A stretch of DNA of 64,000 nucleotides from Caenimonas koreensis DSM 17982. Its GTDB lineage: Bacteria > Pseudomonadota > Gammaproteobacteria > Burkholderiales > Burkholderiaceae_C. The position numbers and the translations under genes are program-made. Under the pieces are notes generated by a model. It was not told the origin of the DNA and searched no databases. It worked only from the letters and a program-made list of their open reading frames with translations. The stretch lies in contig NZ_WJBU01000015.1 of the NCBI RefSeq assembly GCF_009646335.1, positions 1 to 64,000 on the forward strand, written 5' to 3'. Below, one piece after another: positions 1 through 64,000 of this stretch. The first letter of the stretch is position 1, and each line of letters opens with the position of its first letter.

Positions 1-3000
1 TTGACGTCGGTGGGCAACTGGAGCACGCCTTCTCTTACGTGAATGCCAACGTCGATGACGTAGCGAGCGTGACCGACGGCGCAGGCCAGACCACCACATT
101 CAGCTACGACACGCGAGGCAACCAGCAGTCGCAGCGCGATGCAGCCGGCAACACCATCGAGCGCACGTACAACGCGAACAACACGCTCAAGACAGAGACT
201 GTCTATCACGTGGCGGCCGTCACGCAGGGTGTCGTGGCACCTGCAGCCGCGCCCGCGACCACCAACTACATCTACAACGCCAGCAAGCCCGCCGAACTGC
301 GCTTCGTCGTCTCTGCGCAGGGGCGCGTGACTGAATACCAGACGGTGAAGATGGCGGGCGCTTTGGGCAGCGTCGGGCCGACGACGATCTTGGTTTACGA
401 CCAGTCAACCTATACGGGCGCGCTCACCGAGACGGCACTGGCCGCGTGGGCGCTGACCCAGCCCGCCGAAGGCATCATGCGCACCGACCTGAGCTATGAC
501 GCGCGTGGCCAGCTGGAGTCGAAGACGACGTATGTTGGCGTGGATGCACTCCGAGCAGGTCTGGCAGCGGGCAAGACGACCACGAGCTACACGTACACAA
601 CACAGGGGCTGGTGTGGACGACCACACAGCCGGGCGGCACTGGATTGACCGCAGGCGTCACGACCAACGTGTACGACGGCATGGGCCGCTTGTTGCAGGT
701 GACGAATGCGCTGGGCGAAGTCACGCTCACCAGCTACGACGACGCGCTGATGCAAACCAAGGTGAAGCTGGCGAACAACCAGACGAGCATCAGCACCACA
801 GATCGCGCAGGCAATGTGCTGAGCGTCTACAACACGAACGCAGCATTGGCGAACCTTGGTACGACGCAGTACGCGTATGACAAGGACGACCGCTTGGTGA
901 TGACCACCGATGCGACAGGCGTTCGCACCTTCAAGGTCTATGACACACAAGGTCGACTGGCTGGTGATGTAGATGCCGACGGCACGCTCGTTGAATACAT
1001 GTACGACGCGGCGGACCGGCTCTCTCGTACCGTCAAGTACACGACGGCAGTGACTCTCACGAAGCTGGTCGATGCGACAGGCGTTGCGCTCGCTCCCGTC
1101 ATCGACACGATCCGCCCGGTCGCATTGACGCTCACTGACCAAAGCACGTGGCGCGCGTATGACGCAGCCGGTCGCCTCAGTAAAACCGTCAGCGCCGAAG
1201 GCTCAGTGGTCGAGTACTTCTACGACGGTGCGTCGCTGCTCCTGTCAACCAAGGAATACGCCACGCGCCTGACGGCCACTCAAATGGCCGCTCTGGGCAA
1301 CAAGCCCGCACCTGGGGCCATCGCGCCCACGCCGGACACAGCGAGCGACCGCGTCACGCGCAACTTCTACGACGCAGACAATTTACTCATTGGCACGCTC
1401 GACGCAGCTGGCTACGTCACGCAGATGACCTACGACGCGGCGGGCCAGCTGGTGCAGACCAAGCGCTCGTTCAACCTGACTCCCAATGCGCAGCGAGCCA
1501 CAGGCACGCTCGCCGCGCTGGTCACAGGCGCGGGCGCCAGCACCCAAGACGAAACCACGACGTACTTCCGCGACGGCAAGGGCCAGCTCATCGCGCAAGT
1601 CGATGCGGCCAAGAATTACACCGAATACGGCTACGACGTCGCAGGCCGTCAAACCTCGACCACGCGCTACGCCAAGAAGGTCACCACGGCGTTCACCTGG
1701 TCATCGAAGCTGAGCGACTTCAAGCCTGCCGCCACCGCCGGCCAGGACCAGACGACGAGCCTGAGCTACGACGCGCTGGGCCGCTGTACGCAGGAACTCG
1801 ATGCAAGCGGCACCAAGACCACGCACACGTACAACACGCTGGGCCTGCTCACGCAAACAAAAACCTCGGTGGGCCTGACGAATGAACGCGTCGCCGTCAC
1901 GCTCGCCTACGACGACCTGGGCCGCCTCATATCGGAAACCACAGCAGACAACCGCACCCTCACCCACGCCTACGACCTCGCGGGCCGGCGCATCAGCACC
2001 ACTGATGGCCCGGGCAACAAGACCCTGTTCTTCTATGACGCCGAGAGCCGTCTGGTCTACACCGTGGACGCCACCGGCGGCGTGAGCGAGACCGACTACG
2101 ACACCCTGGACAACAAGCTCGCCGAGATCCGCTACACCCAAAAGAAACTCACCGCCACCACACTCAACTCGCTCACCGGCGGCCTGATCACTGCAGCCAA
2201 TGCGGCAACCCTCGTCAGCAGCGTTCAGACTGCAGGGCAAGACGCCCGCATCGACTACAAGTATTTGCGCGACGGCCAGATCTCCTCGATCAAGGACGCC
2301 AACGGCAACACGACGTATTACTACTACGACGCGTTCGGTGCATCGCTGGGCTGCGTCGATGGCGCAGGCAATGTGCAGTACAGCGTGTACGACGCCAATG
2401 GGCGCGCTGTGCAGACTACGCGCCTTGCCAAAACCATCTCGGGCGTCACCGCAGCAACGACGCTCGCAGAAGTGAGCCAGCGCATCGCCGCTGTGATCGG
2501 CGACGCAGGCGACCAGACGATCTACCGCGTGTATGACATGGACGGCCGCCTCACCGCTACGGTGAACGGCCTGAATGAAGCAGAGCGCTTCTGGTACGAC
2601 GGCAACGGCAACGTGATTGAGCACCGAGCCTATGTAAACCGTGTGGCTGCGGGCTGGACGCCCACCAACCTCGTCACGACTGACCACGTGGACGACCGCC
2701 GCACGCGAACGATGTACGACAGCTTCAACCGCGCTGTGTACACGGTCGATGGTGCCGGCTCAGTCACCACGTACCAGTACGACCTGGACGGCAACGTCAC
2801 GCAGCAGCGCGTGTACGCCAAGCCCATCGACCCGGCGACCTTCAACGGAACAACGCAAGTCATCCCCGGCGCAGCGGCGACGACGCCAGACACGATCACC
2901 ACCTACACCTACGACTCAGACAACCGCCTGATCTGGAGCGTTGACGGTGCAGGCGGCGTGACACGCCGCTACTACGACAAGGACGGCAACGTCACGCAGC

Positions 3001-6000
3001 TGGTGCAGTTCGCAGCGGCCGTCACACCGGGCACGAGCATCGCGCTGGCGGCAACAATCAACACGTACGCGAGCACCGGCAAAGACCGCACTACGAACTA
3101 CACGTATGACGCAGCGGGCCGGCAGATCTACGCCGTCGATTCACTCGGCACCATCACCGGCACCGTGTACGACAAGGCGGGCAACATCACCGCGAGCATC
3201 CAGTACGCCAAGCTCGGGACGGCACCCGTAGCGGGCGTGCCGCTTGCGCAGGGCACACCTGTCGCAGATGCGGCCAACGACCGCATCACGCGCATGGCGT
3301 ACGACGCAGCGAACCGGCTCGTGTTCACGGTGGATGCGACCGGCGCAGTGGCTGAGCGCAGCTATGACGGCGCGGGCAATGTGAAGAGCATCACCCAGTA
3401 CGCGAACGTGATCGACACTGCGAAGTTCAATGCGTTGAGCAAGACGGCCACGTGCGATGACATCAACGCTGCGCTGGTGAAGGCATCAACTGCCAATCGC
3501 GTGCAGGCGCAGAGTTTTGATGCGGCGAACCGGATCGCCACGACAACGGATGGTGTGGGCCACATCACCACGTACGGCTACGACGGCCTGAGCCGCTCGA
3601 CCAGCGTAACCGACAGCGGCGCAGGCATCACCGCGCGAACAACGACGTACACCTACGACGGCGCGGGCCGCACAAGCAGCGTGACCGACGCGCTCGGCCA
3701 AACCGAGCGCTACACCTATGACGGCGTGGGCAACAAACTCACGTTCCAGAATAAACGCAACGCCATCTGGACGTACGAGTACGACGCCGCAGGCCGCCTG
3801 ACCGACGAGTACACGCCCAGCGTGGACGTCACCAGCGTCACCAGTGGCCTCGTGATGACCACTGCCGCACGCGTGATCCGCACCGCCAACACTTATGACG
3901 CTGCGGGCAACCTGCTCTCGCGCACAGAGGCCGTGGGCCGGCCCGAGCAACGCACGACGAGCTATGAGTACGACGCACTGGGCAGGCAGATCCGCACGCG
4001 CTTCCCGAACGTGGCCGTGTACGTGGCCGAGACTGACGCAGCGATTGCGGTGAACGGTCAGGGCAACGTAGCCACGCGAACCGACACCACTGTCGCAGGC
4101 GGCATCTACACCGAGACCACCTACGACGCATTGGGCAACGCCATCCGCAACCGCGATGTGGGTGGTGCGCTCAGCTACAAGGTGTATGACCAGCTTGGGC
4201 GAGTGACGTACGACGTTGACGCGATGCGCTACGTGACCGGTTACACGCTCGATACGTTCGGCGGCACAACGACCCTCACGCGCTATGCGAATGCGATGAC
4301 GCTCACAGGCACAGAGACGTCGCTTAACACTGCGGACATGACCAGCGCCAAGCTCGTCAAAGACAGCGCCGCAGATCGCGTGCTGCTCACAACCTACGAC
4401 CGCATGGGCCGCGTGGACCCGGTGACAGAGCCCACCGTCGATGTGTTCGACCCTGAAGCCACAGGCGCTGGGCAGTACTACCAGGCCGGAGCGCTCACCG
4501 ACAACACCTATAACGCCTTCGGCGAGCTGATCCAGGTCGCGCGCTTCAAGGGCGCAGGCACGGCCAGCACCGCCGCCTACAACCAGTTCAACTACTACGA
4601 CAACGCGGGCCGCTTGACGGCCACCGTCGATGGCGCGAACTACCTCACGACCAACACGTATGACGTGCTGGGCAACGTGACGCAGACCACCGAATACGCC
4701 AAAGCGCTGACGGGCACGATCACAGCGGCGACCAAGCCCACACCGCCGACTGCGAGCACGACGGACCGCACCACCACCTTCGAATACGACAGCCTCAACC
4801 GCAAGAAAACAGAAACGCGCCTGAACGTCGAAGTCACGGACCAGGACACGTTCGTCACCAGCAGCACGAGCGTGGTCACGCGCTACGGCTACGACGCGAC
4901 GGGCAACGTCGTCACGACAGAAACCGCAGACGGCGTCACAGGCAATTACTACGACTTGCTCGGCCGCATCACGGCAGTGACCAAACCTGTGCGTGCGGGT
5001 GAAACATCGGGAACGATCACCCCGCTCACCGTCTACAAGCGCGACGTGTACGGCAACGCCGTCGTGCAGATCGACTACGCCGCAGGCACTGCAGCCTTGG
5101 GCGCTACGGCGGCGGATGCGAACGACCGCACGAGTTATTCCTTCTTCGACATCGACGGCCATGCGATTCGCACAGTCGATGCGAACGGAGCAGACCGCTA
5201 CGCGTCTTACGACGTGTACGGCCGCGTCGTCAAACAGTGGCAGACGCTTGGCAGCGGCACAGCCAGCGCCACCATCTTCCACGGCTTCAAATACGACGCC
5301 CTCGGCCGCCTCACCCGCGACATCACGCCCACCAACAACAGCGCAGACAGCGCAGTCGTCAGCACAGACATCAAGTACAACGCCTTCGGCGACATCATCG
5401 CCAAGGGGGTGAACGGCAGCGCCAGCGAGTACTACGACTACGACAAGGCGGGGCGACTGTGGCGCACGAATGCCGACAATGGCGTCGCCACCATCTACCT
5501 CTACGACCGCCTGGGCAACCGCACCGCGCAGATTCAAAGCTCGGGCGCTGCGTACAACGACGCGGACCTCAAGGCCGCAGGCGTCACCGCAGCAAGCGCT
5601 GCAGCAGACACTTCACTGCGCCGCACCAACACCCGCTACGACGCGTTGGGCCGTGTCACGCAGCAGTCGCGTATTGCGCCCGGCAGCGTGAGCGCTACCG
5701 TCAACCAAACCTACGACCGCTGGGGCAACGTGCTGAGAATCAGCGATGCGCGCAACGCGCAGTGGGTGACGCGCTATGAATACAACGCTAACAACCAGCT
5801 CACGCGCCAGTACCTGCCCGATGAGACAGGCGCTGCCCAACTGTCGAGTGTTGCGTACTACGACAAGATGGGCAGGCAAGTGGGCGTGCGCGATTACATC
5901 AACGCCACGGCAAGCAACCTCAACCGCATGCGCTATGACACGCAGGGCAACCTGATCGAAGAGCGTCATGCCGATGGCGGCATCGTCGCCAACAGCTACA

Positions 6001-9000
6001 ACGCATTCGGCGAGCGCACGACCCACATCGACGCAGAAGGCAACAAGACCACCTACACGTACAACAAGGCGGGCCTGCAGACATCGACCACGCACTGGGG
6101 CAAGTCGCTCGGTGGCGGTGCGTACTCCGGCTTCGCGATCTACACCGCAACAAACAACGCTGCCGGCGACACAGTCACGCTCACACTCACCACAGGCAAC
6201 ATCACCGAGTTGACGACGTGGGACGCAGCCTGCCGCATGACCAGCCAGACCAACGGCGCGGGCAACGTCACGCGCTACACCTACGACCTGCGCGGGAACG
6301 TCGCCACCGTCACACTGCCCAATGGCACGAAGCAGTCGACCTCCACTTACGACAGCCGCGACCGCAAGACCAGCGACACCGATGCGCTGGGCAGCACCGC
6401 CACCTGGAGCTACGACTACTTCGGCCACGTGCTGAACCACACGGACATTGGCGGCGCGCAATACAAATATTCGTACGACAACGCCGACCAGCTCAAAACC
6501 CAGACCAACACCCGTGGCCAGAACCTGCTCTACGGCTACGATGGCGCAGGCCAGATGACGCAGATCGTAGATACGGCCAACGGCATGCAGACGACTGACT
6601 ACACGTACGACCTGTCGGGCCACAAGCTGAGCGAGCACGTGGCGCTCACGCAAAACGGCGTGCGCATCACCGTGCAAGACAACCACATGAGCTACGACAG
6701 CCTGGGCAGGTTGCGCTGGATGGCCGACGACCACATCCAGGCGCGCATGGACTACGACCTGGTGGGCAACCGCACGAGCGTCACCACACACGTCGTGAAC
6801 ACCGTGGGCATGACCGATGTGGTGACCGACACCGCGCGCTACTACCAGTACGACGCGATGAACCGCATGACGGTCGTCGACGGCGTGGATGCGGCGGGCA
6901 ACATCGGCACGACGCAGGGCCACCAGATCACCTATGACAAGAACGGCAACCGCCTGACGGACAAGTTCGGCGGCAAGAAGGTGGACATGCTGATCGACAA
7001 GGTGCTCAGCGACGGCACCATCCTCTACAAGTACCAGGCCTCAGGCGCGAACGGCATCGTGACCGAGCAGTACACGTATGACGGGCTCAATCGCCTTACC
7101 ACCATCAGCCGCGACGACGGCGAACTGCTCAACGACCCCGGAACCACCTGGCTGCTGATCGACAAACGCCAGTACGACGCCGCCAGCCGCGTCACACGCA
7201 CGGGCGGGCTGGGCGACCTGCCGGTGGGCTACGTCAGGGCGCTGTATGGCATGGATGCGAACAACAACCCGCTGGCAGGCAATGGCTCGCAGCAGCGCCT
7301 GAGCTCCTACAACGCCAACGGCCAGTTGATCGTGCAGCAAGTCACTGGCTACAACAACACGCCCGGCTACAGCACCTTCAACAACGCCATCGACGCGGCG
7401 GGCAACGTGACGCACTACAAGGTCAAGTCGGCTGCGGGCACGAATGACTACGACACCACGCTCGCCAAGCTGGAGGGCTATAAGGAATCGGTGGTCAAGG
7501 CCACCAGCACCTATCTCATCAACGCCACCACCACCAACACCTACGACACGAATGGCTACCTGAAGTCACTCGATTCGACGGTGGATGTGGACGACCGCAC
7601 CTTCATCAACGACGTGCGCGGCCAAGTGCTCGCCACGCAGCAAGGCACGCGCCTGCTGCGCGAGTTCATCGTCAACGGTGAAGTGCTCGCGCAGTACGGC
7701 CAGGGCGCGGACCGCGTCACGGCGCGAGACAAAGACGGTAACCCAATCTTCGACGACAACATCGCCGACTTCCAGCTGGGCTACCGGTCCATCACACCGA
7801 GCTACCCGAATGCATCGCCGGGCACATACACGGTGCAGACGGGCGACACGCTGCGAAGCATTGCGCAGAGCGCCTACGGCGACAGCAAACGCTGGTACCA
7901 GATCGCCGAGGCCAACGGTATCGCAAGCGATGCGCAGCTGCGCGTAGGCGTCTCGCTGAACCTGCCGAACCTGGTGGGCACGAGCCACAACGATGCGGGC
8001 ACCTTCGCGCTGTACGACCCGAGCAAGATCGTGGGCGATACGTCGCCGTACCTTGCGTTGCCGCCGCAGCCGAGCGATAACTTCTTTGCGCAGGTGTTGA
8101 TGATGGCGGTGGCGATAGTCGCAGCCATGTATCTCGGGCCAAAAGTGCTGTCTGCGGTCCAGACATTGATCGGCAAGACCGTGGCTGCAACGGTCATCGC
8201 TGGTGCTGCCACAGGCGCGGCTGCGAACGTAGCGTCGCAAGTGGTGGGCATCGCCACCGGCGTGCAGGACAAATTCAACTGGAAGAGCGTAGGCGCAAGC
8301 TTGATCTCGGGCGGTGTGGGCGCCGGGATCAACGGCATCACCGGGCTGGACGGCGGCAACGTCGGCAAGACGGTCGACCTGGGCGATTCGATCTTCAACA
8401 ACGTGATCGGCAAAGCGGTGCTGGCCAGCGGCATCACGCAGGGCGTGAATGTGGTGATGGGGCTGCAAAGCTCGTTCAACTGGAAGGCAGTGGCGGGGAG
8501 CGCAGCGGGTGCAGAGGTGGGCGATTTGGTGAGTGAGTCGTTCAAGGGCAACGCTGGTACGTTTGGTGCGCGGCTAGTGAGTGGGATGGCGGCTGGCGCG
8601 ACGGCGGCTGCGTTCAGGGGTGGAAGGGTGAGCGTGCAGCAGGTGGCGGTTGACGCGTTTGGGAACAGTATTGGAGCAAGCCTTGTATACGGCTCAAGCA
8701 GTGCACAACCGGAACTGACAACGGGTAACTTCGCGCGGCTGGATGGCCCGGGCTATCGCGGCATTCCCTACGACGGTGATCTAAGTGGATCAGGTCCACT
8801 TGACGATGTACTTTCGAAGAAGTCAATCCGCGAAGCGCTATATCGACCCGGCGTCAACGATGCCGCCACTGTCCAGGTGCATGAGGTGGGAGGCCACTTC
8901 AGCGCGCAGCAATACGTAGGACAAGCATTTGTGGGGGGTTACAGCCCGATACTGGGTCGCAATTTTGTTCAGGCTGACTTGAATCTCATGGTCGCCCATT

Positions 9001-9806
9001 CTCAGTTTCTTGATCAACTCAAGGATCTGGACGCAAAGGCAGCCGGCGTCCGCTTTGTTGCTGGCGATGCCGACAATATGGGCATGCCCGCACCTCGGCT
9101 GGTCGCCGAGGCATTGCATTCGCTTAACAATCTGGGATCCGAAGGAAACGTTGAGCGGATTTTTGATCTGATGCGACGAAACCCCGGGAATCTGGAATTG
9201 GCCGGTTCGGCCTCGCATGCATTGGTCGATTCGGACCCGCACGAGTATCGGGATACGTTCCTTGGCCACACTGTGGATAGCCTGACGCTTCGCGATCCCG
9301 ACCCTCTTACCCCAGCGACAGCGGTCAAGCTCGGGACGAAACTGGTGAAGTTCTATGAGGTTGTGCTGGGCATTAGTGGCGACACCAAACTCGCGGGAGA
9401 ACCAATAGCGATCCGAGAGCAGGCGAGACAAAACGTAGCCGCCGCAATCAGAAGCGCTCGGGATACTGGTGCCACTGGAGAGGCGTTCGACGAGCAGTTT
9501 GGTGCGGCTGGCCGATACTTGCTGCCTCAAGGGGCACTGCGACTGCCGACACTTCCCAGCTACGGGGTAGGAATCCGCTACAACAGCCTGCCCTTTGAGG
9601 CATTGGCAACGACGGAAGACTACCTGCAGTCCATCCAACTTCGAATGAGCCCCTACAAGTTCCTCAACAGCGCACTAGACTCCGCCGCTACGATAATGAA
9701 CCACTACATGGATTACACCGGGCGACGTTCCATGCCGCCCGTGCAAGCAAACCAGCTTTTGGGGCGGACTCTGAACCTGAACGGCAAGCCCGTTACCCGG
9801 CCATGA
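1..9806 (+). CDS. Giant RHS/YD-repeat protein with LysM domain and variable C-terminal tip (5' end outside window)
   Basis: The frame is open from base 3, so the gene starts upstream; a GTG at 39 is only the first start-like codon. More than 2,500 residues are tandem YD repeats (recurring YDxxGR and YDAxGN units), which in RHS proteins build a beta-shell cocoon around a toxin. A LysM domain ([16 protein letters not shown] onward, about 7806-7975) suggests peptidoglycan contact. Two hydrophobic glycine/alanine-rich segments with a repeated FNWK motif follow (about 8080-8560). [12 protein letters not shown] junction near 8645 then leads into a C-terminal region of about 365 residues with fewer high-GC codons. 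That tip contains HEVGGH (about 8880) and matches no toxin family I recognise. The stop overlaps the next gene by 4 nt. RHS identity is secure; the toxin role of the tip is inferred from architecture. Confidence 0.93.
7806..7975 (+). other. LysM domain within the RHS protein
   Basis: This stretch encodes a single LysM module: [14 protein letters not shown], then a tryptophan-containing helix ([11 protein letters not shown]) and a closing VGVSLNLP. LysM modules bind GlcNAc polymers such as peptidoglycan. It sits between the end of the YD repeats and the hydrophobic pre-tip region, where it could anchor the protein to the wall of the producer or of the target. Confidence 0.88.
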
Positions 9807-10639
9807 AACTTCTTCGCCGAACTGCACCTCTCGGATTCTCAAGGGGATACCTTTCGTTGGTCCGATTGAGACGAAACTTCCTCGTGTTCGTCTTATCCAT
9901 CGTCGCTTCGGCGTCTCTTGTCCATGGCGAGAATATTCCCGACACGACTAACCGGCTGGTCATGGCGAAAGATATTGAGCGGAGTTACGTCAACACACTC
10001 GGGCTCAGAGGTCAGTCAGCCGCGATGGCGGTCGAGACGATGCTGGCCGAAGGATTTCGTTGTCGTATCGAGACCGCCGAGGAGTATGTGCCCGAAGATC
10101 AGTCCATGTGGTACTGCGTCAAACGCCCTTCCGGAAATCCGCCGCCATGCGACGACCTGCGTGTCTCGCTTCGCTTCGCGCCACCGGCCGACATCGAGAA
10201 ATCGCGCGATGCTTTACTCGCAAATCTGGAGACCATCAAAGTCGCGTCAGCAGGCGCTTCTTGTCCTCCGCCGCGATTTGTTGGACCGGCGTATCTGGCT
10301 GCACGAAGTACGGCTGAGAAGTCGCTTGCTTCCGCGATCGATGCACTTGAATTGAAGTCAAGCGGCGAAGCCGCATACCGCAAGCTCCTTCGAGAGGGCT
10401 TCTATTGCGGCTTCGCCATACCGGGCAAGAACGCAGGAATTCCTCAAATGGAATGCACCAAGTTGCCCTCGTCCATAGAGTTTTGCTTCGAGGCCAAAGT
10501 AACCCTCGAAATGACATGGCCAGATGGGGTTGCGAAACCGAAGCAGCTCTACAAGGCATTGCCTTCGTCACGCGTCACGTCGTTGCGCACAACCTGTGAA
10601 ATTCCGGCATTGCCACCCGGACGACGACCGCCTATATAG
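9803..10639 (+). CDS. Exported protein with duplicated four-cysteine module; candidate immunity protein
   Basis: The ATG overlaps the RHS stop (ATGA), so translation is probably coupled. A basic N-region and a hydrophobic segment (about residues 25-42) form a signal peptide or anchor, placing the 278-residue protein in the periplasm or on its membrane. The rest is an internal duplication. Module 1 has C87, C105, C116 and C154; module 2 has C202, C218, C228 and C265. Each module opens with an LxEGFxC-type motif and carries a C-x-K-x-PS motif. Cysteine spacings are 18-11-38 and 16-10-37. The position directly behind an RHS tip is that of an immunity gene. I do not recognise the family; immunity function is inferred from position only. 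Confidence 0.72.
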
Positions 10640-10744
10640 AGTTTTCGTCTGCACGGTTCGCCATTCGGCCATGGGTCGGGGAAGCCTTTCGAATCAGTGT
10701 TCGAGCGACGAGCCGGCGTCGCGAACTGGTGACTGCCCTTGCCC

Positions 10745-11492
10745 ACAGGCTGGTTGCTCCATCAACACAGTGACGAAGCTTTTGGAAGAGGTCGGATTCG
10801 CATGCAACGTGTACCAGTCGGAGCACATCCGCAACGTGAAGGCATCGCGGGTGCAAGTGGACGAGATTTGGGCCTTCTGCCAGTCCAAGCAAAAGAATGT
10901 TGCCCCTGGGAATCAAGGCATCCTTGGTCACGGCGACGTGTGGACGTACACGGCGATTGACGCTGATTCCAAGCTGATGATTTCTTACATGGTCGGCAAG
11001 CGTGACGCCGACTACGCATTGGCCTTCATGACCGATGTTTACTCCCGCCTGGCTAACCGCGTGCAGCTCACGACAGACGGTCACGGTGCCTACCTCAACG
11101 CAGTTCCCGATGCATTCGGCACGGACGTTGATTTCGCCATGCTGGTTAAGCACAATGGCGTGGGCACCCCGACCGAACAGCAGCGGTATAGCCCGGCGAA
11201 GCTTATAGATGCCGAGAAGCGCCCCATCACCGGCAACCCCGACAAGCGCCACATCAGCACAAGCTACGTCGAGCGCTCCAATCTCACGATGCGCATGGGC
11301 ATGCGCCGCTTCACGCGCCTGACCAATGGTTTTTTAAAGAAGGTGGACAACCTTGAGCACGCTGTGTCGCTGCATTTCATGCATTACAACTACGCTCGCA
11401 TTCACAAGACGCTGCGCGTGACGCCCGCTATGGAAGCGGGCCTTACTGACCACGTTTGGACGCTGGAAGAAATTGCTGCACTCGCGCAGTGA
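10745..11492 (+). pseudogene. IS1-type DDE transposase, 5'-truncated remnant
   Basis: The reading frame carries the catalytic part of an IS1-like transposase: a helix-turn-helix remnant (SINTVTKLL), VQVDEIWAF with the first Asp, GDVWTYTAIDADSK, LTTDGHGAYL with the second Asp, and the C-terminal SYVERSNLTMRMGMRRFTRL and YNYARIHKTLRVTPAM blocks. The N-terminal part that full proteins have before the SINTV helix is missing in this frame. A short ISVRATSR-like stretch in another frame just upstream (about 10690-10715) suggests a frameshift or small rearrangement rather than a clean cut. I found no terminal inverted repeats. It marks past mobile-element activity and lies 22 nt before the DUF3800 gene. 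Confidence 0.8.
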
Positions 11493-11514
11493 CAACATGG
11501 GGGACAATTGATCG

Positions 11515-12240
11515 ATGGCGACCACGTACAACATCTACTGCGACGAATCGTGCCATCTTGAGCACGACGGCCAAAGTGCCATGGTGCTTGGAGCAGTGTG
11601 GTGCCCTCAAGAAAAGGCGGGCGAGATTTCGGAGCGCGTCAGGGATATCGTCGCCAAGCACGGGATGGATCGTCACTTTGAAGTGAAGTGGACAAAGGTC
11701 TCAGAGTCGAAGGAGCTTCTATACCTCGATCTTGTGGACTACTTTTTTGACGACGATGACTTGCACTTTCGGGCACTGGTTGTTCCGGACAAGAGTGCGC
11801 TTGACCATGGCGCGTTCCCTGGACAAGACCACGACACGTGGTACTACAAGATGTACTTCGACATGCTCAAGGCTCTTCTAAGTCCTCGGGACCGATATCG
11901 AATCTACATCGACATCAAGGACACCAAAGGAGCGGCCAAGGTGCGAAAGCTCCACGAGGTGCTTTCCAACAACATCTATGACTTTTCTCGTGAAGTGATT
12001 GAGCGCGTGCAGCTCGTGCGCTCTCATGAGAGCTCCCTACTCCAGTTGGCCGACCTGATGATGGGGGCTGTGTCATATGTGAATCGCGGCCTGCTGGAGG
12101 GCGAGGAAGGCAACGTCGGAAAACGTCATGTAGTCGAGAGAGTTCGTAAGCGCTCGCGCTACACCTTGGATCGCTCTACGCTACTCAAAGAAGGCAAGTT
12201 CAATATCTTCCGGTGGCAAGCGCAGGGAGCGGGGCAGTGA
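11515..12240 (+). CDS. DUF3800 domain protein (RNase H-like fold), first gene of a two-gene cassette
   Basis: This 241-residue protein opens with TYNIYCDESCH, matching the conserved N-terminal (Y)xDES motif of DUF3800. It has YRIYIDIKDT in the middle and a late ESSLLQLADLMMGA motif. The spread acidic residues fit a predicted RNase H-like nuclease fold. A GGGGGA ribosome-binding site precedes the ATG. Its stop overlaps the start of the next gene (GTGA), so the two are probably translated together. DUF3800 proteins are frequent in prophages, integrative elements and defence islands, but their biochemical role is not settled. The cassette lies directly behind a transposase remnant, which fits mobile gene content. 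Confidence 0.85.
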   Translation: MATTYNIYCDESCHLEHDGQSAMVLGAVWCPQEKAGEISERVRDIVAKHGMDRHFEVKWTKVSESKELLYLDLVDYFFDDDDLHFRALVVPDKSALDHGAFPGQDHDTWYYKMYFDMLKALLSPRDRYRIYIDIKDTKGAAKVRKLHEVLSNNIYDFSREVIERVQLVRSHESSLLQLADLMMGAVSYVNRGLLEGEEGNVGKRHVVERVRKRSRYTLDRSTLLKEGKFNIFRWQAQGAGQ

Positions 12241-12731
12241 CCGACTGGCTCCCGGAGTTGATCCACTTTCACGACCACGGGAAGGACTGGGCTACTTACG
12301 AAGCTGCTTTGTACGAGGCGTTTAAGGACGACTTTGTGCATGCGAAACCGGTGTATCGCGGCACGGCCCTGTCAATGAAGCGCATTCCGATCTCGAAGGG
12401 AAAGGAAGCGACGTTTTGGCACATCATTTCGGACGGGGCAGACGAGGCGAATCGTCTGATTAACTTCCGCCGATGCGAGCGCATTCGATGGGCGCGCGCC
12501 TTGGTCGAGAACTCCGAGAAGCCAGAAGTAAAAATGTGGGTGGCGGAAAAGAGCCACGAGAACCGCATCCATCTATGGCTTGAAGAAGACGACTTTGTGG
12601 TCGTGATCGCCGACCGTGGGACATACCTGCTCTTTTGGACTGCTTATCACGTGGACCGCGACCACCAGCGCAGGAAATTGCTTCGCGAGTACACCGAATA
12701 CCAGGCAAAGCAAAAAAAGCAGGCCCCCTGA
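12237..12731 (+). CDS. DUF3800-partner protein, possible PBECR-like (barnase/EndoU/RelE-type) RNase
   Basis: The GTG start overlaps the DUF3800 stop and gives 164 residues; an in-frame GTG at 12213 would add eight. A core block (YRGTALSMKRIPISKGKE, then FWHIISDG, RRCERIRWAR, VKMWV) and a following strand-rich part (IHLWLEEDDFVVVIADRGTYLLFWTAYHV) resemble small proteins paired with DUF3800 in other mobile loci. They also recall the compact phage barnase-EndoU-colicin-RelE-like RNases. His, Arg and Trp in FWH and RRxxRIRW are candidate active-site residues. The operon pairing is seen in the sequence. The nuclease assignment is my inference and only tentative. Confidence 0.65.
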   Translation: MTDWLPELIHFHDHGKDWATYEAALYEAFKDDFVHAKPVYRGTALSMKRIPISKGKEATFWHIISDGADEANRLINFRRCERIRWARALVENSEKPEVKMWVAEKSHENRIHLWLEEDDFVVVIADRGTYLLFWTAYHVDRDHQRRKLLREYTEYQAKQKKQAP

Positions 12732-12738
12732 AAAGGCT

Positions 12739-12759
12739 GAAGCCGCACGGGGCGGCTTC
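12739..12759 (+). terminator. Hairpin terminator after the DUF3800 cassette
   Basis: A perfect 8-bp GC-rich stem (GAAGCCGC / GCGGCTTC) with a 5-nt loop lies 7 nt after the stop of the preceding gene. No clear T-run follows, so termination may be partial or aided by other factors. Confidence 0.6.
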
Positions 12760-13190
12760 GTAACTCCTTCTACACATGGTAGATGAGCTGTCTGAATTAT
12801 GTAGGAGAGAGTCTAAGTATTCAAGTTGTATTTGACAAAACCTTCAAAAAGGCCTTGGAATCACAAAAAAGCCCTAGATGAGTTACCTAACTCGTTGATT
12901 CATATGGACTTTAGCAGCTCAAAACATCTAAAAACTACTTATCTGAGCGCATTTTATGTGGGCAAAGAGCTGAGTTTGAACGTCTTAAATGACGGTGGTT
13001 ATCCGCATTTCCACTGTTTGCGCATACAGCTTTTATGTAAATCACGAAGCCGTAGTGGTTCATTCTGGGGCTGAATTTGTAACAGGCGAACTGAGACACC
13101 ACCCAGATATTGCGGATCGCCGGCATGAAATGCACCGAGAAATACGTGATGTTGCTCAAGTCCTCACCAGCGCAGGTGCACAGTCCCACC
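12760..13190. other. AT-rich stretch without a recognisable gene
   Basis: About 430 bp between the DUF3800 cassette and the end of fliA. The left 250 bp is strikingly AT-rich compared with both neighbours. Short open frames exist on both strands, but none has a convincing ribosome-binding site, family motif or codon bias. The right part (13030-13190) returns to normal composition and may be a scar of the flanking chromosome or of a decayed gene. I see no repeats, attachment site or RNA gene here. Confidence 0.5.
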
Positions 13191-13940
13191 TCACGCCGAC
13201 ACATCCATTCCCAGATGTTCGTGCAGCGACTCCTTCAGCCGCATGAGTCCCTGCCGGTGCAACTGTGAAATCCGGCTGCGGCTCAAGCCCATCAGGTTTG
13301 CAACTTCTTCAAAACCCATCGCCTGGAAGTAGTGAGCCTGGATCACACGGCACTCACCGGCTGGCAGTGTCTGCACCAGTTCCACGATGCGTTCGCGCAG
13401 TTGCCGCAGCTCCATGCTGCAGTAGGCCGGCATCACGATTGCCTCTTGCGGTGGCTGCACCATGCCCGTGCCGTCGAGCAACCAGGCAATTGCAAAGCCA
13501 ATGCCTACTTCGGCCACATAGGCCAGCGCCTGCTCGGGGGTGCGACGGCGCGTGGCAGTTTTGCGCGCACCTTGCGAGTCGTCCGCGCCGCGAAGCGACG
13601 CGCGCCGCTGTGCTAGCAGCCTGCGCCGCGCCGCAAGCTGCTCATGCTTTTCATTGGCGCGCTGCAGGCCGTCAAGAATGGCGCCGTGCATGTACCGGGC
13701 CGCATACGTCTTGAACATGACGCCGACAGCGGGGTCGAACCTCTCCAGCGCTTCGATCAGCGCAAGCGAAGCCATCTGCCGGTAGTCTTCAAACGGCACG
13801 TCGTTGTCGATGCGCTTGCCGAAGTACGCCGCCGCCACCACCTTCGCATAAGGCAGGTGCATTGCCAGCAGCGCCTCGCGTGCGGCGCTGTCGCCGTGCT
13901 CGCGAAACTGGCGCCAGAGTGCAGACTCGCTCGGCTCCAC
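13191..13940 (-). CDS. fliA: RNA polymerase sigma factor FliA (sigma-28)
   Basis: This 249-residue sigma-70-family protein has region 2 features (YRQMASLALIEALERFDPAVGVMFKTYAARYMHGAILDGLQR, about residues 52-94). Its C-terminal region 4 helix-turn-helix (FEEVANLMGLSRSRISQLHRQGL) is typical of FliA. FliA directs late flagellar genes such as flagellin, motors and chemotaxis, none of which lie in this window. The gene starts 8 nt after the fliP stop and is the last gene of the 20-kb operon. Its promoter targets must therefore lie elsewhere. No anti-sigma factor flgM gene is adjacent. Confidence 0.9.
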   Translation of the reverse strand: MEPSESALWRQFREHGDSAAREALLAMHLPYAKVVAAAYFGKRIDNDVPFEDYRQMASLALIEALERFDPAVGVMFKTYAARYMHGAILDGLQRANEKHEQLAARRRLLAQRRASLRGADDSQGARKTATRRRTPEQALAYVAEVGIGFAIAWLLDGTGMVQPPQEAIVMPAYCSMELRQLRERIVELVQTLPAGECRVIQAHYFQAMGFEEVANLMGLSRSRISQLHRQGLMRLKESLHEHLGMDVSA

Positions 13941-13948
13941 GCTGCCCG

Positions 13949-14662
13949 CTAGTGGAACGAGCCGACAAGCGCCTTCAGGATCAGGGCCCAGCCGTCCACC
14001 AGGATGAACATCAAAATCTTCAGCGGCAGGGCCACCGTCGTCGGCGGCATCATCATCATGCCCAGCGCCATCAGCACGCTCGACACAATCAGGTCGATCA
14101 ACAGGAACGGCAGGAACACCACAAAGCCGATCTGGAATGCAGCGCGCAGCTCCGACAGCATGAACGCCGGAATGAGCTGCACGTTGCCCACGTCGGCCAT
14201 GCTCTCGGGCCGCTTGGCCTTTGACAGCTCCACCATCAGCGCCAGATCCTGTTCGCGCGTTTGCCGCACCATGAATTCACGCAGCGGCGTGCTGCCCTTC
14301 TGGTACGCCGCTTCGATGCTCAGGTTGCCCGACATGAAGGGCTGCACCGTTTCGTCGTTCAGTGTCTGCAGCACGGGCGACATCGTGAACAGCGTGAGGA
14401 ACAGGGCCAGGCCAATGATCACGGTGTTGGGCGGTGTCTCCGGCATGCCGATGGCGTGGCGCAGCATCGACAGCACGATCACGATGCGCATGAACGCCGT
14501 CAGGCACACGAGCAACGCGGGCAGGACGGCGAGCGCCGTGAGCCCCACCACCACTCGCACAGCCTGCGATGTTTCAGGGGTGGCCTGCGCGAAGGCAGGC
14601 GCGGCCATGAATGACATCGCGGCGATGGCCGCTGGCGCCATGAATCGAAGTGGGCGCTTCAT
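13949..14662 (-). CDS. fliP: Flagellar export gate protein FliP
   Basis: Inner-membrane core of the flagellar type III export gate, assembling with FliQ and FliR. The 237-residue protein has a signal peptide (MKRPLRFMAPAAIAAMSFMAAPAFAQ) and the hydrophobic helix TALAVLPALLVCLTAFMRIVIVLSML. The FliP signatures GMPETPPNTVIIGLALFLTLF and LIPAFMLSELRAAFQIGF follow. It overlaps fliO by 4 nt, giving tight translational coupling. Confidence 0.96.
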   Translation of the reverse strand: MKRPLRFMAPAAIAAMSFMAAPAFAQATPETSQAVRVVVGLTALAVLPALLVCLTAFMRIVIVLSMLRHAIGMPETPPNTVIIGLALFLTLFTMSPVLQTLNDETVQPFMSGNLSIEAAYQKGSTPLREFMVRQTREQDLALMVELSKAKRPESMADVGNVQLIPAFMLSELRAAFQIGFVVFLPFLLIDLIVSSVLMALGMMMMPPTTVALPLKILMFILVDGWALILKALVGSFH

Positions 14663-15138
14663 CGCGCTGCCCTCGCTTCACCGGCCAGGGCGCCGGCTTC
14701 GCACGGCCTGCGCGCGAGCAACGTGAGCGAACCCGATGCATTGCCCACCAGCAGTTCTTCATTGCCCCACTTCAGCGTGTACACGGTGACATTGCTGGCA
14801 AGCGCGGTGCGGCCCGTGACTGCAGGCGCAGCAACGCCCGCAAGCTTGGCCGGTGTTGCATGGCGCTTGCCGCGCGCGACGATCAGCACCACGACCGCGA
14901 AGCCACCCAGCAGCACAGCAAGCCAGCCAAATGCCTGCAGCCCGCTTGTGTCTTCTGCTGTGTCGCGGCGCAGTGGCAGGCCGGGAAACTGGGGCGCGTT
15001 CGGCATCGCTGCCGAAGAAGCCGCACGCGGTGCGACTGTGCTTGTTGCTTGCGATCGCGCTGGGCCATGCGCGCATAACGCCAGGAACATCGCGCTCGCT
15101 GCGGCCGCGCGCCGCCAGTGCGGATAGGCGCTTGTCAT
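14659..15138 (-). CDS. fliO: Flagellar biosynthesis protein FliO
   Basis: A 159-residue protein between fliN and fliP, the canonical fliO position. It has an N-terminal hydrophobic signal segment, a low-complexity Ala-rich stretch and one strong transmembrane helix (LQAFGWLAVLLGGFAVVVLIVA, about residues 67-89). A small cytoplasmic beta domain follows (VTVYTLKWGNEELLVG). FliO helps FliP assemble. Sequence conservation of FliO is generally low, so position carries much of the call. Confidence 0.82.
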   Translation of the reverse strand: MTSAYPHWRRAAAASAMFLALCAHGPARSQATSTVAPRAASSAAMPNAPQFPGLPLRRDTAEDTSGLQAFGWLAVLLGGFAVVVLIVARGKRHATPAKLAGVAAPAVTGRTALASNVTVYTLKWGNEELLVGNASGSLTLLARRPCEAGALAGEARAAR

Positions 15139-15139
15139 G

Positions 15140-15502
15140 TCACTTCATCCCTAGCGGCGCGGGCAACTCGGTGATGCGCAGCGCAAAGCGGCCATCGACA
15201 GCGACGAGCTGGCCGCGCGCGACTACTTTGCCTTCCAGCGTCAGGTCCACCGGCTGCTCGACAGTCCGGTCGAGCACCAGCACCTGGTGTTCAGTGGCCG
15301 CGAGCAGGTCGCCCACGGTCATTTGCACTTCGCCCACGCACACCTGAAGTGTCGTGCGCACTGCAAGTAGCGGGTTGCCCTCCAGGACGAGTGGCGCGGG
15401 CGAGGCGCCGTGGCCCTCTGTGTTGCGCGCACGAGCGCCCAGGTCGCCCTGCAGTTCGCCAAGGCCGATCACTTGCGCTGTGGGTTGTGTGTAGGTGGTC
15501 AT
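15140..15502 (-). CDS. fliN: Flagellar switch/C-ring protein FliN (SpoA domain)
   Basis: A 120-residue protein ending in a SpoA/FliN domain (LAVRTTLQVCVGEVQMTVGDLLA through GQLVAVDGRFALRITEL, about residues 46-115). FliN forms the base of the C-ring and docks FliH-FliI export complexes. It overlaps the FliM-like gene by 4 nt. The N-terminal 40 residues are poorly conserved linker, as in other FliN proteins. Confidence 0.9.
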   Translation of the reverse strand: MTTYTQPTAQVIGLGELQGDLGARARNTEGHGASPAPLVLEGNPLLAVRTTLQVCVGEVQMTVGDLLAATEHQVLVLDRTVEQPVDLTLEGKVVARGQLVAVDGRFALRITELPAPLGMK

Positions 15503-16332
15503 GATGTGGAGGAGTCAATGGAATGAGCGCGTTCGGACTGCAGCAGCTCGACGGCTTTGTGCCCGCTGCGCTGGCCCAGAAATGCGTCGCAAAGAATCTC
15601 GCCGTGCGCGCTCAGGCGCATCGGCGTGTCCAGGCGATGTGTGAGCGACAGGACGTCGCCTGGCGCAAGTTGCGCGAGCGTGCCCAGGTCGATCTCGCAT
15701 GCGTCGAGTTCGACGCGCACGGTGATGAAGTGGTGCGCAATCGCATCACTGATGGGGGTCGTGGGCTCGACCGGCCCGGGTGCAATGGGGCGCTGCAAAG
15801 GCGCCGCGAGCCCGAGCGTGTCCTCCACGCAGCCCGCGTTCAACAAGATCGGCAGGCGCGCGTTCGCCAGCGGCAGCATGATCACCACGCAGCCAGACCA
15901 CGGACGCAGGCAAGCTGCATCGACGAAAAGCGGATGGTCTGTTGGCGCGTCGAGAGCGAACTGCGAGCGCAGCCTGGCAAGCAGGTCTTCCATCGCACGT
16001 GCGGCGACGCTTTGTGCGATCGATGGCGGCGTTGCTGGCTTAACGTTTGCGTCGTAGTCGTCGAAGAGCGCACGGCCCACGCATTCGGTCGCCCGAGCGG
16101 GTGATGCGAGCCAGCCCGCGGCCTCATGCTGCGCGCCCATCGGTGTCCAGTTCCAGTCGCCCGCGTCGTCAACTTCATGCGCGAGGTGGGCCAGGGCGCG
16201 GGTGCGATGCGTGTCGCCCAGCCATTCGTCGCACCACGGCAGCCACGCAGCATCGGCGCGCGCTGCGAGGGCGTCGAGTTGCACGGCGGTCCACCACCGA
16301 AGCGGCGTTGCGGTTTGCGGCGTCGTGGTCAC
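15499..16332 (-). CDS. FliM-like protein with C-terminal SpoA domain but no FliM N-terminal motif
   Basis: It lies in the fliM slot between flgE and fliN, with 4-nt overlaps on both sides. The 277-residue protein is shorter than usual FliM (about 330). Its C-terminus (ISDAIAHHFITVRVELDACEIDLGTLAQLAPGDVLSLTHRLDTPMRL) is a SpoA domain. The N-terminus lacks the LSQxEIDALL motif that binds phosphorylated CheY. The middle only loosely recalls FliM or the SctQ proteins of injectisomes. It probably forms the C-ring together with FliN; response to CheY is unlikely. Hook and rod genes in the same operon argue against an injectisome. Confidence 0.75.
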   Translation of the reverse strand: MTTTPQTATPLRWWTAVQLDALAARADAAWLPWCDEWLGDTHRTRALAHLAHEVDDAGDWNWTPMGAQHEAAGWLASPARATECVGRALFDDYDANVKPATPPSIAQSVAARAMEDLLARLRSQFALDAPTDHPLFVDAACLRPWSGCVVIMLPLANARLPILLNAGCVEDTLGLAAPLQRPIAPGPVEPTTPISDAIAHHFITVRVELDACEIDLGTLAQLAPGDVLSLTHRLDTPMRLSAHGEILCDAFLGQRSGHKAVELLQSERAHSIDSSTS

Positions 16333-17501
16333 TTGCTGCTCATCTGGAAGAGCTGCTGCAGCATCTCGTTCGCGGTGGAAATGACTTGCGACGAAGCCTG
16401 GTAGCCGCGCTGCATGATCACCAGGTCGCTGAACTCCTGCGACAGATCAACGTTCGACAACTCGACCATGCCTGAGCGCACGGCGCCAAAGCCGTTGGTG
16501 CCGGCCGTGCCGATGTGCCAGGCCAGGTTGTTGGTGGCGTCGAACTGGTTGTTGCCGTTGGAGCTGACGGCGTCGAGGCTGTCGAAGCGGCCGAGCAACA
16601 GGCGCACGCCCTTGACGGTCTGGCCGTTCGAATAGCTCATGACCATCGTGCCCGTATCGTCGAAGCTCACGCCGGTGAGGCTGCCTGCGCCCCAGCCGTC
16701 TTGCGATGTGAAGACCAGCTGCGAGTCAGTGCCCGCACCGAACGAGTACACGTCCTTGCTGAAGTCGAGCTTGAGCGGCAGGCTCGGGTAGCCTGCCCGG
16801 CTGTAGGTCATGTTGACGGTCGCGGTACCCGGCGTCGGTGCGCCCGCGCTGAACACCAGCGTGCCCGTACCCACCGACGTGGCGCCGTCCTTGAGCTCTA
16901 CCGACCAGGTGCCGGGTGTGGTCGTGCTTTGGGTGAGCACCAGCGTCATCGTGTGTTCGATGCCGAGTGTGTCCACCACCTTCACATTCTGGACTGTGTG
17001 GTCGGTATCGGTGCTCGACAGGTTGCCCGCGAAATTCAGCGTGGTCGTTGCCTTGCCGGCGATCATCTGGTGGCCCGCGATGGTGATCTCGCCCGGCGCA
17101 CCCGAGGGGTCCTGCCCCATCACCTTGCTGCCGTCGACACGGCTGACCATCACGCCGTCGCTGTTGAATGTGAACTGGCCCGCGCGCGTGTAGTGCAGTG
17201 CTCCGCCCGTGTCGCGCACGGTGAACAGCCCTTGCCCGTCCACTGCGAGGTCCAGGTTGTTGCCGGTCTGGCGCAACTCGCCTTGCTCGAAGTTGAGCAT
17301 GGTGCCGGCGGTGTTCAGGCCGTAGCCCACCTGCATCGTCTTCGAGCCGTTCGCGCTGTTCGAATAGAACATGTCGGCGAACTGCAGCGTCGAGCTCTTG
17401 AAGCCGGGCGTATTCAGGTTGGCGGTGTTGTTGGCGATGACGCGCAGGCCTTGCGAGAAGCCTTGCAGGCCCGTCATGCCGATGTAGATGGAGCTGAGCA
17501 T
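16329..17501 (-). CDS. flgE: Flagellar hook protein FlgE
   Basis: This 390-residue protein has the rod/hook N-terminal helix (SIYIGMTGLQGFSQGLRVIANNTANLNTPGFKS), the central FlgE/F/G beta domains, and the C-terminal helix ending FSDLVIMQRGYQASSQVISTANEMLQQLFQM. It polymerises into the hook outside the cell after export through the FlhA/FlhB gate. It lies 29 nt after flgD, its capping scaffold, and overlaps the FliM-like gene by 4 nt. Confidence 0.95.
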   Translation of the reverse strand: MLSSIYIGMTGLQGFSQGLRVIANNTANLNTPGFKSSTLQFADMFYSNSANGSKTMQVGYGLNTAGTMLNFEQGELRQTGNNLDLAVDGQGLFTVRDTGGALHYTRAGQFTFNSDGVMVSRVDGSKVMGQDPSGAPGEITIAGHQMIAGKATTTLNFAGNLSSTDTDHTVQNVKVVDTLGIEHTMTLVLTQSTTTPGTWSVELKDGATSVGTGTLVFSAGAPTPGTATVNMTYSRAGYPSLPLKLDFSKDVYSFGAGTDSQLVFTSQDGWGAGSLTGVSFDDTGTMVMSYSNGQTVKGVRLLLGRFDSLDAVSSNGNNQFDATNNLAWHIGTAGTNGFGAVRSGMVELSNVDLSQEFSDLVIMQRGYQASSQVISTANEMLQQLFQMSSK

Positions 17502-17530
17502 GTTGTCCTCTTGCGGTGTTGTGGGTGGTT

Positions 17531-17929
17531 TCAGCGGACGGCGATGACCTGGCCGAGGCTGATGTTGGGCAGGACATTGCCTGCCGTGGTCGTGATCGAC
17601 AGAAGCGGCGAGGCGCCACTGAGCGAAATTGCGGTGACGGCGCCGCTGAGCGTGGTGCCGCCGTCAGTTGTGATGTCGACGTTGCGCCCGAGCAGGCCGA
17701 TCGACTGCAGCGATGCCTGGTTGGCGACGAGCGTCGTCATCTTGTCGTTGAGCTCCTGCGTCTGTTGCAGCGAGGTGAACTGCGCCATCTGCGCCATGAA
17801 CTGCTGGTTGTCCATGGGCTTGAGCGGGTCCTGGTAGGTCAGCTGGGTGAGCAGCACCTTCAAAAAGTCTTCCATGCCCAGCGGCTTGGCCTGGGTGGAG
17901 GCGGTAGGGGAGACGGATGAAATGCTCAC
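17531..17929 (-). CDS. flgD: Hook-capping scaffold FlgD, minimal form
   Basis: The N-terminal FlgD signature is clear (MEDFLKVLLTQLTYQDPLKPMDNQQFMAQMAQFTSLQQ). With only 132 residues it lacks the Ig-like insertion of typical FlgD proteins (about 220). It keeps what looks like a bare Tudor-type end (LLGRNVDI through SLGQVIAVR). FlgD caps the growing hook. It overlaps fliK by 4 nt and precedes flgE. Confidence 0.92.
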   Translation of the reverse strand: MSISSVSPTASTQAKPLGMEDFLKVLLTQLTYQDPLKPMDNQQFMAQMAQFTSLQQTQELNDKMTTLVANQASLQSIGLLGRNVDITTDGGTTLSGAVTAISLSGASPLLSITTTAGNVLPNISLGQVIAVR

Positions 17930-19125
17930 GAGCGAGTCCTTTGAACGGTGGGGGGAGAAGGCAGGTCAGGTGCAGGTGCGCCTGCGAGTGCGTGGCCACG
18001 CAGGTCTTTCCCATTGCAGGCGAGCGACAGCATCTTCAAGCCCTGCGCATTGACCCACCGCTGCAGTTGCGCCGCGATGGCGTCGAGGTGCGGCAGCATG
18101 TCGGCGTGCATGCCGAGCCACAGGCGAATGCCGTCGGCAGACCAGTCGGCATGCAGGCGGATTGGTGTGGGCGCGGCCCTGGTGCCTGAGGCTCGCGATG
18201 GTTCGGGCTCGGCGGCGTCGCTGGGTGCGTCGACTGATGCCTGCTGCGGCGACCGCGATAGGAGTTGTGTCTGCGCTTGCGCCTGGGGCTGTGCCTGCGG
18301 TTGGGCGGGTAGGGCAGCGGCGATGGGCTGGGCAGACGCAAGCGGTTCGGCAGCGGCAAGCGGCGCCGCAGACGATGGAGCCATCGCTTGCGGTGCAGCC
18401 GATTCGCTGACTGGCATGGCCGCCATGTTGGTTGAGGCCGCGGTCGCGCTTGTTGCGGCTACCGCGGCCGTCGTGCTTGCCAATGCCATCGATGAGTGAG
18501 TCGCAATCTCGGGCTGTGCAGGCGCGCTTGCTCGCCCGCTCGCTTGTCCGTTCTCCGAAACGAGCTGGATTGCGCCGGCCATGTCTTCGAATGAAGGACG
18601 CCCTACGCTGGCGACGACCGGCCCGAATGACCGTAGTTCATCGGCCATCTTCTGTGTACCCACGAGCGCCGCCCGAAAGTGGATGTCGCCTGTCTGTGTG
18701 ATCGTTGCAGTCGGCCTTGGCGCAGGGCTTTCCTGCAACGACTGATGAGCAGGCGCTGCGAGGCCATATGCGTCATGGCGGGGCGTTGCGGATGCATGCG
18801 CTGCCGGTGCATCGGCGCGCGCAGTTGGCGTATCGCTGCGCCGCTGCGCGTGGTGAGCGGCTTGCTTCACGATCGAGCTCGGTGATGCAATGCTCGCCGG
18901 CGCTGCGCTGGCTTTGGGTGCCTCTGGCGCGGCAGTCGGCGCAAAGGGCTGGTAGCCGATCACGCCGTGCGCGAACCACAGCGCCATCTGCGCTTGCTCC
19001 ATCTCGCGCTGCCAGCTCGCTGCATGGCGCTGGTCGCCGCTGGCCGCTGCTGTTGGTGCCGCTGCAGCAGGCAGGGCGGGCCGCAAGCCCGCAGCGGCTT
19101 GTGGATTGATAGGCGGGCTACTCAT
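17926..19125 (-). CDS. fliK: FliK-like hook-length control protein
   Basis: A 399-residue protein very rich in Ala, Pro, Gln and Ser for its first 310 residues, as expected of the flexible molecular ruler in FliK. A short globular C-terminus follows (RLHADWSADGIRLWLGMHADMLPHLDAIAAQLQRWV). It lies between fliJ and flgD with 4-nt overlaps on both sides, the usual fliK place. The C-terminal substrate-switch domain is only weakly like canonical FliK. The call therefore rests on position and composition. Confidence 0.72.
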   Translation of the reverse strand: MSSPPINPQAAAGLRPALPAAAAPTAAASGDQRHAASWQREMEQAQMALWFAHGVIGYQPFAPTAAPEAPKASAAPASIASPSSIVKQAAHHAQRRSDTPTARADAPAAHASATPRHDAYGLAAPAHQSLQESPAPRPTATITQTGDIHFRAALVGTQKMADELRSFGPVVASVGRPSFEDMAGAIQLVSENGQASGRASAPAQPEIATHSSMALASTTAAVAATSATAASTNMAAMPVSESAAPQAMAPSSAAPLAAAEPLASAQPIAAALPAQPQAQPQAQAQTQLLSRSPQQASVDAPSDAAEPEPSRASGTRAAPTPIRLHADWSADGIRLWLGMHADMLPHLDAIAAQLQRWVNAQGLKMLSLACNGKDLRGHALAGAPAPDLPSPPTVQRTRS

Positions 19126-19592
19126 GGTGGCGATCTCCTGGGTGTGACTGGGTTGCGTGTGAGCCAGTCGTCATCGGCTCGCACGCTGTCCTTGCGTTGT
19201 TGTTCCTGTATGAAGTGGCCAAGGGCCTCGTCGCGGTGGCGTTGCAGTGATTCGAGCCGCGCCTGCCGCTTCACGCTTTCAGCGCGTGCCGCGCTCTCGT
19301 GTTGTTCAAGCTCGGCGATGCGCAGGCGCGCTGCGGCCTGTTCACTGTGGACGCGCGCAAGAAAGTGCAGTGCACGCGTTTGCAGCGAAGGATCGACTCG
19401 CGTGCGCCACGCGTTGCCCGCATGAGCGGCTTGTTCGCGCGCGCGCTGTTCCAGTGCCGTGAGCGTGTGGCGTGCAGCGCCCAGCTGCGTGCAAAGCCCC
19501 GCCAGCTTCGCCAGCGCTTCGTCCAGCTGCCACTGCGCGCGTTGCCGCACGGGAGCCAGCGTGTCGTTGAAGCCGCGTGGGTCTGCCATCAC
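19122..19592 (-). CDS. fliJ: Flagellar export protein FliJ
   Basis: A 156-residue, almost entirely helical, charged protein predicted to form a two-stranded coiled coil (DEALAKLAGLCTQLGAARHTLTALEQRAREQ and later AAARLRIAELEQHESAARAE). FliJ is the central stalk of the FliI ATPase ring. It overlaps fliI and fliK by 4 nt each. Identity follows from fold and position. Confidence 0.85.
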   Translation of the reverse strand: MMADPRGFNDTLAPVRQRAQWQLDEALAKLAGLCTQLGAARHTLTALEQRAREQAAHAGNAWRTRVDPSLQTRALHFLARVHSEQAAARLRIAELEQHESAARAESVKRQARLESLQRHRDEALGHFIQEQQRKDSVRADDDWLTRNPVTPRRSPP

Positions 19593-20926
19593 GCCGATCC
19601 CGTCGAGACAATGGCCGTGAGTTGCGCCAGGCCTTCACCGGCTGCTGCGCCGCCGTCGCGCTGGCGCATCCAGGCGTGGAGCGCGGGCTGCAGCGCGAGT
19701 GCCTTGTCCAGCTCGCGGTTCGAGCCCGCTTCGTAGGCGCCGATGTCCACCAGCTGGCGGTTGCGCTCGAGCAGTGCGACTGTGCGAAGCGCGCTTGCCG
19801 CCGTTTGCAGTTGCGCAGGCTGCACGATGTCCGGCATCACGCGGCTGGCGCTTTGCAGCACGTCGATGGCCGGGTAGTGCCCCGTATGTGCGAGCTGACG
19901 CGACAGCACGATGTGCCCGTCGAGGATGGCGCGCATGTTGTCGGACACGGGCTCGTTCAGGTCGTCGCCCTCAACCAGCACCGTCATCAATGCCGTGATC
20001 GAGCCGCCCGATGGCGCAGTGCCGCAGCGTTCACACAGCTGCGGCAACTCTGAAAACACCGAAGGCGTGTAGCCGCGTGCCGTGGGCGGCTCGCCGGCGG
20101 CCAGGCCCACTTCACGACGCGCCATGGCGAAGCGCGTGATCGAATCCATCGTCAGCAGCACCTGCTGGCCCTGGTCGCGAAAATATTCGGCAATGGCCAG
20201 CGCTGCATTGGCGGCGCGCAGTCGCGACAGCGCCGGCTGGTCCGATGCCGCGACCACAACAACCGAGCGCGCGAGCCCGTCGGCGCCCAGCTGCAAGTCG
20301 ATGAAGTCGCGCACTTCGCGGCCACGCTCGCCGATCAACGCGATCACATTCACGTCGGCCTTCACGTGGCGCGCAATCATCCCCAGCAGCGTGCTCTTGC
20401 CGACGCCGCTGCCAGCAAAAATGCCCATGCGCTGGCCCTGGCCGAGCGTGAGCAGCGAGTCGATCACGCGCACACCCGTGTCCAGCCGCTGGTGGATGCG
20501 CGGGCGGCCCATCGGGTTGCACGGCGTGGCGCGCAGCGCGCGCCGCTGCGACAGTTGCGGTGCCGGCTGGCCGTCGAGTGGCTCGCCGAAGCCATCGATC
20601 ACGCGGCCGAGCAGTCCGCCGCCGACGCCGATGTGCGTTTGCGATGGCGCAGCAAGCACTTCGTCACCCGCTGACAAGCCGTGCAGGCCGCCGTAGGGCA
20701 TCAGCAGCAAGCTGGCCGCCTTCACGGCGACGACTTCCGCGAGCACCGGTGCGGCTGCGCCCTGCGCTGGCGACGACCCGGGTGCGATCGAGAACATGTC
20801 GCCAATCGAAGCGCGCAGGCCTTCCACTTCGACAGTCAGGCCGCCGAGTTGCCGCACGTGTCCAACAGGCCGCGCCAGCTGCAGGCCGCGCAGTGATTGA
20901 CGGTAAGGCGCGAGCAGCGAGCTCAT
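19589..20926 (-). CDS. fliI: Flagellum-specific export ATPase FliI
   Basis: A 445-residue F1-like ATPase with Walker A GIFAGSGVGKST (about residue 170) and Walker B-type VLLTMDSITRFAMARREV. The flagellar/type III signature GEPPTARGYTPSVFSELPQLCERCG is present. It powers unfolding and delivery of export substrates with FliH and FliJ. It starts 1 nt after the fliH stop. Confidence 0.96.
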   Translation of the reverse strand: MSSLLAPYRQSLRGLQLARPVGHVRQLGGLTVEVEGLRASIGDMFSIAPGSSPAQGAAAPVLAEVVAVKAASLLLMPYGGLHGLSAGDEVLAAPSQTHIGVGGGLLGRVIDGFGEPLDGQPAPQLSQRRALRATPCNPMGRPRIHQRLDTGVRVIDSLLTLGQGQRMGIFAGSGVGKSTLLGMIARHVKADVNVIALIGERGREVRDFIDLQLGADGLARSVVVVAASDQPALSRLRAANAALAIAEYFRDQGQQVLLTMDSITRFAMARREVGLAAGEPPTARGYTPSVFSELPQLCERCGTAPSGGSITALMTVLVEGDDLNEPVSDNMRAILDGHIVLSRQLAHTGHYPAIDVLQSASRVMPDIVQPAQLQTAASALRTVALLERNRQLVDIGAYEAGSNRELDKALALQPALHAWMRQRDGGAAAGEGLAQLTAIVSTGSA

Positions 20927-20927
20927 G

Positions 20928-21692
20928 TCACGCGCGCTCCTGTCGCAGGGCCAGCATCGACTCGCGCCATGCCTGCAATTGCGTGTCGAGCCGCGCGTCG
21001 AGGCTGCCTTCGCTTGAGCGCAATTGCACGCCGCCCATTGGCATGTACGAATCCGCCACGATGGTCACGCGCTCACCATCGGGCCCCGGCACACCGGTCT
21101 CACGCAGCAAGGCGGCATCGGCAGGATGCAGGTGCAGCGCCAGCGACGACTTGTGGCGGTGGTCGGCCAGCAGTTTCGCGACTTGCGCACTCACGCCTTC
21201 GCGCGTGAGCGCCGCCGCACCGATCACTTTGCAAGTGGCTTCGAAGGCCAGCGCGACCAGGTCGTCGTGTGCGGCAGCAATGGCCTGGTTGGCGGCGTTT
21301 GCCACCGATGCGAGCAATGCGTCCAGGCGAGCGAGTCGTTGCTGCGCTGCCTGCTGCGTGTGTGCGTGCGCCGTCTCCAGCGCTTTCTGCGCTTCACGTT
21401 CAGCTTGCGCGTGGCCGGCGCGCAGGCCTTCGGCGTGGCCCTGTTCGATGGCGGCGGCGCGTGCGCTTTCGACTTGTGCGAGCGCGAGTGCGCGGCCTTG
21501 CGCGATGCCGCGTTGCAGGCCTTCAGCCACGCCTTCGTCGAAGCTGCGCACAGGCGCATTTGCCACGGCGGCAGCATCGGCTTTGTGCGAGGGGCGCCGC
21601 AACACATGCGGATGCGGTTGCATCGCCAGGCCGCGCACGAGCGACGGGCCAGTGTGGCCGGGCTGCGTGGGCTCGCTCGTGGCTAGCGTCAT
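20928..21692 (-). CDS. fliH: Flagellar assembly protein FliH
   Basis: The ATG at 21692 overlaps the upstream stop (ATGA) and gives 254 residues. The centre has the GxxxG-type repeat run of FliH (EGVAEGLQRGIAQGRALALAQ, then EQGHAEGLRAGHAQ) and a long Ala/Gln coiled coil. The C-terminal V-ATPase-E-like domain follows (VALAFEATCKVIG through MPMGGVQLRSSEGSLDARLDTQL). FliH regulates FliI and tethers it to the C-ring protein FliN. Confidence 0.93.
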   Translation of the reverse strand: MTLATSEPTQPGHTGPSLVRGLAMQPHPHVLRRPSHKADAAAVANAPVRSFDEGVAEGLQRGIAQGRALALAQVESARAAAIEQGHAEGLRAGHAQAEREAQKALETAHAHTQQAAQQRLARLDALLASVANAANQAIAAAHDDLVALAFEATCKVIGAAALTREGVSAQVAKLLADHRHKSSLALHLHPADAALLRETGVPGPDGERVTIVADSYMPMGGVQLRSSEGSLDARLDTQLQAWRESMLALRQERA

Positions 21693-22237
21693 GACAGCAC
21701 CCCTGCGATGCGGCGCCAACGCGAACGCCACCGTTGCGCCAGCCGGCCTTTGTGTGAGGGTGCGCGTTCAAGCGTGGGCCGGCGCTTGTCGATTTCGTCG
21801 CGCAGCGTTGCGGCGAGTCTGGGCGGCACGCTGGCTGCGGCACTTGCGCTGCGTCTGCGCTGGGCAACCGCGTTGCGCACGGTGGGCGAAAGCCCGGCCA
21901 GCAGCTGCTCGACAAAACCGGCGTCGTGTTCGCGCGTCACCAGCGCGATCAGTGACGCTGGCTCGCCAGACACGATGGCGGCGAGCTGCTGCGGGGTGTA
22001 GTCGCGTGCTGCGGGCGCCTTTGAACTTGCCGATGTTGCCGTCGCAACGCCGGAAAGTTGCGCGTCCGGCGCAATGCCCAGCGTCTGCAATTCAGCGATC
22101 AGGCGCTGCAGCTGGCTGCGGTGCGCGGGCGCAAGCTGCGACAGAACCCAGTCACGATCCTGGGGGTTGAGTGCGTGTAGCGTCAGCGCGCACTGGCGCA
22201 CGGTGCGATCAGGCGTGGTTGTGTCGAACGTGTTCAT
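21689..22237 (-). CDS. Short divergent FliG-like protein in the fliG position
   Basis: The ATG at 22237 overlaps the fliF stop. The product has 182 residues against about 330 for FliG. A stretch YTPQQLAAIVSGEPASLIALV with FVEQLLAGLSPTVRNAV after it resembles the FliG middle domain (canonical pattern LAxxLxxEHPQxxAxxL). The N-terminal FliF-binding domain and the C-terminal torque domain with its charged ridge are not evident. The Arg-rich C-terminus (GRLAQRWRSRWRRIAGVL) is unusual. It may be a minimal adaptor between MS-ring and C-ring. Functional equivalence to FliG is uncertain. Confidence 0.6.
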   Translation of the reverse strand: MNTFDTTTPDRTVRQCALTLHALNPQDRDWVLSQLAPAHRSQLQRLIAELQTLGIAPDAQLSGVATATSASSKAPAARDYTPQQLAAIVSGEPASLIALVTREHDAGFVEQLLAGLSPTVRNAVAQRRRSASAAASVPPRLAATLRDEIDKRRPTLERAPSHKGRLAQRWRSRWRRIAGVLS

Positions 22238-23721
22238 TGGCGCGCTCCTGTGTCCAGCCAGTGATGCATCTGCTGCAGTACAGCGGCGCGTTCGGCCGAA
22301 GAGAGGGTGCGTGCCGTGGGCGAAGCGCGCGTGGCGCTGGACCGAACCCTCAGCCACACGGCAAGCCCGCACAGCGCTGCAATCAGCATGCATGCGAGCG
22401 CGATGACAACGGCTTGAGGACTCGACGCCAACGCGTCCAGCGGTGGCAGTGCTGCCGTTGAAGGCGCGGTGGTTCGCGCGGCAGGGGGGTGCGCTGCAGG
22501 AGCGACTGCCAGGGCAGGTGCCGAAGCAGCTGCCGAAGCAGGCGCCGCCGCACCACCTTGCGCAGTTGCAAGTGACTCGAACGCATGCATGCTTTGCACC
22601 ACCACGGTGTCTGCCCGCTCGCCGCTCGTGCCTACGGCGGCGCCCACGAGCTGGCGCATGCGCTCGATCTGCTCGTCGCTCAAGGGCTGGCGCACGAGTG
22701 CCACGACTTGCAAATGCTTGATCGCACCGGGCTGGCTGGCCACCTGTTCGGTGCGCCGGCCCACCTGGTATTCGACTTCGCGCTGGCTGTTGGCCGCGCG
22801 CGTTGCCTCGCCCTGCGGGCTGAGCGGCGGGCCAGCATCGCGTGCGTTCTCGCGTTCACGCACGATGACGCCGCTCACGCCCTGACCGCCACGAGCGCCA
22901 AGCACTTCTTCCGTGGTCACGCGGACCTGGTCCATGTTCAGCGTGACATCCACGGTGGCGACGGCCTGGCCGGGGCCGAATGCGCTCTCCAGAACTTCCA
23001 TGGCCTTGCGCGCGAGCATTCGCTCGGTGTCGCGCTTGAGATCAAGGCGCGCCGAGCCGATGTCCTGTTCACCTTCGGCGACAACAGGCCGCGTCAGCGC
23101 CACACCTTGCTGATCGACGATCGTCACGTCGTGCATCGTGATGCCGGGCACGGCTGCAGCAACCAGGCGCTGGATGCCGGTGATCTGTTCGGCCTGCAGA
23201 GCCATGCCCGGCTTCAGGCTCAACGTGATCGCCGCCTTTGCCTTGGACGTGGCGCGCTTGAACAGGCCCTCTTCGGGCAGCGCGAGGTGAACGCGCGCAT
23301 CGCGTACCTGCGAGAGCGAAAGAATGGTGCGCGTGATCTCGCCTTGCAGCGCGCGCTGGTAGTTGATCTTCTGCGCGAACTCGGTCATGCCGAAGTCGGC
23401 GTTGTTGAACAGCTCAAATCCGGCTGCGCCGTGCAAAGGAATGTCCTTGCCCATCAACTTCATGCGTGTGGTGTGGACGGTCGCGGCGTCAACAAGAATC
23501 GTGTTGCCGTCAGCGGCGATGCGGTAGGGCTCCTTCATCCGTTCGAGTTCGGCCGTCATGGCAGCCGCGTCCTGCGGGTTCAGGTCAGCGAACAGCACCT
23601 GGTAGTCGGTGCGAAGCAGCCACGCGGCCAGGCCGGCAGTGGCAGCGACGATCAGTACTGCGCCTGCAATCAGGCCGCCGCGCGATCGGGCATTGAGTGA
23701 ATTCCAGAAGTCGGTGATCAC
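22234..23721 (-). CDS. fliF: Flagellar MS-ring protein FliF
   Basis: This 495-residue protein has an N-terminal membrane helix (GGLIAGAVLIVAATAGLAAWLL) and YscJ/FliF ring motifs. These include KINYQRALQGEITRTI, VRDARVHLALPEEGLFKR and ITGIQRLVAAAVPGI. A second membrane helix lies near residue 435 (VVIALACMLIAALCGLAVWL), with a short cytoplasmic tail. The tail (AERAAVLQQMHHWLDTGARQ) may be the segment that contacts the FliG-like protein. It is somewhat shorter than usual FliF (about 550). It overlaps the next gene by 4 nt. Confidence 0.96.
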   Translation of the reverse strand: MITDFWNSLNARSRGGLIAGAVLIVAATAGLAAWLLRTDYQVLFADLNPQDAAAMTAELERMKEPYRIAADGNTILVDAATVHTTRMKLMGKDIPLHGAAGFELFNNADFGMTEFAQKINYQRALQGEITRTILSLSQVRDARVHLALPEEGLFKRATSKAKAAITLSLKPGMALQAEQITGIQRLVAAAVPGITMHDVTIVDQQGVALTRPVVAEGEQDIGSARLDLKRDTERMLARKAMEVLESAFGPGQAVATVDVTLNMDQVRVTTEEVLGARGGQGVSGVIVRERENARDAGPPLSPQGEATRAANSQREVEYQVGRRTEQVASQPGAIKHLQVVALVRQPLSDEQIERMRQLVGAAVGTSGERADTVVVQSMHAFESLATAQGGAAAPASAAASAPALAVAPAAHPPAARTTAPSTAALPPLDALASSPQAVVIALACMLIAALCGLAVWLRVRSSATRASPTARTLSSAERAAVLQQMHHWLDTGARQ

Positions 23722-23736
23722 AGCGGTCCCCAGTCA

Positions 23737-23755
23737 TGCCGCCCGGTGGGCGGCA
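23737..23755 (-). other. Hairpin in the fliE-fliF gap
   Basis: The 90-nt gap between fliE and fliF is the largest inside the operon. It contains a perfect 7-bp stem (TGCCGCC / GGCGGCA) with a 5-nt loop, 16 nt upstream of the fliF start. No T-run follows, so it is more likely an mRNA processing or stability element than a terminator. Confidence 0.4.
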
Positions 23756-23811
23756 GATGTCTTGTCTTGTCGAATGTGGATGGAGAGGAAGATAAGCGAG
23801 AGGCGCAGGCC

Positions 23812-24144
23812 TCACACCTGCATCTTCATGACGTCCTGATAGGCCTCAAGCAGGCGGTTGCGCACCTGCATCATCAGCTGCAAGGAGATGCGTGACTCCT
23901 CCAGGCGGATCATCATTTGATGCAGGTTCTGCGTGTCGCCTGCAGCGAGCCGTTGCATATCGGCCTGGCTGGCCAGCAGCTTCTGGTTGACTTCGCCCAG
24001 GCCCTTGGTGATCAGCTCGCCGAAGGGCACGCCGGTGGCGCTGCCAGTTGTGTGCACTGCTGATGGTGCGACTGGCGCGACCATGTCGTTTGGCAGGACG
24101 GCGTTGACCGGCATCGCTGCAATCGCTTCGACCGGCACTGTCAT
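23812..24144 (-). CDS. fliE: Hook-basal body adaptor FliE
   Basis: A 110-residue protein with the FliE C-terminal signature (MMIRLEESRISLQLMMQVRNRLLEAYQDVMKMQV), which links the MS-ring to the rod. The N-terminus is a variable Val/Ala-rich leader. It overlaps flgC by 4 nt, giving the common flgB-flgC-fliE arrangement. Confidence 0.95.
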   Translation of the reverse strand: MTVPVEAIAAMPVNAVLPNDMVAPVAPSAVHTTGSATGVPFGELITKGLGEVNQKLLASQADMQRLAAGDTQNLHQMMIRLEESRISLQLMMQVRNRLLEAYQDVMKMQV

Positions 24145-24578
24145 GACGCACCTCCGATGTCGAGTGCTTTCAACGCCATGGTGCGAGCCATGTTCATCGC
24201 GGCAACGTTTGCTTCATAGGCACGCGTTGCGCTCATCATCGTGACCATCTCGGTGGCGGTGTCGACACCAGGATAGGTGACGAAGCCTTGCGCATCGGCT
24301 TGCGGATGGCCGGGCTCGTGCACTTTGCGCGGCGGGACTTGCGCAGGCTCGACGCGGACTGCGGGCAGTTGCGCTGCAACAGGGTTGTCGCTTTCCATCA
24401 GTGCGGCAAACGTGTCGCTTGATGCTGCTTGCGCGACGACTCGCATGGGCGTGTAGCCAGCCTGGCCCGCAGCTTGTGTGGTGTGTGCGTTGGCAAGGTT
24501 GAGCGCCGCGACTTCAACGCGCGTGCGCTCGAGCTCCATGCCGGCGGCGCTGATTGCAAAGGTGGTTTGGTGAGACAT
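24141..24578 (-). CDS. flgC: Flagellar proximal rod protein FlgC
   Basis: A 145-residue rod protein with an N-terminal rod helix (TFAISAAGMELERTRVEVAALNLANAHT) and the FlgC C-terminal helix ending YEANVAAMNMARTMALKALDIGG. The motif YPGVDTATEMVTMMSATRAYEANV matches the Flg_bbr_C region. It starts 22 nt after flgB and overlaps fliE. Confidence 0.95.
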   Translation of the reverse strand: MSHQTTFAISAAGMELERTRVEVAALNLANAHTTQAAGQAGYTPMRVVAQAASSDTFAALMESDNPVAAQLPAVRVEPAQVPPRKVHEPGHPQADAQGFVTYPGVDTATEMVTMMSATRAYEANVAAMNMARTMALKALDIGGAS

Positions 24579-24600
24579 GGTGATTCCTGCAATGTGTCGG

Positions 24601-24984
24601 TCAGCGCTTGCCGTCGCTCGCCGCCAGCGAGAGCAGCGAGAGGTGACGGCTCAGCGCCCGGGTGAGCGCCTGGTACTGCACGGCGTTGCCCGCCATGTCG
24701 GCCATCTGCGCGTCCAGGTGCACCTTCAGGGGTGCGCCGTTGGAGTCGAGCGCCGGCGTGGTTTCGACGCGCACGCCTGCGAGCGAAAAGGCGTCGATGT
24801 AGCCTTTGCTGTCGAGCGAGCGGCGCGCTTGCTCCATCTGCGACGCGAAGTCGACTTGCTGCGTCACATACCCCTCGGTGGCGTGATTGGCGATGTTGCT
24901 GGCAATGGCCTGGTGGCGCAGGGCCGCCGCGTCGAGCGCGAGCCCGAGTGCTGTGGTGGTGATGGCTTCGAGGCCTTCAGTCAT
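24601..24984 (-). CDS. flgB: Flagellar proximal rod protein FlgB
   Basis: A 127-residue protein with the FlgB-type rod helix (LGLALDAAALRHQAIASNIANHATEGYV) and C-terminal NAVQYQALTRALSRHLSLLSLA. FlgB forms the first rod segment above FliE. It starts 27 nt after flgI. Confidence 0.93.
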   Translation of the reverse strand: MTEGLEAITTTALGLALDAAALRHQAIASNIANHATEGYVTQQVDFASQMEQARRSLDSKGYIDAFSLAGVRVETTPALDSNGAPLKVHLDAQMADMAGNAVQYQALTRALSRHLSLLSLAASDGKR

Positions 24985-25011
24985 GTGTTGCTCCTGGATT
25001 CATGTGCCGCG

Positions 25012-26160
25012 CTACTGCACGACGAGTTCGGCATGCAGTGCGCCTGCAGCCTTGATGGCACGCAGGATCGAGATCACGTCGCGCGTGCTGGTTTTCAGCC
25101 GCGCGAGCGACTGCACAAGGTCAGCGACGGTGGTGCCCGACGCGAGGTAGCCCGGGCCGTTCGGCTCGTCCACATCGACGCGCGTGTTGCGCACGGCCGC
25201 TGTTCGCACGCCGGTGCCTGCGCCTGCGACGAAGCTGGGCTGTGAGACGGTGTTTTGCGAGGCGATGGAAATCTTCAGGTCGCCATGTGAGATCGCTACG
25301 CGCGCGATGCTCACGTCGCCACCGGCGACCACCGTGCCGGTGCGTTCGTTGATGACGACCTTGGCGCGGCGGTCTGGTTGCACCGCTACGTTTTCAATAC
25401 GGGCGATGAATCCGACGACTTGCGCGCGCGAGGCCTCGGGCACGGCGATGTCGATGCCCGAAGCGTCACGTGCTTGCGCGATGTCCTGCCCGAACTGGCT
25501 GTTGATGGCCGAGGCCACACGGCTTGCCGTCGTGTAGTCAGGATCGGCCAGTACGAAGGTGATGCTTTGCTGTGGTGCTGCTTGCTGCGCGCTGGCAGGT
25601 ATTTCTACGACTGCGCCTCCCGGCACTGAGCCGACCGTCGGATGGTTCTTCTGCACCACGTTGCCGTTCGAGTCGTAGCGATAGCCGCCGACGGAAAGCG
25701 GCCCTTGCGCCAGCGCATGCACGCGGCCATCCGGTCCCTTGAGCGGCGTGAGAAGCAAGCTGCCGCCGACGAGGCTGCGTGCGTCGCCGGCTGAACTCAC
25801 GGTGATGTCGAGGCCGTCGCCTTCGCGCGCGAAGCTGGGCAGGGCTGCACTGACCATCACCACGGCGGTGTTGCGGCTCTGGATCTGCTCCGCAGGCACG
25901 GTGAGGTTGAACTGCGCGAACACATTCGCCAATGCCTGGCGTGTGGTGCGGTTGCCCGGCGAGTCACCCGTGCCTGCAAGGCCGGTCACGATGCCGTAGC
26001 CCACCAGCGTGTTGTCGCGCCAGCCCTGCAGCTTGCCCAGGTCTTTGACGCGGATGGGCGCCTGCTGTGCCTCTGCTGTGGCGGAACGCGCATGCGGGTG
26101 CGCGGCGATCGTGCACAGCGCGACCAGCACTGCTGCGCTGGCATGCAAGACGTGCTTCAT
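25012..26160 (-). CDS. flgI: Flagellar P-ring protein FlgI
   Basis: The ATG at 26160 overlaps the flgH stop (TGATG) and gives 382 residues. A signal peptide (MKHVLHASAAVLVALCTIAAHPHARS) precedes the FlgI signatures IRVKDLGKLQGWRDNTLVGYGIVTGLAGTGDS and LKTSTRDVISILRAIKAAGALHAELVVQ. It forms the peptidoglycan-level bushing around the rod, assembled with FlgA. Confidence 0.96.
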   Translation of the reverse strand: MKHVLHASAAVLVALCTIAAHPHARSATAEAQQAPIRVKDLGKLQGWRDNTLVGYGIVTGLAGTGDSPGNRTTRQALANVFAQFNLTVPAEQIQSRNTAVVMVSAALPSFAREGDGLDITVSSAGDARSLVGGSLLLTPLKGPDGRVHALAQGPLSVGGYRYDSNGNVVQKNHPTVGSVPGGAVVEIPASAQQAAPQQSITFVLADPDYTTASRVASAINSQFGQDIAQARDASGIDIAVPEASRAQVVGFIARIENVAVQPDRRAKVVINERTGTVVAGGDVSIARVAISHGDLKISIASQNTVSQPSFVAGAGTGVRTAAVRNTRVDVDEPNGPGYLASGTTVADLVQSLARLKTSTRDVISILRAIKAAGALHAELVVQ

Positions 26161-26738
26161 CACAGGCCCACCCAATCGATGAGCTTGCGCCACCACGCGC
26201 GCTGCTGCCGCTGCGAGACTTCGCCTTCGCCAAGGTAGGTGATGCGCGCGTCGGCCAGGCGCGTCGAGAGCACAACGTTGCCGTCGGAGATGTCCTGTGG
26301 ACGCACGCGGCCTTCGAGCGAGACCTTCTGCTGCTCGGCGTTGACGACCAGCAGCTGCTCGCCCGCGACACGCAGGTCGCCATTGGCGAGCACTTCGCGC
26401 ACGGAGACGCTCAGGGTAATCAACACACGGTTGGCGCGTTGCGTGCTGCCGCCGCCGTCGAAGTCGCCACCTACGCCAAGGCCCGCATCCGCGCGGCGCG
26501 AGCCGTGCGTGAGCTCTGCATTGACGGTGTTCTTGCGGCGCGTGCCGGTATCGGTCGACGTGGAGGCGCTGGAGTTCTCGAAGACTTGAACAGTCAGCAA
26601 GTCGCCAACGCGAAAGGCTTTGTTATCGGATGCCAGGGGCCGGTAGGTGGCTTCGTCGAAGAGGCTGCCTGCCGTTGCCGCCGTTGTCGTGATGAGGGCC
26701 GCGACCACAAGGGATGCGGCGCGAACTGTCGCGCTCAT
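26160..26738 (-). CDS. flgH: Flagellar L-ring protein FlgH, without lipobox
   Basis: The FlgH core is clear: SLFDEATYRPLASDNKAFRVGDLLTVQVFEN, a central TRRKNTVNAEL region, and VRPQDISDGNVVLSTRLADARITYLGEGEV. The protein is short (192 residues), with an N-terminal signal peptide ending TAATAG. No cysteine follows, so it cannot be acylated like classic FlgH lipoproteins. It overlaps flgA by 4 nt. Confidence 0.94.
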   Translation of the reverse strand: MSATVRAASLVVAALITTTAATAGSLFDEATYRPLASDNKAFRVGDLLTVQVFENSSASTSTDTGTRRKNTVNAELTHGSRRADAGLGVGGDFDGGGSTQRANRVLITLSVSVREVLANGDLRVAGEQLLVVNAEQQKVSLEGRVRPQDISDGNVVLSTRLADARITYLGEGEVSQRQQRAWWRKLIDWVGL

Positions 26739-27331
26739 AGCGTGGCCTCCACGCGGCCCGGCGCCGTGACGCGCGCTGCAACCAGCCCGTTTTCTGCGCG
26801 CACGTTGACTGTCTCGCCCACGTTGCCGTCCTGCATGGCTTGTGCGCGCCGCTCAAGTTCAACGGGGCCTGATTTCAGTTGCAGCAAAACCCATTGACCG
26901 CGTGCCACGCCTGGCACCGCTGCTTCAGGTGCGGCGGCAATCGATGGCTTCGTGCCGGCGAGCACAGCGCCGCTGGGGGAGATGCCGCGAATCACTGATT
27001 CATCCGCGCCCGTCCACAGCGTGCGTGAATGCGCAAGCCCCAGCTGCATGCGGATCCATCGTGCGACGACGTCACGCCTGACGACAGCCGTGGCGCCTGG
27101 ACGCGGCGCATGGCCGACGGGTAGTGCGACGAGTTGCTGGATGGCAGCCAGGTCGCGTGTGCGCACGATCGCGAGATCGCCCAGGCGCAGAGGACCCGGC
27201 AGTGCCGATACCTGTGGCCTCAACTCGATCTGCACTTCAGCGGGGCCGGGCTCGCCCGGCTGCGCGTGCACACCGAGCGGTGCCATGGCTGCGATCAGCA
27301 GCGAGAGGGTGAGTGGCTTCATGGTCACCAT
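26735..27331 (-). CDS. flgA: P-ring assembly chaperone FlgA
   Basis: The most likely ATG overlaps the flgG stop (TGATG, start at 27331); an ATG four codons later (MKPLTLS) is also possible. The product of about 198 residues has a signal peptide (PLTLSLLIAAMAPLGVHA) and an SAF-type C-terminal domain (LQLKSGPVELERRAQAMQDGNVGETVNVR). Its place between flgG and flgH resembles alphaproteobacterial clusters; betaproteobacteria usually keep flgA apart. Confidence 0.9.
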   Translation of the reverse strand: MVTMKPLTLSLLIAAMAPLGVHAQPGEPGPAEVQIELRPQVSALPGPLRLGDLAIVRTRDLAAIQQLVALPVGHAPRPGATAVVRRDVVARWIRMQLGLAHSRTLWTGADESVIRGISPSGAVLAGTKPSIAAAPEAAVPGVARGQWVLLQLKSGPVELERRAQAMQDGNVGETVNVRAENGLVAARVTAPGRVEATL

Positions 27332-28116
27332 CACTTGCGCAGGTTGTTCGCCATGCCAAGCATTTCGTCAGCCGCTTGCACGACCTTCACGCTCGCTTCA
27401 TAGGCGCGCTGGGCCAGCATCAGGTTCACCATCTCGTCGACCATCTTCACGTTCGACATTTCGACGAAACCTTGCGCCAGCGTCCCCGCGCTGGTGTCGC
27501 CTGGTCGCGCGACGACTGCTTCGCCCGAGGCTTCTGTCGCGCGGTACAGGTTGTCGCCCTGAATCGCGAGCTGCGAAGGACTGGCAAAACGGACGAGCTC
27601 GATCTGCCCGGCATCGATGGGCGTCGCGCGGTTGGCGATGCGGATGAGTACGCGGCCGTCTGCGCCGATGCTGATCGACTCTGCGTTGTCCGGCACGGCT
27701 ATTGAAGGGCGCAGCGCCTGGCCGGCCTGTGTGGCGAGCAGGCCGTCTTTGTTGACCTTGAGCGAGCCGCCACGCGTGTAGCCTGCGCCGCCATCGGGCA
27801 GCGTCACTTCGATGAAGCCCTCGCCGCGAATCGCGATATCCAGCGGCGAGTCGGTCTTCTTCAAGTCGCCCGCTTCGAACATGCGCGTCACGCTCGTGGC
27901 GGCTACGCCGGCAGCGCTGCGCTGCAGTGGAGTTGCGGCCGTGTTGTCTTCGGCAGACACACCGCGCACGCTTTCGCGCAGCATCAGATCGGAGAACCCG
28001 ATGCGGCCCTTCTTGAAAGCGACGGTGTTTGCGTTGGCGAGGTTGTGGGCGATCGTCTCGATGCTGGTCTGTTGGGCCTGCATGCCGGTGGCGCCTATGG
28101 CGAGTGCTTCGAACAT
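27331..28116 (-). CDS. flgG: Flagellar distal rod protein FlgG
   Basis: A 261-residue protein with N-terminal FEALAIGATGMQAQQTSIETIAHNLANANTVAFKKGR and C-terminal LAQGFVEMSNVKMVDEMVNLMLAQRAYEASVKVVQAADEML, both typical of FlgG. It forms the distal rod. It lies 35 nt after flgF and its stop overlaps flgA. Confidence 0.94.
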   Translation of the reverse strand: MFEALAIGATGMQAQQTSIETIAHNLANANTVAFKKGRIGFSDLMLRESVRGVSAEDNTAATPLQRSAAGVAATSVTRMFEAGDLKKTDSPLDIAIRGEGFIEVTLPDGGAGYTRGGSLKVNKDGLLATQAGQALRPSIAVPDNAESISIGADGRVLIRIANRATPIDAGQIELVRFASPSQLAIQGDNLYRATEASGEAVVARPGDTSAGTLAQGFVEMSNVKMVDEMVNLMLAQRAYEASVKVVQAADEMLGMANNLRK

Positions 28117-28151
28117 GGGAGTGGTGGGTTCGTGTGGGCTGGGAAATGGAG

Positions 28152-28907
28152 TCAGTTGTCGCCGAGCTTGCGAATGGCGTTGCCGAGCATGTCGTCCCAG
28201 CCCTGCACAACTTTTTGCATGGTTTCGAAGTGGCGCATCGAGGTGACGAGCTGCGTCATCTCGCGGGCGGAATTCACGTTCGAGTTCTCCACATAGCCCT
28301 GGCGCAACTGCACTTCGGCGTCGGCCACGGGTTTCATGCCCGTGCCGGGCGCAAAGAGCCCATCGCTCAGGCGCGTCATGGAGGTTGCGTTGTCGAACTC
28401 GACGACTTTGATGCGTGCGAGGGTGGTGGCATCAGCAGCGGTTGATGTGCGCACAGCGCCCGTCACATCGATCACCGGGCTGGCAGTGCCAGGTGTGATC
28501 TCGCCGCCTGTTCCCATCACGGCATGGCCCTTGTCCGTGACAAGGCGGCCCCGTGCGTCGACATGGAAGGTGCCGTTGCGCGTGTAGGCAGGGCCGTCAC
28601 CGGTCATGACTTCGAAGAAGCCCTTGCCGGCGAGAGCGAGGTCGAACGGCTGGCCGGTGAACTTCAGTGTGCCGACGCGGCTGTCGCTCGTTGACTCGAT
28701 GCGCGCGAGCGGCATCGCGATGGTGTCGGCTGCGGTTGCATCCATCGCGCCTAGCTGCGAGGCGAAGCTTGCGACCACTGGCGCTTGCGTCGTGATGCCG
28801 CGCTTGTAGCCCGGCGTCAATGTGTTGGCGAGGTTCATCGCCACCTGTTCAACACGCGCCATGTCGCCTTGCATGCTCTGCAGGCTGATGCCAAGAATCT
28901 CATTCAT
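28152..28907 (-). CDS. flgF: Flagellar rod protein FlgF
   Basis: A 251-residue FlgF/FlgG-family rod protein (ISLQSMQGDMARVEQVAMNLANTLTPGYKRG at the N-terminus; LRQGYVENSNVNSAREMTQLVTSMRHFETMQKVVQ at the C-terminus). As the upstream member of a flgF-flgG pair and the more divergent one, it is best called FlgF. It starts 10 nt after flhA. Confidence 0.87.
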   Translation of the reverse strand: MNEILGISLQSMQGDMARVEQVAMNLANTLTPGYKRGITTQAPVVASFASQLGAMDATAADTIAMPLARIESTSDSRVGTLKFTGQPFDLALAGKGFFEVMTGDGPAYTRNGTFHVDARGRLVTDKGHAVMGTGGEITPGTASPVIDVTGAVRTSTAADATTLARIKVVEFDNATSMTRLSDGLFAPGTGMKPVADAEVQLRQGYVENSNVNSAREMTQLVTSMRHFETMQKVVQGWDDMLGNAIRKLGDN

Positions 28908-28917
28908 GTGATGGCTT

Positions 28918-30972
28918 TCAAATCGTGACCACGCTGTACGACTTCAGGTCGATGGTCTGGGGGATTTCGGTGAGTGAGAGCACGCGCAAGTGCGGAATCG
29001 CGCGCTCGCACAGGGCGCGGATGTGCCGGCGCAAATCGGGTGCGCACAGCACCACGGGCAGCAGGTTGTTCTTCATCATCTGCTCGGCCTGCTGCATCAG
29101 CCGGCTCATGAATTGCTCGGCCAGGCGCGGCTCCAGCGCGTAGGCGCGGTTGTCGGATTGCGCCGATTGCAGGCCTTGCAGGAGACGGCTTTCGATCATC
29201 GGATCGAGCGTCATGACTTGCAGCGATGTCGCTTCACCCAGCAGGCCCTGACAGATGGCATGGCCCAGGCGCTGGCGAACGAATTCGGTCAACAGGCTGG
29301 TGTCTTTGGTGTGGCGTCCGCAGTCGGCGAGCGTTTCCAGAATTGCATCGATGTGGCGGATCGACACCTTCTCGCGCAGCAGGTTCTGCAGCACCTTCTG
29401 AACGTCACTCACCGACAGGACCGTGGGGATGAGTTCCTCGACGAGGCCGGGCTGGCTCTGCCGCACGCGCGCGAGCAGGCGGTCGGTTTCGGCGCGCGTG
29501 AGCAGCGTCGCGGATTCGCGGCGCAGGATTTCGGTCAGGTGCGTCATGAGCACCGTGGGGCCATCGACGAGCGTGAACTTGGCGGCCGCAGCAGCAAGGC
29601 GCTGCTCTTCATCGATCCAGAGCGCGGGCAACCCGTAAGTAGGGTCGCGCGTCACCTCGCCGGGAATGCTGCGCACGTCGCCCGCGGGATGGATCGCGAG
29701 CCATTGCGCGATGCGCGCCTCGCCGCGAGCCAGGGCAGCGCCGTCGACATTGATCTCGTATTTGTCTGCCGCCAGACGGGTGGAGTGCTTGAAGCGAACA
29801 CGCGGAAGCACCAGCCCGAAGTCCAGGGCGTGCTGCTTGCGAAACGCCTTGATGCGGTCCATGAACAGGCCGTCTGTCTGCGTGACCAGCGTGACCCAGT
29901 TGCTGCCGACGTGGACTTCAATGGGCTCGACCGGCAGCGTTGCGTAGGGGTCGTCGCCGGTGGCTGATTTGTCTGGATCAGAGTCGGCCTCGCTAGCGGA
30001 TTCGTCGGCATTCGACTTCTGTGCGCGATGTGCAATGAACGCGACGGCCAGCACACCTGCGAGCAACGTCAGCGTTGGCAACGCCGGGATGCCGGGCAGC
30101 AGCAACAGTCCGCACAACGCCCCCGCTACAAGCAGCAAGGTCTTCGGGAATGACGTGATCTGCTTGAGCGCCTGCTTGCTCAGGTTGGCATCCGATGCCG
30201 AGCGCGTGACGATGATGCCGGTGCCCACCGCGATGACGAGTGCGGGCACTTGCGTCACGATGCCGTCGCCAATCGTGAGCAGCGTGTACGTCTGCAGCGC
30301 CTGCCCCCATGGGATGTGGTGTTGCATCACGCCGATCAGCAAGCCGCCGATGATGTTGATCAAAAGAATGACGATGCCTGCAATCGCGTCGCCCTTGACG
30401 AATTTGCTGGCGCCGTCCATCGCGCCATAGAAGCCCGCTTCTTTCTCGATGTTCTTGCGGCGGCGCTGCGCCTCGGCCTGATCGATGAAGCCCATGTTCA
30501 AGTCAGCGTCAATGCTCATCTGCTGGCCGGGCATGCTGTCGAGCGTGAAGCGCGCCGCAACTTCCGACACGCGTTGCGCACCACTGGTGACCACGACGTA
30601 CTGCACCACGATGAGGATCAAAAAGACGATCAGGCCGATGACGTAGTTGCCGCCCACGACATACGCACCCACGGCGCCGATCACTTTGCCTGCGTTGCCG
30701 TCGGACAGGATCAGCCGCGTGGCCGCGACGTTGAGTGACAGGCGAAAGAGTGTTGCGATCAGCAGGAGCGACGGAAACGTGGAGAACTCCACCGGCCGCG
30801 CCATATAGAACGTCAGCAACAGGATCAGGAAGGCAAAGCAGAAATTCGCAAGGATCAGGAAGTCGAGCAGCGCGCTCGGGATCGGCGCGAAGAGCACCAC
30901 GAGCACGCCGAGCACCAGCATCACCAACGCGATGTCGCTGTGCTTGCCGAAGAAGGTCTGCAGCGCTTTCAC
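28918..30972 (-). CDS. flhA: Flagellar export gate protein FlhA
   Basis: The GTG at 30972 overlaps the flhB stop (GTGA) and gives 684 residues, the normal FlhA length. The N-terminal half has about eight membrane helices and the FHIPEP signature RLSLNVAATRLIL. The C-terminal cytoplasmic ring domain (from about PIEVHVGSNWV) binds chaperone-substrate complexes. FlhA uses the proton gradient for export. Confidence 0.97.
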   Translation of the reverse strand: MKALQTFFGKHSDIALVMLVLGVLVVLFAPIPSALLDFLILANFCFAFLILLLTFYMARPVEFSTFPSLLLIATLFRLSLNVAATRLILSDGNAGKVIGAVGAYVVGGNYVIGLIVFLILIVVQYVVVTSGAQRVSEVAARFTLDSMPGQQMSIDADLNMGFIDQAEAQRRRKNIEKEAGFYGAMDGASKFVKGDAIAGIVILLINIIGGLLIGVMQHHIPWGQALQTYTLLTIGDGIVTQVPALVIAVGTGIIVTRSASDANLSKQALKQITSFPKTLLLVAGALCGLLLLPGIPALPTLTLLAGVLAVAFIAHRAQKSNADESASEADSDPDKSATGDDPYATLPVEPIEVHVGSNWVTLVTQTDGLFMDRIKAFRKQHALDFGLVLPRVRFKHSTRLAADKYEINVDGAALARGEARIAQWLAIHPAGDVRSIPGEVTRDPTYGLPALWIDEEQRLAAAAAKFTLVDGPTVLMTHLTEILRRESATLLTRAETDRLLARVRQSQPGLVEELIPTVLSVSDVQKVLQNLLREKVSIRHIDAILETLADCGRHTKDTSLLTEFVRQRLGHAICQGLLGEATSLQVMTLDPMIESRLLQGLQSAQSDNRAYALEPRLAEQFMSRLMQQAEQMMKNNLLPVVLCAPDLRRHIRALCERAIPHLRVLSLTEIPQTIDLKSYSVVTI

Positions 30973-32072
30973 GGCGCCACCTCTGCCAGCGCGTTCCTGC
31001 CGTTCGCCATGCGCGCGTCGCGCATGGCGAAGACCCACACCAGGATTCGTGCAACCTGCGAATACAGCTGCGCGGGAACATGCTGGTCGACTTCGAGCGA
31101 GCGATAGAGCTCGCGCGCCAGCGGCGGGTTCTGCACGATCGGGATGTTGTGACGCGCGGCAATCGTGCGCATGCTCGCGGCCAGCGTGCCCGCGCCCTTG
31201 GCGACCATTTGCGGGGAATGCATTTGCCCGTGCACGTAGCGCAGTGCCACGGCAACGTGCGTCGGGTTGGTCAGCAGCACATCGGCTTGTGCGGTGTGCC
31301 GCACGGCCATGCTGCGCTTCAAGGCCTCGCGCCGCAACTCGCGCAGGCGCGCACGGATTCGCGGATCGCCTTCGCGGTGGCGGTTCTCGTCTTTCATCTC
31401 GCGCCGGCTCATGCGCATCTTCTGGCTGAATTCGCGGCGCGTGAAGGCGTAGTCGGCCGCGGCGATCAGGCACAGCATGAGCGCGAGCTTCAGCGCGGTG
31501 GCTGCGACGTCGTCCATCACGGTGTGGGCGAGCGTTGCAGCCGGCAGGGCCGAGAGGTGAAAGAACTGCGGCACCAGCGCCTTGAGCGCGTGATAGATGA
31601 CCACCGACAGCAGCAGCAATTTCACGATGGCGCGTGCGCCGTCGAAAAGCGTGCGGGCTGAAAAAACTTTCTTGAAACCGTTGACCGGATTGAGGCGATC
31701 GAAATCCGGCTTGACGGGTTCTGCCGAGGCAATCGGGCCTGTCTGTACCAGTGTTGACACGATCGCAGCCAGCATCAAGGCGCCCAGGAACGGGGCAAGC
31801 ATCGACATGCCCTCGCTGATGACCTTTGAAACAATCCGCCAGAGGTTCGCTGCACTCGGATCGAGACGCGCCGCCTGTGAGAGCAGCTGATGGTCGAAGC
31901 GGAATTGCGCCGCCAGGCCGTCCCATCCTTGCCAGTAAAGGTATGCCGCTGCCGTGGTGAAAACGACAGCGGAGACCACTTCGGTGCTCTTGCCGACCTG
32001 GCCCTTGTCACGCGCCTTTTGCAGCTTGTAGGGCGTGGCGGCTTCGTTGCGATCGAGGTCTTGCTCGGCCAT
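30969..32072 (-). CDS. flhB: Flagellar export switch protein FlhB
   Basis: The ATG at 32072 (MAEQDLDRNEAATPYKLQKARDKGQV) overlaps the fliR stop and gives 367 residues. Four membrane helices precede the cytoplasmic domain with the autocleavage motif NPTH (VLLTNPTHVAVALRY, about residue 268). Cleavage switches export from hook to filament substrates. A retained NPTH suggests the switch still works here. Confidence 0.96.
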   Translation of the reverse strand: MAEQDLDRNEAATPYKLQKARDKGQVGKSTEVVSAVVFTTAAAYLYWQGWDGLAAQFRFDHQLLSQAARLDPSAANLWRIVSKVISEGMSMLAPFLGALMLAAIVSTLVQTGPIASAEPVKPDFDRLNPVNGFKKVFSARTLFDGARAIVKLLLLSVVIYHALKALVPQFFHLSALPAATLAHTVMDDVAATALKLALMLCLIAAADYAFTRREFSQKMRMSRREMKDENRHREGDPRIRARLRELRREALKRSMAVRHTAQADVLLTNPTHVAVALRYVHGQMHSPQMVAKGAGTLAASMRTIAARHNIPIVQNPPLARELYRSLEVDQHVPAQLYSQVARILVWVFAMRDARMANGRNALAEVAP

Positions 32073-32902
32073 CAGCGCACCGCCGTTGCCGCCGCAGGTG
32101 CGGCTGAAAAGATGCCGTCCCATGTGCGGTAGATCGAGCCATACACGCGGTTCAGGGCTGCGCCCATGCCACCGACCCAGAGCGAAAGCGCGACCAGGCC
32201 CACGATGATCTTCACCGGCATGCCTATGACGAACATGTTCATCTGCGGCAGGTTGCGGGCCACGACACCAAGCGCGAGCTCGACGAGCAGCAGGCACACG
32301 ACGACGGGCGCGGCAAGCGCGAAGCCCAGTGAGAACAGCGCACCCGCCTGCTTGATGATCCACGGCGCGCTGGCGCTGATGGGCCACGCATGGCCGAGGG
32401 GAAAGCGTTCGAGGCTGAATGCAATGCCGCGCAGCAGTGCATGAGGTCCATCCGCCAGGAAGAAGACGACGACGCCGAGCTTGTCGAATGCGGATGTCAG
32501 CACCGGAATCTGGCGCCGTGTGAGCGGGTCGAATACCTGCGCCATGCCAAAGCCGACCTGCTGGTCGACGAGCCGGCCGGCAAAGCTGATGGCGGCGAAT
32601 GCCGTGATGATTCCGAGGGCCAGGGTGGCGCCCAGTGAGAGTTCGAAGAAGCAGGCCGCGACAAGCTCGCCTGTTTGCAAAGAGAGCGCAGCCGTCATCG
32701 ACTCACTCGGGACGCCGAGCGCCAGCGCAGCAGCCAGTGCAACGACGAGCAAAACGCGAACAACGCCCGGAACGCTGAACGCAGCAAGCAGCGGCGTCAT
32801 TGCGAAGACGGCGGCCAGTCGCAGCGAAAGCAGGAACACCGCGAGGATGTAGCCCTGGTCAGGGATCGCGCTCCAAAGGGCCTGTTGAAGTTCGGCAAAC
32901 AT
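32072..32902 (-). CDS. fliR: Flagellar export gate protein FliR
   Basis: A 276-residue polytopic membrane protein with about six helices and the FliR motifs ISFAGRLVDQQVGFGMAQVFDP and LVELALGVVARNLPQMNMFVIGMPVKI. It assembles with FliP and FliQ into the export pore. It starts 12 nt after fliQ and overlaps flhB. Confidence 0.95.
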   Translation of the reverse strand: MFAELQQALWSAIPDQGYILAVFLLSLRLAAVFAMTPLLAAFSVPGVVRVLLVVALAAALALGVPSESMTAALSLQTGELVAACFFELSLGATLALGIITAFAAISFAGRLVDQQVGFGMAQVFDPLTRRQIPVLTSAFDKLGVVVFFLADGPHALLRGIAFSLERFPLGHAWPISASAPWIIKQAGALFSLGFALAAPVVVCLLLVELALGVVARNLPQMNMFVIGMPVKIIVGLVALSLWVGGMGAALNRVYGSIYRTWDGIFSAAPAAATAVR

Positions 32903-32914
32903 GTTCGCGGCCGC

Positions 32915-33181
32915 CTAGAACATCGACGGGATTTGCGTCCACAGGCGCGTGGTGAACTGGGACAGCGTGCGCAGCATCCACGGCCCAAAGACAACGAGGC
33001 AAATGCCTGCGGTCACCAGCTTCGGCACGAAGGTCAGGGACATTTCCTGCACCTGCGTGACGACTTGCAAGACACTGATCGCCAGACCCACCAGCATGAC
33101 CAGCCCCAGCACGGGCAGGCACACGAGCAGGCCAGTCCAGAACAGGTCGGCCATCATCGAGATGGCGAGATCCGAATGCAT
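32915..33181 (-). CDS. fliQ: Flagellar export gate protein FliQ
   Basis: An 88-residue, two-helix membrane protein (LFWTGLLVCLPVLGLVMLVGLAISVLQVVTQVQEMSLTFVPKL, then a second helix). It is the first gene of the flagellar operon. The ATG at 33181 is preceded by AGAAAG about 7 nt upstream. Confidence 0.95.
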   Translation of the reverse strand: MHSDLAISMMADLFWTGLLVCLPVLGLVMLVGLAISVLQVVTQVQEMSLTFVPKLVTAGICLVVFGPWMLRTLSQFTTRLWTQIPSMF

Positions 33182-33245
33182 TGAAGTCTTTCTTGGGGGA
33201 TTGATGCGAACGCATCCAAAAGCAGCGCGGATTATGAAAAATGAA

Positions 33246-33283
33246 ACCTAAACTTGTAACAAGACTTAGGTATTTGGCCAAAT
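33246..33283. promoter_or_regulatory. Two adjacent dyads upstream of the flagellar operon
   Basis: At 33246-33271 an outer repeat ACCTAA/TTAGGT encloses an inner CTTGT-A-ACAAG palindrome. Directly after it, 33272-33283 is a perfect 12-bp palindrome (ATTTGGCCAAAT). They lie 65-100 bp upstream of fliQ in the AT-rich 33182-33323 gap. A CATAAT -10-like hexamer on the minus strand lies about 10 bp downstream of the first dyad. The layout fits an operator-controlled promoter for the whole operon. No sigma-54 GG-N10-GC element was seen. Confidence 0.5.
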
Positions 33284-33380
33284 CATGTGACCATTTTTAC
33301 TAAAAAAATGTCTGAAACTTCATATGTATTGCGTAGCCGCTTTGGCTGCGTGCCTGCCCCAACCTTTGAAAATCGTGTTC

Positions 33381-34268
33381 ATGAATCCAGACTCCGCCAC
33401 CAGCCGATTGACGCGCCTGGAGCCACTGCTCGCGCAGGATCCCCAAAACCTTCTGCTTCTGGCGGATGCGACGGACGCTGCTATGGCCGCAGGCGCTTTG
33501 GCCCGTGCCGAAGAGTTGGTTGCTTGTGGCCTTGAACTGTCCGCAGGCGGTGCGGCATGGCAATTCAGGCGGGCGACGCTTCGCATCGCGCAGCGACAGC
33601 TCGACGAAGCGCGCGCCATCCTGGCTTCATTGGCGGCCGCTGACGACGCGGGGCATCCCGCCATCGTCCATAACCTGGCCTACATCGAATTCCTGCAGGG
33701 CCACCACGCCGCGAGTGCAGCGGTTCTGCGGCCATGGGTGGATGGCCCGTCCAGCTCGACGGCTTCGGCCACAGCACCCGCGACGCAGGCGCTGTGGTTG
33801 CGTTCACTCCACCACATGGGTTCGCTCGAAGAAGCGTGGGCCTGGACGCAAAAGCAGCTGCTGGGCGCAACGCTGAGCGCAAGGGGTGCAGCCGTAGCCA
33901 GTCTCATCGCGCTGGAGCGCTCGGATGTCGATGCCGCCAACCGACTGGCGCAGCAGGCGCTTGATGGCGGCGTGCGCGAGATCGAGCCGCTGGTCGCGCG
34001 CGCTGGCGCGGCGCTGGCGGCCCGCGACACTGCGCTGGCCAAGGGCCTGTTCAACGAAGCGCTGCTGCTCAATCCTGCAGACGCTCGCAGCTGGTCCGGC
34101 CTGGGTCTGGCGGCCATGCTTGACCATGACTTTGCCGCGGCGAAGGCGGCGTTTGAAAAGGCCGTTGCCACGGGTCGGGGCGGAGCCGACTCGCTGCAGG
34201 GCCTGGCGTGGGCGCAAGAGCTCCTGCGCCGCGCCGGCCTGCCAACCGGGCCGGTCGACAGGCACTGA
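33381..34268 (+). CDS. Tetratricopeptide-repeat protein
   Basis: From the ATG at 33381 (MNPDSATSRLTRLEPLL) the product has 295 residues. An in-frame start at 33324 would add 19. Helical TPR-like repeats run throughout, for example LARAEELVACGLELSAGG, LDEARAILASLAAAD and the last clear pair LAKGLFNEALLLNPADARSWSGLGLAAMLDHDFAAAKAAFEKAV. No signal peptide is evident, so it is likely cytoplasmic. It is divergent from the flagellar operon across the shared regulatory gap; a flagellar link is possible but unproven. Confidence 0.8.
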   Translation: MNPDSATSRLTRLEPLLAQDPQNLLLLADATDAAMAAGALARAEELVACGLELSAGGAAWQFRRATLRIAQRQLDEARAILASLAAADDAGHPAIVHNLAYIEFLQGHHAASAAVLRPWVDGPSSSTASATAPATQALWLRSLHHMGSLEEAWAWTQKQLLGATLSARGAAVASLIALERSDVDAANRLAQQALDGGVREIEPLVARAGAALAARDTALAKGLFNEALLLNPADARSWSGLGLAAMLDHDFAAAKAAFEKAVATGRGGADSLQGLAWAQELLRRAGLPTGPVDRH

Positions 34269-34270
34269 CG

Positions 34271-34687
34271 CTAACCCGGCGAGGCGTAGCCGTCCGCATT
34301 CGTGGCGTCAGCTGTCTGAAGCAGAAATTTCGCCGCCTGTTGCGCGGCGAGCGCAATCTCGGCGTCGCTGTCCAGCTGATGCTCGACATGGTCGAGCATC
34401 ACCGCAAAGTTCGGGTCATTGGCGATATCCGGACCAAGCTCGGCCATGACCACGGTCTCCAGAAACATGCGCAGCGCCTTGCTGGCGCGATCCGGGTCGT
34501 CGCGCCCGATGGAGCGAATGCGCACAGCCACAGCGGACGAAAGATCGCCGGATGCGTGCGCCACCTGCGGCTTGCGCCGGGTTCGCGCGCCGGACGCAAC
34601 CTTGCCGCCTGCGCGCCTGGAGCGCGCGAAGCCCACCTGCGCCCGGATGAGCGCGGCGAGCTGGCTGGCTGGATCGACTGCCGTCAC
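34271..34687 (-). CDS. Unrecognised small protein
   Basis: The GTG start gives 138 residues. The first 55 are basic (RRAGGK, RTRRKPQ). The rest is acidic and helical (ALRMFLETVVMAELGPDI, DPNFAVMLDHVEHQLDSD, IALAAQQAAKFLLQ). It converges with the TPR gene, 2 nt apart. I do not recognise the family. The helical C-terminus and the nearby flagellar operon allow a rod-binding or secretion-accessory role, but no FlgJ motif is present. Confidence 0.6.
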   Translation of the reverse strand: MTAVDPASQLAALIRAQVGFARSRRAGGKVASGARTRRKPQVAHASGDLSSAVAVRIRSIGRDDPDRASKALRMFLETVVMAELGPDIANDPNFAVMLDHVEHQLDSDAEIALAAQQAAKFLLQTADATNADGYASPG

Positions 34688-34826
34688 TTGAAGTCCTTCT
34701 CTTTCTGATCTTGCGCAGTTGATCTTAGGGGAATCGGTGCGCGGTCCGCGGGGCTAAAATTGACGCCGCCCCAGCGCCGTTGTGCTGACCGTGGCGCCCA
34801 TCAATCCCTCTAGTCTGGACTTCACC

Positions 34827-35891
34827 ATGCCTCTCGTTTCCATGCGCGAACTGCTGGACCATGCCGCCGAGAACGGCTATGGCATTCCGGCCTTCAACGT
34901 CAACAACCTCGAACAGGTCCAGGCCGTGATGGAAGCAGCGAAGGAGACCGGTGCGCCGGTCATTCTTCAGGCTTCCGCCGGTGCCCGCAAATATGCGGGC
35001 GAGCCGTTTATCAAGCACCTGATCCTGGCCGCGCTTGAGTCGTACCCGGACATTCCACTTGTCATGCACCAGGACCACGGCCAGTCACCCGCTGTATGCG
35101 AAGGCGCTATCGGCCTGGGCTTCTCGTCGGTGATGATGGACGGCAGCCTTGAAGCCGACGGCAAGACCATCGCGAGCTACGACTACAACGTGGAGGTCAC
35201 GCGCAAGGTTGTTGACATGGCTCACAAGTCGGGCGTCACGGTCGAAGGCGAGCTGGGCTGCCTCGGTTCGCTGGAGACGATGAAGGGCGACAAGGAAGAC
35301 GGCCACGGCACTGATTCGACGATGACCCGCGAGCAACTGCTCACCGACCCCGAGCAAGCCGCCGATTTCGTCAAGCGTACGCAACTCGACGCGCTGGCCA
35401 TCGCCATCGGCACGAGCCACGGCGCCTACAAGTTCTCGCGCAAGCCCACGGGCGACATCCTTGCCATCGACCGCATCCGCGAAATCAACAAGCGCATTCC
35501 CAACACGCACCTGGTGATGCACGGCTCGTCGTCGGTGCCGCAGGAGTTGCTGGCCATGATCAACCAGTACGGCGGCAAGATGAAGGAAACGTACGGTGTG
35601 CCGGTCGAGGAAATCCAGGAAGCGATCAAGTTCGGCGTGCGCAAGATCAACATCGACACCGACATTCGCCTGGCCATGACGGGCGCGGTGCGCAAGTTCC
35701 TGGCCGAGAACCTCGACAAGTTCGATATGCGCGACTGGATGAAGCCCGCGCGTGAGGCCGCCAAGCAAGTCTGCAAGGCGCGCTACCTGCAGTTCGGCTG
35801 CGAAGGCCAGGCCGCGAAGGTCAAGACGCATTCGCTGCAAGTTGTGGCCAAGAAGTATGAGCAAGGCGAGCTCGCGCAGGTTGTTAATTGA
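34827..35891 (+). CDS. fba: Fructose-bisphosphate aldolase, class II
   Basis: The ATG at 34827 ([27 protein letters not shown]) gives 354 residues, standard for the Calvin/glycolysis-type class II enzyme. Zn ligands and catalytic motifs are visible: [18 protein letters not shown], the GTSHGAYK loop, and HGSSSVPQE. It cleaves fructose-1,6-bisphosphate in glycolysis and gluconeogenesis. A TAAAAT -10-like box lies about 65 nt upstream. Its stop overlaps the TTG start of purC. Confidence 0.96.
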
Positions 35892-36796
35892 CCACTGCCG
35901 TCCATACCTCCAATATCACCTCACTTGCGTTGTTGGCGCGCGGCAAGGTGCGCGACAACTATGCGGTGGGCGATGACCGCATCCTGATGGTCGCGAGCGA
36001 CCGGCTCTCGGCCTTCGACGTGATCATGGGCGAGCCGATTCCGGGCAAGGGCGAGCTGCTGACGCAAATGGCGCTGTTCTGGTTCGACAAGCTCGGCCAC
36101 ATCTGCCCCAACCACCTCACGGGCGATTCGCCCGAGAGCGTGGTGAAGGCTGATGAAGTGCCGCAGGTCGCCAATCGCTCGATGCTGGTCAAGCGTCTGA
36201 AGCCGATTCCTGTCGAGGCTGTAGTGCGCGGGTACCTCGCGGGCAGCGGCTGGAAGGAATACCAGGAGTCGCAGTCGGTGTGCGGTGTGAAGCTGCCCGC
36301 TGGCTTGAAGAACGCGAGCAAATTGCCTGAGCCGATTTTCACGCCGGCAGCGAAGGCCGCCATGGGCGAGCACGACGAAAACATCAGCTACGAGCAAGTC
36401 GTGGCGATTGTCGGGCCCGCGCTCGCCGCGCAGATTCGCGACCTGAGCATCCAGATCTACAAGGAAGCGGCGGCCATTGCCCTGACCAAGGGCATGATCA
36501 TTGCCGACACGAAATTCGAATTCGGCCTGGATGAAAAAGGCACGCTCGTACTGATGGACGAGGTCCTCACGCCCGACTCGTCACGCTACTGGCCGGTCGA
36601 AGGTTACGAGGCCGCGTTTCGCGCCGGACAAAATCCGCCGAGCTACGACAAGCAGTTTGTGCGCGACTGGCTTGAGTCTGTGCGTATCGACGGCAAGCCC
36701 TGGGACAAGACGCCGCCCGCGCCGCGCCTGCCGCAAGAGGTCGTTGAAAAAACCGCTGCGAAGTACCGGGAGGCACTGCAACGGCTGAAGGCCTGA
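35888..36796 (+). CDS. purC: SAICAR synthase PurC
   Basis: Phosphoribosylaminoimidazole-succinocarboxamide synthase, step 7 of purine synthesis. The likely start is a TTG at 35888 overlapping the fba stop (TTGA), giving 302 residues. Motifs seen are [49 protein letters not shown] and [15 protein letters not shown]. Coupling to fba by overlap with a weak start may lower its translation relative to the aldolase. Confidence 0.96.
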
Positions 36797-36812
36797 GCGG
36801 GTCTGGGTCGCG

Positions 36813-37700
36813 TCAGCTCAATACCACGCTCGACAGCCTGCGCCGGTAGGTCGCCACCACCGGATCATCCGGCGGGATCTGCCCCTCGGCGACTTTGGGT
36901 TTGGGCGGCTCGATGATGTCGAGCACGGCAATGTAGGTCTTGCGCGCGAGGTCATCGCTCCATGACTTGTCGCGCATCAGGATTTCCAGCAACTCGTCCA
37001 TCGCGTCGGTCCAGTGCTGCTGTGCCATCAGCACCTGCGCGCGGGCATAGCGCGCATCGAAGTCGCGCTTGTTCGCGGCAATGCGCGCGTCGAACTCGGC
37101 AGTGTCCTTGCCGTAAGCGGCGTCCAGGGCGTTCATCCACTTTTGCAGTGAATCGAAGCCACGCACGAGGGATGTCTTGGCGATCACCGGCGCGAACGCA
37201 ACCTTTGCGTCGTCAGTGCGGCCAGCCAGCAGCAGGGCTTTGACGTAGCCAAAACGCGCTTCGTCGTTCGAGGGGTCGGTGGCGACGGCATGCTGCAGCT
37301 TTTCGAGCTGCGCCTCGGGGCCGGCATCTGCCGCGTCGAGTTCGGGCTCGATCTCCTCTTCGGGCATGTCCTCAGCAGGCGGGATGTGCTTGTCGAGGAA
37401 CTCGCGAATCTTGCCTTCGGGTAGTGCGCCCATGAAGCCATCGACGGGCTGGCCGTTCATCAGCAGGATGACGGTGGGAATGCTGCGGATGCCGAATGCC
37501 GAGGCCAGTTGCTGTTCGGCGTCGGAGTCAATCTTGACCAGCTTGAACCGGCCTTCGTAAGCCGTCTCCAGCTTTTCGAGGATCGGCCCGATCACTTTGC
37601 AGGGGCCGCACCAGGTGGCCCAGAAGTCCACCAGCACGGGTTGTGTCATCGAGGCCTGGATGACCTCGGCTTCAAAATTCTCAATGGTGACGTCGATCAT
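36813..37700 (-). CDS. ybbN: Thioredoxin-like co-chaperone (YbbN/CnoX type)
   Basis: Residues 1-110 form a thioredoxin domain with intact CGPC ([23 protein letters not shown]). The C-terminal part is the TPR-like YbbN region ([34 protein letters not shown], then [34 protein letters not shown]). With 295 residues it matches the YbbN/CnoX family, which holds oxidatively damaged clients for chaperones. It converges with purC and diverges from purE. Confidence 0.92.
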
Positions 37701-37749
37701 CGGATGGAAGTTGAGTGCAAATCGTAAAATTCAACCTTTAGGGGCACCA

Positions 37750-38244
37750 ATGAGCTCGATTCAGGTTGGCGTGGTGATGGGTTCCAGCAGCGACTGGGAC
37801 ACCTTGCAGCATGCAGTGGCAATTCTCCAGGAATTCGGTATCTCGCACGAGGCGCGGGTCGTTTCGGCGCATCGCATGCCGGACGACATGTTCGCCTACG
37901 CGCAAGACGCCGCCCCTCGCGGCTTGCAGGCGATCATCGCAGGTGCGGGCGGCGCGGCACATCTGCCGGGCATGCTCGCCTCCAAGACCACGGTGCCGGT
38001 CCTTGGCGTGCCGGTTGCGAGCAAGCATCTCCATGGTGTCGATTCGCTGCACAGCATCGTGCAGATGCCGCGTGGCATCCCGGTGGCCACCTTCGCGATC
38101 GGCGCGGCGGGCGCTGCCAATGCAGCACTATTCGCAGTCGCCATGCTCGCCAACCATGATGCAGCGCTGCGCGCCAGGCTCGACGCCTTCCGCTCGAAGC
38201 AGACCGAAGCCGCGCGCGCCATGACGCTGCCGCCCGCTCCATGA
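37750..38244 (+). CDS. purE: N5-carboxyaminoimidazole ribonucleotide mutase PurE
   Basis: The ATG at 37750 gives 164 residues. Class I PurE signatures are [38 protein letters not shown] and the [14 protein letters not shown] block. It moves the carboxyl group from N5 to C4 of CAIR. A TAAAAT box at 37725-37730 is the likely -10 element. It overlaps purK by 4 nt. Confidence 0.97.
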
Positions 38245-39404
38245 CGCCTGACGCGATCCTGCCGGGCGCGACGCTCGGCGTGATGGGGGGCGGCCAGCTC
38301 GGCCGCATGTTCGTGCATGCAGCGCAGCGCATGGGCTATTTCACGGCCGTGCTCGATCCGGACGCGGCCAGCCCTGCGGGCCTCGTGAGCCATCACCACA
38401 TCCACACTGACTATCTCGATGCGGATGGGCTCGGCCGCCTTGCCGGCATCAGCGCGGCGATCACGACCGAATTCGAGAACGTGCCTGCTGCAGCGCTGTC
38501 GACGCTGGCTTCGACGCGGCCCGTCGCGCCCGGCGCGCACGCTGTTGAAATTGCACAGGACCGCATCAGGGAGAAGGCGCACTTTGTGAGGTGCGGTGTT
38601 CCATGCGCGCCGTACGCGGCGATCGAAACCGTCGAAAACCTTGTTGATGTCCCCGCAGAGCTGTTGCCGGGCTTGCTCAAGACAGCGCGCCTGGGCTACG
38701 ACGGCAAGGGCCAGGCGCGTGTGAACACCCGCGAAGAACTGGCACAGGTCTGGGAGGCCATGGGCCGCGTGCCGTGCGTGCTCGAAAAGCTGTTGCCGCT
38801 CTCGTGGGAATGCTCCGTGATCGTCGCGCGTGGGCGCGATGGCCAGATGGTTCACTTGCCTGCGCAACGCAATTTGCATCGTGAAGGCATCCTCGCTGTC
38901 ACGCAGGTCATGGAAGGCGCCGTCCCTGAGCCGCAGGCGCAGCAAGCCATTGAAGCGACGAAAGCAATCGCCCAGGGCCTCGACTACGTCGGCGTGCTGT
39001 GCGTGGAGTTTTTTGCGCTCGCTGATGGCTCACTTGTGGTGAACGAGATGGCGCCGCGCCCGCACAACAGCGGGCACTACAGCATGGACGCGTGCGATGT
39101 CTCGCAGTTCGAATTGCAGGTGCGAACGCTGGCCGGATTGCCATTGACCCAGCCGCGCCTGCACAGCCCAGCCATCATGCTGAACCTGCTGGGTGACTTG
39201 TGGTTTGCGCAGGGCGAGGCCGAAGCAACGCCGCCGTGGGCGCAAGTGCTGGCGCTGCCTGGCACCAGCTTGCACCTGTACGGCAAGCACAGCGCCCGCA
39301 AGGGCCGCAAGATGGGCCACCTGAACATCACGCGGGCCACGCCGCAAGCTGTGCGCGAGACAGCGCTGCAGGCGGCGGCGCTGCTGGGCATCGAGCCTTT
39401 CTGA
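38241..39404 (+). CDS. purK: N5-carboxyaminoimidazole ribonucleotide synthase PurK
   Basis: A 387-residue ATP-grasp enzyme ([67 protein letters not shown]). It makes N5-CAIR from AIR, ATP and bicarbonate for PurE. The purE-purK overlap (ATGA) is the standard coupled pair. Confidence 0.97.
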
Positions 39405-39414
39405 TTCGCGGCCG

Positions 39415-40407
39415 ATGATCCTCGACGGCAGCACTGCGTCAGCCATCGACACTGCGGCCCGGCAGCTGGCGGCAGGCGAGCTCGTCGCCTTTCCGACGGA
39501 GACGGTCTACGGGCTTGGCGCCGATGCAGCGAGCGAAGAGGCCGTGGCAAAGATCTTCGCTGCCAAGGGCCGCCCAAGCGACCACCCGCTCATCGTGCAC
39601 GTGCCTGATGAGGCGGCGGTCGATGCGTTCGCGGCGAGCGTGCCGGCCTTCGCCAGGAAGCTGATGCGCGCGTTCTGGCCTGGGCCGCTCACGCTGATTT
39701 TTCCGAGGCGCGCTGGCGTGGCCAGTGCAGCGGCAGGTGGCCAGGACTCGATCGGGCTGCGCTGCCCGCAACACCCCATTGCGCACGCGCTGCTGCTGGC
39801 CTGCGCCAAAGCCCAGCCGCCCGTGCTCGGCATTGCCGGGCCCAGCGCCAACAAGTTCGGCCGCGTCAGCCCTACCACCGCGCAGCACGTGCTGGCGGAA
39901 TTTGGCGAGTCGCTCACGATCCTGGACGGCGGCGCGTGCCGCGTCGGCATCGAATCCACCATCGTCGATTGCACACGCGGCGTTCCTGTGTTGTTGCGCC
40001 CCGGCATGGTGACGCCGGCGCAATTGCAGGCTGCATGCGGCGAGCGCATCCGCACGCCGCAAGAGCTGGAGGCCGGCACGCCGCGCGCTTCCGGCACGCT
40101 GGAGTCGCACTACGCGCCCAACGCCCGCGTGCGCCTGATGGATGCCAAGTCGCTGCAGACCGCGCTCGATCTGCTCGGCGCTGAAGCCGCGGGCATAGCG
40201 ATCTATTCGCGGGTGATCTTGCGCACGGCCTCCGAGCGCGTCATTCGCCGCCGCATGCCCGATGACGCTGCCGAAACTGCGCGCCAGCTGTTTGCCGTGC
40301 TGCGCGACTTCGATGCCCAGGGCGTGCGGCTGATCTGGGTGGAAACGCCGCCACCCCAGCCTGAATGGGACGGCGTGCTCGACCGACTGCAGCGCGCTGC
40401 CGCCTGA
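39415..40407 (+). CDS. sua5: L-threonylcarbamoyladenylate synthase (Sua5 type)
   Basis: A 330-residue protein with an N-terminal YrdC fold (LVAFPTETVYGLGADAASEEAVAKIFAAKGRPSDHPLIVHV; GPSANKFGRVSPTTAQHV; ESTIVDC). It also has the C-terminal Sua5 domain (SGTLESHYAPNARVRLMDAK onward). It makes the activated intermediate for tRNA t6A37. It starts 10 nt after purK. tsaB, another gene of the same pathway, lies 2.5 kb downstream. Confidence 0.95.
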   Translation: MILDGSTASAIDTAARQLAAGELVAFPTETVYGLGADAASEEAVAKIFAAKGRPSDHPLIVHVPDEAAVDAFAASVPAFARKLMRAFWPGPLTLIFPRRAGVASAAAGGQDSIGLRCPQHPIAHALLLACAKAQPPVLGIAGPSANKFGRVSPTTAQHVLAEFGESLTILDGGACRVGIESTIVDCTRGVPVLLRPGMVTPAQLQAACGERIRTPQELEAGTPRASGTLESHYAPNARVRLMDAKSLQTALDLLGAEAAGIAIYSRVILRTASERVIRRRMPDDAAETARQLFAVLRDFDAQGVRLIWVETPPPQPEWDGVLDRLQRAAA

Positions 40408-40455
40408 GCAGCGCGCCGCTCGTTAAACTACCTGTCATTCCCTATGGAGAAATTC

Positions 40456-41418
40456 ATGTCCTATCAATGGATGCGCCGCGCCCTCGTGGCCCTGGCGTCC
40501 GTGTCGCTGCTGGCCCTGGCCGGTTGCGGCTCCAGCACAACCGTGTCGCAGTTCAAGCCCACACGCGCCATCGGCTTCGGCGATGCCATGACCGACCAGA
40601 ACCAGTCCAGCGCGCGATACACCGTCAACGACACATCGCTGAACAACTGGGCCAATTCGTTGTCGTTCGCGTATGGGCTGGCATCCAACCCGGTATCGGC
40701 TGGCGGCACCTTCTACGCCGCTGGCAATGCGCGCATCACATTGCACCCCGATGCAGCGGGCAATGCGGCCACGCCGACCATCACGGAGCAAATCACTTCG
40801 TTCATGGCCACCAGCTCGTTCACGCAGAACGACCTGATCATCGTGCAAGGCGGTTACTCGGACATCATTGCGCAGGTGGCCGCGTTCAACGCGGGCACGC
40901 AGACGCGTGACCAGACCATGGCCAATATCGGGCAGGCCGCGCGCGACCTGGGCGCGCAGGTGCGGCGCATCGTCACGGCTGGCGGCTCGCACGTAGCCAT
41001 GCTTGGCGTGTATGACCTGGGCCGCTCGCCGTGGTCAACGGCCACCAATCAGGCTGCATTGCTGGGCGAGGCCAGCCAGCGCTTCAATGACGAACTGCTC
41101 GTCTCGGTCGTCGATCTCGGCAACAGCGTTCTTTATATCGATACGGCATTCCTGTTCAACCTGATGACCTCGTCGCCGGCCAGCTACGGATTCATCGATG
41201 CCATCACGCCGATCTGCACGTCGGTTGATCCAGGTCCCGGCATTGGTATTGGCGCTGGCCAGGTGAACTCGAAGCTGTGCACGCCCACGACCATCGGCAC
41301 GCTGGCCACCGGCGCCACATACGACTCGTACATCTTTGCCGACAAGGTCTACTTCACGCCGGCGGCCCATCGCAAGCTGGGCGACTATGCGTATTCGCGC
41401 ATGACGTCGCGTTTCTGA
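40456..41418 (+). CDS. SGNH/GDSL-hydrolase-like lipoprotein with altered catalytic residues
   Basis: The ATG at 40456 is preceded by GGAG 6 nt away; an ATG at 40444 lies inside that ribosome-binding site. The 320-residue product has a lipoprotein signal (LLALAGC). The fold resembles GDSL esterases: FGDAMTD stands where GDSxxD is expected, GGYSDI where GxND is expected, and ADKVYFTPAAHRKLGDYAY at the DxxH block. The catalytic Ser is Ala, and the His of the DxxH motif appears to be Tyr. It may be inactive, or use other residues. Outer-membrane or periplasmic location is inferred from the lipobox. Confidence 0.8.
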   Translation: MSYQWMRRALVALASVSLLALAGCGSSTTVSQFKPTRAIGFGDAMTDQNQSSARYTVNDTSLNNWANSLSFAYGLASNPVSAGGTFYAAGNARITLHPDAAGNAATPTITEQITSFMATSSFTQNDLIIVQGGYSDIIAQVAAFNAGTQTRDQTMANIGQAARDLGAQVRRIVTAGGSHVAMLGVYDLGRSPWSTATNQAALLGEASQRFNDELLVSVVDLGNSVLYIDTAFLFNLMTSSPASYGFIDAITPICTSVDPGPGIGIGAGQVNSKLCTPTTIGTLATGATYDSYIFADKVYFTPAAHRKLGDYAYSRMTSRF

Positions 41419-41442
41419 GACTGGCGCGGCCGCGCCAGTCTC
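41417..41442. terminator. Perfect palindrome between two convergent genes
   Basis: A 26-bp perfect palindrome (GAGACTGGCGCGG and its exact complement) spans the gap between the SGNH-like gene and dacB. It includes bases of both stop codons. It can fold into a strong hairpin in both transcripts, so it most likely terminates both convergent genes. T-runs are absent. Confidence 0.75.
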
Positions 41443-42835
41443 ACTGGTCCGCGGCCGTCCACTCGATCAGCGTTTCGATCATCGGCCGCAGGCTTGCCGC
41501 CTGCGGATGATTGGCGATGGCGACCAGCACATAGCGCCTGCCGCTGACTGCATGGACATAGCCCGCAACGGCCGTCACATCGCGCAGGCTGCCAGTCTTG
41601 AGGTGCGCCACGCCCACTGCCTTGCCACGCGCTCGCCGCATCGTGCCGTCCACACCCGACACTGGCAACGACGACATCAGCTCCGGCATCACCGGCGATG
41701 CCCATGCCGATTGCAGCAGCAAAGCCAGTTGTTGGGCAGTGATCCGCTCCTCGCGTGACAGGCCCGAGCCGTTGTCCAGCGAGGGTGGCTCGCCGCCGAT
41801 GCGCTCGCGCCACCATTGCCGCACGATCTCCCGCGAGCCGGCAAAGCTGCCCGTGCCTCGCCGCTTGAGGCTGAGCGTGAGGAACATTTGCTGCGCCATC
41901 ACGTTGTTGCTGTACTTGTTGACGTCTCGCACCAGCTCCGACAAAGCCGGCGACGTCACTTCGAACGCAGGCGCAAGCGCGGCCGGAACACGCCCGTCGC
42001 GAACGCGGCCGGTGAACGAGCCGCCGAGCTGCTGCCACATTCCGGCGACGGCCCGCGCCGCGTAGCCTGCCGGGTCAGCGGCCGCAACGGGCCACATTCT
42101 TTCGCCGCAAGTGGCCGGATAGATTCCCGCAAAACGCACGCGCGACGCATCGCTGAAGTCTGCGCGCAGGCCTGCGCGCCAGTCGCCGCAGTCGCCTTTG
42201 CCGAGCGGCACGCTAGTGGGCACTTGCACGCCGCTCAAGGGCGGCTCCACATGAACAGACACCTGTGCGTCGCGTGGCGTGAAGGTCATCATGACCGACT
42301 TGAAGTTGATCAGCAGCGCGTCGGGCGATGCGTTGTAGGGGCGCAGCGGTTCGCCGTCGAAAGCGCCAGGGTCTTGCGGCGGCACTTCGAACGCCGTGTG
42401 GTCCAGCACGATGTCGCCATTGATCGTCCGGATCCCCAGGCCCTGCACACGGCGCAGCAGCAGCCAGAGGTTTTCCACCACGAGCTTCGGGTCGCCCTGG
42501 CCCTTGATGTACAGGTCGCCTTGCAGTGTGCCGTCGCGGACGGTGCCGTCAATGAACACGGGTGTTGACCATGTGAAGGCCGGCCCGAGCAGGTCAAGTC
42601 CGGCATAGGTCGTCAACAGTTTGGCGACAGACGCCGGGTTCATTGGCTGGCCGGGACGATGGACGAGCCGCGGTGGCGATTTGCCGTCGGCATCGACGAC
42701 GAGCAACGACACCGCGTCGCGCGGCAGCCGGGTTCGAACGAAGGCCGCCTCGATATCCGGCGGCAGTGTCTGGGCAGAAAGTGACAGCGCAGCAAGCGCC
42801 AAAGCAATGGAAACGGCGGCCGGGCGCAAATGCAT
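41441..42835 (-). CDS. dacB: D-alanyl-D-alanine carboxypeptidase/endopeptidase DacB (PBP4)
   Basis: A 464-residue class C penicillin-binding protein. A signal peptide (PAAVSIALALAALSLSAQ) precedes the active-site motifs SxxK (NPASVAKLLTTYAG), SxN (KYSNNVMAQQ) and KTG (HLKTGSLRDVTAVAGYVH). It trims or cleaves peptidoglycan stem peptides in the periplasm. The likely -10 (GATAAT) sits only 7 nt before the ATG, so the mRNA may be leaderless. Confidence 0.95.
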   Translation of the reverse strand: MHLRPAAVSIALALAALSLSAQTLPPDIEAAFVRTRLPRDAVSLLVVDADGKSPPRLVHRPGQPMNPASVAKLLTTYAGLDLLGPAFTWSTPVFIDGTVRDGTLQGDLYIKGQGDPKLVVENLWLLLRRVQGLGIRTINGDIVLDHTAFEVPPQDPGAFDGEPLRPYNASPDALLINFKSVMMTFTPRDAQVSVHVEPPLSGVQVPTSVPLGKGDCGDWRAGLRADFSDASRVRFAGIYPATCGERMWPVAAADPAGYAARAVAGMWQQLGGSFTGRVRDGRVPAALAPAFEVTSPALSELVRDVNKYSNNVMAQQMFLTLSLKRRGTGSFAGSREIVRQWWRERIGGEPPSLDNGSGLSREERITAQQLALLLQSAWASPVMPELMSSLPVSGVDGTMRRARGKAVGVAHLKTGSLRDVTAVAGYVHAVSGRRYVLVAIANHPQAASLRPMIETLIEWTAADQ

Positions 42836-42841
42836 GCGCGC

Positions 42842-42866
42842 GATTATCCGGCCCCTCGCGATAATC
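42842..42866. promoter_or_regulatory. Mirror-image -10 elements of divergent dacB and tsaB promoters
   Basis: GATTATC and GATAATC form an inverted repeat 11 bp apart in the 63-bp gap. Read on each strand, each half gives a GATAAT -10 hexamer, one facing dacB and one facing tsaB. The two RNA polymerase sites overlap, so firing is probably mutually exclusive. Confidence 0.5.
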
Positions 42867-42898
42867 AGGGGTTGCCCGATTCGCCACGCCCACTTCCC

Positions 42899-43597
42899 TT
42901 GAACCTGCTCGCCTTCGACACCAGCACCGAGACGCTGTCAGTGGCCGTGCTGCGCGCGGGCGCGAGCGCGCCTTTGCAAATCGAAGCACAGGGGGGCGCC
43001 AAAGCATCGACAACGCTGATCCCGGCTGTCCATGCCCTGATGGCGCAGGCGCAGCTTCAATGGAGCGAGCTCGATGCCATTGTTTTTGGCCGCGGCCCAG
43101 GGTCGTTCACCGGGTTGCGAACCGCCTGCTCGGTTGCGCAGGGCCTGGCGTTCGGCTCGGGTGTGCCGGTGCTCGGCGTCGATACGTTGATGGCCGTGGC
43201 TGAAGACGCGCGCGAGCGTGCCGGCTGCGAGCGCGTGGTGTGCGTGCTGGATGCACGCATGGATGAGGTCTATGCAGCGGCTTATGAATTCCGGGCCGGG
43301 CGCTGGCATGCAGCCTCGCCGATCACGCTTGGCGCGCCGGAACATGTGGCGGCCGGTGATGGCTGGGCGCTTGCCGGCAATGCCCTGGTCATCCATGAGG
43401 CGCGGCTGCCCCAGGGCCATCGCCGCATTGAATCCCTGCCTCACGCGGCCGCCTTGTTGCGCGTGGCGCCAGCGCTGCTCGCCGCTGGTCTGGCGACGGA
43501 CGCCGCTCATGCCATGCCACTCTATATCCGCGATAAAGTGGCGCAGACTACCGATGAGCGCGCAGCCGTGCGCGCCGCCCGCGAGTTGCCGCCATGA
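42899..43597 (+). CDS. tsaB: tRNA t6A biosynthesis protein TsaB
   Basis: The best start is a TTG at 42899 (LNLLAFDTSTETLSVAVLRAG), giving 232 residues, the usual TsaB length. Motifs include AIVFGRGPGSFTGLRTACSVAQGLAFG. TsaB is the scaffold partner of TsaD in threonylcarbamoyl transfer to tRNA. It overlaps rimI by 4 nt. Confidence 0.94.
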   Translation: MNLLAFDTSTETLSVAVLRAGASAPLQIEAQGGAKASTTLIPAVHALMAQAQLQWSELDAIVFGRGPGSFTGLRTACSVAQGLAFGSGVPVLGVDTLMAVAEDARERAGCERVVCVLDARMDEVYAAAYEFRAGRWHAASPITLGAPEHVAAGDGWALAGNALVIHEARLPQGHRRIESLPHAAALLRVAPALLAAGLATDAAHAMPLYIRDKVAQTTDERAAVRAARELPP

Positions 43598-44061
43598 GTG
43601 CAGTTTTCAAAGCCGTTGAAGCCTTCTTCGAGCCCATGAGAGAAGACAGGGTGGACGAAGTCGTGGCGATTGAGCGTGTCGCGTACGAACACCCCTGGAC
43701 ACGCGGCAACTTTACCGACTCGCTGCGTTCGGGTTACGAAGCCCAGATCCTCGGCGCTGGCACTACGCTGCTGGGCTACTTCGTCGCCATGAAAGGCGTC
43801 GATGAGGTGCACCTGTTGAACATCACGGTGGCGCCGCAACTGCAGGGGCAAGGCTGGGGGCGCACGATGCTCGACGCGCTGGCCATGTGGTCGCGCGGGC
43901 AAGGCGCGCAATGGCTCTGGCTGGAAGTGCGCGCGAGCAATGTGCGGGCCCAGCGCATCTACGAGCGCAATGGCTACAAACGTGTCGGCGAACGCAAGGG
44001 CTACTATCCCAATACCGGCGGCCGGCGCGAAGATGCAGTCGTCATGAGCCTGAAGCTGTGA
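43594..44061 (+). CDS. rimI: Ribosomal protein S18 alanine N-acetyltransferase RimI
   Basis: A 155-residue GNAT protein with VAYEHPWTRGNFTDSL at the N-terminus. The acetyl-CoA loop VAPQLQGQGWGRTMLDAL and LEVRASNVRAQRIYERNGYKRVGERKGYYP are characteristic of RimI. It acetylates the N-terminus of S18. The tsaB-rimI pair is common. Confidence 0.95.
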   Translation: MSAVFKAVEAFFEPMREDRVDEVVAIERVAYEHPWTRGNFTDSLRSGYEAQILGAGTTLLGYFVAMKGVDEVHLLNITVAPQLQGQGWGRTMLDALAMWSRGQGAQWLWLEVRASNVRAQRIYERNGYKRVGERKGYYPNTGGRREDAVVMSLKL

Positions 44062-44071
44062 AGCCGCAACC

Positions 44072-44728
44072 ATGACCTTGCAACTCGACGCACGCCAGCG
44101 CGCCATCCTGGCCGAGATGGGCTTGCCCGTTTTCTTCCCGCTGGCTGAGCCGGCCGGCCAGGTTGCGGCGCAGGTTGAGGCGCAGGTTGGACAGCGCCCT
44201 GCAGCAACCAGGGCCGCTGTCGCTGCACCGGTTCATGCGCCGGTTCATGCATCAGTGGCCGCTGCGCCGCGCGCACCGGCCGGCACGTTCAGCGGCACCG
44301 GCGATCCGCAGCCCGACTGGCTGTTCATCGGCGATGCGCTGGCCGATGACGCGTCGCAAAGCGAATCGTTTGCGGGTGACGCAGGCATTCTTGTCGACAA
44401 CATGCTCAAGGCGCTGGGCGTGAGCCGCACCCGCAAGGCACACCTGCTTCACCTCACGCGGCAGGCCCAGGCAGACCCGGCGCTGCGCGCGCGTGTCGAA
44501 CAGCTGCGGCCCCGAGTCATCGTCACGATGGGGCGCTTCGCGGCGCAGGCGGTCCTGGCCACCGAGGAGCCGAGCGGCAGGCTGCGCGGCCGCGTCCACG
44601 AATTTGCCGGTGTACCGCTGGTGGTGACGTATCCACCCGGCTATCTGCTGCGCGCGCCGCAGGACAAGGCCAAGGCCTGGGCCGACCTGTGCCTGGCGCA
44701 ACAGGCGCTCGCGCAGCGCGCGCCCTGA
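44072..44728 (+). CDS. Uracil-DNA glycosylase-like protein with degenerate catalytic motifs
   Basis: The scaffold matches family 4 uracil-DNA glycosylases that often follow rimI in Burkholderiales (LVDNMLKALG; RPRVIVTMGRFAAQAVL; RLRGRVHEFAGVPLVVTYPPGYLLR; DKAKAWADLCLA). The functional motifs are altered. GEAPG reads GDALA, FVG reads FAG, the NVVKCRPP block reads LLHLTRQAQA with no Cys, and HPxYLL reads PPGYLL. Iron-sulfur cysteines are absent. It has 218 residues, with an Ala/Pro/Val-rich linker after the first 30. It is probably not an active glycosylase; a retained binding role is possible. Confidence 0.82.
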   Translation: MTLQLDARQRAILAEMGLPVFFPLAEPAGQVAAQVEAQVGQRPAATRAAVAAPVHAPVHASVAAAPRAPAGTFSGTGDPQPDWLFIGDALADDASQSESFAGDAGILVDNMLKALGVSRTRKAHLLHLTRQAQADPALRARVEQLRPRVIVTMGRFAAQAVLATEEPSGRLRGRVHEFAGVPLVVTYPPGYLLRAPQDKAKAWADLCLAQQALAQRAP

Positions 44729-44732
44729 AGGC

Positions 44733-45686
44733 TCAGGGCCGTGTGCGCTGCGGCCTGCGTGCGAGCTCGGAAATCGTCCGCGATACGTAGTCGATACCGC
44801 TGAAGGCTGCGAAGTCGGCCAGTGAGCGTTGCTTGCCCAGGCTGTAGATGCCCAGGTCCTTGCCCGCGAGTAAATCCGCAAGCCGCTGGCGCGACCGCTC
44901 TTCCAGCTTCCACCATTGCTGTGGGCGCTGCTCGTTTTCCTTGGCGTCCCAGTGCATCGGCCGGGGCGGGCCGCCCGAGCCAGGACTGTTGTAGAGGTGA
45001 TACACGGGCAGGCCGGGCATATGGAAGATGTCCCAGCCATGCGTGTACAGCCGCATCGTGATGGCCTGCTCCTCGCCGTGGAAGTAGAACCACGGGTCGT
45101 AGGGCACCGCGTGCACCAGATGGCCCGGCGCGAAGAGACAGCCGGCTCCCAGGTGCATGCCGGGGACGGGCTCGTCGGCGTCCAGGGGGTGCGCCTCGAA
45201 GCCCAGCACGGGGTGGCCGGCTTCAAACTCGGCGTTGGGCTTGACGACATGCGCGAGTACTTTGGTGGTGGTCGGTTTGGGAACGGGCCCGCTTTCCTCG
45301 AAGATGAACGGATTGGGATAAGAAGAAATGACGATGCCTGTGCGCCCGCGCATCAGCGCTGTTGCCTCCTCGATGAGCTTCTCGTCCCAGTGCTCGTCGA
45401 AATCCATGTGCGAGTCGATCTGGAAAAACCAGTCTTCGCCGTCGTAGAGGGACATGGCGATTGCGCGCGCCCAGCAAGGCCCGCGCGCATAGACCGGGTC
45501 GATGCGCACGTAACTCATGCGCGCCAGGCCCGCTGAAGGCGCCGATGCGCCTGGGGGCGGGGCAGGGCTCTGGTCGACCACGCCGAAGTGAAGCTTGGCC
45601 GGCCACCGGGCTGTACGCACAGCACGCTGGACAGTGAAGGGCAGGACGGGATCGCTGTACGCGGCAATGCTGATGAAGACGCTCAT
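44733..45686 (-). CDS. GlcNAc-family glycosyltransferase
   Basis: A 317-residue protein resembling the GlcNAc glycosyltransferase family (Skp1 GnT-like). Features are FISIAAYSDPVLPFTVQRAV, a DxD-like QIDSHMDFDEHWDEKLIEE, GAGCLFAPGHLVHAVPYDP, and YFHGEEQAITMRLYTHGWDIFHMPGLPVYH. It has no signal peptide, so it likely acts in the cytoplasm on a nucleotide-sugar donor. The acceptor is unknown. It converges with the UDG-like gene and diverges from the adhesin gene. Confidence 0.85.
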   Translation of the reverse strand: MSVFISIAAYSDPVLPFTVQRAVRTARWPAKLHFGVVDQSPAPPPGASAPSAGLARMSYVRIDPVYARGPCWARAIAMSLYDGEDWFFQIDSHMDFDEHWDEKLIEEATALMRGRTGIVISSYPNPFIFEESGPVPKPTTTKVLAHVVKPNAEFEAGHPVLGFEAHPLDADEPVPGMHLGAGCLFAPGHLVHAVPYDPWFYFHGEEQAITMRLYTHGWDIFHMPGLPVYHLYNSPGSGGPPRPMHWDAKENEQRPQQWWKLEERSRQRLADLLAGKDLGIYSLGKQRSLADFAAFSGIDYVSRTISELARRPQRTRP

Positions 45687-45930
45687 GGGGCCATTTTTTC
45701 ACGACAAGTTGCCCAGCGCGCAATGGGCGTGGCAATGGCGCTCATGCACCAGCTTTGTGACTTCTGACGCTGGCGCCCGACGCCGGGAAAGCCACAATGC
45801 GCAATAGATGTGTTCGGCGTTGCGCCGCGTGTAACGCTGTGCTACTGTGACTTGAACATAGGTGTGTTGCGTCTGTTGTACTCGACGGGAATGGCCACCA
45901 GGGCCGGCATCCCGGGAAAGAAGATCTCTC

Positions 45931-48900
45931 GTGAATTCATCGAACCCGTCCACTTCACATCAGCCCGAGTCCACCCGGCTGCGCAAGTCAACTCGCGTTG
46001 CGGCCAGCCCGGCCGCTGCCGGATTCAGGCCCGCCACCCTCGCACTGGCCGTAGCGGCCGCCTTCACGTCCATGGGGGCACTCGCGGGTGGCACTGGCGG
46101 TGTCGCTGTCCAGGGCAGCGCCACCATCACCCAGATCGGCGCCAACCAGATCGTTACCACGCGCAATGCGGCAGGCACCAACCAGTCGACCATCAACTGG
46201 AACAGCCTGGGTGTCGCGCCCGGCACGTACATGCAGTTCGTGCAGCCGAGCGCGGCGAGCACGTCGTTCAACCGCGTGATCGGCAACAGCCCGTCCGAGA
46301 TCTACGGCACGCTGTCGTCCAACGGCCGCATCGTGCTGATGAACCAGAACGGCATCACGGTCGGTGCCGGCGCAACCGTCGATACCGCAGGCTTTACTGC
46401 TTCCACGCTCAGGATGTCCGAAGCCGACGCACTCGCCGGCAAGCAGCTGTTCGGCTCCGACGGGCTCGGCGGTGGCGCCTTGTCTGTGAATGGCCGCATC
46501 GTTGCGCGCAGCGGCGACGTCGTTCTCATTGCGCCGAATGTGTCGATGGGTTCCCAGGCGCTGGTGCAGGCACCGAACGGCGCGGCCGTGCTGGCAGCGG
46601 GCCAGAAAGTGGAAGTCACCGGCCGCGGCCTCGAAGGCATCGTGATGCAGGTGCAGGCGCCGGGCAACGCGGCCGTCAACCTGGGCACGTTGCAAGGCGA
46701 TGCGGTGGGCATCTTCGCAGGCACGCTGCGTCACAGCGGCCTGGTGCAGGCAACGGGCGTTTCAGTTGATGGCGGCAGTGTCGTGCTGAAGGCAGCTGGC
46801 AGTGCCGGCGTCGATGGCACTGTGGCGGCCACCAGTGGCAGCGCAGGTGGGCAGATCCGGATCACCGGCGAGTCCGTGAGCCTGGGCTCCACGGCAGTGG
46901 TTGATGCAAGCGGCAGCCAGGGTGGCGGCAAGGCGCTCATCGGCGGCGGCTGGCAAGGCGGCGACGCGAGCATCACCAACGCAAAGTCAACCAGCATTGC
47001 AGCCGGGGCGGCCGTGCGTGCCGATGCGATCGACAGCGGCAACGGCGGCACGATCGTCGCCTGGTCCGACGGCTCGACGGCCGTGCGCGGCGCCCTGTCT
47101 GCGCGTGGCGGCGCCGCCTCCGGCGACGGCGGCAAGGTCGAGACATCCGGCAAGGTGCTCGATGTCGAAGGCATGACGGTCACGACGACCGCCGCCAACG
47201 GCAAGCGCGGCAACCTGCTGCTCGACCCGACCAACATGTACCTGGCCGACAGCCAGGCCACTGCCGCAGGCGCAGGCATGGTCGGCTCCAACCAGTCGAA
47301 CACGGGTCCCAATTTCGTGGCCTCGGGTGCAGTCCAGGATTCATGGGTCAGCACCGGCGCCATCCAGACCTTCCTGGCGGGCAGCGACGTCCAGGTATCG
47401 ACGGCCAACTTGAGCGGCACCGCGAACTCGGGCAATGGGAACGGCTTCATCCGTGTCGTGAGCCCGATCGCCTGGGACTCCGCCAGCCGGCTCACCCTGA
47501 CAGCCAACTCCAATGTCCTGATTGACGCAGCGGTCAATGGTCCGCAGGGCGAACTGGTGATGATCGCGAGCACCGGCAGCATCCTGCAGAGCGCGCCGAT
47601 CGCCGTCACCGGACTTGCCGGCACAGCGGCGGAGTCCATCGTCCTGAACAACAGCGGCAATGCCGTTGCCTCAGCATCCTTCGTGCAGGCACGGGCGACG
47701 CCGTTGACCTCCGACGGTCGCATCGAGTTCACCAACACGTCGCCCTTCATCGCCCTGTCGCTCGGCAAGGTCACGCAGGCTGCCCAGAACTCGCACATCC
47801 TGATCAAGGACACCACGAACGTCAGCGTCGAAGATCTCGTCAAGACCGCCGGAAACTCCTACATCGACCTGCGGTCCGGAGACCTGGGTGGCATCCTGCA
47901 GGGCGAGCTCGGAGCGATCCAGGCCAACGACATCCGCCTGCAGACGGGCTCGGCCGGCGCGATCGGCACGTCGGCCTCTTCACTTTTCACGACCGGTTTG
48001 TCCGCCGGCGGTACCGCGGTGATCACGATTCCGGGCACGGGCTCAACCGGGCCGACAGACGTGTATATCGGCCACGGCGGCAATGCGACGGTCAGCGCTG
48101 CCACGCTGGGTACCAACCCGAATATCTCGATCGCGGCCGACGGCGACCTGAATGTGAACGCGGCGCTGGCGGGCGGCACGCACAGCGTCGGCCTCGGCGC
48201 GACGGGCAAGCTCAACCTCAACGCGCCCTTATCGGGAACCGGCCTGTCGCTTGTCGGGCAGACCGGCATCGCCGTCAACACCAGCCTGAATTCCGGCACC
48301 GGCATCAGCGTGGTGAACGCCTCGGCGGGGGGCGACATCCTCTTTAACGGCAATACGTCGCTGCTGGGCAGCGGCGCCACGCTGACTTCGGGCACCGACA
48401 ACGTTCGCGTGGCAACCGGCACGCTCACGCTCGGCACGAACATCAATTCGACGAGCGTGCTCCATGTGGATGCGGCAACGCTCAATGTGACGAACGCCGT
48501 CGCCGTGCCCAAGGTGGCGCTGCTGGCCGGCAGCACGTTGACGGGTGCCGGCGACCTGACCGTGACCAACACGTTCAGCTGGCTGGGCGGCACCGCGAAT
48601 GGCACAGGCAAACTGAATATCGCCCTCGGCGCAAATGGCTCCGTCGACACGGTGAGCACATCGCGGCCGTGGGTCAATAACGGCGTGGTCAATGTCAACG
48701 GCACGATCACCGTCAACGGCTCGGCATTCACGCTGGCCAACGCCGGCACCATGAACCTTGCACCCAGCGGTGGGTTTGCGGGCCACCTGGGCGCCATCTC
48801 CAACACGGGCAGCTTCATCAAGACCGCCTCGGAGCCAGCGGGCACGAGCGTCGTCAACACGGCCTCGTTCACCAACACCGGCACGGTGCAAGTCGACGCA

Positions 48901-49962
48901 GGCACGATGCAGTTCGGCCCGAGCACGTTCACGAGCAACGGTGGTGTCATCCGCCTGGCGGCGAGCAGCTCGCTCGACACGGGCGGCGGAGCTTTCGCCA
49001 ACGCGTCGGGCGGCACGATCACCGGCAACGGCACGCTGGCTGTGGGTAGCGGCGCCTTCACCAACAGCGGCACGATCAGCCCGGGCACCACCGGCACAGT
49101 CGGCGCGCTGACGATCTCGGCCGCGTCCACCACGCTCGACACGGGCACCAACGTCATCGCCGATCTGAATGGCACCAGCAGTTACGACGTCGTGAATGTG
49201 GTCGGCCCGGTCACGATCAACAGCGGCGTCACCGTTACACCCAACGCGCTCGCGCCCGTGGCGAACGGCGACTCGTTCGATGTGATCCGCAGCAACGCGA
49301 GCGTTGCAGGTGCAAATCCTGCTGCAACTGGCTTCGAAGTGTCGCTGGTGACCGCGCCTGCGCCGGCCGTGCGCCTGACTTCGCCCACACCGACTCCGGC
49401 CCCAACGCCGGCGCCCACACCCGCACCGACGCCTGCGCCCACACCGGCGCCGACTCCGGCTCCGACGCCTGCACCCACACCGGCTCCGACCCCGGCACCG
49501 ACGCCTGCGCCCACACCGGCGCCGACCCCGGCTCCGACGCCTGCGCCCACACCGGCTCCGACTCCGGCTCCGACGCCCGCGCCCACACCGGCTCCGACTC
49601 CGGCTCCGACTCCGGCACCGACGCCTGCACCCACACCGGCGCCGACGCCTGCACCTACGCCCGCGCCCACACCGGCACCGACGCCTGCACCGACGCCCGC
49701 GCCCACACCGGCACCTACGCCTGCACCCACACCGGCTCCGACTCCGGCGCCGACTCCGGCGCCGACTTCCCCGCCGACAAGTTCGACCGAGCAGATCGAA
49801 AAAATTGTCGACGCGCCAAAGGCGGAGGTCGCCGCTTCTGTTGCCGAGCAGAACAACCAGGTCACTGCATTTGTGGCCTTGCTCGAAAAGGCAGAGGAAA
49901 AGAAGGAAGACGAAGGCGCCAAGAAGACCATCGTCGTGAGCGACGTGGCCTGCAAGAACTGA
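45931..49962 (+). CDS. TpsA-type two-partner secretion adhesin with Pro-Thr-Pro-Ala tail
   Basis: The GTG at 45931 follows a GGGAAAGAAG ribosome-binding site and gives 1,343 residues. A long signal peptide ([21 protein letters not shown]) leads into the TPS domain ([44 protein letters not shown]). A long beta-helix rich in Gly, Ser, Thr and Asn follows. Then come about 31 PTPA repeats and a charged C-terminus ([17 protein letters not shown]) ending ACKN. That Cys is the only one in the mature protein. No tpsB transporter gene is nearby. Adhesin function is inferred from architecture. Confidence 0.88.
49384..49764 (+). repeat. Tandem 12-bp repeat encoding about 31 PTPA units
   Basis: A coding tandem array of a 12-nt unit (CCG/CCC AC- CCG/CCC GC-) encodes (PTPA)n. 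Codon variants occur in patches, giving longer imperfect periods of 24-36 nt, a sign of expansion by slippage. Pro-rich tails of this kind act as stiff spacers crossing the periplasm or wall. Copy number is likely to vary between strains. Confidence 0.93.
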
Positions 49963-49983
49963 AGCGGGTTCGCGCTGCTGCTC

Positions 49984-50009
49984 AAGAAAGGCGCTGCGGC
50001 GCCTTTCTT
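49984..50009. terminator. Intrinsic terminator between the adhesin gene and glcD
   Basis: An 11-bp stem (AAGAAAGGCGC / GCGCCTTTCTT) with a TGCG loop lies 21 nt after the adhesin stop and 17 nt past the glcD stop on the other strand. It is T-rich on the plus side, and the A-rich left arm reads as T's on the minus strand. It can serve both convergent genes. Confidence 0.82.
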
Positions 50010-50026
50010 CTTTTGCACTCGGCTTG

Positions 50027-51520
50027 CTAGAAGCGCGGCAAGTCCGGGTGCGCGATCTGGCCGCCGCGCACCAGCATCTTTCCGTATTCGGCGCAGCGGT
50101 TCAGCGTCGGGATCACCTTGCCTGGGTTGAGCAAGCCCTTGGGGTCGAACGCACGTTTGACGCCCAGCATCTGCTCGCGTTCGCCGGCGCTGAACTGCAC
50201 ACACATCGAGTTCAGCTTCTCGATGCCGACGCCATGCTCGCCCGTCACGGTGCCGCCCATGGCCACACTCGTCTCCAGGATGTCGGCGCCAAAAAGCTCG
50301 CAGCGATGCAGCTGGTCGGCATCGTTTGCATCGAACAGGATCAAGGGGTGCAGGTTGCCGTCGCCCGCATGGAAGACGTTGGCGCAGCGCAGGCCGTACT
50401 TCTTTTCCATCTGCTGGATTGCGAGCAGGATGTCGGCCAGGCGCTTGCGCGGAATGGTCGAGTCCATGCACATGTAGTCGGGGCTGATGCGGCCCGAGGC
50501 GGGAAAGGCGTTCTTGCGCCCGCTCCAGAACTTCAGCCGCTCGGCTTCGTCGCAGCTCACCGCAATGGCCGTGGCGCCCGCTTTGCGCAGCACTGCGCTC
50601 ATGCGGCCGATTTCTTCTTCGACTTCCTCCGGCGTGCCGTCGCTCTCGCACAGCAGGATCGCTTCGGCGGTGAGGTCGTAGCCGGCGTGCACAAAACCTT
50701 CGACGGCCGCTGTCATCGGCTTGTCCATCATCTCCAGGCCCGCCGGGATGATGCCCGCCGCGATCACCGATGCAACCGCATCGCCCGCTTTGCGGATGTC
50801 GTCAAAGCTGGCCATGATGCAGCGCGCCAGCAGCGGCTTCGGCACGAGCTTGACGGTAATTTCAGTGGCAATCGCGAGCATGCCTTCGCTGCCGACCATG
50901 ACGCTCATCAGGTCCAGCCCCGCGCAATCGAGCGCGTCGGCGCCGAAGGTGATGGGCTCGCCCTCGACGGTGAAGCCGCGCACTTTCACGACGTTGTGCA
51001 ACGTCAGGCCGTACTTCAGGCAGTGCACACCGCCCGAGTTCTCGGCGATGTTGCCGCCGATGGTGCATGCGATCTGGCTCGACGGATCGGGTGCGTAATA
51101 CAGCCCGTGCGGCGCGGCGGCTTCGCTGATGGCCAGGTTGCGCACGCCGCATTGCACAACGGCAGTGCGGCTGAACTTGTCGATCTTCAGGATGCGGTTG
51201 AACTTGGCCAGCGACAGCGTGACGCCCAACGCATGCGGCATCGCGCCGCCGGACAAGCCGGTGCCCGCGCCGCGCGCCACCACAGGCACGTCAAGCGAAT
51301 GGCACGCTCGCAGCACCGCTTGCACCTGTGCTTCTGTCTCTGGCAGGGCCACAACAAGGGGGCGTTGGCGATAGGCGGTGAGCCCGTCGCATTCGAACGG
51401 CGTCGTGTCTTCGTTGTTCCACAGCAGCGCGTGCGAAGGCAGCACGGCCTGCAGCGCCCGCACGATCTGCGATTGCCGCTCGGCGCGATTGAATACCTGC
51501 TCGTCAATCTTGGCGTTCAT
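50027..51520 (-). CDS. glcD: Glycolate oxidase FAD-binding subunit GlcD
   Basis: The ATG at 51520 ([12 protein letters not shown]) gives 497 residues, matching E. coli GlcD. A second ATG lies 9 nt upstream. FAD-binding motifs [47 protein letters not shown] and [17 protein letters not shown] are present, as is the C-terminal [17 protein letters not shown] with [10 protein letters not shown]. It oxidises glycolate to glyoxylate together with GlcE and GlcF, which are not adjacent here. A stand-alone D-2-hydroxyacid dehydrogenase role is an alternative. Confidence 0.9.
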
Positions 51521-51617
51521 GGGCTGCATCTTTGCACAGCGGACGTCCCGGCGCAGCGCTTTGCAGGTTGAAGTTTTTTCAGCGAACGATGAAAGCTTCA
51601 AGCCGCTTCGGGCTGCC

Positions 51618-53348
51618 TCAGGCCGCTACCGGCGGCTGGCTCGTCTCGCCGGGCCGCGGCTCCAGGTGCTGCACAACCTTCTTCGGGTCATCGACCAGCC
51701 GCGCAAGCGCCCAGCTCAGGCGCTGCATCAGGCGTTGCTCGTCCACCGTGCCCTCGGGCGTGAGTTCGATGGCACCGTCCGGTGCGGAGGCTGTGACGAC
51801 GCGAAACCGCAGCGTCAGGTCAGCGGGCAATTGCGGCATGGGTTCCAGCCCTCGGGCCACCACGTGCTGTGCCAGCAGCCTGCGCGCGTCCACGCCTTGG
51901 GCACCTTCCGTCAGGATCACGAAGCGCGTGTCCGCAATGCGGCACACCGTGTCGACATCGCGCACGACATGTGCCAGCCGCGACGCCGCGACGACCAGCG
52001 CGCGATCGCCGGCTTCGCGCCCTGCGCGTGACTGGATCTCCGCGTGGTTCACCAGCTCGACCAGCAGCACCGAGCAGCGCTGGCCGGTGCGTTGCGCGCG
52101 GCGCAATGCATCGCGCAGCCGCAGCCGGAAAACCGGCGTGCCGGGCAGGCCCGTGAGCGGGTCGGTGCTGTCGAGCGCGCGCATGCGCGCACGGTTTTCG
52201 GAGAAGTCCTTTGCTCGCCAGTGCAGGAAGTACAGCAACAGCGGGATCTCAAGCGCCGAGCCGATCAGCACGGCATATTGCGTGGCCCAGCTGTCGGGCA
52301 GCAGGCCCGCAGCACGCAGTGCGGGAAACGGATAGCCCAGATGCACCGGCAGGAAGCCCAGGAACAGCCAGCCCGAATAAGTCTCGCCCTTGCGCCATGT
52401 CCACAGGCACAGGCCAATGCTCAATACGACCGATATGAGGCCATAGACATTGAGCACCGCGTAGGCCCATGTGCTGTTTGACCACACGTACACAACAGCG
52501 AAGACCGGGCCGAACACCACAAAACCGCGCACGGCGCGATCGAGCAGGCGGCTGTGGCGCGGCAGCGCCGTGGCCTCGCGAATGAACCAGATGCCCGAGG
52601 CCGTCATCACCAGCATGAAGACCGCAGGCGCTGCGTCGTTGAATGCGGCGGAGTGCGGCCACAACAGCAGGCCACCCATGCCCGTGAACGCAAGCTGGAA
52701 CGCCAGCATGAAGGCGACATAGAGGCAGTACACATGGAAGACGCGATCGCGATACAGCCGCGCGTGCATGATGCCGACGACAACCACCAGCAGGCCAAAG
52801 CCCAGGTATCCGCCCACGAGCAGGTAAGTCCACTGCTGCTTGAACTGCAGCGTGTCCTCAGTGAGTAGCTGCACATACGGGCTCATGGGCGCCGGCTTGT
52901 TGGCCAGACGCAGCCACACGGTGTTCGCCTGCGAGGCAACGGCAAACAGCGGCGAAATGTTCGGGTGTGCCCATTGGGCCACCGGCACCTGGTCGCCCGC
53001 GCGCTGCTCTTGCCAGGTGCCATCAGGCCCGGTTGTGAACAGGCTGGCGTCGTTGGTGAACGGTGCGCCCGACAGCAGCAGGAACCAGCGGCGGCTGGCG
53101 TCGCGTTGCGGCAGCTCGAAGTGCATCCAGATCGCGCCGTCGCCGAGCGGGTAGGCGCGATGGCGGTCCACACGTTGCAGGGCGGCGCTCGCGACAACGT
53201 CCTGCACGGTCTTGCTGCCCGATTCATCGATCAGGTACTGGCCCTGCAGCGTGATGTCGCCCTCGCCATCCACCGCGGCCCATGCCGGCCCCACGGCAGC
53301 GAGCATCAGTAGCGCCAGAATCGCAAGCAAGCGCCAGCAGGCAGTCAT
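51618..53348 (-). CDS. 7TM sensor protein with degenerate GGDEF domain
   Basis: A signal peptide precedes a periplasmic 7TMR-DISMED2-like sensor (residues about 30-180; YPLGDGAIWMHFELPQRDASRRWFLLLSGAPFTNDASLF). Seven membrane helices follow (about 185-385), then a GGDEF domain (DSTDPLTGLPGTPVFRLRLRDAL). The active-site loop reads RIADTRF instead of GGDEF, so diguanylate cyclase activity is unlikely. It may bind GTP or c-di-GMP, or act through a partner. It is the third gene of an overlapping operon (4-nt overlap with the oxygenase gene). Confidence 0.85.
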   Translation of the reverse strand: MTACWRLLAILALLMLAAVGPAWAAVDGEGDITLQGQYLIDESGSKTVQDVVASAALQRVDRHRAYPLGDGAIWMHFELPQRDASRRWFLLLSGAPFTNDASLFTTGPDGTWQEQRAGDQVPVAQWAHPNISPLFAVASQANTVWLRLANKPAPMSPYVQLLTEDTLQFKQQWTYLLVGGYLGFGLLVVVVGIMHARLYRDRVFHVYCLYVAFMLAFQLAFTGMGGLLLWPHSAAFNDAAPAVFMLVMTASGIWFIREATALPRHSRLLDRAVRGFVVFGPVFAVVYVWSNSTWAYAVLNVYGLISVVLSIGLCLWTWRKGETYSGWLFLGFLPVHLGYPFPALRAAGLLPDSWATQYAVLIGSALEIPLLLYFLHWRAKDFSENRARMRALDSTDPLTGLPGTPVFRLRLRDALRRAQRTGQRCSVLLVELVNHAEIQSRAGREAGDRALVVAASRLAHVVRDVDTVCRIADTRFVILTEGAQGVDARRLLAQHVVARGLEPMPQLPADLTLRFRVVTASAPDGAIELTPEGTVDEQRLMQRLSWALARLVDDPKKVVQHLEPRPGETSQPPVAA

Positions 53349-54712
53349 GGGGCAGACCTCCAGGCGCCGACCGTCGTCAAACGGTCTTCAAGCCGGTTGA
53401 CCCACTCCGGCGAGCGGCGGTCATGCTCCCAGGCCGCGACGGTGTCCTGCAGCGGATTGAGCAATTCGTCAGGCAGGCCCAGCGGGCGCGTCTGCGCGAG
53501 CAGCATGCGTGTGAGCAGGTGGTAGCCCACCACGCGCGTGAACATGCGTGTGAGTGAAAACGTCGGCAGCGCCACGCGCACGATTGCATCAAAGACGCGC
53601 ACGGCGATGCGGGCCGCGGCAAACACCACGCGCGTGACGATGCCGACTCGTTCGTCGACACCGATGGCTTGCGCAGTCGCCGGGCCGATCAGCCACCTTG
53701 TGAGGGGCACCGGCATGTTGCGGATCACCGGCACGCGGATTGCGCTTGCCATTGCACCGATGAGCGCCCGGCCAAGCGGTGGCCGCACATCAGGCGTCGC
53801 GGGTGTCACTTGCGCCTGCGCCTGCAGGCTGTCGAACAGGACAGCCGCATCTTCCATCGTGTGCGCCATGAGGTCATCGCGAATGCCAAGCACATGCCCC
53901 GCCACGTTCCACGCGTGCAAAAACGCGCGCTCGTCCGCGTCGGACAGCTTCATTCCCAGCGTGCGCATGCCCTTGAGGAACACGTAGCCGAAGGTGAGCA
54001 GCGTGTACGCGAGTTCGAGCTGGTTGCAAGGCAGCCCCTGGCGCGGCACATCCCAGCCGTGCGTGACCAGCGCCTGGTTCAGGCTTGCGCCGGGTCCGAC
54101 GGGCGCAAGGGGCATCACGCGATTGTGGGCCTCACCAGGTGCGCCGCGCAGGATCAGGTGGCGCACCGTTGCATGAATGAGCCGCACCTTCAACACTTGC
54201 GCGACACCACCGCCCGCTGGGGTACCCAGGCCGCCCTTCATCATCACGGGGAACACCATTGCAGCCGTGTGGCGGATGCGGTGCTCGGTGCGCGCTTCCA
54301 GCTGGCCCGCCACGTGCAGCACTTCCGCCAGGTGCGGCAGCACGTAGCACTGCGGCAAGCTGGCGCAAAACAGCAGCACGCATGACATGGGGCCGTATTC
54401 CATGAACACGTTTTCAGCGCGTTCGATCTGTGCGGCGTCCGCCCATGGCGGCAGCTGGCAGCCTTCGTCAAGGTAGGCGCGCAAGGCGGCAGCGACCTGC
54501 GGGTCGATGGTGGGGTCGTCAGGCGACCACGAGGCGAGGCGGCCATTCGTCGTCCAGCCGGACATCAGGCGGGTTGCTTGCGCGAGACGCGTGATGCCAG
54601 GCCCTGTTGCGCCGGCTGCATCAGCCCAAGGCCCGATGACCGCGGCCACGGCGCGATCGGCGAGCGGATCGGCGTGCATCGCCGCGTTTTGCCAGGCAGC
54701 AGGCATGGTCAT
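53345..54712 (-). CDS. MpaB-family (DUF2236) oxygenase-like protein
   Basis: The ATG at 54712 overlaps the upstream stop and gives 455 residues. The DUF2236 region is recognised by ERAENVFMEYGPMSCVLLFCASLPQCY and RHTAAMVFPVMMKGGLGTPAGGGVAQVLKVRLIHATVRH. A helical remainder carries further His residues (THGWDVP, HAWNVAGHVLG). Relatives include MpaB and the rubber-cleaving b-type haem protein Lcp. The substrate is unknown. It sits in one operon with a CruF-like protein, hinting at isoprenoid or other lipid chemistry. Confidence 0.82.
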   Translation of the reverse strand: MTMPAAWQNAAMHADPLADRAVAAVIGPWADAAGATGPGITRLAQATRLMSGWTTNGRLASWSPDDPTIDPQVAAALRAYLDEGCQLPPWADAAQIERAENVFMEYGPMSCVLLFCASLPQCYVLPHLAEVLHVAGQLEARTEHRIRHTAAMVFPVMMKGGLGTPAGGGVAQVLKVRLIHATVRHLILRGAPGEAHNRVMPLAPVGPGASLNQALVTHGWDVPRQGLPCNQLELAYTLLTFGYVFLKGMRTLGMKLSDADERAFLHAWNVAGHVLGIRDDLMAHTMEDAAVLFDSLQAQAQVTPATPDVRPPLGRALIGAMASAIRVPVIRNMPVPLTRWLIGPATAQAIGVDERVGIVTRVVFAAARIAVRVFDAIVRVALPTFSLTRMFTRVVGYHLLTRMLLAQTRPLGLPDELLNPLQDTVAAWEHDRRSPEWVNRLEDRLTTVGAWRSAP

Positions 54713-55431
54713 GATGCGGCCGCTTTCGAAGCTTGCCATTGCGACCATGCGAAGCCTGCGATGAGCGCCGGAATGCCCATCGCAAAGAATGCGATGACGC
54801 GCAGTGCAATGGGCTGCGTCATGACGATCTGGAACACGATCATCCCCGCATAAACGAGCACCGGCATGAGCGCGGCGAGTTGCGCGCGAGCGGGCAGCGG
54901 CGTGACCAGCTGCGGCCGCGCGATGGCCTGGAAGGCGGCGGTGATCACAAAGCTCACGATCATCCAGCCTTCGAAGCCGCGCACGGTTTCGCCAAACCAG
55001 CCGCCGTCTTTCTTCGCCATGATCCAGGCCTTGAGCACGTAAACGAAGTAAGGGTCAGCGCCAAGATCGAAGGCCGTGATGATCATCGCCGTCATCAGCG
55101 CGGCCAGTGTGACCGGGATCCATCCAGAGGCGGGCGGGCAAGGACGGCGCCACAACACCAGGCTCGCCATCACGAAGCAGACATGGCACAGGCCGAACCA
55201 CATGAACGGAATGACAAAGGGCACTGAGCCGATTTGCGGCCCGAGCACGTCGGTATAGGTGTAGCTGCCGAAAAACCAGCCACGTGTGGAGCCCATCTCT
55301 TCAGCAAACCAGCCGATAAGCGCCGCGATCGCCAAAAAGATGAACGCGGCCCGTTTGCCGAACAGAACGCTGCACGACCACATGCTGGTTGCGGCCAGCA
55401 GGAGCGAAGCGACGACCACCGCAAAGTTCAA
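54709..55431 (-). CDS. CruF-like (DUF422) membrane protein
   Basis: A 240-residue membrane protein with six to seven helices and the DUF422 block GWFAEEMGSTRGWFFGSYTYTDVLGPQIGSVPFVIPFMWF, plus TAFDLGADPYFVYVLKAWIM. The best known members are bacterioruberin/carotenoid hydratases CruF. No other carotenoid gene lies in the window, so the substrate is open. It is the first gene of the operon with the MpaB-like and sensor genes, 66 nt downstream of the LysR gene. Confidence 0.83.
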   Translation of the reverse strand: MNFAVVVASLLLAATSMWSCSVLFGKRAAFIFLAIAALIGWFAEEMGSTRGWFFGSYTYTDVLGPQIGSVPFVIPFMWFGLCHVCFVMASLVLWRRPCPPASGWIPVTLAALMTAMIITAFDLGADPYFVYVLKAWIMAKKDGGWFGETVRGFEGWMIVSFVITAAFQAIARPQLVTPLPARAQLAALMPVLVYAGMIVFQIVMTQPIALRVIAFFAMGIPALIAGFAWSQWQASKAAAS

Positions 55432-55497
55432 GTCCCTCTCCTGTCTTTTTTTGCGGCCGGGAAAGCCGCCCTTATGTTCTCGACACGCTTTGTAACA

Positions 55498-56367
55498 TCA
55501 ACCGATGCTCTTTCGCAGCCAGTCTGCAAACGCGGCGCATTCCCAGCGGTCCATCGCGCCCGTGCGCCAGCACAGGTAGTGCGCGTGGGGGCTGGGCACG
55601 TTGCGCGGCGAGATCCGCTCCAGCGATCCGTTTTCCAGCCACGGTGCACCCAACTTGAGCCGCACGAGTGCTATGCCCAGGCCTTGCGCGGCTGCATCGC
55701 ACATCAGGCCGATGTCGTTGAACGACGAGCCCTCGACGGGCTCGTTCATGTCGTGGCCATGCGCGAGAAACCAGGTGCGCCACGGCTCCAGCGGGCTCTT
55801 GATCAGCTTGGCGGCAAGCAGTTCGTCGATGGTGTCGAACGGGCCATTCGCGCGGATGTAGGCGGGTGAGGCAAGCGGCGTCACCTCATCGGTCATCAGG
55901 CACAGATGCTCGACATCGGCGTAGCGGCCGGTGCCAAAGCGAATCATCAGGTCGGCGTCTTCGGCCACCACGTCGAGCAGCGGGATCGACACTTGCAGCG
56001 TGAGGTCAATTTCCGGATACGCCTCGATGAAGCTGCGCAGCCGCGGCATGAGGATTGACCGGGAAAACGTTGGCGTGACGGCAACGCGCAGCTTGCGCTT
56101 GCCCTGGGCTGCGTCTTTGCCTGGAAAGCGCTCCAGGATAGCCAGGCCTTCGCGCACATGCGCAAGGTATTCGCTGCCTTCGGTGGTGAGCGAAAAATCG
56201 GCGCGGCCAAAGAGTTTGGTGCCGATGACTTGTTCAAGCTGGCGCACGCGATGGCTCACGGCGCTGGGCGTGACGCACAGCTCCTCGGCGGCGAGCGTCA
56301 CGGAGCGCAGCCGCGCCAGTGCCTCAAACGTGAGCAGGCACTGGATGGGCGGAATGCGTGCGGTCAT
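55498..56367 (-). CDS. LysR-family transcriptional regulator (GcvA-like)
   Basis: The ATG at 56367 (MTARIPPIQCLLTFEALARL) gives 289 residues. The N-terminal winged helix (VTLAAEELCVTPSAVSHRVRQLEQVIGTKLFGRADFSLTTEG) and a substrate-binding domain with GcvA-like features (GSSFNDIGLMCDAAAQGLGIALV) are clear. It lies directly upstream of, and in the same direction as, the CruF-like operon, which it may control. The ligand is unknown. Confidence 0.93.
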   Translation of the reverse strand: MTARIPPIQCLLTFEALARLRSVTLAAEELCVTPSAVSHRVRQLEQVIGTKLFGRADFSLTTEGSEYLAHVREGLAILERFPGKDAAQGKRKLRVAVTPTFSRSILMPRLRSFIEAYPEIDLTLQVSIPLLDVVAEDADLMIRFGTGRYADVEHLCLMTDEVTPLASPAYIRANGPFDTIDELLAAKLIKSPLEPWRTWFLAHGHDMNEPVEGSSFNDIGLMCDAAAQGLGIALVRLKLGAPWLENGSLERISPRNVPSPHAHYLCWRTGAMDRWECAAFADWLRKSIG

Positions 56368-56468
56368 AGGTGGTCCAACAGTCAAGTGTTGAGTCAAGCG
56401 GGAAGTAGACGTCGCACGACGCAACTTCGCAATACCAAGATTCGCACTATTGCTCCTACACTCAAAGG

Positions 56469-57176
56469 ATGTTTGAGACACACACGTATGACGATCCGAT
56501 TGTCCTCGACACCGCAATCAGATCGCGATGGGCCTTTCTGGAAACAAGTTCGGCAGCTGCGGTTCTGCGATCTGTATGTCCTGAAGAGTGGAGTGATATC
56601 ACGGCCGTTTTGCGGTCGTTTTCTTTGAACCCATCGCGATGGTTGAAAGCAGGAGGCAATCGCGGCGATATCGCCAAAGAAATTGACGAAATGTTTTGCA
56701 CCAGGGGGTGGCTTGAGACCCGAGTTGATTTGGTAACGCGTGGGGTCCTTTTGTCGCGTCGAGAAGAGGTCTTGAGTGAGTTGCCGGAGATGAGGCAGGA
56801 AGGCTATCTAGTCGACAACTTCAAAGGACGTGTTGCACTTGACGTGGAATGGAACGCCAAAGATGGAAATCTCGATCGCGACTTGTCGGCATATCGCGCA
56901 TGGCATGAAGCAGGCGTTATCTCAGCCGCAGTACTGATTACCCAGGATCGGCTATCACTCAAAGCACTCGCAGAGCAATTGTGGGCTGCGCATCTCACTT
57001 CGTTACCCCCCGAAGACCGAGTTGCGCGACTGCCAATCGACTTGGGTACTTCTACGACGACCAACTTGGAAAAAGCCGCGCTCCGCGTGCGGCGTGGGGT
57101 AATGGGAACTTGCCCGCTGCTGATAGTGGCCGCTACACGGGCCACATGGAATGGAGCTCCTTACTCTGCCGACTGA
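56469..57176 (+). CDS. BglII/BstYI-family type II restriction endonuclease
   Basis: A 235-residue protein (R.BglII has 223). The core VDNFKGRVALDVEWNAKDGNLDRDLSAYRAWHE matches the BglII/BstYI catalytic segment. D116, or D125, with E127 and N129 are metal-site candidates. The expected specificity is AGATCT or RGATCY. The ATG is preceded by AAAGG with no gap and by a TACACT -10-like box 6 nt away, so the transcript may be leaderless. The gene is more AT-rich than the chromosome and converges with the methyltransferase gene, overlapping it by 16 nt. Confidence 0.9.
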   Translation: MFETHTYDDPIVLDTAIRSRWAFLETSSAAAVLRSVCPEEWSDITAVLRSFSLNPSRWLKAGGNRGDIAKEIDEMFCTRGWLETRVDLVTRGVLLSRREEVLSELPEMRQEGYLVDNFKGRVALDVEWNAKDGNLDRDLSAYRAWHEAGVISAAVLITQDRLSLKALAEQLWAAHLTSLPPEDRVARLPIDLGTSTTTNLEKAALRVRRGVMGTCPLLIVAATRATWNGAPYSAD

Positions 57177-58033
57177 AAGAGTTCTACCTGAGGGAGATTT
57201 CCTGAGGCGGCGCGACCGCGAGGGCGCATCGTGGTCCCGACACCCTGTAGCAGAGCTCGAATACGCTGTATCGAATACCCAGTCTCATCCGCCAATTCCC
57301 GAACACTCTGTCCAGCGCGGTACATCGCCTTCAGTTTTCGACCTAACGCTTCGGCTCTTTGGGAGTCGACGTGCTCATTTGGGAGTAGAGGAGGCAATAT
57401 TGGCCCGCCTGCATATCCTTTATGGACGGCTCCGCGAGGGACTACGTCGTCCGCTGCTTCATCTCCCCAAACTGTCCAGCCAGCACGTGGGTGGCGCGCA
57501 AACATTTCCAAATATGCGCCGGGTGAGCAAGACTCGATGAGCGCATATTGCTCGTCCGGCTTCCTTGAGTGCTCGCGCTTTCGCGTTTCAATCATGTTGA
57601 CTTGAGACCTGCCCGGGGCAAGGGTGCGCATCGAACCGCGAACACCGAACAACAAGAGTTCCGTCACGTTACGGAAATAGAAGCCAACGCCGCGCCCGTC
57701 TGGACCTCCATCGATGCGCCGTTTGGCCCAAACAATGTTGCTTACATAGCGAAATCCCCATGCTGCCATGACGTCCAGCCCGTCAGGCAGGAGTGCATTT
57801 GGAACCCACAGGTAGAGGTGCGCATTCTTGGCAAGGACCTGGTTAACCGGCAACGACTTGATCGAGTCGAGTGACATGGTCGAATATCTGTCGAGCCGTC
57901 GGTGTTCCGGTGCGACCTTGCCTGTGCGATTTGCGAATCGCCACGGTGGATCAGCCAGTACTGTTGAAAAGCCTCCGACGATTCGGGGCAGTGGATCTGG
58001 CGCTTGCTCTGGCCGAAGGGATCGAGAACTCAT
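57161..58033 (-). CDS. MT-A70-family adenine DNA methyltransferase with C-terminal HTH
   Basis: The 290-residue protein has the MT-A70 catalytic motif DPPW (residues 28-31, STVLADPPWRF), LYLWVPNALLPDGLDVMAAWGF and NIVWAKRRI. It probably methylates adenine-N6 in the site cut by the neighbouring nuclease. A C-terminal segment (SVRELADETGYSIQRIRALL, about residues 243-262) looks like a helix-turn-helix, possibly for autoregulation. A TATACT -10 lies 6 nt before the ATG, implying a leaderless mRNA. Its own promoter holds two AGATCT sites. Confidence 0.92.
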   Translation of the reverse strand: MSSRSLRPEQAPDPLPRIVGGFSTVLADPPWRFANRTGKVAPEHRRLDRYSTMSLDSIKSLPVNQVLAKNAHLYLWVPNALLPDGLDVMAAWGFRYVSNIVWAKRRIDGGPDGRGVGFYFRNVTELLLFGVRGSMRTLAPGRSQVNMIETRKREHSRKPDEQYALIESCSPGAYLEMFARHPRAGWTVWGDEAADDVVPRGAVHKGYAGGPILPPLLPNEHVDSQRAEALGRKLKAMYRAGQSVRELADETGYSIQRIRALLQGVGTTMRPRGRAASGNLPQVELFQSAE

Positions 58034-58039
58034 GTGGCT

Positions 58040-58071
58040 AGTATAAGCAATAAAGATCTAAAGTAAGATCT
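58040..58071 (-). promoter_or_regulatory. Methyltransferase promoter with two AGATCT sites
   Basis: Read toward the methyltransferase gene, TATACT (58045-58040) is the -10 element. One AGATCT (58054-58059) lies in the spacer, and a second (58066-58071) overlaps the -35 position. The sites are 12 bp apart within near-direct repeats (TAAAGATCTA and GTAAGATCTA). Methylation of these sites, or binding by the enzyme's HTH, could shut the promoter once the host is protected. Confidence 0.7.
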
Positions 58072-58135
58072 ATTTTCATGGCGTATATCAGCGATTTGTT
58101 GCTACTTAGAGCCAAGGCTCACAGCCTCGACCAAT

Positions 58136-58984
58136 CTATTTGAAGATCACAGTCTTGTGGCCGTTGAGCAGCACGCGATGTTCGCTGTGCCACTTCACGG
58201 CGCGTGCGAGCACCTGGCTTTCGGTGTCGCGGCCCATGGCAGTGAGCATCTCCACCGTCTTGCTGTGGTCGGCGCGCGCGACGTCCTGCTCGATGATCGG
58301 GCCTTCGTCGAGATCCGCCGTCACGTAGTGCGCAGTGGCGCCTATCAGTTTCACGCCACGCTCGTGCGCCTGGTAGTACGGCTTGGCGCCCTTGAAGCTC
58401 GGAAGAAAACTATGGTGGATGTTGATCGCGCGGCCCGAGAGCTTGCGGCACAGGTCGTCTGACAGCACCTGCATGTAGCGCGCGAGCACCACGAGCTCGG
58501 CACCTTCGGACTGCACGATCTCGAATTGCTTCGCCTCGGCCTGTGGCTTGGTGGCTGCGGTGACGGGGATGTGATGGAACGGCACGTTGTAGCTGGCCGC
58601 GAGCTGGTAGAAGTCGCGGTGGTTCGACACGATGGCAGCAATGTCCACCGGCAGCAGGCCGCTTTTCCAGCGGAACAGCAGGTCGTTCAGGCAGTGGCCC
58701 TCCTTGCTCACGAAGATCACGGTGCGCATCGGCTGCGTGGTCGAGTGCAGCTGGCATTCCATGTTGAACGGCTGCGCAAAAAACTTCAGCTGCGCGCGTA
58801 GATCTTCATGTGTGAGCTGGTCGCACGCGAACTGCACGCGCATGAAGAACAGGCCCGTGTCGCGGTCGTTGTATTGCGCAGCCTCCTCGATGTTGCCGCC
58901 GCGCTCCAGCAGGAAGCCCGAGACGGCGTGGACGATCCCCGGGCGGTCGGGGCAGGAGAGGGTGAGAACGTAGGCGTGGTGCAT
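58136..58984 (-). CDS. purU: Formyltetrahydrofolate deformylase PurU
   Basis: The ATG at 58984 (MHHAYVLTLSCPDRPGIVHAVSGFL) gives 282 residues. An N-terminal ACT domain (about 1-85) is followed by a formyltransferase-like domain with NIHHSFLPSFKGAKPYYQAHERGVKLIGATAHYVTADLDEGPIIEQD. It releases formate from 10-formyl-THF, balancing folate pools. The restriction-modification island sits just past its 3' end. Confidence 0.96.
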   Translation of the reverse strand: MHHAYVLTLSCPDRPGIVHAVSGFLLERGGNIEEAAQYNDRDTGLFFMRVQFACDQLTHEDLRAQLKFFAQPFNMECQLHSTTQPMRTVIFVSKEGHCLNDLLFRWKSGLLPVDIAAIVSNHRDFYQLAASYNVPFHHIPVTAATKPQAEAKQFEIVQSEGAELVVLARYMQVLSDDLCRKLSGRAINIHHSFLPSFKGAKPYYQAHERGVKLIGATAHYVTADLDEGPIIEQDVARADHSKTVEMLTAMGRDTESQVLARAVKWHSEHRVLLNGHKTVIFK

Positions 58985-59077
58985 GGCAGTGGCATTGTCG
59001 CAAACACGTGCGCCAATTGCGCGGCCGCATCTTGATGGGCATGATTGACTGCGAAATTTAAACTTGGAGAACAAAGC

Positions 59078-59782
59078 ATGTTGCGACGCGAATTTTCACT
59101 TTCACTGTCTTCGGGCCTGCTGCTGCCGGCCCTGCTTGTTGCGCACCATGCGCAGGCCCAGGGCCTTGCAGCCATCACCGATGCAGAAGCCGGCAACGGG
59201 CTCAGATCCGCATTGGAGAAGGGCGCGTTGAGCGCGGTGAACCTGCTTGGCGCGCAAGGCGGCTTCCTGGACAACCCCAAGGTGCACATTCCGCTGCCCG
59301 GCTACCTGCACGATGCGGCCAAGCTGCTCAAGGCGATGGGCAAGCGCAAGGAGGTCGAAGAGCTGGAAGTGGCGATCAACCGTGCGGCCGAAAGCGCTGT
59401 GCCGCTCGCCAAGGACCTGCTCGTGAAGGCGGTGAAGAACATCAGCGTCACCGACGCGAAGCGAATCCTGCTGGGCGGCGAGACGTCAGTGACGCAGTTC
59501 TTCGCAGACAAGACGCGCGAGCCCATCGGCGTGAAGTTCCTGCCCGTGGTCAAGCAGGCAACAGCCCGCGTCGGCCTTGCGCAGAAGTACGACCGCATTG
59601 CCGGCAAAGCAGCCGGCATGGGACTTGTGAAGAAGGACGACGCGACCATCGACCACTACGTCACCCGCAAGGCGCTCGACGGCCTGTATTTCATGATCGG
59701 CGAAGAAGAAAAGAAGATCCGGCGCGACCCGGTTGGCACGGGCAGCGCGTTGCTGGGCAAGGTGTTCGGCGCGCTGCGGTAG
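59078..59782 (+). CDS. DUF4197 family exported protein
   Basis: The ATG at 59078 has GGAGA about 10 nt upstream and gives 234 residues. A signal peptide (SLSSGLLLPALLVAHHAQAQ) is followed by the DUF4197 core (GLRSALEKGALSAVNLLGAQGGFLDNPKVHIPLPG; RAAESAVPLAKDLLVKAVKNISVTDAKRILLGG; TQFFADKTREPIG). It is probably a periplasmic helical protein; function unknown in the family. Confidence 0.9.
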   Translation: MLRREFSLSLSSGLLLPALLVAHHAQAQGLAAITDAEAGNGLRSALEKGALSAVNLLGAQGGFLDNPKVHIPLPGYLHDAAKLLKAMGKRKEVEELEVAINRAAESAVPLAKDLLVKAVKNISVTDAKRILLGGETSVTQFFADKTREPIGVKFLPVVKQATARVGLAQKYDRIAGKAAGMGLVKKDDATIDHYVTRKALDGLYFMIGEEEKKIRRDPVGTGSALLGKVFGALR

Positions 59783-59821
59783 CGGGTGCAAAATCAGGCT
59801 TCGCAGTTTCTGGAGCAGGTC

Positions 59822-61148
<1,327 letters not shown>

Positions 61149-61156
<8 letters not shown>

Positions 61157-61910
61157 CGAGCCGGCGCCGCCGACGCTGCCGCCTTCACCGGCCCTGTCGG
61201 GTTTTGCCGCGCAGGTCGCGGCGCTCAAGCGCTCGCGCGAGGAGCAGCTGCCAATGCGCGTCGGCGTAATGGTGCCGACGTTCAACCGGCCCGATCTCAT
61301 TCGCGCCTGCGTGCTGCAGCTGCTGCACCAGTCCAGGCCGCCCGATGTGATCTGCGTTCACCAGAACGGCCACTCCGATTCGTACCAGTGGGCAGTAGCA
61401 GACATGCAAACCGGTGCAACGCGAGTGATCTGGCTGCACACGCCCGCCAGGATCGGGCAGCACGAGTGGTATGCCGTGCCGCTGCGGCGCCTCATCGAGG
61501 ACAAGTGCACGCACTTCTTCTGGACAGACCACGACGACTTGTACCTGCACAAGCACATCGAGTCGGGGCTGGCGGAGTTGCAGACTTACGATTTTTCCGT
61601 GTCGCGCTGGTGTGGCTTGCTGTTCACCAAGCCTGCGCCGGCGGACTTCCGCTATGGCCCGCATGTGGAATTCACGTCGCACGCGCCCGGCGGCATGAGC
61701 TCGACCATGTGCTTCCGGCGCAGCTTCGCGCAGGAGCTGCTGATGGACATCGCACGGGACAAGGGCCAGACGCAGTACACCGACAACATCGTGGCGCATG
61801 TGACGATGCCGAAGTTCCGCTGCCACGTCGGCGAGCGCAACACGTGCGTGTATCACTCGCATGAAGGCTCGCTGACATCGCGTGCGTGGCTGCAGCGCGC
61901 CTTCGCCTGA
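61149..61910 (+). CDS. Family 2-like glycosyltransferase
   Basis: A 253-residue protein with a GT-A start (RVGVMVPTFNRPDLIRACVLQLLHQSRPPDVICVHQNG) and a metal-binding DxD-like motif (FFWTDHDDLYLHKHIESGL). A later HAPGGMSSTMCFRRSFAQELL block follows. There is no membrane segment. It overlaps the aminotransferase gene, so the two are probably co-transcribed. Donor and acceptor are unknown. Confidence 0.82.
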
Positions 61911-61934
61911 TTGCGGGCTGGCAGCCGGGCGCGT

Positions 61935-62144
61935 TCAGCGCATCGACTGCAGGGCACCCATGAGGATGAACGCGATGATGAGCCACACCGCCCATTTGCC
62001 GAACTTGCCCTGGCCGGGCTCGTGCTGGACGATGCGGTGTTCGGCCAGCGGCTGCTCGGGCACCACGGCGTTCTCGCGCTCGAGGATTGCCTCGATCTCC
62101 TCTGTGGTGAGCTGCTCGTCTTCAGGCTGTCGTGGCTTGGGCAT
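61935..62144 (-). CDS. Small single-pass membrane protein
   Basis: The ATG at 62144 (MPKPRQPEDEQLTTEEIEAILERE) gives 69 residues. An acidic helical N-terminus is followed by a C-terminal membrane helix (WAVWLIIAFILMGALQS). The family is not recognised. It likely sits in the inner membrane with the N-terminus inside. It is divergent from the AbrB-family gene across a shared promoter region. Confidence 0.7.
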   Translation of the reverse strand: MPKPRQPEDEQLTTEEIEAILERENAVVPEQPLAEHRIVQHEPGQGKFGKWAVWLIIAFILMGALQSMR

Positions 62145-62155
62145 GGTGGAGATGG

Positions 62156-62186
62156 GTGGGCGCGACGCGCATGCGCCCACTTTTTT
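62156..62186 (+). terminator. Intrinsic terminator before the AbrB-family gene
   Basis: An 8-bp GC-rich stem (GTGGGCGC / GCGCCCAC) with a 9-nt loop is followed by TTTTTT on the plus strand. It would stop read-through from the aminotransferase-glycosyltransferase operon. It also lies in the 5' leader of the small minus-strand gene. Confidence 0.75.
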
Positions 62187-62216
62187 ATACTGCAGAAGTT
62201 GAAACGCGCAGTATAA
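62185..62216. promoter_or_regulatory. Mirror-image divergent promoter dyad
   Basis: TTATACTGC and GCAGTATAA form a perfect 9-bp inverted repeat with a 14-bp spacer. Each half contains a TATACT -10-type hexamer, one per strand, facing inward. It probably forms overlapping promoters for the small membrane protein and the AbrB-family permease, or an operator. Confidence 0.5.
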
Positions 62217-62285
62217 GAATCGTCGTTGAATCTTCAGGCGCGAACGGTTTCCTGCTGCGGCGATACTCAAGTTTCGCCCGCCGCC

Positions 62286-63332
62286 ATGAACTCCCTTGCC
62301 ACGCGTGTTGTCCTGACTTTGCTGCTCGCATGGGCTGCGGCGCTGGCGTGCACGTGGCTGCACACGCCTATCCCCTGGATGATCGGGCCGCTGGTGGCAA
62401 CGTCGCTCGCTTCCATCCTCGGTCTTCCCACTCGCAGCTTCGCGCCGTTTCGCAACGCCGGCCAATGGGTGATCGCCACCGTGCTCGGCCTGTACTTCAC
62501 GCCGCAAGTGGTGGCGCTCGTCGCGAGCCTGTGGTGGGCGATCACGCTCGGCGTGATCTGGGCGCTCGGGCTGGGTTGGGCCTTTGGCAAATGGCTGGAC
62601 CGCAGCACGGCACTGGCCACCATCACCGACGCACATGTGCGCCGCGCGACAAGCTACTTCGCAGGCTCGATCGGCGGCGCTTCGGAGATGACGCTGCTGG
62701 CCGAGCGCGAAGGCGGCCGCACGGACCTGGTGGCTGCGTCGCACAGCTTGCGGCTGCTGGTTGTCACGCTCCTGATTCCCTTTGCCTTCACCTTCGGCGG
62801 CCTGCACGGCCTGGACCCGACAGTGCCCGGCCCGCGCGTCGTCGAATGGCTGGGGCTCGTCCTGCTCATGACGCTGACGGGCGCAGGTGCATGGCTGATG
62901 CAGCGCACGGACCGCGCCAACCCGTGGTTCATTGGCGCATGGCTCGTGTCGATGGGGCTGACGATGAGCGGCCTGGAGCTGTCGGCCGTGCCGCAGTGGA
63001 TGTCGAACGGCGCGCAGCTGGTGATCGGTGTCAGCCTGGGGGTGCGCTTTTCTGCCGAGTTTGTGCACACCGCGCCGCGTTGGCTTGGCCGGGTTGCCGT
63101 GGGAACGGTGGCGATGATCGTGCTGTCGGCGTTGTTCGCTGCGGCGCTGGCGTGGGCGGCAGGCTTGAGCTGGGCAACGCTCATCCTCGGTACATCACCG
63201 GGCGGCATCGCCGAGATGGCGATTACCGCGAAGGTGCTGCAACTGGGCGTGCCCGTCGTGACGGCTTTTCAGGTCGTGCGCCTGGTCACGGTACTGCTGC
63301 TCGTCGGCCCGCTTTTCAGGTGGTTGCGGTGA
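62286..63332 (+). CDS. AbrB-family membrane protein (PF05145-like)
   Basis: The ATG at 62286 gives 348 residues with about nine to ten membrane helices. Family motifs are TPIPWMIGPLVATSLASILG, NAGQWVIATVLGLYFTP, TSYFAGSIGGASEMTLLAE and, in the second half, LGTSPGGIAEMAITAKVLQLGVPVVTAFQVVRL. The two similar halves reflect the internal duplication known in this family. Proposed as a transporter; the substrate is unknown. The old name ammonia monooxygenase for this family is misleading. Confidence 0.9.
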   Translation: MNSLATRVVLTLLLAWAAALACTWLHTPIPWMIGPLVATSLASILGLPTRSFAPFRNAGQWVIATVLGLYFTPQVVALVASLWWAITLGVIWALGLGWAFGKWLDRSTALATITDAHVRRATSYFAGSIGGASEMTLLAEREGGRTDLVAASHSLRLLVVTLLIPFAFTFGGLHGLDPTVPGPRVVEWLGLVLLMTLTGAGAWLMQRTDRANPWFIGAWLVSMGLTMSGLELSAVPQWMSNGAQLVIGVSLGVRFSAEFVHTAPRWLGRVAVGTVAMIVLSALFAAALAWAAGLSWATLILGTSPGGIAEMAITAKVLQLGVPVVTAFQVVRLVTVLLLVGPLFRWLR

Positions 63333-63363
63333 GCGGGCTGCGACCGGCCATTCGCGCTGCGCG

Positions 63364-63636
63364 TCAATGCATGACCAGCGGGTTCTGCGCAAGCTCGGCG
63401 TAGCCGTCGAGCGTTTGCTCGACCTCTTCCTGGGTCGGTGTATTGAGCTGCCAGGCCGTGATCTGCTTCTGGAAGGATTCAGCCCACGGGCCGTCGAGGT
63501 AAACCTCTTTGTTGGAACGCTTGTCCACAATCTCGAAACCATGCCGCGGGATGCGCGGTGCAGCCTCGCCGTTCAGGGGTTCGTTGGCCTGCATGTGCAC
63601 AACCACGAATGATTCGGAGTCATAAAGCATTTGCAT
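63364..63636 (-). CDS. DUF3567 family protein
   Basis: The ATG at 63636 (MQMLYDSESFVVVHMQAN) has AAGGA 8 nt upstream and gives 90 residues, the family's usual size. Conserved blocks HGFEIVDKRSNKEVYLDGPWAESFQKQI and EEVEQTLDGYAELAQNPLVMH match DUF3567, a family confined largely to Burkholderiales. Function unknown; likely cytoplasmic. Confidence 0.92.
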   Translation of the reverse strand: MQMLYDSESFVVVHMQANEPLNGEAAPRIPRHGFEIVDKRSNKEVYLDGPWAESFQKQITAWQLNTPTQEEVEQTLDGYAELAQNPLVMH

Positions 63637-63739
63637 CTGGAGTTCCTTTGCCACGTATGTAGCAACGTTCGGGCCGCTTTCAAGGAGGACCCCGCTTGAC
63701 TGCCAAAGGCGCCCCATGCCGTAAAGATAAGCAAAGGCG

Positions 63740-64000
63740 CTAACGCCTCGTGTCGGTGCCCAGCCACTGCTGATCCGTCCAATCGCCATTGGCGTTTGTC
63801 AGACGCACGCGCACGGGCACGTAAGCCATGCCGCGAGCCAGCCACAGTTCGATGCGCTGGTCGAAGTCCCGGCGCGGATGGCGTGTGAGTTTCAGGGTGG
63901 CGATGCTGACCGGTGCGCCCGCCGCAGGCAGCGTGAGCGACTCGTCGCCGTCCACGGCAAACAGCCACTCTTGCGCATCGCGCGTGGTCGCCGTGGGGAT
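63740..64000 (-). CDS. DUF3108 protein, C-terminal part (5' end outside window)
   Basis: The frame is open to the window edge, so only the last 86 residues are seen. They include EWLFAVDGDESLTLPAAG, IATLKLTRHPRRDFDQRIELWLARGMAYVPVRVRLTNANGD and DQQWLGT. The pattern (glycine turns, DQRIELWLA, PVRVRLT) matches the beta-rich C-terminus of DUF3108 periplasmic proteins. It precedes the DUF3567 gene on the other side of a 103-bp gap. Confidence 0.82.
   Translation of the reverse strand: MPTATTRDAQEWLFAVDGDESLTLPAAGAPVSIATLKLTRHPRRDFDQRIELWLARGMAYVPVRVRLTNANGDWTDQQWLGTDTRR

Follow-up and report, generated by a model that had tools for sequence, protein, structure and literature searches.

The methyltransferase of a restriction-modification (R-M) system in Caenimonas koreensis seems to be controlled through its own substrate sequence. 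In the window, by which we mean the whole 64,000-nucleotide stretch of DNA that was analysed, two AGATCT hexamers lie 12 bp apart, start to start, on the promoter of the gene for an MT-A70 adenine methyltransferase (M) with a C-terminal HTH domain. The comparison with related loci reveals paired sites that are conserved, that accompany the HTH, that belong to M rather than to the endonuclease (R), and that overlap the promoter. In view of these comparisons, the pair very probably works as an operator of M and is tied to the HTH, and we assign a probability of about 0.77 to the idea that M represses its own promoter through this pair of its own substrate sites.

The R-M island and its probable specificity

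The R gene (56469..57176, plus strand) encodes a protein of 235 amino acids that matches PF09195 above the cut-off (E 2.6e-27). A profile built from 24 sequences of the R family matches BstYI (1sdo; E 0.0013), and the window R protein as a single query matched no PDB chain. The M gene (57161..58033, minus strand) encodes a protein of 290 amino acids that matches PF05063 (E 9.7e-27) and, with its C-terminal HTH, HTH_58 (PF19575; E 1.7e-9). The two genes are convergent, and their 3' tails overlap by 16 bp. The DPPW motif is invariant across 34 aligned M sequences including that of the window, a Foldseek search of the whole M against the PDB matched the catalytic domains of METTL3 and MTA1, and the PADLOC Type II methyltransferase model PDLC03221 (272 positions) aligns to residues 13-270 of M, so this protein family has already been catalogued. 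The G+C content of the island is about 53-58% as compared to about 60-65% in the surroundings. Among 19 purU stretches of congeners (about 1.5 kb on each side), none contained a match to R or M; lysR was present in 11 of them, separated from purU by about 150 bp or less in 10 of these 11, and was not seen in the remaining eight. Since the congeners lack R and M at this place, the two genes look like an insertion between lysR and purU. In one congener (L193), about 670 bp lie between lysR and purU (about 831-1498), perhaps another insertion at that junction. The sequence-only reading of this DNA had proposed an R-M island with a nuclease of the BglII/BstYI family, and this is borne out by the PF09195 match, the profile match to BstYI 1sdo, and the absence of the island from the congeneric purU stretches. 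A stand-alone regulator as in Acinetobacter was also considered and rejected: no candidate gene was seen between R and M or in the flanking short gaps, and the Acinetobacter gap contains another palindrome.

According to an AlphaFold2 model and to conservation, the HTH domain comprises residues 224-264 of M (57242..57364, minus strand), and the PF19575 match covers residues 227-275. In the model of M, the helices 224-239, 244-251 and 255-264 reach a pLDDT of about 90; the stretch 201-212 is of low confidence, and the linker before the HTH is probably flexible. The HTH modelled alone folds alike, with three helices, and its predicted recognition helix (255-264) includes R257 and R259. A Foldseek search of the isolated HTH against the PDB gave no match with E ≤0.001; ParB-DNA and VirB-DNA structures were among the weak matches (probability >0.9, E >0.1).

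The recognition sequence can be judged from relatives. R.Nph3I (PF09195) of phage NrS-3 cuts AGATCT, GGATCC, AGATCC and GGATCT and is blocked by 6mA, and M.Nph3I (MT-A70) makes RG(6mA)TCY (PMC10734518). M.Nph3I is 60.2% identical to the window M over query residues 22-259, in an alignment whose end runs past the M.Nph3I stop. A HTH of the window type was rejected for phage NrS-3: the neighbouring gene encodes a different HTH protein and lies downstream of the stop, and the locus is HTH-less. In PMC9723563, M.Dor12838I (likewise RGATCY) is named as the nearest characterised REBASE relative, and a BglII/BstYI-family system of Acinetobacter has RGATCY with m6A (PMC10287943). In the HTH-bearing relatives described below, 13 of the 77 RGATCY sites upstream of M are the variants AGATCC or GGATCT. 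Because the Nph3I data, the Acinetobacter system and these operator variants all point there, the specificity of the window system is, by analogy, probably RGATCY with m6A. Of the earlier suggestion that AGATCT or RGATCY is recognised, it is thus most likely RGATCY that stands, in line with Nph3I and the 13 variant sites, whereas AGATCT as the exact specificity is disfavoured by the same observations.

The paired hexamers are flanked by the M start (58033) on one side and by the purU 3' end on the other. The proximal half-site (58054-58059) falls into the spacer between the -35 and -10 regions of the M promoter, and the distal half-site (58066-58071) overlaps the expected -35 position; sequence and relatives mark them as a candidate operator, WAGATCT-N6-AGATCTW (58053..58072), and neither the half-sites nor the whole element has a strand. 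The -10 element TATACT (58045-58040, minus strand), which is supported by TANNNT in relatives, is 6 nt before the ATG and begins 8 nt after the proximal AGATCT on the M strand (minus). If a spacer of 17 bp is assumed, the -35 hexamer would be 58068-58063 and overlap the distal AGATCT. A good -35 sequence is absent from the M promoter (the best has 3/6), and a consensus sigma-70 scan of the window detected no promoter at its threshold. Judged by the position of the -10 element, the M transcript is probably leaderless.

The whole candidate operator has a single exact match in the genome. Moreover, AGATCT-N6-AGATCT occurs only once in the 4,605,942-bp assembly (genome of about 4.6 Mb), over the M promoter, and RGATCY-N6-RGATCY is present at three places genome-wide. 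The other two (G000:C40:7423-7440 and 15760-15777) are on one contig, 8 kb apart. A near-unique pair of this kind would single out the M promoter among the genomic RGATCY sites. Single-site enrichment in the window was rejected as evidence: the 11 AGATCT sites are marginal (at least 11 were reached by 5 of 100 shuffles), the 32 RGATCY sites per 64 kb are not significant (83 of 100 shuffles), and single sites are uninformative because shuffled sequences reach these counts. The two AGATCT hexamers 12 bp apart in the spacer and at the -35 position, as originally described, were found exactly there, and that they exceed chance is indicated by the uniqueness of the N6 pair in the genome and by its conservation in relatives far above expectation.

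Paired sites accompany the HTH

A first clue came from three plasmids that encode an R protein 62-64% identical to the window R and have paired sites at the same place before M: AGATCT-N6-AGATCC in the Roseovarius and Yoonia plasmids (identical stretches) and AGATCT-N6-AGATCT in the Roseivivax plasmid. Among viral M loci, of which the best 80 of 143 were taken, the four with an HTH-bearing M (L010-L013) have a cluster of two or three RGATCY sites in front of it; in L010 (GGATCT-N6-AGATCC) neither hexamer is AGATCT. Genome contigs were scanned with a profile of the HTH-bearing M, the best 80 of at least 580 were taken, and further plasmid records were added. As only the best 80 loci were taken per scan, the sample leans to close relatives. 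A second viral scan gave almost only the same contigs and was left out of the counts. Among 398 sampled Pseudomonadota genomes, 18 had an M at E 1e-60, the C. koreensis genome itself included; the other 17 matches cover the catalytic domain only, to query residue 209 at most, and these genomes were not added to the counts.

In this way, 180 M loci were classified, 41 with and 139 without the HTH. The HTH was called by a seven-sequence profile, whose accepted matches all scored 41.1 bits or more and whose best rejected match scored 5.7, with none between, and the start codons of the relatives' M genes were chosen by a script. The non-redundant HTH set has 40 loci, L092 having been dropped as a copy of L091, and the HTH-less set has 126, after removal of six loci with less than 100 bp upstream and seven near-duplicates. 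L027, with only 24 bp of upstream sequence, was unusable as a control, and in the HTH-less L020 two sites 51 bp apart were counted from the start of the alignment, not of the gene.

Two or more RGATCY sites are present within 100 bp upstream of the M start in 37 of the 40 HTH loci but in only one of the 126 HTH-less loci (Fisher p 2.8e-32), and at least one site is found in 39/40 and 11/126, respectively. A wider count from -150 to +30 gave two sites in 40/41 HTH loci as compared to 2/139 HTH-less loci; we prefer the stricter 37/40 because in the wider count a site within the gene lets in L126 and L127. All eight loci from which the idea was formed have the pair (L091 and L092 are identical there), and so do 30 of the 33 HTH loci found later. 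In the genome-contig scan by itself (best 80 of at least 580), the pair is present in 26/29 HTH loci and in 1/51 HTH-less loci (L159). An unbiased count of upstream 6-mers puts AGATCT and the overlapping AAGATC joint first, with 37/40 HTH loci each, as compared to 3/126 and 7/126 HTH-less regions. The co-occurrence of pair and HTH spans Pseudomonadota, Actinomycetota and one Chloroflexota assembly. Thus, both the view that recognition sites in the M promoter are a regulatory element and the proposed involvement of the C-terminal HTH, two ideas of the sequence-only reading, gain support from the conserved pair and its co-occurrence with the HTH. The L021 locus, even with an R protein 76% identical to the window R, has an M without HTH and without sites. 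It is hardly conceivable that the pairs reflect chance or the composition of AT-rich promoters: the window has hardly more single AGATCT sites than expected and the upstream regions of the HTH loci are indeed lower in G+C (0.50 vs 0.55), but Markov resampling of these same regions yields a mean of 0.46 of 40 HTH loci with two sites where 37 were observed, and AGATCT-N6-AGATCT is unique in the genome.

The exceptions among the HTH loci are L106, which has no site, and the near-identical Actinomyces oris loci L126 and L127, which have one. In L106, the position of R257 is occupied by T, and no other HTH-bearing M lacks RGATCY in the upstream 100 bp; 39 of the 40 readable HTHs have R257, L131 being cut off before that residue. 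The L106 upstream region contains an inverted repeat, TTCCGG-attg-CCGGAA, and for L106:1671-2504 no BglII-type R was found in the stretch examined. L126 and L127 have kept one AGATCT, and their distal position reads AGACCC where the related L124 has AGATCC. A BglII-type R was not found in the stretch examined of either locus, and their operator has perhaps decayed, perhaps after loss of R.

A quick catalytic-domain tree of all 41 HTH rows and, out of the 139 HTH-less rows, the 50 with the highest identity to the window requires five changes of the HTH label. The HTH group of this tree also takes in the HTH-less L015, L016, L017 and L128, which have no site within 100 bp; the number of HTH losses is not firm since the branch supports there are mostly 81-93. 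Counting against the proposed autoregulation, the Actinomycetospora loci L130, L132 and L133 have an HTH-less M without the pair and a separate small HTH gene downstream (about 3790-3950). This gene encodes the same recognition helix, TGYSIGRVRRLL, and L130 and L132, but not L133, have one AGATCT at or just past the end of M. The separate gene is a possible source of the fusion, and the stand-alone HTH protein may read similar sites.

Proposed control of the methyltransferase promoter

R and M are convergent in 14 of the 41 HTH loci; R precedes M in the same orientation in nine, is divergent in four and follows M in the same orientation in one, and it was not found in the stretch examined in 13. 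Only four of the 28 R genes have the pair upstream, all of them divergent and sharing the gap with M, and single RGATCY sites precede a few other R genes. In the window, RGATCY is absent from 150 bp upstream of R to 30 bp inside the gene. A control of R by the sites was therefore rejected, 24 of 28 R genes being without an upstream pair and the remaining four sharing M's gap. Pairs 6-24 bp apart occur 39 times within 100 bp before M in the HTH loci and six times elsewhere in 267,609 bp, whereas the HTH-less loci have none before M and 21 elsewhere in 917,953 bp. In the sequences compared, the pair follows M rather than R, whatever the gene order.

Even the nuclease partner seems to be exchangeable for the regulated methyltransferase. 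In the plasmids of Arthrobacter (L180), Kocuria (L182) and Herbiconiux (L183), the gene adjoining M encodes an AAA_5 ATPase, the neighbour in L181 is annotated as AAA family ATPase, and the next gene in L182 is McrBC-like (PF10117, E 9.6e-18). All four loci have at least two sites upstream of M, irregularly spaced in L180. In these Actinomycetota plasmids, AAA_5 neighbours stand in place of a BglII-type nuclease (L182:1-2725, L180:3968-5740, L183:1097-2824).

The spacing of the sites in the HTH loci is mostly 12 bp (17 cases) or 19 bp (11), followed by 23 (3), 20 (2) and 24 bp (2); one three-site locus has spacings of 18 and 16 bp, and the irregular L180 one of 55 bp. In 18 of the 40 HTH loci, 6 or 7 nt separate a TANNNT from the start codon, and gaps of 5-8 nt are seen in 19 HTH loci as compared to a shuffle mean of 4.3 and to 2/133 HTH-less loci. 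Leaderless transcripts fit the HTH loci because TANNNT is so near the start codon. In 17 of the 19 loci with such a start-near -10, 6-10 bp lie between the proximal half-site and the -10 downstream of it; the two exceptions are L106 (no site) and L115 (irregular). Loci of the 19-bp class have their distal site 25-27 bp upstream of the -10 and just upstream of the -35, and L120 has TTGACA between its two sites. Rhodobacterales and the 23-24-bp class differ: to the eye, their two sites seem to stand on either side of the -10 or the start region, with a ribosome-binding site after them. As a free search for the -10 over all positions scores hardly above shuffles (0.58 vs 0.42), the promoter argument rests on position. 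The pair shifts along the promoter yet stays on it, and this matches the need of an occluding repressor.

It could be argued that M is instead an activator that binds beside the -35, recruits RNA polymerase and provides positive feedback during establishment. The distal site of the 19-bp class indeed adjoins the -35 on its upstream side, a place from which activators can work, and the window promoter has a poor -35. Yet the proximal site 6-10 bp before the -10 in 17/19 loci and the pairs that seem by eye to bracket the -10 in some lineages both suggest occlusion, and the fused-HTH methyltransferases EcoRII, SsoII and Ecl18kI repress their own genes. We therefore regard activation as very improbable.

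A further possibility is a pure methylation switch in the style of CfrBI, LlaDII and AhdI, in which m6A itself lowers the binding of RNA polymerase and the HTH is incidental. Such control by promoter methylation is known for these three systems (PMC12707154), and the promoter sites, variants included, fit the likely substrate. However, this leaves unexplained why the pair is absent from HTH-less M genes (1/126) and why L106, in which R257 is replaced, has no site; moreover, a fixed element should hold its position, and that of the pair with respect to the -35 and -10 varies from lineage to lineage. As the pair is tied to the HTH and varies in its position, binding of the M protein is favoured over a pure effect of methylation, which we consider unlikely. 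The further idea of the sequence-only reading, that host-protected DNA would repress or reset the promoter, is a conjecture, and the binding of M may or may not be sensitive to methylation.

Harder to separate from autorepression through substrate sites is an ordinary repressor operator, in which the HTH has an AGATCT-like specificity of its own, the overlap with the substrate is neutral and methylation changes nothing. The 77 RGATCY sites upstream of the 40 HTH loci comprise 64 AGATCT, nine AGATCC and four GGATCT, and their flanks are mostly A/T (71/77 before and 69/77 after the site); both the prevalence of AGATCT and the flanks go beyond what RGATCY requires and would suit such an operator. 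On the other hand, 77 of the 81 NGATCN words in the same upstream 100 bp are RGATCY and only four are other GATC words, and the 13 AGATCC or GGATCT variants are as a methylation site would allow. This argument is weak, since the HTH may share the tolerance and L126 and L127 have AGACCC, and it is partly circular, the sites having been counted as RGATCY. Still, a coincidence of the HTH motif with the substrate of the enzyme would need explaining. All in all, we find a neutral operator possible but doubtful.

Under autorepression through substrate sites, M, aided by its C-terminal HTH, would bind the two neighbouring substrate sites over the core promoter, likely with one M molecule next to the other, and RNA polymerase would be shut out; R would stay outside the control of M's operator. 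In an unmarked new host, M would be spread over thousands of unmethylated RGATCY sites, and the promoter would stay open. Once the genome is marked, free M would accumulate and fill the paired operator, M synthesis would stop, and incoming DNA would not become over-protected. Competition by genomic sites is plausible, since the density of RGATCY in the window extrapolates to about 2,300 sites genome-wide. In this scheme we infer repression, cooperativity, titration and any effect of operator methylation. That operator methylation or titration by unmethylated genomic sites tunes the expression of M is a tentative suggestion, somewhat more doubtful than probable. The same caution applies to the broader idea that the fused HTH might read the enzyme's own substrate sites, so that writer and reader would be joined in one protein and M synthesis would track the RGATCY methylation of the genome, in a portable unit kept beside a BglII-type nuclease or McrBC-like genes.

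Relation to known systems and implications

The LlaDII system of Lactococcus lactis has two recognition sites in its M promoter, both of which are needed, and a constitutive R. Its M is a cytosine methyltransferase with another site, unlike the window M, and we know of no link of LlaDII to a C-terminal HTH. By analogy, LlaDII is probably the nearest precedent for the window operator; its control by promoter methylation touches M only (PMC12707154), as the proposed control in the window would. This 2025 review separates control by promoter methylation (CfrBI, AhdI, LlaDII) from dual-function HTH methyltransferases (Ecl18kI, SsoII, EcoRII). Among the known solutions for a newly arrived R-M system are a C protein, antisense RNA, HTH methyltransferases that have an operator of their own, and promoters sensitive to methylation (PMC12707154).

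CfrBI resembles the window system in that its own recognition site in the M promoter sets the activity of the promoter (PMC12707154). There, the promoters are divergent and overlapping and the effect is attributed to methylation, whereas the window R is convergent and without upstream RGATCY, and the sites are tied to the HTH. SsoII, Ecl18kI and EcoRII share with the window system the fusion of a methyltransferase to an HTH, and theirs represses its own gene; for EcoRII, repression is described only when the substrate sites are methylated (PMC12707154). However, their regulatory domain is N-terminal and that of the window M is C-terminal, and SsoII and Ecl18kI are cytosine methyltransferases while the window M is an adenine methyltransferase. 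SsoII has as its operator a 15-bp palindrome that does not resemble the CCNGG substrate (PMC6100179), whereas the window operator is the likely substrate site itself, twice; given RGATCY as the specificity, the operator of the window system is not distinct from the methylation site.

Nph3I of phage NrS-3 has the same combination of MT-A70 and PF09195, with RGATCY m6A (PMC10734518), but Nph3I and other HTH-less MT-A70/PF09195 pairs have neither a C-terminal HTH of the window type nor paired sites upstream of M. Acinetobacter baumannii A118 again has a BglII/BstYI-family nuclease and RGATCY m6A, and its M is held down about 50-fold by an HTH repressor that is a separate gene (PMC10287943). On a related Acinetobacter plasmid, the gap before M is without RGATCY and holds another palindrome. 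The window system seems to have both a fused HTH and an operator that consists of the enzyme's own likely sites, and thus to join known kinds anew. A literature search that covered titles and the openings of abstracts, mostly without subscription papers, retrieved no description of the M operator.

A standing question about new R-M systems is how they spare the host at first and later keep from over-protecting invaders. In the window system, the operator of an HTH methyltransferase and a methylation-sensitive promoter seem to be fused. The system is compact, and a feedback on genome-wide modification would be testable with one promoter, one protein and Dam, which modifies the same adenine. Beyond C. 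koreensis, the paired sites hint at the operators of related HTH proteins, and they may provide a sequence rule for finding regulated R-M modules.
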